Source: Alphaproteobacteria bacterium (GTDB taxonomy: Bacteria > Pseudomonadota > Alphaproteobacteria > Paracaedibacterales > CAIOTO01). Taken from it: a stretch of 33,851 nucleotides of DNA. Shown piece after piece: positions 1 through 33,851 of the stretch (position 1 is its first letter; every line of letters starts with the position of its first letter). The DNA lies in assembly GCA_947488275.1 (NCBI GenBank), contig CANKZX010000013.1, positions 1 through 33,851 on the forward strand, written 5' to 3'. The position numbers were made by a program, and so were the translations under genes. The notes beneath the pieces were generated by a model. That model searched no databases. It worked only from the letters and a program-made list of their open reading frames with translations, and was not told where the DNA came from.

Positions 1-2
1 GA

Positions 3-110
3 AATGACATAACCACTATTGTAGACGATTGGATAGAAACAAAAAATCCTCTTCGTACACAAACAGATAGAGGTGGAGAAACAATAATAGGGTATGGCTC
101 GTGGCATTAA
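3..110 (+). CDS. C-terminal end of an unknown protein (partial)
   Basis: An open frame enters from the left edge and stops at TAA 108-110. The visible 35 residues end in a Gly-rich stretch (DRGGETIIGYGSWH) after an acidic, Trp-containing segment. I recognise no family from this fragment, and the rest of the gene lies outside the window. The frame is open from the first base, which supports coding only weakly over so short a distance. Confidence 0.4.
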   Translation, partial: NDITTIVDDWIETKNPLRTQTDRGGETIIGYGSWH

Positions 111-312
111 AAAAATCAAAAATGTATAGCCTTCTTGATTAAATTTTGATAGGAATTAATAATAATTATGTCAATATGAAATTGATAATAGCATTCCATA
201 TTGACGTATTGTTTTATCAATCAAAAAGTAATAAAATTCGTGCCTCTTTTAACAACATCATGTAAAAAGGTTGATAACTTTCTACTTTCCATATCGAAGG
301 AGCCTCATTTTT

Positions 313-1416
313 ATGAAAATTAAACTTATTTTATGTCTTTTTACGCTAATCTTTGCGGGGGGGTACTGGTATTACGATACAAATCGATATACAATGCCTG
401 ATACAATTGATGTCACCTCATGGGCATTAAATCATATTCAGCAGCAATTATTAGCCGTCAATAAACCCGTAATGGTGCAGGATATTCAAAAAGCATACGA
501 CTATTTAATTCATAAAGACGTTGTTTATTTCAAAATTCGTAATGGAAAAATAACTTATCAAGTCCCTGGAGAATATCTAACAAAAATCACCTACTTCAAA
601 GTCATGCATTATGTTTTGACAAAATTTGCCAATCAAAAACGCTTAAAAGATAATGATTTTTTGGTTGTTTACAGGGATTGCGCAGATACACTGTCCCTAC
701 CTCCCGAACTTGAACATGTTCCCCTTTTCGTATTTGCGAAAAACACAGCCAATCAACGTAATTTTCCAGAACTACTTATTGTTGATTCATTTACACTTAA
801 ATCGTGGTGCGAAATTTATGATGATCTTACAAAAGGTCTGAAAGACTACCCCTGGGAAAAAAGAGCAAATAAATTATTCTGGCGCGGAAAAACAACCGAT
901 AGCGTGGATGACACAACTATTCGTTTAAATTCACCGCGTGTAACCCTCGTCAAATTCACAAAACAATACCCTGATCGTTATGATGCAAGACTTACAAAAA
1001 TTTTATCAAATGACTCCGCACAAATTAAAGAAATAAAAAAACTCTACGGTGAAACAGTGCCATTTGCCACGATACGTGAACACCTTCCTTTTAAATATCA
1101 AATTACACTTGATGGTGTAACGGCGACCTATCCAGGCTATATTTGGCGTATGGGTTCTGGATGTGTGAATATTAAACAAGAATCAACGAATGTGCAGTGG
1201 TTTAATTCTTTATTCCAAGAAAATGTGCATTACCTTCCTGTCGCCCATAATTTGAGTAACCTTGACACGGTGTTAACAAAAGCACAATCACGTGATTATG
1301 AAATGAAAGAAATGGCAATGCGTGCACGGCATGTTGTCGAACAAGAGCTAACATCCAGTAAGGTTTTTGGTTATTTCGTCGAATTACTGAATGCATATGC
1401 TGCAAAAATAATCTAA
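313..1416 (+). CDS. GT90/CAP10-family glycosyltransferase (LPS-modifying type)
   Basis: A 367-residue protein with an N-terminal membrane anchor or signal segment (MKIKLILCLFTLIFAGGYWYY). The second half carries the CAP10/GT90 pattern (Pfam Glyco_transf_90): LFWRGKTT near residue 195, then FKYQITLDG, a Gly-rich turn (YIWRMGSGCVNIKQES), NVHYLPV and a LSNLDTVLTKA segment. Family members transfer xylose, glucose or similar sugars to capsule, LPS or protein acceptors; the donor and acceptor here cannot be read from sequence. I chose ATG 313 over an in-frame TTG at 271 because AAGGAG (297-302) lies 10 bases upstream of it. It converges on the two-gene glycosyltransferase operon at 4154-1744, so the region may be a small surface-glycan locus (inference). 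The family assignment is fairly firm; the substrate is unknown. Confidence 0.72.
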   Translation: MKIKLILCLFTLIFAGGYWYYDTNRYTMPDTIDVTSWALNHIQQQLLAVNKPVMVQDIQKAYDYLIHKDVVYFKIRNGKITYQVPGEYLTKITYFKVMHYVLTKFANQKRLKDNDFLVVYRDCADTLSLPPELEHVPLFVFAKNTANQRNFPELLIVDSFTLKSWCEIYDDLTKGLKDYPWEKRANKLFWRGKTTDSVDDTTIRLNSPRVTLVKFTKQYPDRYDARLTKILSNDSAQIKEIKKLYGETVPFATIREHLPFKYQITLDGVTATYPGYIWRMGSGCVNIKQESTNVQWFNSLFQENVHYLPVAHNLSNLDTVLTKAQSRDYEMKEMAMRARHVVEQELTSSKVFGYFVELLNAYAAKII

Positions 1417-1556
1417 ACGTTCAATGAGAGATGTTAAAAAATGGTAACCACTTACCACTTTTTCGTCATCTTCGGACTTGATCCAAGTATCTGGAGCCGT
1501 GGGGCGTCCACGAGTGTACGAACGTAATAAAATTATCTATTCGCGAATTTTTCGTT

Positions 1557-1591
1557 GTCATGACGCGCAATGAAATTGCGTGGTCATCCAG
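1557..1591 (+). repeat. Dispersed palindromic repeat, copy 1
   Basis: A 35-bp imperfect hairpin opening GTCATGACGCGCAAT and closing ATTGCGTGGTCATCCAG with apex GAA. It belongs to the repeat family found about twelve times in this window. Here the variable stem pair next to GTCAT is GA, matched by TC in the other arm. Confidence 0.8.
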
Positions 1592-1600
1592 AAAAAAGTT

Positions 1601-1638
1601 TTGGATCACCGCGGTCGCTATGCAAACGCGTGATGACG
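1601..1638 (-). repeat. Dispersed palindromic repeat, copy 2
   Basis: The same family in inverted orientation, 9 bp after copy 1. Read on the minus strand it begins GTCATCACGCG and ends CCGCGGTGATCCAA; the stem pair is CA/TG. With copy 1 it forms a head-to-head pair between two convergent glycosyltransferase genes. Confidence 0.75.
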
Positions 1639-1702
1639 GTAGGTCCTTTTGCAACGTTCGTACAGTAATGGACCAAGCACGCGAAAACATCAGATGGGTC
1701 TT

Positions 1703-1724
1703 ATGCTCAGAAAAATGTGAGCAT
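1703..1724 (-). terminator. Possible terminator hairpin
   Basis: A perfect 7-bp stem (ATGCTCA / TGAGCAT) with an 8-base loop lies 20 bases beyond the stop of the GT2 gene. No clear T-run follows on the minus strand, so intrinsic termination is doubtful. The rest of the 327-base gap 1417-1743 holds repeat copies 1 and 2 and no credible gene. Confidence 0.3.
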
Positions 1725-1743
1725 TGCGTAATTTTATGGCTTT

Positions 1744-2685
1744 TTAGTCGTTTGTTGCTTTGTATGACAAGTAGTGCATGATTTTTGATTCTTTTCGGGC
1801 GCAACTTACACTATCGAGGATCAGTCCACAAGCAAGGCTCAAGAAGCCTAAGATCGTGCTGCCAACACAAATAATGGCGGTTGGAATGCGGGGGACAAGC
1901 CCTGTTGTCATGAACTCTGTGATGAGAACGGAACCTAATCCAAGAGACAATAACGTGAAAAATAGAAAGAATATGCCAAAAAAAGCCATAGGTTTGCATT
2001 CTTTGAATAGGAAAATCATGCGCCATAAAATACGAAAGCCATCTTTGAATGTGCTGAGTTTGCTGACGGATCCTTCGGCGCGATCGAAAAAAGATGTTGG
2101 TATTTCTTTGACAGGTAGATTCATTTCAAGGGCATAAATAGACAGTTCGGTTTCAATGTCAAAGCCACCTGAAAGGGGCGGAAATGATTTTACAAAGCGC
2201 CGTGAAAAGACGCGGTACCCTGAAAAAATATCCTTAAAGGGGCTGTTGAATAAAATAGATAAGACCCAGTTAAAGATAATATTCCCACATTTATGACCTG
2301 CTCGGTGTGCTGATTCGGATTCCTCTTTTCGTGTGCCAACAATCATATCAAGTTTGTTGTTGATTAATTCATGAACAAGGATTGGTGCCGCCTTTGGGTC
2401 GTATGTACCATCGCCATCAATCATGATGTAAAGATCAGCGTCAATATCTGCAAACATGCGACGGACGACATTGCCTTTACCTTGACGGGGTTCTGAGCGT
2501 ACAATGGCGCCAGCCTCCGTTGCACGGGTAATCGTTTGATCCGTTGAATTGTTGTCATACACATAAACGCGCGCGCCTGGAAGGGCTTTTTGCATATCTG
2601 TTACAACCGTTGCGATACCCGCTTCTTCATTATAACAAGGGATTAAAATAGCAATGGTATAAGATGTCGATAAGCTTATGGTCAT
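1744..2685 (-). CDS. GT2 family glycosyltransferase, polyprenyl-phosphate sugar synthase type
   Basis: A 313-residue protein with an N-terminal GT-A domain: IPCYNEE near residues 16-22, VYDNNSTDQT, GKGNVVRR and the metal-binding DGDGTYD near 90-96, then SGYRVFSRRF and GFDIETELS. Two hydrophobic helices follow near the C-terminus (about 228-253 and 260-285). This layout matches dolichol/undecaprenyl-phosphate mannose or glucose synthases, which load a sugar on the lipid carrier at the inner membrane face. The start is ATG 2685, with AAGGAA about 10 bases upstream. Its ATG overlaps the preceding gene's TGA (ATGA), indicating translational coupling. The upstream partner looks like a GT-C enzyme that would use such a lipid-linked sugar, so the two probably act in sequence (inference). 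An in-frame GTG at 2724 would lengthen it by 13 residues and is less likely. Confidence 0.85.
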   Translation of the reverse strand: MTISLSTSYTIAILIPCYNEEAGIATVVTDMQKALPGARVYVYDNNSTDQTITRATEAGAIVRSEPRQGKGNVVRRMFADIDADLYIMIDGDGTYDPKAAPILVHELINNKLDMIVGTRKEESESAHRAGHKCGNIIFNWVLSILFNSPFKDIFSGYRVFSRRFVKSFPPLSGGFDIETELSIYALEMNLPVKEIPTSFFDRAEGSVSKLSTFKDGFRILWRMIFLFKECKPMAFFGIFFLFFTLLSLGLGSVLITEFMTTGLVPRIPTAIICVGSTILGFLSLACGLILDSVSCARKESKIMHYLSYKATND

Positions 2686-4154
2686 GATAAAAAAGGATTC
2701 CTTTTTGTGAGAATAAAAGTGCACATCATTTTAAAAAAGACGAGTGACATGACGAAAATATAAGCCCACATAATCATGGCATAACGGGGATATCCAGCTT
2801 GCAATAGGGCTGTTAACCCAAAAGATGCATGAATAGCGAGTGCACAAAAAAGACCAATAAGACTTTCGTTTGTCAGTTCTTTTCGTTTTAAAATAGCGAT
2901 TAAAGCACCAAACATAAAGTATAAGCTAACGAAAAAACATGCGATTAGATAAGCACGCACGAGATAGATAAATGCTGATGATTTTCCATATGCCTTGATA
3001 TAGGCGTAATCAAGCTTTACGGCTTTAAATATTTCTAATGCTTTTATTTTTTGTATCTGCGTATTAAGTTCTTCTCGTTCGGTATCTGTATTTAAATCCC
3101 AAAGAAGCCACAGAGCCGCATAGTTGAACAGTACATCTTTGCCATAACCTATTGGATTTTGTTTGATGACGCTAATTGCGATATCTTTATAAAAATCATC
3201 ACGATTTGGTATGGCATTTATTTCTGGAATGGTTGATTGGAATTGACCTAAGAAATGATAGCGTAAGATGTCATATATAGGAGCTGCAAGCTTATAATAG
3301 AGTTTGTTTGATTGAATAGGGGCTAGGCTTTGCTGAAAGGGCTCCATTCCTTTTGCCATATGCGTAATCATTTTCTGCTTCATTGGATTGGTATCCGTCA
3401 TATTTTCTTTTAAGATAAAGGCAACTTTACCAAAAAGATTGTGCCCTAGAAATGACTGTGTTTTAAAGAAACCATGAAGATGATAATTAACAAAAGATCC
3501 CAAACTAAGTGCACAGATAACAGGGATTATAAAGGATAGGCTGTATTGCTTTATCCATGACCATTTTGTGCAAAACAGCAGTGAAGTCGCTATAAAAATG
3601 ACATAGCCAGATGGTCGAATAAGGATGAGGGTGCCGACAATCACGCCGAGCCAAATTGCCTGCGTGCGGGATGGTGTGCTGATAAATGAAAGCCAGAGCG
3701 TTCCAAGAAACATCAATGCGGAGAGAAAAAGTGATTCCGTCATAATTTCAAAATGAAATTGCATGATTCCGTCAAGTGAAAAGGTGACAAGTAGAAAAAT
3801 GAGCGGTAGGAAGAATGATTTGATCGACCGCATCAAAGTGGTAGTGAAATGTGTTGTGCTGATTGTAAAAAGAGTGAGCTGAATCAGAGGGATGGATTCA
3901 TATCCGCCTGTTAGCTTTTTGATGAGTGCTAGGAAAAGTGGGTACCCAACAGTTCGCGATGCGTCAAAATTAATATAACTTTCTGAATCAAAAGTAAGAA
4001 GGGAAACCTGAGGTGGCATCGTTATATAAAATAGTAGGCATGCACAGGTAATAATATAAGGCGTTATGTGTTTTAACAGCACATGTTCGCTACAAGTTTG
4101 ATCAAAAGAAATAAATTCCGAAATGTAATTTTTTATATTATTTAAGTTGGTCAT
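2682..4154 (-). CDS. GT-C-like polytopic membrane glycosyltransferase (ArnT/PMT type)
   Basis: A 490-residue protein with roughly ten hydrophobic helices. The first periplasmic loop has FDSESYINF followed by RTVGYPLFLALI, resembling the acidic loop and GYP signature of ArnT/PMT-like GT-C enzymes, which take a sugar from a polyprenyl-phosphate donor and add it to an envelope acceptor. A large soluble-looking segment (about 230-350) lies between membrane blocks. It is the first gene of a two-gene operon: its TGA overlaps the ATG of the GT2 gene, which probably makes its lipid-linked sugar donor. The acceptor (lipid A, polysaccharide or protein) is unknown. It is divergent from the large STAND regulator, with 238 bases between the starts, so the regulator could act on it (inference). 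The start has only a weak purine-rich site (GAGAA). Confidence 0.65.
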   Translation of the reverse strand: MTNLNNIKNYISEFISFDQTCSEHVLLKHITPYIITCACLLFYITMPPQVSLLTFDSESYINFDASRTVGYPLFLALIKKLTGGYESIPLIQLTLFTISTTHFTTTLMRSIKSFFLPLIFLLVTFSLDGIMQFHFEIMTESLFLSALMFLGTLWLSFISTPSRTQAIWLGVIVGTLILIRPSGYVIFIATSLLFCTKWSWIKQYSLSFIIPVICALSLGSFVNYHLHGFFKTQSFLGHNLFGKVAFILKENMTDTNPMKQKMITHMAKGMEPFQQSLAPIQSNKLYYKLAAPIYDILRYHFLGQFQSTIPEINAIPNRDDFYKDIAISVIKQNPIGYGKDVLFNYAALWLLWDLNTDTEREELNTQIQKIKALEIFKAVKLDYAYIKAYGKSSAFIYLVRAYLIACFFVSLYFMFGALIAILKRKELTNESLIGLFCALAIHASFGLTALLQAGYPRYAMIMWAYIFVMSLVFFKMMCTFILTKRNPFLS

Positions 4155-4293
4155 TTCTATTCTCTACTTGAATTGAATTTAAATTAATCCAAGAATTTCT
4201 CTTTTATTAATGTTGGTTCTATGTATAGCATAGCTTTTCAGTGAAGATCATTAAAAATCATAAAATGTATTGGATGCAACCAAAATAAGAATT

Positions 4294-4322
4294 TTGACAG
4301 GAAGTTCAATTATAACTTTATT
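4294..4322 (+). promoter_or_regulatory. Putative sigma-70 promoter of the STAND regulator
   Basis: A consensus -35 box TTGACA (4294-4299) and a weaker -10 TTTATT (4317-4322) stand 17 bases apart, which would leave a leader of about 60 bases before ATG 4393. No operator palindrome is obvious here. Confidence 0.4.
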
Positions 4323-4392
4323 TCAGAATATGACAATGTTTAGACCTACATATAAGAATGTGTATTGAGAAGAAATATTGTAAGGGTTTTCA

Positions 4393-7300
4393 ATGGATAT
4401 TCCTACAGAAAGTGCAAATAAACTACCGAATATAGATAATCTCGCGTTGATAAAGAATAAAAAATTCACACCCCGAGAGATTGATGTTATTGCATGTCTT
4501 TTATGTGGTCGGGCGGCGAGCATTCCTGCCTTTCTGTCAATTTCTGCTCGTACAGTTGAGACACATATTCATAACATAATGCTTAAAATTGAATGCAATT
4601 CGCGAGAGGGTATTCTTGATTTTATTGAGCATTCTGATAAATGTGCAGCGATAAAAGTGCATTATCAACATTTGAGAATTAACGTTCTTTTTGAGAAAAC
4701 GCTAAAATCTTTTGCAGCTCTTTCCAAGCAATCTCGCCCTAAGTGTACCTTGTGGTACGAACCTCATGCGCCATCCGATCATACGGGGGTGATTCAGGTG
4801 TTTATAAAACATATGAAAATACTGGGGGTATCTGCAGAGTTTAAAGCGGTAAATTGTCAAAAAAATAAAGATTTAAATATTGCCTATCGCCAAGAGGAAG
4901 AGGCGTTATCGTTTGGTATTACGCTTATTTTGGAAGATGTATTTGTTGTGCATAATCAAAATAATACATTGCTTATAAACCAAGGGGACGAGGATGCGTT
5001 AAGTCAGGTTGATCAGAATTGTCTTTTTATTCGTTTAGACCATATCATGGCAACGCCAGGTAAAATTAATCAGATTGTTCAAACAAGTTATCATGCGTTT
5101 GCATCCTATTATGATTTGATTTTTATGTTGCTTCGTTGTTTTTACAAAGATCATAACTTTGATAAAGCAGTAGAAGCCTTCTATCATCAATATGCATTAC
5201 TTCAAAATGAGGAAATGCCCATTGTTTCAGAAAAAGTATATGAAGAAACGGTGCAAATAGAAGCTGTTTCTGCGCCTCATTATTATTGGAATTTTATTTC
5301 TCGTTGGCGAAATAGTATATTGGCGATGGTGTGTGGTGTTCTTGTGCTGGCTGGGATCTATCACTTTTTTGCGAGGAAGAGTCATACCGTGATGCCGCAT
5401 GAGGAAGTGGTGCGATCTGATTTTAAAATACCAATGAAAGATGCTTTTTTGGAACGTCCCAAGTTTATTGATGAAATCAACGCAAAGCTAAAAAAACAAG
5501 AAGGTATTCAAACTGTTGCCTTGGTTGGTGTTGTTGGTATTGGTGGCGTTGGTAAAACAACAATTGCGCGTCAATTCGCATCTTTAACTAAATTGCCAGT
5601 GGTATGGGAAATTAATGCCGAATCAAAAAGTAGCTTGATGCATTCATTTAAGGAGCTTGCATATAGGCTTGCAAAGACAAGTGCACAAAAGGATGAGTTG
5701 CAGTTTATTTTGAGTATAAAAAGTAGTGACGAACGTGAAAATGAGTTGATTTCTTTTGTGAAAAAGAATTTGAGTAAGTTGCATGATTGGCTTCTTATTT
5801 TTGATAATGTAGAACATATGGCAGAGATTAAGAATTTTTCCCCTCGTGATTTTGAGGCATGGGGGGCTGGTAAGGTTATTATCACAACGCGAAATGCGAA
5901 TATTCAAAATACAAATTATATTAAGGCTGATTATGTTGTGAAAATGGATGAATTAAATGAAAATGAGGCATTGATTTTATTTTCTAAGATCGTTTTTACG
6001 TGTATGCCAGAAGCATTGTCTGAACAACAGAAAAATGAAGTGCGTATATTTTTAACAAAAATCGCGCCTTTTCCATTAGATATATCAATCGCGGCTCATT
6101 ATATAAAGAATGCTCACATTTCCTATGAACAGTATATGGAGCGTATTAATTCTTATAATAAGGATTTTGAAAATCTTGAACAAAAAGTTTTACAAGAAAC
6201 AGGTGATTATACAAAAAATCGTTATGGTATTATCACACTTTCGCTAAAAACAGTTATGGATGAGAATCCTGAATTTAAAGATTTTTTGCTTTTGCTCAGT
6301 TTGATTGATTCACAAAATATTCCTAAAAGTTTGTTAAGTGCTTTTAAAACAGAGGCTGTTGCTGATAGTTTTCTTGTTAATTTGCGAAAATTTTCATTGA
6401 TTACAAGCGAATCATCGATACTTGCACATAATACATTTTCTGTGCATCGCAGTACGCAATCAATTTGTATGAATTATCTGACTAATCAATTGCATTTAAT
6501 GAATGGCAAAGAACAGTTGATTCCTGTTGCTACTTTTTTGGAGCGATATGTTGATTCGGTTATCGATTTCAACGTGGATGTTTTTCCGTTGATGAAGCTT
6601 TTAGTTGGGCATTGCGAGGTTTTGTTGAGTCATAAAGATTTATTTGATGAACATTCGCTAAGGATAATGCAGATTAAATTAGGTTCCCTTTATGTTTGGT
6701 TAAATGAATATGAACGTGCTGATCATATGTTGAATTCAATATTAACAGGGCTAAATACAAATGATTTGAAAAATGCTGTGTATGTTTTTCAGATATTGAT
6801 ATGGCAGGGTGTTAATAATGCATGGATGGGGAATTATGAAAAAGCACTTGAACAAATTAATGAGAGTATACGGATCGATAAAGAAAATAATCTCAATAAG
6901 TATTTTGAACAAGTAATTGCCTTTATTGAGCTTGGATATACCTGCAGGCACCTTGGAAATTATGAAAAAGCTAAGGAATCTTTGGAAAAAAGTATTGAAT
7001 TAATAGAAACGCATTCTCCGAATAATTACAGCTTTCTTTGTCAGGCATTAGGGCAGCTTAGTATTGTTTTTATTAAAATGGGTAAGTATAAAGATGCTGA
7101 AAAGGTGATGAAAAAGGTATCACGTATTGTAAAACGCCATTTTGCTAAAAATGATGAACGTTTTGCGTGGTGCTTTGCCAATATGGGAAATGTATATAAG
7201 GAATTAGGGCATTATGAGAAAGCCAAAGAATTTCTTGAAAAGAATATTGCTACACAAAAATGTCAAATGGATAAAGATTTCTCAAATTGGCGTATTGTGC

Positions 7301-7869
7301 GTTTATGTAAAGATTTGACTTCTCTTGGTGAGATTTATCAAGAAATGGGTAAGCATAAAGAAGCAAAAGAAATTCTTGAGTCAAGTCTTGAAATGATGCG
7401 TAAAAATAAAAACTTCTCTGAGACACATCCTATAATGGCTTCCCTATTCAAATGTCTTGGTGATGTGCACAGAGAGCTTGGTAATTATGCGATAGCAAAA
7501 GATTTTCTGGAAAAGAGTTTGATTATATATGAGCGTCAGCATGGCAGGATGCACATAGATACAGCTGAAGTTATAAATAGTTTGGGAATTATTTGTATGC
7601 AAAATGGTGATTTTCAGAAGGCGGAAGAATTTATTAGTGAAGCACTTGATATTTTTAATCAAAAAAGTCATCCTAAAAGTTATAAGTGTTTAGAGAATTT
7701 ATTTACATTATATATGCTGAAATCAGAAAAAAGTAATGAAGAGTCTAAATTCTTAAAAAACAAAGCTATTTTTTATCTAAGAAAGGCATTAAATCAAGCG
7801 CAAACCTATTTTTCGAATGGTCTTCCTCAAGTTGTTCGTATTCAGGATAAGCTTAAGGAACATTCGTAA
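4393..7869 (+). CDS. Membrane-anchored STAND regulator: LuxR HTH - TM - NB-ARC ATPase - TPR
   Basis: A 1158-residue multidomain protein. Residues ~25-82 form a LuxR-type HTH (FTPREIDVIACLLCG, then SISARTVETHIHNIMLKI). Residues ~85-300 are an unrecognised alpha/beta region. Residues ~308-327 form one strongly hydrophobic helix (SILAMVCGVLVLAGIYHFF). An NB-ARC/STAND ATPase follows: P-loop GIGGVGKTT at 382-390, Walker B LLIFDN at ~467-472, GKVIITTRN, and FPLDISI in the GLPLA position. The C-terminus, ~795-1110, has at least seven kinesin-light-chain-like TPRs (GNYEKA, GKYKDA, GHYEKA, GKHKEA, GNYAIA, GDFQKA). STAND proteins are ATP switches that oligomerise on sensing a ligand; here an N-terminal DNA-binding domain and a membrane anchor are added, so it would be a one-component membrane transcription factor (inference). 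The start ATG 4393 has AAGGG seven bases upstream. A MazG-like gene follows on the same strand. The ligand is unknown. Confidence 0.85.
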   Translation: MDIPTESANKLPNIDNLALIKNKKFTPREIDVIACLLCGRAASIPAFLSISARTVETHIHNIMLKIECNSREGILDFIEHSDKCAAIKVHYQHLRINVLFEKTLKSFAALSKQSRPKCTLWYEPHAPSDHTGVIQVFIKHMKILGVSAEFKAVNCQKNKDLNIAYRQEEEALSFGITLILEDVFVVHNQNNTLLINQGDEDALSQVDQNCLFIRLDHIMATPGKINQIVQTSYHAFASYYDLIFMLLRCFYKDHNFDKAVEAFYHQYALLQNEEMPIVSEKVYEETVQIEAVSAPHYYWNFISRWRNSILAMVCGVLVLAGIYHFFARKSHTVMPHEEVVRSDFKIPMKDAFLERPKFIDEINAKLKKQEGIQTVALVGVVGIGGVGKTTIARQFASLTKLPVVWEINAESKSSLMHSFKELAYRLAKTSAQKDELQFILSIKSSDERENELISFVKKNLSKLHDWLLIFDNVEHMAEIKNFSPRDFEAWGAGKVIITTRNANIQNTNYIKADYVVKMDELNENEALILFSKIVFTCMPEALSEQQKNEVRIFLTKIAPFPLDISIAAHYIKNAHISYEQYMERINSYNKDFENLEQKVLQETGDYTKNRYGIITLSLKTVMDENPEFKDFLLLLSLIDSQNIPKSLLSAFKTEAVADSFLVNLRKFSLITSESSILAHNTFSVHRSTQSICMNYLTNQLHLMNGKEQLIPVATFLERYVDSVIDFNVDVFPLMKLLVGHCEVLLSHKDLFDEHSLRIMQIKLGSLYVWLNEYERADHMLNSILTGLNTNDLKNAVYVFQILIWQGVNNAWMGNYEKALEQINESIRIDKENNLNKYFEQVIAFIELGYTCRHLGNYEKAKESLEKSIELIETHSPNNYSFLCQALGQLSIVFIKMGKYKDAEKVMKKVSRIVKRHFAKNDERFAWCFANMGNVYKELGHYEKAKEFLEKNIATQKCQMDKDFSNWRIVRLCKDLTSLGEIYQEMGKHKEAKEILESSLEMMRKNKNFSETHPIMASLFKCLGDVHRELGNYAIAKDFLEKSLIIYERQHGRMHIDTAEVINSLGIICMQNGDFQKAEEFISEALDIFNQKSHPKSYKCLENLFTLYMLKSEKSNEESKFLKNKAIFYLRKALNQAQTYFSNGLPQVVRIQDKLKEHS

Positions 7870-8003
7870 TTTTCTATTTTTTTTGCTAAAGTTTTACAAG
7901 AAGCTGGCATGTATTAGGATAAATGGTTAGTATATCGCAACATTCGAATAGTTTTTTTGTTCATTGTAAGTTGTGTATTTTCTTGCCAGGTGCCTATTTT
8001 TTT

Positions 8004-8741
8004 ATGATTAATAATGACAAAGAATGCAATCAGAACCTAACAAATGAAACTATATTAGAGAAAATATCTGTTTCTTTGAGTCGGCTGGATTCTTTTATTA
8101 ACAAAGAAAATGACTACGAGCGTATTATTGATGCTGTGCGTCAGCAATGTGAAAAATTAGGATCTATGGTTGATGTCATTGATCAAAGGTTGCTTTTACA
8201 AAACGAAATAGGCAATTTACTTTTTCTCAGTTTTTCTCTTTGTACATTACATAATTACGATCTTGAAACCACTATTCAGCTTAATCTTTATAAATTTAAT
8301 AGCCGCTGTGATTTGATGATCGCGCTTGCGAAGGCGGATGGGTATGTGAACTTTGATGATCAGCCGATGGCTGTTATGAATACTTATTGGAATAAGGCAA
8401 AGCTTCAGCTTCGCCAGGATGTCCTTACTTCTCTCGATACCTCTCTGTCTGAATCATTAGATGAAAAAAGCAAAGATGTGTTGGCGCGCGTCGTTGATTC
8501 CGAAATGCGTGCGCGTCATTTTGGCTTTAGGTGGACGGATTATCAGCAGCTTATTGATAAAGTTCATGCAGAATGTGATGAGATTACTGAGGTTGCTTAT
8601 GACGTGGACAAGCGTAAGGAGCTGCAGGACGAATTGGGTGATCTTATGTTGGTCGCTTTTTCCTTTTGTATGCATTTTAATTTTGATCTTAATGAAACGC
8701 TGGAAAAGGTTATGAAAAATAGGCAGCTTAGATCGTTTTAA
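8004..8741 (+). CDS. MazG-like protein with two tandem C-terminal-type domains
   Basis: A 245-residue protein. The second domain carries the all-alpha NTP pyrophosphohydrolase motif: ECDE (E190, E193) and DELGD (E210, D213), preceded by GFRWTDYQQLIDKV, as in the C-terminal catalytic half of MazG, which hydrolyses NTPs/dNTPs to NMPs. The first domain has the same fold signature (QCEKLGS, NEIGNLLFLSF, KFNSR, then a MazG-like tail ending NTYWNKAKLQ), but three of its four metal ligands are changed (Q48, K51, N71; only E68 remains). The classical MazG N-terminal half with its CPWD motif is absent. ATG 8004 was chosen because the 27-residue extension from ATG 7923 is Cys/Phe-rich and unlike MazG; neither start has a strong ribosome site. 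It lies about 130 bases after the STAND gene, on the same strand, and its 3' end overlaps the convergent nth gene by 4 bases. Confidence 0.7.
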   Translation: MINNDKECNQNLTNETILEKISVSLSRLDSFINKENDYERIIDAVRQQCEKLGSMVDVIDQRLLLQNEIGNLLFLSFSLCTLHNYDLETTIQLNLYKFNSRCDLMIALAKADGYVNFDDQPMAVMNTYWNKAKLQLRQDVLTSLDTSLSESLDEKSKDVLARVVDSEMRARHFGFRWTDYQQLIDKVHAECDEITEVAYDVDKRKELQDELGDLMLVAFSFCMHFNFDLNETLEKVMKNRQLRSF

Positions 8742-9388
8742 GATGTTTCTTTTGCTGACAAATTCTTAGCTGTAAATGCGCATAAATCGTGAATAGGACA
8801 CACGTCGCATAAGGGTCTTTGGGCTTTACAGATATAACGTCCGTGTAGAATTAGCCAGTGATGTGCGTGATCAAGGTAGGTTGTTGGTATGTGCTTTTGA
8901 AGCAGATCTTCGACCGCCCGTGGCGTTTTTCCTGGTGCCAGTCCCGTTCGGTTGGCGACACGAAAGATGTGGGTGTCAACGGCAATCGTAGGTTCGCCAA
9001 ACGCAATGTTTAGAACAACATTTGCGGTCTTGCGCCCAACACCTGGTAGAGCTTCTAGATCTTCCCGTGCGCGCGGCACATTACCATTATGTTTATCGAT
9101 CAGAAGGTGTGATAATTTAATGATATTCGACCCTTTTGTTTTATACAAACCGATTGTTTTGATATGATCTAAAACACCATCAATTCCTAGAGCGAGCATT
9201 TTTTGCGGAGTGTCCGCCTGTGTAAACAGCGCCTTTGTTGCCTTATTTACCCCCTTGTCGGTTGATTGTGCTGACAGCAAAACAGCAATAAGGAGCGTAT
9301 ACGTATTCGTATATTGAAGTTCTGTTTCTGGCGTTGGCATTGCGGCTTTAAAACGCTGAAAGAGTTCATTGATTGCAGTTTTGTTCAT
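8738..9388 (-). CDS. nth: Endonuclease III (base-excision DNA glycosylase/AP lyase)
   Basis: A 216-residue protein of normal family length. It removes oxidised pyrimidines and cleaves the abasic site in base-excision repair. Visible hallmarks are the helix-hairpin-helix LPGVGRKTANVVL with catalytic K120, the catalytic aspartate D138 in VDTHIFR, and the C-terminal 4Fe-4S cluster cysteines C187, C194, C197 and C203 (spacing C-x6-C-x2-C-x5-C). Nothing is missing. It is transcribed away from a repeat-rich gap and overlaps the convergent MazG-like gene by four bases, so the two transcripts must overlap at their 3' ends. Confidence 0.96.
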   Translation of the reverse strand: MNKTAINELFQRFKAAMPTPETELQYTNTYTLLIAVLLSAQSTDKGVNKATKALFTQADTPQKMLALGIDGVLDHIKTIGLYKTKGSNIIKLSHLLIDKHNGNVPRAREDLEALPGVGRKTANVVLNIAFGEPTIAVDTHIFRVANRTGLAPGKTPRAVEDLLQKHIPTTYLDHAHHWLILHGRYICKAQRPLCDVCPIHDLCAFTAKNLSAKETS

Positions 9389-9477
9389 TAAGGGGCAGGG
9401 GAAATTAAAGGTGGATTAAATAAGGGGTAGCAAGGATTTTGATCATCTGCAACATTATTATCCCCAATTCGGAATTA

Positions 9478-9505
9478 GAAAACAGGAATTTCTCTCCCTG
9501 TTTTC
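9478..9505. repeat. Short hairpin upstream of nth
   Basis: An inverted repeat with 9-bp arms (GAAAACAGG / CCTGTTTTC) around a 10-base loop, preceded by CCCCAATTCGGAATT (9462-9476), which resembles the end motif of the repeat element at 20616-20935. It lies in the 440-base gap 9389-9828. Confidence 0.4.
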
Positions 9506-9578
9506 CGCGGACTTGATCTTCCAATGTACCTTAAATTTTTTTGGATATTTATGGGCTTGTTATGTTATAGTTACTGTC

Positions 9579-9611
9579 GTCATGACGAGCCCATAGGGCG
9601 TGGTCATCCAG
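9579..9611 (+). repeat. Dispersed palindromic repeat, copy 3
   Basis: A 33-bp unit beginning GTCATGACGAGCCC and ending GGGCGTGGTCATCCAG, apex ATA. The stem pair is GA/TC, as in copy 1, but the inner stem is GCCC/GGGC. Confidence 0.8.
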
Positions 9612-9724
9612 AATATATCGAAAAAATACATGATTTGTAATATTGTTACTATTTTCTTTTTAATTAAAAAAAACTTGTCAGAAAAATCAAAGAACTAATT
9701 AAGTCAAAAGAAAATTATAGTTGA

Positions 9725-9762
9725 CTGGATGGCCACACCAGCTTACGCTGGCTCGCCATGAC
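9725..9762 (-). repeat. Dispersed palindromic repeat, copy 4
   Basis: A 38-bp unit on the minus strand beginning GTCATGGCGAGCCAGC and ending GTGTGGCCATCCAG, with apex GTAA between CCAGC and GCTGG. The stem pair is GG/CC. Confidence 0.8.
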
Positions 9763-9828
9763 GACAGACTTTTGCTTGTCAATTAAAACTTAAGATACAT
9801 TGGAAGGGCTTGCCCCGAGGATCTTTTT

Positions 9829-10281
9829 TTATTTCTTCTTACGTACGTCACTTGCAGCTGTTTTTTCAGTTTTTGGTGCAACGACAACGTCACGATCTTC
9901 GCCTGTTACGGCTTTAGGTGCTGCTGCACGATCAACGGCGTCATTACCTTTATTCTTTTTTTCTTTTTTTGTTACCGCAGTCGTCATGGGGGTTGTCGTT
10001 TTTGCTGTTGCTGCAGCTTCAGCCACAGGTTCAACTGGTCGCGGCTGAATTTTGTATGGATCCATAAAAATAGCATGTAATGCTTTTAATTTTTCCTGTG
10101 TTTCTTGGTCGAGTTGAACGCCTTCATCAGTGCGCGTTCTGTTTGTTATTTTTTGATTTGTTATGCCTGAACGCTCGTTCTCATCCCTAAAATCAGTGTC
10201 ACGATGATCGCCACAAAAACCATCTGAAAAACTGCCAGCAATTGCTGCACACACAACTGTTAATAATATTCTATTATTCAT
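9829..10281 (-). CDS. Small secreted hypothetical protein with Lys/Ala-rich tail
   Basis: A 150-residue protein of unknown function. The first ~23 residues look like a cleavable signal peptide (NNRILLTVVCAAIAGSFS), suggesting export. The middle is polar, with a short helix-like stretch (QETQEKLKALHAIF). The last 70 residues are low-complexity, rich in Ala, Thr, Lys and charged residues, ending RKKK. ATG 10281 is preceded by GGGGAT. It lies just downstream of tRNA-Cys on the same strand. No relative is recognised; disordered basic tails of this sort change fast, so homologues may be confined to close relatives (inference). Confidence 0.65.
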   Translation of the reverse strand: MNNRILLTVVCAAIAGSFSDGFCGDHRDTDFRDENERSGITNQKITNRTRTDEGVQLDQETQEKLKALHAIFMDPYKIQPRPVEPVAEAAATAKTTTPMTTAVTKKEKKNKGNDAVDRAAAPKAVTGEDRDVVVAPKTEKTAASDVRKKK

Positions 10282-10381
10282 GAAAAATCCCCATGTCTTG
10301 TTATTTCATATCTAACTATAAGGGGAAATATCTTAAAAAATCGTTAATATCATGCACTTCCATTAAATGGAAACACATAAA

Positions 10382-10455
10382 TGGAGGCCGGAACCGGAAT
10401 CGAACCGATATTGAAGGATTTGCAATCCTCTGCATGACCATTCTGCCATCCGGCC
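10382..10455 (-). tRNA. tRNA-Cys (anticodon GCA)
   Basis: A complete cloverleaf on the minus strand. The acceptor stem GGCCGGA pairs with TCCGGCC, followed by discriminator T and an encoded CCA (10382-10384). The anticodon stem GAGGA/TCCTT closes the loop TTGCAAA, placing GCA at 10421-10423. The T arm GGTTCGATTCC is present. Total length 74 bases including CCA. Confidence 0.96.
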
Positions 10456-10461
10456 TTTTTG

Positions 10462-10490
10462 TGCGTTATGTTGCGTGCCCTTGCGTCGTT
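10462..10490 (+). repeat. 29-bp direct repeat, copy A
   Basis: TGCGTTATGTTGCGTGCCC followed by TTGCGTCGTT. It recurs 125 bp downstream with a single mismatch. It begins 7 bases upstream of the 5' end of tRNA-Cys. Confidence 0.8.
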
Positions 10491-10586
10491 GTTCAGCGAC
10501 TCCTCGGTGCTTATGTACGAATGTACACTCCGCGCCTCGTCTCTCAACGCCTAGCAATGATCCCACACCATTTAACACAATAACAA

Positions 10587-10615
10587 TGCGTTATGTTGCG
10601 TGCCTTTGCGTCGTT
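10587..10615 (+). repeat. 29-bp direct repeat, copy B
   Basis: The second copy of the repeat at 10462, identical except for T instead of C at one position, ending five bases before palindromic repeat copy 5. The intervening DNA carries no credible gene: the 355-base gap 10456-10810 holds only these repeats and copies 5 and 6. Confidence 0.8.
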
Positions 10616-10620
10616 CATTC

Positions 10621-10657
10621 GTCATCACGAGGAACCGTAGGTGACGTGGTGATCCAG
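10621..10657 (+). repeat. Dispersed palindromic repeat, copy 5
   Basis: A 37-bp unit, GTCATCACGAGGAACC to GACGTGGTGATCCAG, apex GTA. The stem pair is CA/TG. Confidence 0.75.
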
Positions 10658-10663
10658 AAAGAT

Positions 10664-10700
10664 CTGGACAATCACACTCTCTGGGTTCGCCACGACGGCA
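10664..10700 (-). repeat. Degenerate dispersed repeat, copy 6
   Basis: CTGGACAATCACAC followed by GGTTCGCCACGACGGC resembles a decayed inverted copy of the family, placed head-to-head with copy 5, like the pairs at 1557/1601 and 22203/22268. Confidence 0.4.
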
Positions 10701-10810
10701 AAAAATCATGTTAATAATTAACAAAAACACAAAACCAATAAATTCACTAGAATTTATCTTATTTTTTCATTTATAGTCGTTTTAGGTGCTTTTGGCAAGT
10801 TTTTTTGTAA

Positions 10811-11533
10811 ATGTCTATTTTTGAACACGAATCTGATATTGATGCGATCCTTTTTCGTCAGGTGCGCCCACATGGGGTGTTATCTCTGCGGGTTGAGGCA
10901 GCATTGCGTGCCGTAAAGCGTGTGCCGTTTTTACCGCCAGCAAACAGTGATGTGGCCTATGGCGATGCGCCTATTGTGTTGAAACGGCGCTGCGAAATGC
11001 CTTTTTTTGTACTTGCGCGTGTGTTGGAAGGGCTTGCCATTCAGCATCATGAACGTGCTTGCGTAATTAGTGCAGGGGCAGGGTACAGCGCAACATTGAT
11101 ATCACGTTTGTGTAATCATGTGGAGGCGTTTGAATCCGATAGTGTTCTTTTTGTTCGGCTTATTGATGCAACACGTGATAATGCATCTTTGTCGCCTGTG
11201 TCATCGTTATCCCCTGATTTAGTGGATGTTATTTTCATGGATGGTGGGTCGATTTCAGTTATTACGCAAGCTGTTATGGACAAGCTGGCCATTGGTGGGC
11301 GCCTTGCTGTGGTGCAGATTCGCCCTGATACTGTAGGGCAAAAACGGGGTATCGCTGCTATTCATGTGCCACTTTGTCAGTTGATTATTTATGAAATGCA
11401 GGAGGTTCCTTTGTACGATGAGGCAGGGCAAAAGCAGTTAAAACGGACATTAATGCCGATTAAAAAAATAATGGATATCCATATGCCTGAATTAAATACG
11501 TTGACTAGGCAAAATGAATCGTTTCATTTTTGA
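10811..11533 (+). CDS. Divergent protein-L-isoaspartate O-methyltransferase-like protein
   Basis: A 240-residue Rossmann methyltransferase of the Pcm-like group usually found directly upstream of tolC in Alphaproteobacteria. Visible elements: FRQVRPHGVLSLRVEAAL and VPFLPP at the N-terminus, AYGDAPIVL, MPFFVLARVLEGL, the SAM loop VISAGAGYSATLIS, an acidic residue in EAFESD at the ribose-binding position, and KLAIGGRLAVV. The canonical Pcm SAM loop is more like EIGTGSGYQ, so the active site has drifted and repair of isoaspartyl residues is uncertain. The extra 20-30 C-terminal residues are unlike the family. The start lacks a clear ribosome-binding site. The conserved neighbourhood with tolC and popZ is the main support for the family call. 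Confidence 0.75.
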   Translation: MSIFEHESDIDAILFRQVRPHGVLSLRVEAALRAVKRVPFLPPANSDVAYGDAPIVLKRRCEMPFFVLARVLEGLAIQHHERACVISAGAGYSATLISRLCNHVEAFESDSVLFVRLIDATRDNASLSPVSSLSPDLVDVIFMDGGSISVITQAVMDKLAIGGRLAVVQIRPDTVGQKRGIAAIHVPLCQLIIYEMQEVPLYDEAGQKQLKRTLMPIKKIMDIHMPELNTLTRQNESFHF

Positions 11534-11592
11534 TAAAAATCGTTAAAATGAAGGTTGATAATAATGTTGTACTCAATGTCGATGATTTTAAA

Positions 11593-11652
11593 CAGAAGGT
11601 AGCCATCTATCGTCATCACCAGCTTACGCTGGCTCGCCATGACGATCTTCTG
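11593..11652 (+). repeat. Hybrid palindromic repeat, copy 7, with extended arms
   Basis: Core 11611-11644: CGTCATCACCAGC, loop TTAC, GCTGGCTCGCCATGACG. The arms extend outward as ATCGTCAT/ATGACGAT and, after a bulge, CAGAAG/CTTCTG. One end has the CATCAC variant and the other the GCCATGAC variant, as if two subfamilies had recombined. It lies between the pcm-like gene and tolC, where it could act as a transcript-processing or terminating hairpin. Confidence 0.7.
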
Positions 11653-11709
11653 CTAAATCGATAGTGAGTATGTATTCGATAAATCTAAAAAAATAAAAGG
11701 TAATGTGCG

Positions 11710-13158
11710 ATGTTAAAGATGAATGTACTGCTTGCTCTTGGTGTAGCTTCTATATGTGTGGAGGGGGCTTATGCAGCGTCTCCATTAACTGTTGTTAGTG
11801 ACTCTGCTTCTTCCGTTGCGGTTGATCAAGTGTTGGCACCTGCGAGGGCGCCTATCGTGTCAGATTTGGCAACAGCGTTGGCTGCTGCTTATGTAAATAA
11901 CAGTACGTTGCAACAATTACGGGCAGAGGTTATGTCTTTTCATCACAAAAGCACGCAAGCAAAAGCTGAGTTTCTGCCAAAGATTTCATCAAAGATTGGC
12001 ATGTCAGGCTCTAATGCGCATTCATCATCATCCACACGCCAAAGTGCGCGTCAAGCTGGCGTAACGATGGATTTGAATTTGTTTGCAGGTGGTGCAACGG
12101 TTGCATCCGTTTTGTCGGTTGATCAAAATATACGGGCACGCTGGGCAAATTTAATGTCGGAAGAACAAAAGATTTTCATCAATGTGATTAATGGCTATCT
12201 TGATCTTATTTCTAAAATTCAAAAAGTGGAAGTTCAAAAAGCTGCCCATGCTGCGTATTTAAAGAATTTTGAAACATCATCCGAAAAGCACAAAATTGGT
12301 GAAGAAACGATTACGCAGGTTGCTAATGCTGAATCCAAATTAGCAAAGGCGGAGGCTGATTTACGTTCAGCAGAAGCAGATGTTGTTGGCGCGAAAGCTT
12401 TGTTTGTATCCTTAACAGGGGCTGAACCTGTTAATTTAACAAAGCTTGATGGCCCTCAGAAATTGCCTATAAATAGTGAAATGGCTGTTAATTTGGCAAT
12501 TGAAAACCATCCTGCGATTGTGAAGGCGCAATTTGAACATCTCGCTTCCAAGGCTGATTTGGATGAGGCCAATGCGAAATTGTATTCGCCGCGCGTGAAT
12601 TTAAGTGCGTCATCATCACGCGATGAAAGTAGTACACGTACAAAATCAGTAAATATGTATGGCAATCCTTATGATGCCAGGTCATCTGATTATCGAACGA
12701 ACAATCAAATTGGTATTAATGCGACATTTGATTTGTATGCAGGAGGTGCGTATTCATCAAAAAAGCGTGAAATGCATGAAGTTGCAGTTAGCAAACGTGT
12801 TGCTATTGATAGTGTAAAGAATGAATTGATTGCAAGTGTGCGTAAGATTTGGGAAGCGTTGCAAGCCTCACGGGAAAATATTTCAAATTTCAAGAAACAA
12901 GTAAAAGCGGCTGAGATCGCTCTTACAGCAACACGTCAAGAAATGGATGTGGGGACTAAAATTTTGTTTGATGTGTTACAAACACAGGCTCAATTGGTTG
13001 AAGCGCAGCTTAGTTTGATTGAAGCTGAAAAAACATATTATCAAAATGCTTACCAAATGGTGTCGTTATTAGGTGGTTTGCATGCGAAAGCATTAAAATT
13101 GACGGTTGAATATTTTGATCCTGAAGCGCATTATGGGAATGTTCCCGTAGGTTATTAA
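11710..13158 (+). CDS. tolC: TolC-family outer-membrane efflux/secretion channel
   Basis: A 482-residue protein with a signal peptide (MNVLLALGVASICVEGAYA, cut near residue 22) and the two tandem OEP repeats of TolC. Each repeat has long helical coiled-coil stretches and a beta segment: GVTMDLNLFAGG near residue 120 and GINATFDLYAGG near 340. Ends in YYQNAYQMVSLLGGLHA. TolC trimers form the outer-membrane exit duct for RND pumps and type I secretion. The C-terminal half is rich in Ala, Gln and Glu, as usual. Its neighbours (pcm-like upstream, popZ downstream) match the alphaproteobacterial arrangement. No inner-membrane pump or adaptor is in the window, so it probably serves several exporters. 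Confidence 0.92.
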   Translation: MLKMNVLLALGVASICVEGAYAASPLTVVSDSASSVAVDQVLAPARAPIVSDLATALAAAYVNNSTLQQLRAEVMSFHHKSTQAKAEFLPKISSKIGMSGSNAHSSSSTRQSARQAGVTMDLNLFAGGATVASVLSVDQNIRARWANLMSEEQKIFINVINGYLDLISKIQKVEVQKAAHAAYLKNFETSSEKHKIGEETITQVANAESKLAKAEADLRSAEADVVGAKALFVSLTGAEPVNLTKLDGPQKLPINSEMAVNLAIENHPAIVKAQFEHLASKADLDEANAKLYSPRVNLSASSSRDESSTRTKSVNMYGNPYDARSSDYRTNNQIGINATFDLYAGGAYSSKKREMHEVAVSKRVAIDSVKNELIASVRKIWEALQASRENISNFKKQVKAAEIALTATRQEMDVGTKILFDVLQTQAQLVEAQLSLIEAEKTYYQNAYQMVSLLGGLHAKALKLTVEYFDPEAHYGNVPVGY

Positions 13159-13176
13159 CGAAGAAGGATTGGTTGT

Positions 13177-14103
13177 ATGACATCGTCAAATCACCGTGAA
13201 GATGATCAAGAAATGTCAATGGATGAGATTTTGGCGTCTATTCGGCGATATGTGTCGTCTGACGAACCCGCTGATAAGCAGCAAGTAAAATCGTCAGGTA
13301 GTGTATCAGGTTCGGGTGATTCGTTGCGTGGAAGTGCGCCGCGGGATGATTTTGCGAAAGATGATGTAACAAAAGACGCTGGGAAAGAAAGTGGGTTTAA
13401 TGCTACTGATTTTGATGATGATTCAACCTATGATGATATGTATCCAACGCCACCAATCGTGACAAGTGATCGTGAGCGTGGGTATTCATCTATGTCGCGT
13501 GACGATGTTGTTCGTTTGGCTGATGAAGATGCCCCGCGCCCATTTCCTCGTTATGAAGAAACACCAGCTGTATCATCGGGGGTAGCAACACCATTTACGC
13601 CTGCGCATCATTTTACGAATACAGTGCCACCAACGATGTCGCAAGCAGCGCCTATTATGCCATCAATGCCTTTTTCACCAAGAGATTCATCAGTGGGCTT
13701 ATCGGGAGGAAGTGTCGCACGACATGCGTCCACTGCATCGCCACGTTCTTACGCGTCTGAATGGCATTCAACATCACAACAAATGGCATATCAAGACGTT
13801 ACGCGTCAAACAGTGTCTTCTGATACACGAACAGGTTCACGTATGGATACGCTTGTTTCGGATGAAACCTTGTCAGCCACAATGGAATCATTTGCTCGCC
13901 TTAGGGATGCATCCACCCAGACGACAGCGCCTACACCATTAGCGACAGATAATCAGAGTGGGCTCAGCAACCAAACGCTTGATCAGTTATTTGCAACATT
14001 AGCGCGTCCGATGATTCGTGATTGGCTTGATCGAAACCTGCCGACCATGGTTGAAACGATGGTTGCAAAGGAAATTGAACGGATGACACGTTTGTCTCGT
14101 TAA
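13177..14103 (+). CDS. popZ: PopZ/DUF2497 polar organising protein
   Basis: A 308-residue protein with the two conserved ends of PopZ and a disordered middle. The N-terminal helix is MSMDEILASIRRYVSSDEP (about 14-32). The C-terminal oligomerisation helices are LDQLFATLARPMIRDWL and NLPTMVETMVAKEIERM (about 268-306). Between them lie some 230 residues rich in Ser, Asp, Pro and Thr, longer than the Caulobacter linker (Caulobacter PopZ is 177 residues). PopZ self-assembles at cell poles and tethers the ParB-parS centromere and cell-cycle regulators. ATG 13177 follows AAGGAT at good spacing and lies 18 bases after tolC, so the two are probably one operon. In many relatives valS comes next; here a pseudouridine synthase does. 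Confidence 0.85.
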   Translation: MTSSNHREDDQEMSMDEILASIRRYVSSDEPADKQQVKSSGSVSGSGDSLRGSAPRDDFAKDDVTKDAGKESGFNATDFDDDSTYDDMYPTPPIVTSDRERGYSSMSRDDVVRLADEDAPRPFPRYEETPAVSSGVATPFTPAHHFTNTVPPTMSQAAPIMPSMPFSPRDSSVGLSGGSVARHASTASPRSYASEWHSTSQQMAYQDVTRQTVSSDTRTGSRMDTLVSDETLSATMESFARLRDASTQTTAPTPLATDNQSGLSNQTLDQLFATLARPMIRDWLDRNLPTMVETMVAKEIERMTRLSR

Positions 14104-14143
14104 TATCTGAACGATGTGTTATGATGCTCCATAATTTTTTAAT

Positions 14144-15121
14144 GTGTATGAACAAGTGTATCGATCTTTTATTGTTGAAAACTCCCCTGCCACACGTCTT
14201 GACCGTTGGGTGAAGCGTCAGTTCCCTCATGTAACGCAGGGGCAAATTGAAAAATGGTTGCGATCAAAAGATATTCTGGTTAATGGAAAAAAAGCGGAAT
14301 CATCTTTACGTGTAAACGATTTTGATGCAATTCAAATCAAGGCTGTTATTGCTGATATTTTAGCAAGGCAGGATAAATCACCGCTTAATCTTGAGGTTTA
14401 TATTCCGAATCGTACTGATGCTGATGCTTTAGCTGCCTGTATCATTTGGGAAGATGACGAATTGCTGGTGATCAATAAACCGTCAGGGCTTGCAACACAA
14501 GGGGGAACAAAAACACGTCATCATGTGGATTTGCTTCTAAGGGCGTATCAATATCATTTTTGTCCAAAATTGACATTACGACTAGTGCATCGCCTTGACC
14601 GTGATACTAGTGGTGTTCTTGTGGTCGCAAAAACATTAAAGGCTGCCAATAATTTAGCCGCACAATTTAAGAATAATACAACAAAGAAAGTTTATTGGGC
14701 AATTTCACATGGTAAACCATCGCCCTTGCATGGCGTCATCGATGCGCCGCTTATTAAGGCCGAGAATGTCAGTCGCAATGGTGAAGCCATGATTGTTGAT
14801 TTTAAAAATGGAAAATCTGCCCAAACAACGTTTCGTGTCGTAAAATCGTTTCAAGATTATAGCTGGTTTGATTTGCGTCCACTTACAGGGCGTACACATC
14901 AAATTCGCGTCCATTTAGCCTGGCATGGAAATCCAATTGTTGGTGATGGTAAGTATGGTGATCCAAGTTTGCGATGGGGTGATGAGCAATTGCATCTTCA
15001 TGCGCGATCCATTTGTATCCAAAGTGTTGATGGACAAATGCTAACCTTTACAGCGCCGCCGCCGCCGCATATGGTGGATACATTGTCACGTAATCATATT
15101 AATTGGGAACAATATGCCTAA
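14144..15121 (+). CDS. rluC: RluC/RluD-family 23S rRNA pseudouridine synthase
   Basis: A 325-residue protein with an N-terminal S4 RNA-binding domain (TRLDRWVKRQFPHVTQGQIE, residues ~18-75) and a pseudouridine synthase domain: INKPSGLATQGG, HRLDRDTSGVLV with catalytic D154, and GRTHQIRVHLAWHGNPIVGD. RluC-type enzymes isomerise uridines in 23S rRNA; which sites are modified here cannot be read from sequence. GTG 14144 is the likely start, since it begins the S4 domain at the usual distance; no ATG occurs in frame nearby. The last 8 bases overlap the next gene, which suggests coupling. The symbol rluC is the best guess; the family call is firm. Confidence 0.88.
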   Translation: MYEQVYRSFIVENSPATRLDRWVKRQFPHVTQGQIEKWLRSKDILVNGKKAESSLRVNDFDAIQIKAVIADILARQDKSPLNLEVYIPNRTDADALAACIIWEDDELLVINKPSGLATQGGTKTRHHVDLLLRAYQYHFCPKLTLRLVHRLDRDTSGVLVVAKTLKAANNLAAQFKNNTTKKVYWAISHGKPSPLHGVIDAPLIKAENVSRNGEAMIVDFKNGKSAQTTFRVVKSFQDYSWFDLRPLTGRTHQIRVHLAWHGNPIVGDGKYGDPSLRWGDEQLHLHARSICIQSVDGQMLTFTAPPPPHMVDTLSRNHINWEQYA

Positions 15122-15470
15122 GATGCTTGATTCATCAGCGACTGATCAAAATAATTCTCAAAACCCCATATTGCCGACGTTATTTGTGGTAATTTTACGC
15201 TATTTGTGGCCTTTAGACGCCGTACTTGCTCTCCGTCCGAAACATGTGGATTTTTTAAGCACCCATTATGCGGATGGGACATTTATTGTATCGGGGCCTC
15301 AAGTGCCACGAACAGGTGGTGTGATTTTAGCGCGTGCGAAGAGTCGTGAGGATTTGATGGCTATTTTAGAGAACGATCCATTCTATAAAGAGGGGGCAGC
15401 AGAATATCAAGTGTTTGAATTTATGGTGAATAATGCAATAGATGGTTTTGTTGAATATGTTAAGCCTTAA
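15114..15470 (+). CDS. YciI-like (YCII superfamily) protein
   Basis: A 118-residue protein. From about residue 23 it shows the YCII fold pattern: LFVVILRYLWPLDAVLALRP, HVDFLSTHYADGTFIVSGPQ, GGVILARAKSREDLMAIL, NDPFYKEGAAEYQVFEF. The conserved His/Asp pair of the family (H in KHVDFL, D in NDPF) is present. YciI proteins are small ferredoxin-like-fold proteins, some possibly enzymes, with no agreed role. Its start lies 8 bases inside the end of the pseudouridine synthase gene, so it is probably co-translated. The stop is followed five bases later by the end of the convergent hpd gene. Confidence 0.8.
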   Translation: MPKMLDSSATDQNNSQNPILPTLFVVILRYLWPLDAVLALRPKHVDFLSTHYADGTFIVSGPQVPRTGGVILARAKSREDLMAILENDPFYKEGAAEYQVFEFMVNNAIDGFVEYVKP

Positions 15471-15475
15471 TAACT

Positions 15476-16588
15476 TTAACCACTTAAAGGCGCTGCTTCG
15501 GTATTGCTAAATGTCACTTTCCCAGCATTAAGAAGTGCCATGAAATTCTTTGTGCCGAATCCATTTGACCCTTTTCGTTCAATAATTTCAAAACATGTGT
15601 GACCAACAAGATTTTTGGTTACTGTTTGCAGTAAAATCTTTTGTTCATTATTTTTTGTTTCGCCATCAATTAGGATTTTGTATTTTGATAAATTAAAAAG
15701 ATTATATCCGCTTTCAGGCAGTTCATCTGCAATGGTTTGATAATAAGACGAGGGGATATCAACAAAAGGAATGGACGCTTTTGCGAGTGATTCAGTTGAT
15801 TGCATGATGTCCGCTGTACTAAAGGCTATGTGTTGAACACCTTCACCTTTATGGGCGTTGAGGTACTCAGCAATTTGTGATTTTTGATCATTCGATTGGT
15901 TGATTGACAAACAAATATTGCCGCATGGACTGATAAGGGCACGATTACTGATGTGATTTTCCCCTGCTGTATTAAGGCATTGAATCTGTCTAAAATTGAA
16001 AAGCTTTTGATAAAAACCTGACCAATAATCAATTTTTCCGTAATGAACATTATATGAAATATGATCAATGGTACGAAGTCCATGTTCATTATGGGTGACG
16101 TTCGTGTTTGGGTAGTAGTTGAACTCATTATTAAAAAAGGCATCAAGTGATTCACCTTCAATGCAGTACAATAAACTGCCGCCAATGCCAACAACGGCTG
16201 GAATAAGGTATGGTGTTTGGTATTTATAAGAAATTGCCCCTTTTGCAACGATGTGATGATAGGCTTCCTTTGTGTTTTTTACCCAAAACCCAATGGCAGA
16301 GATGCATGAGCCATGTTCCCGTGCGAAATTCCCTGCATGATTGCTAACGTGATTGCCTTTTGTTTCGCAGTTGATAAGAAAATGAATTTGCCCTTGTTTA
16401 TATAAAAAAATCTCATTGCGTTTATGTTGAGCAATGCATTTAAAACCAAGGCGATGCATAATTGACTGTATGTAAGCGCACGCATTATCTGTTGGTGCTG
16501 AAAATTCGATAAATCCGAAACCGTTTGTTTGTGCTGGATTTTGTTTAAATCCCTTTTTTCTTTTGTCGAACGTAAAGTTGGGTTGCAT
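15476..16588 (-). CDS. hpd: 4-hydroxyphenylpyruvate dioxygenase
   Basis: A 370-residue protein of normal length with two vicinal-oxygen-chelate domains. The Fe(II) ligands are present: H176 in DHISYNV, H253 in GVQHIAF and E334 in CFEIIERKG. It would convert 4-hydroxyphenylpyruvate to homogentisate in tyrosine breakdown or in making quinone/pigment precursors. The usual C-terminal FGEGNF motif reads FGTKNF (344-349), with Lys in place of a conserved Gly, so activity or substrate preference may differ. No homogentisate dioxygenase or other tyrosine-pathway gene is nearby. Some relatives, such as hydroxymandelate synthase and legiolysin-type enzymes, look similar. Confidence 0.87.
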   Translation of the reverse strand: MQPNFTFDKRKKGFKQNPAQTNGFGFIEFSAPTDNACAYIQSIMHRLGFKCIAQHKRNEIFLYKQGQIHFLINCETKGNHVSNHAGNFAREHGSCISAIGFWVKNTKEAYHHIVAKGAISYKYQTPYLIPAVVGIGGSLLYCIEGESLDAFFNNEFNYYPNTNVTHNEHGLRTIDHISYNVHYGKIDYWSGFYQKLFNFRQIQCLNTAGENHISNRALISPCGNICLSINQSNDQKSQIAEYLNAHKGEGVQHIAFSTADIMQSTESLAKASIPFVDIPSSYYQTIADELPESGYNLFNLSKYKILIDGETKNNEQKILLQTVTKNLVGHTCFEIIERKGSNGFGTKNFMALLNAGKVTFSNTEAAPLSG

Positions 16589-16880
16589 TAAATTTTGGCT
16601 CCTTGCGATTACATAACGTTATTCTTTTTATGATGTGTATGCTTGATTTTATGGGAGGCAGAAGCTTTTATAGCTATGCGTTTTTTGATGTCTGAAGAAC
16701 TACTTGCGCGTGCGTTTCGGTAATTCTAGGCGCTTTGTGTGTTCTTTCAAGTTGAAAAGAAACGACTTCTGCGCGTATGTTAAATCTCTCGTGACCTTCT
16801 CCCCTTTTCATACGCGATGAAACGCGGTATGGTGAATGGCATATGATTTGTTTATAGTTATCCAAGAAAGGATGTGTGTT

Positions 16881-17378
16881 ATGTCAATTACGGTTGGTCA
16901 ACAATTACCTGAAATTACGATGAAGCTTGCGAAGAAAGATGGGGCTGAAACAGTTACAACGACAGCGTTGTTTGCGGATAAAAAAACGATTCTGTTTGCG
17001 TTGCCAGGTGCCTTTACGCCTGTATGTTCGGCGCGCCATTTGCCAGATTTTGCTGCGAATAAGGCGGCACTGAATGCCGCTGGTGTTGATCAGATTGTGT
17101 GCCTATCGGTGAATGATGCATTTGTTATGCAAGCATGGGCGGATAGTCTTGGCATCGGTGATTCTGTGTTGATGCTTTGCGATGGAAGCGCTGAATTTAC
17201 AAATGCCGTTGGCTTGACGCTTGATTTAACGGCAGCTGGTATGGGGATTCGGTCACAGCGTTATGCAATGATTATCGATGATGGTGTGGTAACGCATCTT
17301 GAAATTGAAAAAGAAGCATCATCCTGTTCTGTCTCAGGGGCAGATTATTTTGTGACCTTATTGACAAAGGGGGTGTAA
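16881..17378 (+). CDS. Peroxiredoxin of the Prx5/AhpE-like thioredoxin-fold type
   Basis: A 165-residue protein. The motif LPGAFTPVCSARHLPDF carries the peroxidatic Cys (about residue 48), and RSQRYAMIIDDG and the C-terminal SSCSVSGADYF match Prx5 (type II/glutaredoxin-dependent) peroxiredoxins, which reduce H2O2 and organic peroxides in the cytoplasm. The second cysteine in SSCS could act as resolving Cys. ATG 16881 is chosen over an in-frame upstream GTG-type start because GAAAGGA lies about 9 bases before it. The 292-base gap upstream of this gene (16589-16880) contains no gene I can support. Confidence 0.9.
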   Translation: MSITVGQQLPEITMKLAKKDGAETVTTTALFADKKTILFALPGAFTPVCSARHLPDFAANKAALNAAGVDQIVCLSVNDAFVMQAWADSLGIGDSVLMLCDGSAEFTNAVGLTLDLTAAGMGIRSQRYAMIIDDGVVTHLEIEKEASSCSVSGADYFVTLLTKGV

Positions 17379-17419
17379 TGCTGGGTAAGTAACGTATGAT
17401 GATGTATGGACGCGGGGGG

Positions 17420-17446
17420 GGATGTAGAATAATCTACTTAGCATCC
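17420..17446. terminator. Possible shared hairpin between prx and cydX
   Basis: GGAT-GTAGA, loop ATAA, TCTAC, a 5-base bulge, then ATCC gives a 9-bp stem in the gap between convergent genes. There is no T-run on either strand, so a Rho-independent role is unproven. Confidence 0.3.
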
Positions 17447-17466
17447 ATGCATTAACATCCTCACAA

Positions 17467-17565
17467 TCACCCCTCCACATTCTGATCTAATTCTAACCAC
17501 ATCGCATTTAAAATTGCGAATGAACAGGCAAGACCTAAGCCAAGAACCCAACTAAAATACCACAT
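17467..17565 (-). CDS. cydX: CydX, small subunit of cytochrome bd oxidase
   Basis: A 32-residue single-helix membrane protein, MWYFSWVLGLGLACSFAIL followed by NAMWLE. This matches the conserved CydX/YbgT start (MWYFaWiLG, A/S-F at the helix end, WLE). CydX binds CydA and stabilises the haem groups of the bd oxidase in Escherichia coli. AGGAGG at 17571-17576 sits five bases before the ATG, and the gene starts 15 bases after the cydB stop. Genes this short are easily missed; the motif match and strong ribosome site make it convincing. Confidence 0.93.
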   Translation of the reverse strand: MWYFSWVLGLGLACSFAILNAMWLELDQNVEG

Positions 17566-17580
17566 ATAATCCTCCTGAAC

Positions 17581-18717
17581 TTAATAACTACTATGGTTTT
17601 CATCAACAGATGCGGCGGTTACTTTGCCACGTAGTACGCGATAAACCCATGATGTGTATGCAATGACAATTGGAACAAAAATTAAGGTTGCAATCAACAT
17701 AACGGTGAGTGTCGCCTTGCTGGATGAAGCATCCCAAACGGTTAGACTGCTGCTAAGATGTGTTGTTGATGGCAGTATAAATGGAAAAATTGAAACCCCA
17801 ACGGTTGCAATAATACTGGCGATACAAAGTCCACTTGTAATAAAGGCAATGCCTAATTTGTGCATGCGAACGCATATTGCCGTTAGTAAGGCAAACATAT
17901 AAGCTGCAAATGGAACGCCCCATAATAAAGGATACAACCTGTAATTAGTGTCCCATGCACCAACGGCAGTCGTCACTTTTTTAAGGAGTGGGTTTGAAAC
18001 CCCATTATGCACGGCATCAATAATATGAAATCCTTTTACAGTATTAAGAGTTAGATAACCATTAAGTGTAAAGAGTATTAACATAACAATAATTGCCCCA
18101 TAAACAAGGCTAGTTGTGCGCCGTAAAATATGACTATCATTTGATTTTAGCATCAAATAGACACCGCCATGCATCATCATCATTGCAACACTAACAAGTC
18201 CACAAATGATACTGTATGGATTAAGGAGCCCCCAAAATGTTCCTGTGTAGAAAACACGTAATGATTCATCAAAATGAAAGGGAACGCCCTGTAACGTATT
18301 GCCGATGGCAACGCCAAAAATCAATGCAGGAACAAAACTGCTGATACAAAGCGCACCATCAAAACTGCTGCGCCAGTAAGGATGTGTCATTTTGCTTCTA
18401 AATTTAAAGCTAACAGGGCGCACAATAAGTCCAAGGAGTGCTAGAAATAGGGCGATATACATACCTGAGAAAACAGCAGCATATACTAATGGCCATGCCG
18501 CAAAAATAGCGCCCGCGCCAAGAATAAGCCATACCTGGTTTCCTTCCCACACAGGCGCTACGGTATTAATAATAATCCGTCGTTCCATATCAGTTCGCCC
18601 TGAAAAGGGGAGTAACATTGCAACCCCCATATCAAAGCCATCCATAACCGCAAACCCAATAAGCAAAACACCGAGTAATAACCACCAGATTACACGTAGA
18701 ATTTCATAATCAATCAT
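17581..18717 (-). CDS. cydB: Cytochrome bd ubiquinol oxidase subunit II
   Basis: A 378-residue protein, close to the 379 residues of E. coli CydB. It begins MIDYEILRVIWWLLLGVLL followed by GFAVMDGFDMGVAMLLPF, the typical CydB opening, and has eight to nine hydrophobic helices. WEGNQVWLILGAGAIFAAWP matches the conserved helix II segment. CydB supports CydA structurally in the inner-membrane terminal oxidase that reduces O2 with quinol electrons at high oxygen affinity. Its ATG overlaps the TGA of cydA (ATGA), indicating coupled translation. Confidence 0.96.
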   Translation of the reverse strand: MIDYEILRVIWWLLLGVLLIGFAVMDGFDMGVAMLLPFSGRTDMERRIIINTVAPVWEGNQVWLILGAGAIFAAWPLVYAAVFSGMYIALFLALLGLIVRPVSFKFRSKMTHPYWRSSFDGALCISSFVPALIFGVAIGNTLQGVPFHFDESLRVFYTGTFWGLLNPYSIICGLVSVAMMMMHGGVYLMLKSNDSHILRRTTSLVYGAIIVMLILFTLNGYLTLNTVKGFHIIDAVHNGVSNPLLKKVTTAVGAWDTNYRLYPLLWGVPFAAYMFALLTAICVRMHKLGIAFITSGLCIASIIATVGVSIFPFILPSTTHLSSSLTVWDASSSKATLTVMLIATLIFVPIVIAYTSWVYRVLRGKVTAASVDENHSSY

Positions 18718-20252
18718 GATTGGCTCCTTTTAAAGGCGTCTACAGGCCCTAGTTTAATATATTTGCACATCAGAAAAGCATCAATGATAGCAAGAATTGT
18801 GTAAAAGACAACAAAACCAATCAGCGTGAACCAAACATTACCAGCTGAAAGGGATGAGGTGGCCAGATAGGTTGGTAGCACACCCTCGATTGCCCATGGT
18901 TGACGTCCATTTTCAGCAACAAACCAACCAAGTTCAATTGCAACCCAGGGAAGGGGAAGGCTAATCATGGATAACCCTAAAAACCATCGTCGTTTTTCCA
19001 ATTGACGTTTGCTTGCTTGATAAAACGCAAAGGCAAAAAAGAAAATAAAAAAGAAACCAAGCCCAACCATGATTCGAAATGACCAAAAAAGGGGCGTGAC
19101 ATTCGGCACGGTATCCAATGCGGCTTTGTTAATATGCGTCTCCGTCGCGCCAATAATGGGGGCATGATGACGTTTGAGGAGTAGCCCATAACCAAGGTCA
19201 TCTTTGTGGGCATTGAACCGTTGTTCAAGTGTTTTGTCATGACGATTTTGTCGCCATTTCTCCAGTGCCTCATAGGCGATCATCCCATTTTTAATGCGTT
19301 CTTTTGCGATTTCAACTAAGTTCTTTATACCTGGGACTTCTTGATCAAGTGAACGTGTGGCAATCAGTCCCAATACCCACGGTATTTTAAGTTCATAATG
19401 TGTTTTTTGTTGTGCGACATCGGGAATGCCAAAGACGGTAAAACCTGCTGGCGCAGGCTCCGTTTCCCACATAGCCTCAATACCTGCGAGTTTCATCTTT
19501 TGGTTTTGGGATGCGGTATAGCCACTTTCATCGCCTAGCACAACAACGGATAAGGCTGACGCTAGACCAAAGCTTGCGGCAACGGTCATGGATCGTTTGG
19601 CAAATTCTTTGTGACGTCCATTCCATAAATAATAGGCACTGATTGCCATAACAAACATAGAACCTGTTACATAGCCAGCACTAACGGTGTGAACAAATTT
19701 TGACTGCGCAACGGGATTAAAGAAAATATCATAAAATGATGTTAATTCCATACGCATTGTTTCAGGGTTGAAGGTTGACCCAACGGGATTTTGCATCCAT
19801 GCATTTGCGATAAGAATCCAGAGCGCCGAAAAATTGGTTGCAAGTGCGAGAAGCCAAGTGACCGTTAAATGCGCGACTTTGGATAGTTTGTCCCAACCAA
19901 AAAAGAATAGACCAATAAAAGTTGCTTCCAAAAAGAAAGCCATTAATCCTTCAATCGCGAGGAGTGACCCAAAAATGTCACCGACATAGTGTGAATAATA
20001 GGCCCAGTTTGTACCAAATTGAAATTCAAGGGGAATACCTGTTGCAACACCCATTGCAAAATTAATACCAAATAAAAGCCCCCAAAATTGTGTCATTTCT
20101 TTCCAAATAATACGTTTGGTCATGACGTAGACGCTTTCCATAATCGCAATTAAAAAAACGAGCCCCAACGTCAACGGAACAAATAAAAAATGGTACATGG
20201 CGGTAAGACCAAATTGTAAACGAGAGAGTTGTACGACGTCAAAATCGATCAT
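18714..20252 (-). CDS. cydA: Cytochrome bd ubiquinol oxidase subunit I
   Basis: A 512-residue protein that follows E. coli CydA with an offset of two residues. H21 (haem b595), H188 and M395 (haem b558), E101 and E109 (proton path), and the quinol-loop K254 and E259 within GDESGY...NQKMKLAGIE are all present. The Q loop is long, like the E. coli L-type. It oxidises ubiquinol and reduces O2 at the inner membrane under low oxygen. Its ATG overlaps the TGA of cydP. No cydDC assembly exporter is in the window. Confidence 0.97.
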   Translation of the reverse strand: MIDFDVVQLSRLQFGLTAMYHFLFVPLTLGLVFLIAIMESVYVMTKRIIWKEMTQFWGLLFGINFAMGVATGIPLEFQFGTNWAYYSHYVGDIFGSLLAIEGLMAFFLEATFIGLFFFGWDKLSKVAHLTVTWLLALATNFSALWILIANAWMQNPVGSTFNPETMRMELTSFYDIFFNPVAQSKFVHTVSAGYVTGSMFVMAISAYYLWNGRHKEFAKRSMTVAASFGLASALSVVVLGDESGYTASQNQKMKLAGIEAMWETEPAPAGFTVFGIPDVAQQKTHYELKIPWVLGLIATRSLDQEVPGIKNLVEIAKERIKNGMIAYEALEKWRQNRHDKTLEQRFNAHKDDLGYGLLLKRHHAPIIGATETHINKAALDTVPNVTPLFWSFRIMVGLGFFFIFFFAFAFYQASKRQLEKRRWFLGLSMISLPLPWVAIELGWFVAENGRQPWAIEGVLPTYLATSSLSAGNVWFTLIGFVVFYTILAIIDAFLMCKYIKLGPVDAFKRSQS

Positions 20253-20482
20253 AGTGTTGTGTCCTTTTGATTTCTTGGTAGTGTGGTTTCTGGTTGATTT
20301 TTATAAGGGATAGGTACGTGTTGGTTTAAATGGTGGTGCATTGTGTCAGGTGTAACCTTAACCTTTTTTGCAGGAGAAAAACTTAAAAAGATCCAAATGC
20401 CAATCGTTTTGAGGATGGCAATGCTAATTAAGCCTTTGGCAAGAGGGGGGATTTTTTTAAACATGACTAAAATTATCACCAT
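20249..20482 (-). CDS. cydP: CydP-like small subunit of cytochrome bd oxidase
   Basis: A 77-residue protein. Residues ~12-36 read PLAKGLISIAILKTIGIWIF followed by LSFSP, then VTPDTMHHHL; this resembles the CydP family (PLaReia...lvlKl..Lw.lw..FFs, then a D..v..hLl segment), whose genes lie upstream of cydA in proteobacteria. One membrane helix; the Pro/Thr-rich tail is exposed. Its TGA overlaps the ATG of cydA, so it is the first gene of the cyd operon. ATG 20482 or ATG 20461 (MFKKIPP) could be the start; neither has a Shine-Dalgarno site. The promoter at 20506-20535 would give a very short leader to 20482. The identification rests on pattern and position. Confidence 0.7.
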   Translation of the reverse strand: MVIILVMFKKIPPLAKGLISIAILKTIGIWIFLSFSPAKKVKVTPDTMHHHLNQHVPIPYKNQPETTLPRNQKDTTL

Positions 20483-20505
20483 TAAATAAAAATTATTTAT
20501 AATTT

Positions 20506-20535
20506 ATTATAAGTAGCATTAATTATAAAAATCAA
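20506..20535 (-). promoter_or_regulatory. Putative promoter of the cydPABX operon
   Basis: On the minus strand TTGATT (20530-20535) and TATAAT (20506-20511) are 18 bases apart, giving a start of transcription about 15 bases before cydP. The -35 box is part of the palindrome 20527-20553, which could block or position RNA polymerase if bound by a regulator. Confidence 0.45.
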
Positions 20536-20553
20536 TTAAATTAATTGATTTTT
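20527..20553. promoter_or_regulatory. Perfect 12-bp-arm palindrome upstream of cydP (operator candidate)
   Basis: Arms AAAAATCAATTA and TAATTGATTTTT flank a 3-base centre, and the right arm overlaps the predicted -35. It may be an operator for a dimeric regulator or an AT-rich bidirectional terminator; the sequence cannot decide. Confidence 0.4.
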
Positions 20554-20656
20554 TCATTTCTTCTGACCAAATGACGATAAAGAAAATGAAAAAAGCAGAA
20601 CCACATTTCTTCCACCCCCAGTTCGGGATTTCGGCAAACAAAAACCTATAGTTTCC

Positions 20657-20694
20657 GTCATGGCGAACCAGCGTAAGCTGGTGCGACCATCCAG
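20657..20694 (+). repeat. Dispersed palindromic repeat, copy 8
   Basis: GTCATGGCGAACCAGC, apex GTAA, GCTGGTGCGACCATCCAG. The stem pair is GG/CC; same subfamily as copy 4. Confidence 0.8.
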
Positions 20695-20740
20695 AAAAAC
20701 AAACATTTTCGATGTAACAGGCATTTCTGACGCAACAGCC

Positions 20741-20780
20741 CTGGATCACCACAAAAGCCTTCGGCTTTTTCGTGATGACG
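20741..20780 (-). repeat. Dispersed palindromic repeat, copy 9
   Basis: On the minus strand: CGTCATCACGAAAAAGCC, apex GAA, GGCTTTTGTGGTGATCCAG. The stem pair is CA/TG, and the inner stem is a private AAAAGCC/GGCTTTT. Confidence 0.8.
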
Positions 20781-20848
20781 AGGGATGATAAAAGTATCTT
20801 CTGCTAAAAATCATCGGTGTTGGGTATAGCCACTTCCGAAAGAGCAGC

Positions 20849-20920
20849 CACTGGATCACCACGGAGCGATGCTCCTCGTGATGACGATTACGTAATATAT
20901 ATGGAGTTTTCTTCATGTTT
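20849..20920 (-). repeat. Left copy of a 72-bp inverted repeat (contains palindromic copy 10)
   Basis: Read on the minus strand, this begins AAACATGAAGAAAACTC, passes TTACGTAAT and ends with palindromic copy 10 (20851-20886). It matches 22169-22240 at 69 of 72 positions; the 36-bp palindrome itself is identical. Confidence 0.85.
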
Positions 20921-20997
20921 AATCCCGAATTGGGGTTTCCAGTAACGGTTTATTAATTTTTTAAATCTATAGTTAAAGATAACGGGATAGGAAAATT

Positions 20998-21321
20998 ATG
21001 ATGATGCAAAAAATTCGAAAACTAATGTTACTTAGTATTCTGACGACTCAAATTTTTGTTTTTTGGCTTGCGGTTGGTTATGGTTCTTTTTTCTTTATTA
21101 TGTCATTTCCACTCGCTGCGCATGATTTGACTCCAACGGCATCTTGGTCTATTCCCCATAAACAGTTATTTATGTATGCAGAAGTTATAACAATTATTTC
21201 AATGACAATTGGATTTCTGGTATGGCACGTGCAGCAGCAGTCTAAGAAAATACAGCTGATTCGTTTATATCGTCAACGGAACGAGGATGCCAAACAAAAA
21301 CAAAATTTAATTAGTAAGTAA
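20998..21321 (+). CDS. Orphan membrane protein with two helices
   Basis: A 107-residue protein with no recognised family. Two hydrophobic helices are visible, about residues 9-37 (LMLLSILTTQIFVFWLAVGY) and 58-76 (LFMYAEVITIISMTIGFLV), with a short polar loop between and a basic, Gln-rich tail (QQSKKIQLIRLYRQRNEDAK). AGGA lies about 9 bases before ATG 20998; ATGs at 21001 and 21004 are alternatives. It is 62 bases upstream of another orphan gene on the same strand. The pair is enclosed by the inverted repeats at 20849-20920 and 22169-22240. Confidence 0.6.
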   Translation: MMMQKIRKLMLLSILTTQIFVFWLAVGYGSFFFIMSFPLAAHDLTPTASWSIPHKQLFMYAEVITIISMTIGFLVWHVQQQSKKIQLIRLYRQRNEDAKQKQNLISK

Positions 21322-21383
21322 TCCAAAACCATTGCCGTGGTAAGAATTTTACTTTATGTATAATTCTTAAATATGGGGGTATT

Positions 21384-22151
21384 ATGAAATTAACGATTGT
21401 TTTTTGTTTGTTTTTTGTGAAATGTGTAATTGCTGGTGATGAGTTACCCTTGATTGATCGATTATATGAAGATCGTCAGCTGCATGCGCTTTGTGGCAAA
21501 GTTTATAATGCTTTAAACGATATAACGGAAGCTTATTATACTATTAATAGCCGTGTTCTTAATGAAGGTGCTGAAATTGAAACACTGCATTCGCAGGTGA
21601 TGCATGTTCAGACGCGTATTGATAAATTAAGTAGTGAAATCGTTGATTTAGAATCTGCATTGAATTGTTCAGATGGCGGGTATTCTGGATTGTTTCGACA
21701 GTATTCTGCTTCTAATTTGTCGATGTCAGAATTAAGTGTCTTTGATCAGTTCTGCCAATTCGAATTACGGGATTGCTTGGCGCGATCGTATGATTCTGAA
21801 TACGAAGATAAAGTTCCAGTACTTGTTGAGCGCGTAAAAAGTGAGACTGAGCTAAAAATTGAGAGAAAAAAGAAAATTTTTGCTGATTTACAAGCACAAT
21901 TAACTCAAGCGCTTAGTCGTATATCTGCGGCAGAATCATCACGTACAATGATCCGTATTACCGTTGATGGAGTTGTTTGTATGGATGGTGAGGGGTATTT
22001 GCTGTCTGACATTATTAAGATGAAAAGACTCTATCAGCGATGTTTTAATCAAAACGAATCAGAAGCTTTAAGACGAGATTACGTTGAGATTCAACAAAAT
22101 ATGAAGACGCTGGAACCTGAAACATTAATATTAATACAAAGAATTTCTTAA
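21384..22151 (+). CDS. Secreted coiled-coil orphan protein
   Basis: A 255-residue protein. The first ~17 residues are a signal peptide (MKLTIVFCLFFVKCVIAG). The rest is mostly helical: heptad-like stretches occur near 55-85 (LHSQVMHVQTRIDKLSSEIV) and 150-195 (VKSETELKIERKKKIFADLQ), suggesting a periplasmic or secreted coiled coil. Four cysteines (in LHALCGK, ALNCSDG, QFCQF, RDCLAR) could pair once exported. A GGGGG ribosome site precedes ATG 21384. No homologous family is recognised. It ends where the right inverted repeat begins. Confidence 0.65.
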   Translation: MKLTIVFCLFFVKCVIAGDELPLIDRLYEDRQLHALCGKVYNALNDITEAYYTINSRVLNEGAEIETLHSQVMHVQTRIDKLSSEIVDLESALNCSDGGYSGLFRQYSASNLSMSELSVFDQFCQFELRDCLARSYDSEYEDKVPVLVERVKSETELKIERKKKIFADLQAQLTQALSRISAAESSRTMIRITVDGVVCMDGEGYLLSDIIKMKRLYQRCFNQNESEALRRDYVEIQQNMKTLEPETLILIQRIS

Positions 22152-22168
22152 AGACTCAATTCAAGATC

Positions 22169-22240
22169 AAACATGAAGAAAACTCTCTATATGTTACGTA
22201 ATCGTCATCACGAGGAGCATCGCTCCGTGGTGATCCAGTG
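22169..22240 (+). repeat. Right copy of the 72-bp inverted repeat (contains palindromic copy 11)
   Basis: Partner of 20849-20920, in the opposite orientation, with three mismatches. Its palindrome (22203-22238) reads CGTCATCACGAGGAGC, ATC apex, GCTCCGTGGTGATCCAG. Weaker similarity continues leftward to the stop codon of the preceding gene, where CTCAATTCAAGAT stands for the end motif CCCAATTCGGGAT. Confidence 0.85.
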
Positions 22241-22267
22241 ACTGTTGTACTCAGAAAAATTATTTTA

Positions 22268-22303
22268 CTGGTCACACCAGCTTACGCTAGCTCGATATGA
22301 CGG
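22268..22303 (-). repeat. Dispersed palindromic repeat, copy 12 (degenerate)
   Basis: On the minus strand: CCGTCATATCGAGCTAGC, apex GTAA, GCTGGTGTGACCAG. The pairing next to GTCAT is broken here. It is head-to-head with copy 11 between the convergent orphan gene and pheT. Confidence 0.6.
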
Positions 22304-22320
22304 CAGATATCGCTTTTCCT

Positions 22321-24729
22321 CTACGCCGCATCGCGGATGCGTCCTCCGCATATTTTAAAAACGTCGGCAATGACATTATTCTGAAAGGTTTTCAAGTCAT
22401 CGTCTGTTAATGTTTGCTTTTTGGGTTGCAAGGTGACCTCTAACGCTATTGATTTTTGTCCTACAGGTGCCTTATCACCGCTGTATACATCAAACACGGA
22501 AACAGTTTGTACCAGTTCACGGTCGATTTTTTGGATAATTTTGATCAATTGATCTGCTGATACGGATTGATCAACCCAAAAGGCGAAATCACGTGATACG
22601 GCTTGATAAATAGCAGGTACAAATGCGCTGCGTTTATCTTTTGCTTTTGCGGGCAACTGGTCAATAAACAGTTCAAACCCAAGTGCCGTTCCGTTAATGT
22701 CGAGTGCTTTAATCACCGTTGGGTGAAGCTCGCCAAATACAGCAAGGATTGTACGTCCCTGTTTAACTGTTGCAACGCGCCCTGGATGAAAATAAGAAGG
22801 ACCATTTGATTCAATTTGAACATTGCTGATGCCAAACAAGTCGAGCGCTGTTAGGACATCTTCTTTAAGTGTAAAGATATTGGGTGCACTTTCAGTTCCC
22901 TGCCAATGGCGTTTCCCTTTATGAAATACCCGTAATCCCGATAGTGTGCGTGTTTCAACAAGGTTTTTATTTACGTTATGAAACTGTGGTGCATATTCAA
23001 AATAGGCACTGTTTGGTTGTGATCGTTTTTGTGCGTGTGATGCAATTTTTAAAAGTCCCGCTAGGACGCTTGGGCGTAGCACCGCCATTTCTGCATTGAG
23101 AGGCTTTGCTAAAGGGATGCCTGTCCCAAATAATTGCGCAACATCGGCTGGCACAAACGACCATGTATAAGCCTCATTATATCCACGATTGGTGAAGAGA
23201 GTCGACAAGCGTTCACGGGTATTATTCGCGGTCACAGGTAGCATTAATGGCAATGGAGTATCAGGAATAACATCATAGCTTCGCATGCGAAGGACTTCTT
23301 CAATTAAATCGACATCCATGGTTACATCATGTCGGTGGGATGGCACACTAACCGTAATGTCAGATTCAGAAGTGGTGATTTCGGTAAAACCAAGCTTTGT
23401 TAGAATTGTACGTGCGTTTGACAACGTTAGGCTGTGGTCACCTGACAAACCAATTAAACGTTCTTTTGTAAGGGTGACGTGAATTGGTTTAGGTGGTGTA
23501 TTTACAAACGTACCAACTTCTGTTGGATCAGACGCTGTACCGCCACACCATTCAATAATCAATTGTGTGGCATAGTCTAGACCAAAGAGCACATCTGCTG
23601 TATCCACGCCCCGTTCGAACCGTGTGCGTGCATCGCTTAAAATAGCTGTTGCTTGCCCTGTTAAAGCAATACGTGCGGGATCAAATAAGGCTGATTCCAA
23701 AATCACATCTGTTGTATCATCGTCGCATCCTGTGCTGGCGCCGCCCATAACACCAGCCAGTGAAATAACCCCCGATGCATCATCAATAACTGTCATTCCA
23801 GCGGATAAAGTATAAGTTTGATCATTAAGCCCCTTAAATATTTCACCGCTTTCTGCTGCGCGAATGCTAAGGGTTTTGCCTTGTACTTTGTTGGCATCAA
23901 ATACATGAAGGGGACGACCAAATTCAAGACATACATAATTTGTTGCGTCAACAAGGGCTGAAATGGGACGGCATCCTGCTGATCGCAGGCGGTCTTGTAC
24001 GTATTGCGGGCTTTGTCCATTTTTTAGTCCATTGATCACACGGATGGCGAAATGATGTGTGTGGGGATCCGTCACGGTTACGGTAATCGGACATGCTCCT
24101 TTTGTTTGCACAGATGCAGCAGGGTGTTTAACATTCGGTCGCTCAATAAGGGTGCCAATTCCATAGGCAGCAAGATCACGCGCTAATCCATAAACGGAAA
24201 AACAATCACTGCGATTGGGGGTGATGCTGACATCGATAATGGGGTCTGTCATGCAAAGGCTTGTTGCTAAATCGGCGCCGATCGTAAGATTTGCATCTAA
24301 ATCCATGATGCCGTCTGAATCTTCACCTAAATTTAGCTCACGCGCTGAACAGAGCATGCCTAAACTGTCGACGCCGCGAATGTTGCCTTTTTTTAAGGGA
24401 AGCCCTGTGTTCGGAATAACAGTGCCAACGCGCGCGAAGGCAACGTTCATGCCTTTCCGAACATTGGGTGCACCACATACAACCTGATGCAGAGTAGGGG
24501 TTCCGTCAGCTTGTTTGGTGCCATCCTCAATCGTGCAAAGACTTAATCGATCTGCATTTGGATGGCGATCACACGTTTTAACATGCCCAACGACAAATCC
24601 TTTTAGACGTTCACGGGGATCTTCAACATGTTCAACCTCTATCCCGATGGCAACTAGGGCATTTGTGATTTCAGCAAGTGACGCGGTTGTGTCAAGATGT
24701 GCCTTTAACCAGGAGAGGGAGAATTTCAT
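22321..24729 (-). CDS. pheT: Phenylalanine-tRNA ligase beta subunit
   Basis: An 802-residue protein of normal family length (E. coli 795). It opens MKFSLSWLKAHLDTT, followed by the EMAP/OB tRNA-binding domain (GFVVGHVKTCDRHPNADRLS, about 45-150), the B3/B4 editing domain with DATNYVCLEFGRPLHVFDA near 260-280, the B5 domain, and a C-terminal FDX-ACB anticodon-binding domain (SRDFAFWVDQSVSADQL, about 710-800). With PheS it charges tRNA-Phe. PheS is not adjacent: upstream there is a 300-base non-coding gap and a divergent gene. In most Alphaproteobacteria pheS and pheT form an operon, so here pheS must lie elsewhere. Confidence 0.96.
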   Translation of the reverse strand: MKFSLSWLKAHLDTTASLAEITNALVAIGIEVEHVEDPRERLKGFVVGHVKTCDRHPNADRLSLCTIEDGTKQADGTPTLHQVVCGAPNVRKGMNVAFARVGTVIPNTGLPLKKGNIRGVDSLGMLCSARELNLGEDSDGIMDLDANLTIGADLATSLCMTDPIIDVSITPNRSDCFSVYGLARDLAAYGIGTLIERPNVKHPAASVQTKGACPITVTVTDPHTHHFAIRVINGLKNGQSPQYVQDRLRSAGCRPISALVDATNYVCLEFGRPLHVFDANKVQGKTLSIRAAESGEIFKGLNDQTYTLSAGMTVIDDASGVISLAGVMGGASTGCDDDTTDVILESALFDPARIALTGQATAILSDARTRFERGVDTADVLFGLDYATQLIIEWCGGTASDPTEVGTFVNTPPKPIHVTLTKERLIGLSGDHSLTLSNARTILTKLGFTEITTSESDITVSVPSHRHDVTMDVDLIEEVLRMRSYDVIPDTPLPLMLPVTANNTRERLSTLFTNRGYNEAYTWSFVPADVAQLFGTGIPLAKPLNAEMAVLRPSVLAGLLKIASHAQKRSQPNSAYFEYAPQFHNVNKNLVETRTLSGLRVFHKGKRHWQGTESAPNIFTLKEDVLTALDLFGISNVQIESNGPSYFHPGRVATVKQGRTILAVFGELHPTVIKALDINGTALGFELFIDQLPAKAKDKRSAFVPAIYQAVSRDFAFWVDQSVSADQLIKIIQKIDRELVQTVSVFDVYSGDKAPVGQKSIALEVTLQPKKQTLTDDDLKTFQNNVIADVFKICGGRIRDAA

Positions 24730-25041
24730 AACTCATAATCCTTAAACAGTTTTTGTAGAAGTGGTGTGAATGTGTTGCCACATATGATTTCTTAGGAATG
24801 ACTATAACGCATCTGAGGGAAAAGGGGTATATATTAGTAGAAGATTCAGAAAAATCAACGTTTATCCGTGGCATGATACCCGATTTCTTACCCGTATTTA
24901 CCCGATTTGGTTGTTTTTGTTTAGAACAGAAGGGGATTATGCTGAAAAGCATTTGTTCATTGATTTAAGTTGCATTTTGAGGACATGTTTGCCTAAATAT
25001 AAATCAACAAATGAAACATGCGTGGATGCGGGGCGGAACTT
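24730..25041. other. Non-coding gap between pheT and ilvA
   Basis: This 312-base divergent intergenic region must hold the promoters of both genes, but I see no convincing -35/-10 pair. TACCCGATTT, TACCCGTATT and TACCCGATTT follow one another at 24878-24910, a short degenerate tandem repeat of unknown meaning. No T-box, riboswitch or leader-peptide attenuator is apparent. Confidence 0.4.
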
Positions 25042-26325
25042 ATGAATAGATCAGTTTGTTCGACTTATGAAACAGTGGATGAGATTGATGTTCTTGCACA
25101 GTCAGTGACGTTTGATAAAATCCGTGAGGCGACAAAAGAGCTTTCGAATGTTGTTGTTCGAACGCCAACGGTGCGGTCGCCATGGCTCAGTGATTATATT
25201 GGTGGTAATGTTTTTCTGAAACTCGAAAATTTACAAATAACGGGTTGTTTTAAGGCGCGTGGCGCTTATATGTGTATTAAAAATTTATCAGAAGCTGAAA
25301 AGGAACGTGGTATTGTAACCATGTCCACAGGCAATCATGCGCAAAGTGTTGCCTATCATGCGAAGGAAATGGGGATTTTAGCCACGATTGTGATGCCTGA
25401 AAATACACCAATTGCAAAGGTTGAACGTACCCGAAGTTTAGGGGCGTCCGTTATTTTGCATGGTAAAACAGTCCTTGAAGCACGTGATTTCACGTTGCAG
25501 CTGATGAAACGTAATAACTACGCTCTTGTGCATCCTTTTGATGATGTGAATATTATCATTGGGCAAGGGTCGGTTGGTGTTGAAATGCTGACAGACGTGC
25601 CTAATCTTGACGTGTTGTTGATTCCAATTGGGGGTGGCGGTCTTGCGGCGGGCGTGGCGATTGCGGCAAAAGAATTAAATCCCACTATACAAATTATTGG
25701 TATTCAATCGTCTTTTTGCCCATCCACAGCAGAGGTTCTTTTTCCGAATGTTATTTTGAATGAGACCCGAAAGGATTTTCAAACGATTGCTGATGGTATC
25801 GCCGTTCATTCACCAGGTCGTATTAACCTTAATATCTTACATAATTTGTTGGATGATATGTTGATTGTTAATGAGTCATCGATTGAAGCTGCTGTAGAAT
25901 CCCTTATTGTGCATAATAAAATTATTGCCGAAGGGGCAGGGGCTGCAGGTGTTGCTGCTATTTTAGCGGGTAAAGACATATTAAAAGGTAAGAATGTTGG
26001 TACCATTATTTGCGGTGGTAATATTGATTCGCGTATTGTATCCAGTTTGCTGATGCGCGGATTGGTACATGAAGGTAGATTGATACGGCTAAAAATTGAA
26101 GTGTCTGATAGCCCTGGAATTGTTGCGCACCTGTCAACAATCATAGGCAAGGCAGGGGGAAATGTGTTTGAAATTAGCCATCAACGTCTTTTTAATCGAA
26201 CGATGATTAAAATGGGGTATGTGGATGCAATGGTTGAAACACGTGATGCGAATCATGCTAATCTCATTTGTAAAGCATTGATCGAAAATGGTTTTCCTGC
26301 AAAAGTTATGGAAGATTCATTTTAG
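25042..26325 (+). CDS. ilvA: Threonine ammonia-lyase (threonine dehydratase) with C-terminal ACT domain
   Basis: A 427-residue PLP enzyme. The cofactor lysine is K71 in LENLQITGCFKARGAY (Ser of the usual TGSFK is Cys here). STGNHAQSVA and the phosphate loop IPIGGGGLAAGVA are present. Residues ~345-425 form a single ACT domain (LKIEVSDSPGIVAHLSTIIG). It deaminates threonine to 2-oxobutyrate, feeding isoleucine synthesis or threonine breakdown. A single ACT-like domain fits the shorter allosteric TdcB/IlvA group rather than the 510-residue E. coli IlvA. ATG 25042 is preferred to ATG 25018 because GGGGCGGA lies before it; 25018 has no ribosome site. No other branched-chain pathway gene is nearby. 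Confidence 0.9.
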   Translation: MNRSVCSTYETVDEIDVLAQSVTFDKIREATKELSNVVVRTPTVRSPWLSDYIGGNVFLKLENLQITGCFKARGAYMCIKNLSEAEKERGIVTMSTGNHAQSVAYHAKEMGILATIVMPENTPIAKVERTRSLGASVILHGKTVLEARDFTLQLMKRNNYALVHPFDDVNIIIGQGSVGVEMLTDVPNLDVLLIPIGGGGLAAGVAIAAKELNPTIQIIGIQSSFCPSTAEVLFPNVILNETRKDFQTIADGIAVHSPGRINLNILHNLLDDMLIVNESSIEAAVESLIVHNKIIAEGAGAAGVAAILAGKDILKGKNVGTIICGGNIDSRIVSSLLMRGLVHEGRLIRLKIEVSDSPGIVAHLSTIIGKAGGNVFEISHQRLFNRTMIKMGYVDAMVETRDANHANLICKALIENGFPAKVMEDSF

Positions 26326-26423
26326 AACCAATTCGACAACTTTTTACTTTATCCATTTTATGATTATTGTTACACATTAATCATGTCCGTTTATATTAAA
26401 GTGAAAAATTGTCGAATTGGTTC
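26325..26423. repeat. 99-bp long palindrome after ilvA
   Basis: Perfect 15-bp arms (GAACCAATTCGACAA at 26325-26339 and its complement at 26409-26423) continue inward imperfectly (TTTTTACTTTA against TAAAGTGAAAAA). A nested 7-bp stem ATGATTA/TAATCAT (26360-26366, 26378-26384) lies in the centre. The left arm starts at the last base of the ilvA stop codon. There is no T-run, so it is either a strong transcript-end structure or a small inserted element. Confidence 0.8.
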
Positions 26424-26450
26424 TGGAATTATTAATAATAGGAAATAGTT

Positions 26451-27552
26451 ATGCGCGCTGAAATTGAACAAGTCGTCGAATCAATTCGTCAATCAATAGC
26501 TCTCCTTCGGAGGCATCTTTGACTATGATAACGCATTAGGTCATTTGACATCATTGAATGAAAAGGCGGAATCTCCTCATTTATGGGATAATCCTTCGGA
26601 GGCACAAAAAACGTTAAAAGAACGCGATGCGTTAAATGCATCTGTTTCGCGTATTGCGTCACTTGAACAAGCTGTTATTGATCATTCTGATTTTATTAAA
26701 CTTGCTGAAGAAGAAGGTGATGATGCTTTATTAAAAGAATCTGAAGAGGCTCTTTTAATGTTAAAGCGTGATGTTGATCGGCTGCAGTTGGAAACTTTAT
26801 TGTCGGGCGAAGCTGATGGCAATGATTGTTTTATGGAAATTAATGCAGGTGCAGGCGGGACAGAGGCGCAAGATTGGACAGAGATGCTATCGCGTATGTA
26901 TATGCGATGGGCTGAAAAACGTGGTTTTAAAATGACGTTGATGGATGAAAATCCTGGTGAAGAGGCGGGAATAAAATCAATTACTGTCCAAATTCAGGGA
27001 AAACAAGCCTATGGCTGGTTAAAGGGTGAAAGTGGCGTGCACCGTTTGGTACGTATTTCACCGTTTGATTCAAATGCAAGGCGTCATACTAGTTTTTCAT
27101 CTGTTTGGGTATATCCAGTTGTTGATGAAAATATAAACGTTCAGTACGAAGAAAAGGATTTGCGTATTGATACGTACCGCGCATCAGGTGCGGGTGGACA
27201 GCATGTCAATAAGACGGAAAGTGCGATTCGTATCACCCACATACCAACAGGTATCGTTGTGCAGTGTCAAAATGATCGATCGCAGCATCGCAATCGTGCG
27301 CAAGCTTACGATATGTTAAAGGCACGTTTGTATGAGCGTGAGCTTCGAATGCGTGAAGAAGCCCACAACGCCCAAAGCGCCAGTAAAACAGACATTGGGT
27401 GGGGGCACCAGATTCGATCATATGTTTTACAGCCTTATCAGTTGGTTAAAGACACTCGAACGGGTGTTGAAAAGGGGAATGCCCACGGTGTTCTGGATGG
27501 TGATATCGATGAATTCCTTGAGGCTGCCCTTGCGCATAAATTAGTGGAGTAA
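26451..27552 (+). CDS. prfB: Peptide chain release factor 2 (programmed +1 frameshift)
   Basis: A 366-residue protein (E. coli 365) encoded in two frames: 23 codons from ATG 26451 to CTT 26517-26519, an in-frame TGA at 26520-26522, then +1 reading from GAC 26521 to the stop at 27552. The join gives ...LLRRHL-DYDNALGHL, as in other RF2 proteins. SPF at 203-205 (UGA/UAA recognition) and GGQ at 248-250 (peptidyl-tRNA hydrolysis) are both intact. RF2 ends translation at UGA and UAA; low RF2 raises frameshifting, giving autoregulation. holB starts directly after its stop codon. This is a functional recoded gene, not a pseudogene. Confidence 0.97.
26509..26523 (+). promoter_or_regulatory. RF2 programmed frameshift site
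   Basis: An internal Shine-Dalgarno-like GGAGG (26509-26513), three bases (CAT), then the slippery CTT TGA C. Spacing equals that of the E. coli prfB signal. Slow termination at this UGA lets the ribosome slip one base forward. Confidence 0.95.
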
Positions 27553-28359
27553 ATGATGTCAGATGAACATGATCGATTGCGACAGTTATTTGACGCTCAG
27601 CAAATGGCGCCTTGTTGGCTTATTCAAGGGATACCTGTTCAGGCACGTTTGTTTGCGGATCAATTAGCGTGTTATATTTTAGCATCGCCCCTTAATGGGC
27701 ATGGTATGACGGTGGATCTTGTTGAACGGCACATTAAAAATGGTTCATTCGGCAATAGTATGGTAATCCAAAAAAATGAAGATGCATCAGAAATTTCGGT
27801 TGATCAGTTGGTGCCTGTCTTTGATTTTCTGCATAAAAGTCCACTTATACCAGGATTTCGCGTTTTGATTATTGATTCGATCGACCAGATGAATCGTTTT
27901 GGTGTGAATAGCTTGCTTAAAAGCTTGGAGGAGCCTCCTCAAAAAACATATATTTTTTTGATATGCCGGCAATTGGCGGCTGTGTTGCCAACGATTCGTT
28001 CACGGTGTCAGATTGTGCATATAGATGAAAATGTGTCGATTCAACCTGTTTTTCATCAGAAAGAGGTTGGTGAATTGTTGCAATGTGCCTATCGTGGTGA
28101 TTTTGCGCAGGCTCAGCGATTGTGTGAGCGTCTATGTGGTGGCGATAAAGCCCAATATGATGTGCTGGCGATGGCGCTTTTTGATGTGCTTTATCACAAT
28201 GTGATTCAGTCAAAAAATGGAAATGAGGCTGAATTGTGGCTTCTTTTGACGCGTTTTTGGGAAGAAGCAAAAACAACCCATCTTGATCGACAGCATGCGT
28301 TTATGACCGTTTTGGCGAGTATTGAAAACCCGAGTGTTTTGAAAGCCGCTATTCTATAG
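27553..28359 (+). CDS. holB: DNA polymerase III delta' subunit (clamp loader)
   Basis: A 268-residue protein. Features of delta': CWLIQGIPVQARLFADQLA in the place of the ATP-binding loop (no GxxGxGKT, as in E. coli delta', which does not bind ATP), SVDQLVPVFDFLHKSP, FRVLIIDSIDQMNRFGVNS, LLKSLEEPPQKTYIFLI and the SRC motif in PTIRSRCQIVHI (about residue 150), which completes the neighbouring subunit's ATPase site. It is shorter than most (330-340), with a reduced C-terminal collar domain. ATG 27553 immediately follows the prfB stop, so the two are translated from one message. The end overlaps the convergent Rpn gene by 11 bases. Confidence 0.88.
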   Translation: MMSDEHDRLRQLFDAQQMAPCWLIQGIPVQARLFADQLACYILASPLNGHGMTVDLVERHIKNGSFGNSMVIQKNEDASEISVDQLVPVFDFLHKSPLIPGFRVLIIDSIDQMNRFGVNSLLKSLEEPPQKTYIFLICRQLAAVLPTIRSRCQIVHIDENVSIQPVFHQKEVGELLQCAYRGDFAQAQRLCERLCGGDKAQYDVLAMALFDVLYHNVIQSKNGNEAELWLLLTRFWEEAKTTHLDRQHAFMTVLASIENPSVLKAAIL

Positions 28360-29329
28360 CTATGTTTATCGATTGCTTAAGGGCTTTGAATTCAGTGGAC
28401 GTTAACCCCGAGAGCTCTATAATGGATGCATCATCCATGTTTCGGTTAATCATGTTAAGGGCAATCGCTTGCTTAGCTTGCAATTCACCTTTAGCTAATC
28501 CTTTGGCTTCACCTTCGGCTAATCCTTCCGCTCTCCCTTCGGCTTTTCCCTTCGCCAATCCTTTAGCCTCCCCCTTCATAATGGCGGCTTCTAACTCGTC
28601 ACGGTCATTATAGACTTTCTTCATGTAGAATGTATACGCACTGCGTTCTTTCTCCGTCATGCGAAGAATCCTCAGCTTGTCCGATACTTGCTGCATGTAG
28701 GGAGAATGATAATTCTCGGGCACCTTTTCGTGTTTCATCACATACAGCCATTCATCCATTTCCGTTAATTCTTTGACAAGTCGTTCATTAAATTGCGGCA
28801 CCGAAATGAAAAAATATTCAGGTAAAATATCGGTTGCATCAAATTCTTCATGGGTTTTCGGATCGGTGATGTGCACTTGAAGACGTTCATTGGATTCAAT
28901 GTCATGGATGATGGTTTTGCCGTGATAAACGGATCCAACTCCGTCCCCAATGGGAAAATAGAGCAAGGAAATATGAAACACCTTTACAATTTGCGTGTAA
29001 TCTTCGCGTTGTGCCAAGTTATCCACAATCAATCGCGCGGTGTTAAAGCATGCTTTATGAATGAACGAATTCTTCACATTTCGTTCAATTTCGATGATGT
29101 ATTTGTGGTGATTTTCATCCTCCACAATTAAATCAGCAATGCTGCGTTTGTCTTTTGGGTCTTCTTTATTGCTTTCGGATTCCAATAACGCAATGATTTT
29201 AACGGCGCTATAGCCTTTTGTTTTGAGGAGCGCTGAAATGAATCCTTCGACAATTTCATAGTCGCCCTTATCCTTCAAAAGGTATTTGATGGCGTAATCA
29301 AAACTAATCAGTTGCTTGTCGGATATCAT
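28349..29329 (-). CDS. Rpn-family PD-(D/E)XK nuclease/putative transposase
   Basis: A 326-residue protein. The N-terminal opening ISFDYAIKYLLKDKGDYEIV and the core RSIADLIVEDENHHKYIIEI with D66 and E80 match the Rpn/PD-(D/E)XK transposase-like family (PDDEXK_2), whose E. coli members (RpnA-E) promote RecA-independent recombination and nick DNA. Residues ~252-283 are a tetrapeptide repeat, (K/E)GxA, in about eight copies. The last 40 residues (ASIIELSGLTSTEFKAL) resemble the helical tail often seen in the family. It may be a remnant of a mobile element, but no terminal repeats flank it. Its 3' end overlaps holB. Confidence 0.88.
   Translation of the reverse strand: MISDKQLISFDYAIKYLLKDKGDYEIVEGFISALLKTKGYSAVKIIALLESESNKEDPKDKRSIADLIVEDENHHKYIIEIERNVKNSFIHKACFNTARLIVDNLAQREDYTQIVKVFHISLLYFPIGDGVGSVYHGKTIIHDIESNERLQVHITDPKTHEEFDATDILPEYFFISVPQFNERLVKELTEMDEWLYVMKHEKVPENYHSPYMQQVSDKLRILRMTEKERSAYTFYMKKVYNDRDELEAAIMKGEAKGLAKGKAEGRAEGLAEGEAKGLAKGELQAKQAIALNMINRNMDDASIIELSGLTSTEFKALKQSINIAIE
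28481..28576 (-). repeat. 12-bp tandem repeats inside the Rpn gene
   Basis: About eight degenerate 12-bp units encode the (K/E)GxA tetrapeptides. In-frame gain or loss of units would change linker length without breaking the frame. Confidence 0.75.
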
Positions 29330-29362
29330 GGGTGTGGCTTTGGTTTTTATATGTGTACGCCT

Positions 29363-29371
29363 AGTATAGCA
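29363..29371 (-). promoter_or_regulatory. Possible extended -10 promoter of the Rpn gene
   Basis: On the minus strand TGC-TATACT, an extended -10, lies about 35 bases before the Rpn ATG. The -35 (GTGATT, 17 bases upstream) is poor. Confidence 0.3.
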
Positions 29372-29387
29372 TAAAAAACAAGAGGAA

Positions 29388-30167
29388 TCACCTGAAAGTG
29401 ATGTTGTTTGCTTTGTCTTTATATGAAGGGCGTATAAACCGATAACTTAAATATAAAATGGGTGTTCCTAAGATATTTATAATAAATCTAACGATATAGC
29501 CTGCTAGTACATATGAAATGATGACACTATAAAGTGTAAGTGGTTCTGGATTGAAGACGATCCAGGCTAGAATGCTAAACAGGAAATTGTCTATTAATCC
29601 CGATATGAAGGTTGAGATGTTTTGCCTTAACCATAAATGACGACCGTTTGTTTTGTTTTTTATCCATTGATAAATAAGAATATCTATATGTTGACTAATG
29701 ATATATGCGATTAAGCTTGAAATAAAAAAGCGTGCAGAGGGTAAAAATACAATAAATAGACTTTTGTAGATGTCTTCTTGATGTATTTCTTTAATGCCAG
29801 GATGGGCAAGGCATAGAATCATCCAAAGGCTAACAACAAGTTGTGCTGCAAAGCTGATCGTTATTGACTGTCGTGCTGCTTTTGGACCAAAATGCTCTGT
29901 TATAATATCACTTGCAAGAAACGTTGTGGCAAATAAAACAGTTCCAAGGGCAATAGGTTCTGGTGTTGACCAGTAAATTCCAAGACGCAAAACCTGAATA
30001 TTAGCAACAACAACGGCGAGGGCACTGTAAACCCATAAACCCGCGTAGCCATACCGACAGGCACCAATAATCATGACAATACACACCAGAAATGTTAGAA
30101 GCGAGGCAAATTCTGATGGGAGTGTTTGTAGGTATAGGATAAGGTTTTCAATCTGGTGATCGATCAT
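29388..30167 (-). CDS. yhhQ: Queuosine precursor transporter (YhhQ/VUT family)
   Basis: A 259-residue protein with about six or seven helices. The family signature is clear: VVVANIQVLRLG, LGTVLFATTFLASDIITEHF, GPKAARQSITISF. YhhQ proteins import 7-cyano-7-deazaguanine or queuine precursors for tRNA wobble modification; salvage is common in bacteria that lack the synthesis pathway. ATG 30167 (MIDHQIE) is chosen; ATG 30182 is an alternative. Either start overlaps the end of rppH (20 or 35 bases), so the two are probably one transcript. Whether de novo preQ genes exist cannot be judged from this window. Confidence 0.85.
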   Translation of the reverse strand: MIDHQIENLILYLQTLPSEFASLLTFLVCIVMIIGACRYGYAGLWVYSALAVVVANIQVLRLGIYWSTPEPIALGTVLFATTFLASDIITEHFGPKAARQSITISFAAQLVVSLWMILCLAHPGIKEIHQEDIYKSLFIVFLPSARFFISSLIAYIISQHIDILIYQWIKNKTNGRHLWLRQNISTFISGLIDNFLFSILAWIVFNPEPLTLYSVIISYVLAGYIVRFIINILGTPILYLSYRFIRPSYKDKANNITFR

Positions 30168-30633
30168 TAAAATACCATGCAAATTCTTTTATAATGGTTT
30201 CGTACATTGGGCGTTTAAAATCAACGATATAGGTTGCGATGTCATTAACATTAACCCACTTATGTGTGGAAAATTCAGGATGTTCTGAAATTAAGTTCGT
30301 CACATCATGGTCTGTATTTAGCTTTAAAAGAAACCATTTGAGGCGTTGTCCCTGATAAACGCCGCCCCATAAACGTTCTTGTAATTCTTCTGGCCAGGCA
30401 AATGTTATCCACTCATTTGATTCGGCAACTAAGGTAACATCCTTGGCATGGATGCCTGTTTCTTCATAAAGTTCACGGTAGAGTGTTTGGATCGCTGATT
30501 CTTCAGGGTCAATACCGCCTTGTGGCATTTGCCATGCATCGGGTGTATTTAAGCGTTTGCCTACCCACACAGATTTATGAGAATTGACCAGCATAATGCC
30601 GACACCAAGTCGATAGTGCATCGTTGATCCCAT
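30148..30633 (-). CDS. rppH: RNA pyrophosphohydrolase
   Basis: A 161-residue Nudix hydrolase. The Nudix box is complete at residues 39-61 (GGIDPEES...RELYEETGI), with WQMPQGG just before and WLLKLNTDHD-like downstream segments typical of RppH. It begins MHYRLGVGIMLVN, matching the YR.nVGi.l.n start of the family. RppH removes pyrophosphate from the 5' end of mRNAs, opening them to RNase E decay. Length equals alphaproteobacterial RppH. It is followed with overlap by yhhQ. The 266-base gap upstream (30634-30899) shows no gene. Confidence 0.92.
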   Translation of the reverse strand: MGSTMHYRLGVGIMLVNSHKSVWVGKRLNTPDAWQMPQGGIDPEESAIQTLYRELYEETGIHAKDVTLVAESNEWITFAWPEELQERLWGGVYQGQRLKWFLLKLNTDHDVTNLISEHPEFSTHKWVNVNDIATYIVDFKRPMYETIIKEFAWYFNDRSPD

Positions 30634-30899
30634 TATTCGATTCCTTGCTCTTCATTGTAGTATTCTGCCTTATTTGAGGGGGATTCGTCAATCCAGAAGG
30701 GGGCTTTTGAACCGGTTTATATTTCGAAAATGATTGAATCGAGAAAAGCGTGATAATAATTCAAAGTAAAATTTAATTAATATAAATTTTTAGTTAAATT
30801 ATTCGGGATAAAATTTATCTTGCCCTTTTTTTCTCAGGTATCTGACGATGGATATATAAGTTACGTATTTCTATTGTTAAAAATCACAAAAAGGAAAGA

Positions 30900-31382
30900 A
30901 TGTTAATGAAAATGTGGTCATCATCTGAACTTAAACAATTGACAAATGGTTATTTGTCGGGTGTCTCAATTAAGGAACTTGCACGTCGTCTTAATCGTAC
31001 GCCAACGGCTTTGAATAAAGCATTAACACGTTTTGGGATTCGCCATCAACGAAAACCAAAGCGGATAACGTTTTGGAATGCATTTGGTGATGCCGATTTA
31101 AAAACGTACTCACCACAAACGGCAATTGCACGGTTTGATCGACGTTATCGTAAACATCAACGAGAACTGTGTAGTCGCTGGGTTCCTATGGATCAGGTTG
31201 TGAGTATACTTGAATCAAAAGGACATATCGTACAGTTATTAAAGGCGATGGAAAACCCACGTCAAAGTCTCTATCTATTTGATGGAAAACCATTACCTGC
31301 TTTGCGTCTTGTATTTATAGCTAATCGTTATCGACTTGAACGGAATGAAGGTCCTTTTTATGTGCATGGAGTAACGGAATAA
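30900..31382 (+). CDS. HTH DNA-binding protein, GcrA/SANT-like N-terminus
   Basis: A 160-residue protein. Residues ~5-47 (MWSSSELKQLTNGYLSGVSI then KELARRLNRTPTALNKALTR) form a helix-turn-helix of the kind found in GcrA- and SANT-like proteins: a Trp-led first helix, then xIxELARxLxRT and a recognition helix. The remaining 110 residues are basic, with no recognised domain. AAGGAAAG precedes ATG 30900. Its TAA overlaps the ATG of the next gene (TAATG), so the two are translationally coupled and perhaps work together. A transcription regulator is likely; the target is unknown. It is not long enough, nor similar enough in the C-terminus, to call GcrA. Confidence 0.6.
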   Translation: MLMKMWSSSELKQLTNGYLSGVSIKELARRLNRTPTALNKALTRFGIRHQRKPKRITFWNAFGDADLKTYSPQTAIARFDRRYRKHQRELCSRWVPMDQVVSILESKGHIVQLLKAMENPRQSLYLFDGKPLPALRLVFIANRYRLERNEGPFYVHGVTE

Positions 31383-31762
31383 TGGATGTATTAAAAGAGA
31401 TGTATCAGCGAGCAAAGTTGAGTGAGGAGCGCTGGCAGCTTGTTCAAGATGTGCGGCGCCTTAATGCCGTTGCTTTGCGAAGTCAGGAAATTCAGTCGCG
31501 TATTCAAAATCATTCCAGGCGGTGGGGAATGCCGTACATTACGGCACGTGATCCCTTTTCGAATGCTCGCGCAGAACAGCATTGGCGTCATTTTCAGGCT
31601 TTGATGACACATTATGCAAATCATGGTTTGGTTGATCGAGAAATGATTTCGGTTGTTTTGTATGAAACCAAACAAAGGCAAGTGGCGAATCAAGAAAAGC
31701 GGGTGCATGACACGTTGGATGCTATTGAGGCTGCGTATTCTAAATTGAAGCGGCGCTTTTAA
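31382..31762 (+). CDS. Basic helical protein coupled to the HTH gene
   Basis: A 126-residue protein, predicted largely helical and rich in Arg, Gln and Glu, starting MDVLKEMYQRAKLSEERWQL. No membrane segment, signal peptide or known domain is visible. Its ATG overlaps the stop codon of the upstream HTH gene (TAATG), which implies coupled translation and near-equal amounts. It may be a partner or co-factor of that protein (inference). Confidence 0.6.
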   Translation: MDVLKEMYQRAKLSEERWQLVQDVRRLNAVALRSQEIQSRIQNHSRRWGMPYITARDPFSNARAEQHWRHFQALMTHYANHGLVDREMISVVLYETKQRQVANQEKRVHDTLDAIEAAYSKLKRRF

Positions 31763-31780
31763 CCTAATGTGTATAGAGTG

Positions 31781-32719
31781 TTAATGACAAGGAATGCATG
31801 AGGTGCCATCACGCGTACTACATAGCCCCGTGTTATATCCGCGTGGTAAGGTAAGTCTCGTCATAATACGATCGGCTGAACGGACATAGGATTTATTAAG
31901 ATCTTTCGTTGGGGTGCGCCATGGTTCCTGCGAAGAAGATTCTGCTTTGGATCGATCCAATTCATTTGTAAAGAAATCAACACCAGGAAATAAATTGTCA
32001 AACACAATACGGTACATGCTGATTAAACGTTCAATGTTTTTCAGAAAGTGTTCTTTTAATATGAAACAATCACGTCCATTGCTTGTTATTTGATTGTAGA
32101 TTGTGTCAGTTAGAGAATTGGAATAATAATAAAGAATAAGATCAATGTTTTGTTTAAATGATTCATAAACTTTGCTTAAAATAAGTGCAGACATACGTGA
32201 ATTTGATAATTCTGAAAGATAAGGAATGTCGTCTTGAATTTCTCCTTGAATAAGTGGTTCATAAAAATTGAGTAACCATCGTTCAATCTTTGCATAAGGA
32301 GCATATTCATCAAGTATTTTTCTTAATTGTTCTAATCGTTCTGGATGCATATCTGTTTCAATAGCGAGGGATGGAAGATATACATTTAATGATCTGCAAA
32401 TGGTTGGGACATATTTTCTAAGAAGTCCTTTAAATTCTGCCGTTTTGTATTCTTCTTCATTGTTAAAATCAATGTATTCTCTGTAGGTATATTTCATTAA
32501 TTTATTAATTTCTGATAGCTTTGTTAGTATGGTTTTGATGCGTTCGGTTGATATGCTTAAGACGTAATCATCAACAGTGATTTCTATCATGCTTTTTGTT
32601 CGTGGAGAAGCTGGACTGACTTCACTTTCTGTGGCACATACGTAATGTGTTGCGGCATCCAATTGTATGAAAAGAATCGTCATTGCAACGATTAAGATTA
32701 TATTATTTCTTTTTTTCAT
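31781..32719 (-). CDS. Secreted helical hypothetical protein
   Basis: A 312-residue protein. Residues 1-30 contain a signal peptide (NNIILIVAMTILFIQLDAAT). The mature part is mostly amphipathic helix with conserved-looking Tyr/Leu spacing (TYREYIDFNNEEEYKTAEF and LLNFYEPLIQGEI), and ends in a Cys-bearing tail (GLCSTRDGTSCIPCH). No family is recognised. It lies convergent to the HTH pair and divergent from dnaQ, on its own. Export to the periplasm or host is likely, as for several other orphan proteins in this window (inference). Confidence 0.65.
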   Translation of the reverse strand: MKKRNNIILIVAMTILFIQLDAATHYVCATESEVSPASPRTKSMIEITVDDYVLSISTERIKTILTKLSEINKLMKYTYREYIDFNNEEEYKTAEFKGLLRKYVPTICRSLNVYLPSLAIETDMHPERLEQLRKILDEYAPYAKIERWLLNFYEPLIQGEIQDDIPYLSELSNSRMSALILSKVYESFKQNIDLILYYYSNSLTDTIYNQITSNGRDCFILKEHFLKNIERLISMYRIVFDNLFPGVDFFTNELDRSKAESSSQEPWRTPTKDLNKSYVRSADRIMTRLTLPRGYNTGLCSTRDGTSCIPCH

Positions 32720-32821
32720 TTTTTTACCTGAATATAATATGTGCCATCATTCTATCAAACAACAGATTAATAAAATGTTAAAGCGATGGTAATTAGTATT
32801 ATTTATGTGTAATATGTGACT

Positions 32822-33502
32822 ATGCGCGAGATTATTTTAGATACAGAAACAACGGGGCTTTCCCCAACGCAGGGTCATCGCATTGTCGAAATTGGCTGTT
32901 TAGAGCTATTGCATCAACGCCCAACAGGGCGGACGTTTCACACCTATATTAATCCGCAACGTGATGTGCCCGCTAAATCGACTGAAATCACAGGGCTTAC
33001 AGAAGAATTCTTAAAACCTTTTCCTATTTTCACTCAAATCGTTGATGATTTTTTAGCGTTTATTGGCGATGATGTGTTGGTTATTCATAACGCTGCTTTC
33101 GATATGGCATTTTTAAATGCAGAATTAGAATGGGCGAAGAAGCCAACCTTGCCAATGACACGTGCCAAAGATACATTGTTAATGGCACGTAAGAAATTCC
33201 CAGGGTCACCCGCCAGCTTGGATGCTTTATGTAAGCGATTTGCGATTGATTTATCCAAACGTGACAAACATGGGGCGTTGTTGGATGCTGAATTATTGTG
33301 TCATGTCTATATTGAATTGCTGGGTGGACGGCAAAAAACATTGGGTTTTGATGCAGCTGCTGCGGTTGCCCCTGTGGTGATTTCTGTCGCACCTCATGCC
33401 GTCAATTTCCCTCGGCGGCAGTTTAGCGTATCTGCAGAGGAGGAAGCGTTGCATCGTGCCTTTGTTGAGACGTTACCAAATGCCCTTTGGAAGGCGAAGT
33501 AG
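32822..33502 (+). CDS. dnaQ: DNA polymerase III epsilon subunit (proofreading exonuclease)
   Basis: A 226-residue protein with the DEDDh exonuclease motifs: ILDTETTG (D7, E9), LVIHNAAFDMAFLNAEL, and HGALLDAELLCHVYIELLGGRQ with the catalytic His and final Asp. It removes misincorporated bases during replication and binds the polymerase alpha subunit through its C-terminal segment (about 190-226). ATG 32822 gives the family N-terminus MREIILDTETTG; GTG 32816 would add two residues. No ribosome site is clear. Length is typical of Alphaproteobacteria. Confidence 0.95.
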   Translation: MREIILDTETTGLSPTQGHRIVEIGCLELLHQRPTGRTFHTYINPQRDVPAKSTEITGLTEEFLKPFPIFTQIVDDFLAFIGDDVLVIHNAAFDMAFLNAELEWAKKPTLPMTRAKDTLLMARKKFPGSPASLDALCKRFAIDLSKRDKHGALLDAELLCHVYIELLGGRQKTLGFDAAAAVAPVVISVAPHAVNFPRRQFSVSAEEEALHRAFVETLPNALWKAK

Positions 33503-33579
33503 GTTAATTTTATATGTTTTAACTGTTTATTATTATTTTGTAATTATTGTTAATTATATAAGATAAAAAATGGTTTATT

Positions 33580-33851
33580 ATGTTTGTAAAATCAAAAATA
33601 CTCATATGGATTTTTTTCTTTATTAACGTGTGCACGTTTGTTATGAGTGCAGAGGAAAAATCGACTGATTTGACAGAGATTCAGCAAGAGCCTTCTTTTT
33701 TTCGAATACAAACCCCTTCTGGGCAATATATTTATTTTCTTGGTATTGTTCATGGTGTGCCGTATGAGCAATTATTATCTACTCGTACAAGGCAAGAACT
33801 TGAACGGTTGCATGCAGAAGGTGCACATTTATATTTAGAACATACCTTAAC
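33580..33851 (+). CDS. TraB/GumN-like protein, N-terminal part (runs off the window)
   Basis: The first 90 residues of a protein cut by the window end. A signal peptide (KILIWIFFFINVCTFVMSA) is followed by SFFRIQTPSGQYIYFLGIVH and then LYLEHTL at the edge. FLGIVHGVP resembles the conserved GTiH.. start of the TraB/PrgY/GumN fold, whose members are putative metalloproteases of unknown substrate; the Glu of LYLEH could be the paired conserved acidic residue. ATG 33580 lacks a strong ribosome site. The call is tentative because only a third of the domain is visible. Confidence 0.55.
   Translation, partial: MFVKSKILIWIFFFINVCTFVMSAEEKSTDLTEIQQEPSFFRIQTPSGQYIYFLGIVHGVPYEQLLSTRTRQELERLHAEGAHLYLEHTL

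Follow-up and report, generated by a model that had tools for sequence, protein, structure and literature searches.

We found that a protein encoded in the 33,851-nucleotide stretch of alphaproteobacterial DNA analysed here (the window) belongs to a family of predicted membrane-tethered regulators, in which an N-terminal LuxR-type helix-turn-helix (HTH) is joined through a conserved hydrophobic helix to a C-terminal NB-ARC-TPR sensor of the STAND class. With a probability of about 0.5, we favor the reading that these proteins are ToxR/CadC-like autoregulators with an NLR-like sensor, similar to immune receptors of plants and animals, and with the HTH inside the cell, the STAND part in the periplasm and the nucleotide supplied from the cytosol of the host. 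A previous sequence-only reading had described the protein as a STAND transcription factor that is anchored in the membrane and has its LuxR domain at the N-terminus, a description that is supported by the conservation of the helix, by its unburied position in the structure model and by the DNA dyads that lie upstream of its relatives.

Domain architecture of the protein

The protein displays the order HTH, alpha/beta domain, membrane helix, NB-ARC and TPR (Table 1); the succession of LuxR HTH, membrane helix, NB-ARC and TPR that had been read earlier from the letters is borne out by the Pfam matches and the hydrophobicity profile. The GerE match of the window protein scores 34.4 bits against a Pfam cut-off of 23.5 and recurs in all 23 aligned relatives, and the AlphaFold2 (AF2) helices of this region span residues 27-38, 41-48, 52-66 and 71-79. 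The ATPase retains the STAND/NB-ARC order of motifs, namely the P-loop, TTR (RNBS-B), a GLPL-like motif and an MHD-like motif, of which the last, with H685 (nt 6445-6447), lies just past the NB-ARC domain. In the alignment of relatives, the P-loop G382-T390 (nt 5536-5562), F560-P-L-D563 and H685 are invariant (columns G382, G384, G385, G387, K388-T390, F560-D563 and H685), and T498-T499 are nearly so. The best match in the TPR region is to TPR_12 (E 8e-41, Pfam), and these repeats resemble those of kinesin light chains.

Table 1. Features of the regulator gene and its upstream region, in window coordinates
Feature	Coordinates	Strand	Evidence and remarks
Whole gene	4393..7869	+	1158 aa, ATG start, open ORF; full-length relatives found and aligned
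LuxR/GerE helix-turn-helix, residues 24-74	4462..4614	+	Pfam PF00196, E 1.7e-8
Middle domain, residues ~84-272: long helix, then small alpha/beta sheet	4642..5208	+	AF2
Isolated helix, residues 297-329, with hydrophobic core 309-327 (nt 5317-5373)	5281..5379	+	Kyte-Doolittle, AF2, conservation
NB-ARC ATPase, residues 358-574	5464..6114	+	PF00931, E 8e-13
TPR superhelix, residues ~753-1113	6649..7731	+	Several Pfam TPR families; AF2 paired helices, pLDDT about 90
Divergent intergenic region	4155..4392	.	The family's 19-bp dyad absent; inverted repeats weak only

A full-length AF2 model built on 24 sequences (mean pLDDT 79.9, pTM 0.60) shows the HTH followed by a long helix and a small alpha/beta domain, and then by the isolated helix, the NB-ARC domain and a TPR superhelix, with linkers of pLDDT<50 on either side of the membrane helix (residues 276-302 and 328-336). 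The top fold match of the NB-ARC-TPR part is PDB 6mfv, a STAND-TPR protein from Pyrococcus to which the aligned stretch is 16% identical; the similarity is limited to this part and establishes neither a common HTH nor a common membrane helix. Plant NLR resistosomes are also among the fold matches of the STAND-TPR part. The middle domain, modelled separately on 42 relatives, is again of the alpha/beta type (pTM 0.75), and a Foldseek comparison with the PDB returned no significant match to it (best E 0.03). Its identification as a TIR domain, in a TIR-NB-ARC arrangement, was considered and is not supported, there being no significant fold match and a single weak TIR_2 match among 23 relatives (E 0.0012, Pfam).

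The hydrophobic helix and the topology of the family

The strongest hydrophobic segment of the window protein is the core of the isolated helix (ILAMVCGVLVLAGIYHFFA), with a mean Kyte-Doolittle (KD) value of 2.27, and a weaker hydrophobic stretch at about residues 30-50 (KD 1.9) lies inside the HTH fold. Among the 76 relatives with a readable region before the P-loop, 74 feature a 19-mer with KD >= 1.6 ahead of the NB-ARC domain, at a median of 76 residues from the P-loop; the remaining two comprise one with a KD of 1.59 and one lacking any such segment. The median KD of the helix is 2.26, as against a median of 1.19 for the highest values reached in the soluble C-terminal portions of these proteins. 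The sequence-only reading would have been undone by a 308-327 helix buried in a soluble domain; in the AF2 model the helix instead stands isolated, running continuously over 33 residues with no hairpin. A DNA-binding domain and a hydrophobic helix that is predicted to insert into the membrane are hence found in one chain, and the family is very probably membrane-tethered.

Within 15 positions of the helix, Lys and Arg residues are more numerous on the N-terminal side in 51 relatives and on the C-terminal side in 12 (P 7e-7 by sign test, uncorrected for relatedness), and the mean net charge across the relatives is +2.8 before and +0.7 after the helix. This bias favors an orientation with the HTH inside (N-in/C-out), and hence the STAND part outside. 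The flanks of the window protein itself are nearly balanced (two Lys/Arg before and three after; net +2 and +1), so that its orientation is borrowed from the family instead of being read from its own sequence. We give the placement of the STAND part outside the cytoplasm roughly an even chance, and we know of no precedent for a periplasmic NB-ARC domain.

The retention of all the nucleotide-binding residues of the NB-ARC domain is explained most simply if that domain works in the cytoplasm, and it is conceivable, at somewhat worse than even odds, that the HTH and the NB-ARC/TPR part are both cytoplasmic, with the helix serving as a monotopic or peripheral anchor or as an oligomerisation helix. 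Positive charge on both sides of the helix would fit such an arrangement, as would the cysteines of the C-terminal part, which number about six per protein and are odd in count in 39 of the 76 relatives. Against it stand the spanning length of the core, which is far more hydrophobic than the soluble part, the unbroken helix of the model and a charge bias that matches a spanning N-in helix. Cysteine content was dropped as a test for the side of the membrane because the secreted-like and cytoplasmic-like proteins of these loci are alike in this respect (1.05% and 1.09%, respectively).

In either topology, the tether could potentially be a release device, with intramembrane or periplasmic proteolysis freeing the HTH domain, and the low-confidence linkers that flank the helix would be accessible to a protease; however, these linkers have no conserved sequence, the neighboring genes vary and none of them is a linked protease gene, which makes proteolytic release an unlikely account of the helix.

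A predicted operator upstream of most members

Support for an autoregulator acting through its HTH comes from the DNA upstream of the family members. Exact palindromes were enumerated without a prior motif in the 300-bp upstream regions of 46 members, and CTAAG-N9-CTTAG was recovered from 6 of these 46, whereas 60 dinucleotide shuffles yielded 0.0 on average. These palindromes are parts of one 19-bp dyad, about CTAMGKRAAAATYMCKTAG, which is also seen as a compensated variant (CTACGGGAAAATCCCGTAG) and which is located ~70-250 bp upstream of 27 of the 46 members, at a median position of -128 from the assumed start. In a leave-relatives-out test, where the model was built without the member in question and its close relatives and was scored against 100 shuffles of the member's own upstream region, these 27 members each reach P<=0.01, when about 0.5 would be expected; the test is strong but not fully blind, since the seeds were picked by eye from the same data and the fits began from the full motif. 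Cleaner checks are provided by the sites outside the training set and by a contrast across whole loci. The dyad is also present 5′ of five members that were not used in training (L067, L076, L077, L084 and L095), which are not five independent cases because L067 and L077 are closely related, and the family loci, 623 kb in all, contain 28 strong matches, almost every one directly 5′ of a member, versus 2 in the 504 kb of loci taken from other bacteria.

This comparative evidence indicates that the HTH is functional in binding DNA, and we consider it highly probable that the family is one of DNA-binding regulators. We interpret the dyad as a predicted operator for autoregulation, on which the HTHs would act as a dimer, and this common site is apparently what most members use to regulate their own genes. 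A family-wide regulon was also considered: a loose form of the dyad pattern is hardly commoner in whole genomes than its reversed control, so there is no evidence of a wide regulon, and the enriched sites are those 5′ of the members.

The same observations bear on two further alternatives. The STAND-TPR architecture, together with the plant NLR resistosomes among its fold matches, might point to an NLR-like antiphage defense protein that the HTH merely regulates, but PADLOC returns only a generic TPR profile and no defense-specific profile for the window protein, no N-terminal effector domain was recognized, and the presence of the HTH in every aligned relative as well as the upstream dyads render this role improbable. 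Multi-copy families of repeat proteins are typical of effectors in host-associated bacteria, and the kinesin light chain-like repeats could be imagined to act on host proteins after export, but a bacterial HTH that is conserved and matched by dyads upstream is sensible only inside the bacterium, and we regard an exported effector as very improbable indeed.

The window gene as an exception

The family dyad is absent from the 4155-4392 region upstream of the window gene (best score 1.4, leave-out P 0.18), the very stretch that had been proposed earlier for DNA-binding tests, and also from the region upstream of L055, its closest relative. In both of these proteins a gap of one residue precedes the second helix of the HTH, and the recognition helix has a His where Arg is the commonest residue among the relatives. 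The specificity of the window HTH may have changed, or the window gene may not be self-regulating. One perfect dyad is found elsewhere in the window genome (C63:3069-3087), and it is identical to one that lies 5′ of an HTH-less member from the same genus. The possibility of a decayed family member beside this site was rejected, as no significant match was obtained and no family gene is recognizable there.

A clade with lasso-peptide genes as its candidate target

In a clade with support values of 98/97 (L069, L062, L093 and L026), the regulator gene is divergent to lasso-peptide genes, which are the candidate target in this clade. These loci display precursor-like ORFs with a common leader end, A-S-x-L-T-Q/T-G, matches to lasso_biosyn_B2 (87.8 bits in L069 and 53.6 in L026; cut-off 33) and a cyclase-like asparagine synthetase, whose score of 111.7 is under the curated lasso-cyclase cut-off of 525, so that its assignment rests on context; the locus of L069 additionally carries an ABC exporter. 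The dyad is located in the intergenic region of L062, L093 and, as a weaker site (10.6), L069; it was not found at L026, and lasso genes are absent at L061, a paralogue from the L093 genome. Outside this clade, the neighbors vary and form no stable operon partnership: a same-strand downstream neighbor within 100 bp is present in only 6 of 37 cases, and none is recurrent. A neighbor of the window gene encodes a PopZ-family protein, which is a pointer to Alphaproteobacteria.

Distribution of the family and a possible supply of host-derived nucleotides

Proteins of this architecture form a large family, and single genomes of Holosporales/Paracaedibacterales have up to ~15 matching places, some of which are fragments of one gene; the window genome (1.47 Mb in 69 contigs) has one member. 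Some relatives are without the HTH or are broken into pieces. The nearest named relatives, which were found by an alignment-based scan where a single-protein query gave no match, come from ‘Ca. Paracaedibacter symbiosus’ and from Holosporales/Paracaedibacteraceae genomes; these bacteria are obligate associates of eukaryotes, mostly protists, and relatives are described as drawing ATP from their hosts (PMC11909080). Further relatives, with the same helix and basic N-terminal flanks, are encoded on plasmids of ‘Ca. Megaera polyxenophila’ (Rickettsiales). Given that Rickettsiales and Holosporales are reported to be of independent origin (PMC6447387), transfer between symbionts is a likely cause of the shared family. 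Two loci labelled Flavobacteriales (L068 and L092) fall among the alphaproteobacterial loci and are perhaps mis-binned.

If the helix spans the membrane, the STAND part would be periplasmic and nucleotide would be needed there. The window genome encodes two Tlc ATP/ADP carriers, and an evenly drawn sample of the class shows Tlc in 8 of 8 family-bearing versus 25 of 280 other genomes (Fisher 1.3e-8, uncorrected for relatedness). This association is permissive only, since nearly all genomes of the order carry Tlc with or without the family, and common ancestry and an intracellular lifestyle may explain much of it. As these genomes encode ATP/ADP translocases, host-derived ATP in the periplasm is conceivable. 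The group is unusual in having access to host ATP, and a sensor placed in the periplasm would be workable because these bacteria live in host cells, whose ATP has to pass through the outer membrane on its way to the Tlc carriers. We tentatively posit, as a less probable proposal, a periplasmic NLR-like sensor connected by one helix to a cytoplasmic LuxR domain, in which the nucleotide state and the TPR ligand would jointly report on the host.

Relationship to known systems

Transmembrane regulators are a recognized class, and a survey of them mentions no GerE, NB-ARC or TPR domains (PMC10269533). The family resembles ToxR and CadC in being a one-component system with an N-terminal DNA-binding domain, one membrane helix and a large C-terminal sensor, but its DNA-binding domain is a LuxR/GerE HTH instead of an OmpR-type winged helix, and its sensor is an NB-ARC-TPR STAND switch (PMC10269533, PMC5430869). 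The OmpR-type Trans_reg_C domain is matched in only 1 of 23 relatives (E 0.12), and the family is accordingly not one of ToxR/CadC proper.

With MalT and the LAL regulators, the family shares a LuxR-type HTH on a STAND ATPase with a TPR-like sensor. MalT is, however, a soluble protein with a C-terminal HTH, whereas the HTH of the window family is N-terminal (residues 24-74) and separated from the ATPase by the helix, which sets the family apart from the LAL proteins; the MalT model gives no match to the window protein, and one relative reaches 22 bits over the HTH only (cut-off 537). The SARP/AfsR regulators likewise have an N-terminal DNA-binding domain followed by NB-ARC and TPR, although their DNA-binding domain is a different one and they lack a membrane helix (AfsR model, 72.5 bits; cut-off 1430). 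The reversed position of the HTH that the sequence-only reading had emphasized therefore holds relative to MalT but is less unusual than was stated, SARP/AfsR being known. Over the NB-ARC-TPR part, the closest NCBIfam match is FxsT (NF040586, the TPR protein of the FxSxx-COOH system), at 179.9 bits and under its 300-bit cut-off, with the HTH and the helix unmatched.

We found no description of the architecture, its expansion in symbionts, the operator or the lasso-peptide linkage in the literature that we could search, whose coverage is incomplete, nor any paper combining NB-ARC and Holosporales, subscription journals lying mostly outside that coverage. The sequence-only reading would have fallen to the finding of a common and characterized family; the architecture is indeed common in one endosymbiont group and hence not unique, yet it has no description that we could find. 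LuxR-STAND proteins (MalT) and STAND proteins with an N-terminal HTH (AfsR) are already known, and it is their combination with a conserved membrane helix that is apparently undescribed.

Proposed mechanism

Under the favored reading of a ToxR/CadC-like autoregulator, the N-terminal LuxR-type HTH would lie in the cytoplasm and bind DNA, anchored to the inner membrane by the single helix. Its predicted binding site is the 19-bp dyad 5′ of its own gene in most relatives, which in one clade falls between the regulator and the divergent lasso-peptide operon. The NB-ARC domain would hold ADP or ATP, and the TPR array would recognize a putative ligand, whose binding could induce nucleotide exchange and cause the STAND part to open or oligomerise. 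This rearrangement would in turn let the HTHs dimerise on the dyad and so alter transcription, in a direction that could be either activation or repression. The most likely topology for such a switch has the HTH inside, the STAND part in the periplasm and the nucleotide drawn from the host cytosol.

Biological implications

In this family, a membrane-tethered one-component regulator and a STAND/NLR switch, each a known design, are combined. Its expansion to many copies has taken place in the small genomes of obligate intracellular bacteria, which would otherwise be expected to have few regulators. With a 19-bp operator predicted, the regulator is immediately testable in a standard laboratory host, and for one clade the linkage to lasso-peptide genes supplies a concrete candidate for the target. 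If the STAND part is periplasmic, the family raises the question of whether a signaling ATPase can run on host-derived nucleotide; were this true, the STAND switch would draw its power from outside the cytoplasm of its own cell.

Genes beside family members

In one supported clade of the family (the loci L069, L062, L093 and L026 from other genomes), the family member is divergently paired with lasso-peptide genes, comprising precursor-like ORFs, a B2 protein and a cyclase-like protein, with an exporter in L069. The hosts of this pairing are protist endosymbionts, 'Ca. Paracaedibacter symbiosus' among them, and our literature search found no paper connecting lasso peptides with these endosymbionts. 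Another clade (L102, L063, L071, L074 and L068) retains a divergent ~191-209-aa ORF upstream of the family member, which had no Pfam match when tested in L102, and four of its five loci display a downstream radical SAM protein that weakly resembles the viperin-like and MoaA models. Despite the Flavobacteriales label of their contigs, the family members of L068 and L092 (Flavobacteriales bacterium CC_bin18) group with alphaproteobacterial ones, and these contigs are probably mis-binned.

The 490-aa ORF divergent to the window gene has no match in Pfam or NCBIfam and adjoins GT2 and GT90 glycosyltransferases, a neighborhood that is possibly an envelope glycan locus. MazG similarity of the downstream protein is confined to its C-terminal part (about 185-265) and falls under NCBIfam cut-offs.

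Coordinates of neighboring genes, the short relative and the dyad outside family promoters
Feature	Location	Strand	Remark
490-aa ORF	window 2685-4154	-	about seven hydrophobic segments
MazG-like protein, 272 aa	window 7923-8741	+	same strand as window gene, 53 bp downstream
Lasso-peptide genes	L069:2940-7601	-	divergent to family member
Short family relative, 436 aa	L054:2105-3415	-	window genus; dyad upstream
Perfect dyad	G000:C63:3069-3087 = L147:1501-1519		sole perfect dyad in the window's genome (G000)
148-aa ORF of unknown function	L152:966-1412	-	behind dyad at 3' end of family member

Dyads outside typical family promoters

The short relative in L054 begins with a membrane helix followed by NB-ARC and lacks the HTH and TPRs; the ORF divergent to it features ankyrin-like repeats, as called by eye. 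The C63 dyad is identical over 19 bp to that upstream of a same-genus family member (G001:C53), and no recognizable family gene follows it. The 148-aa ORF in L152 is a possible non-self target.
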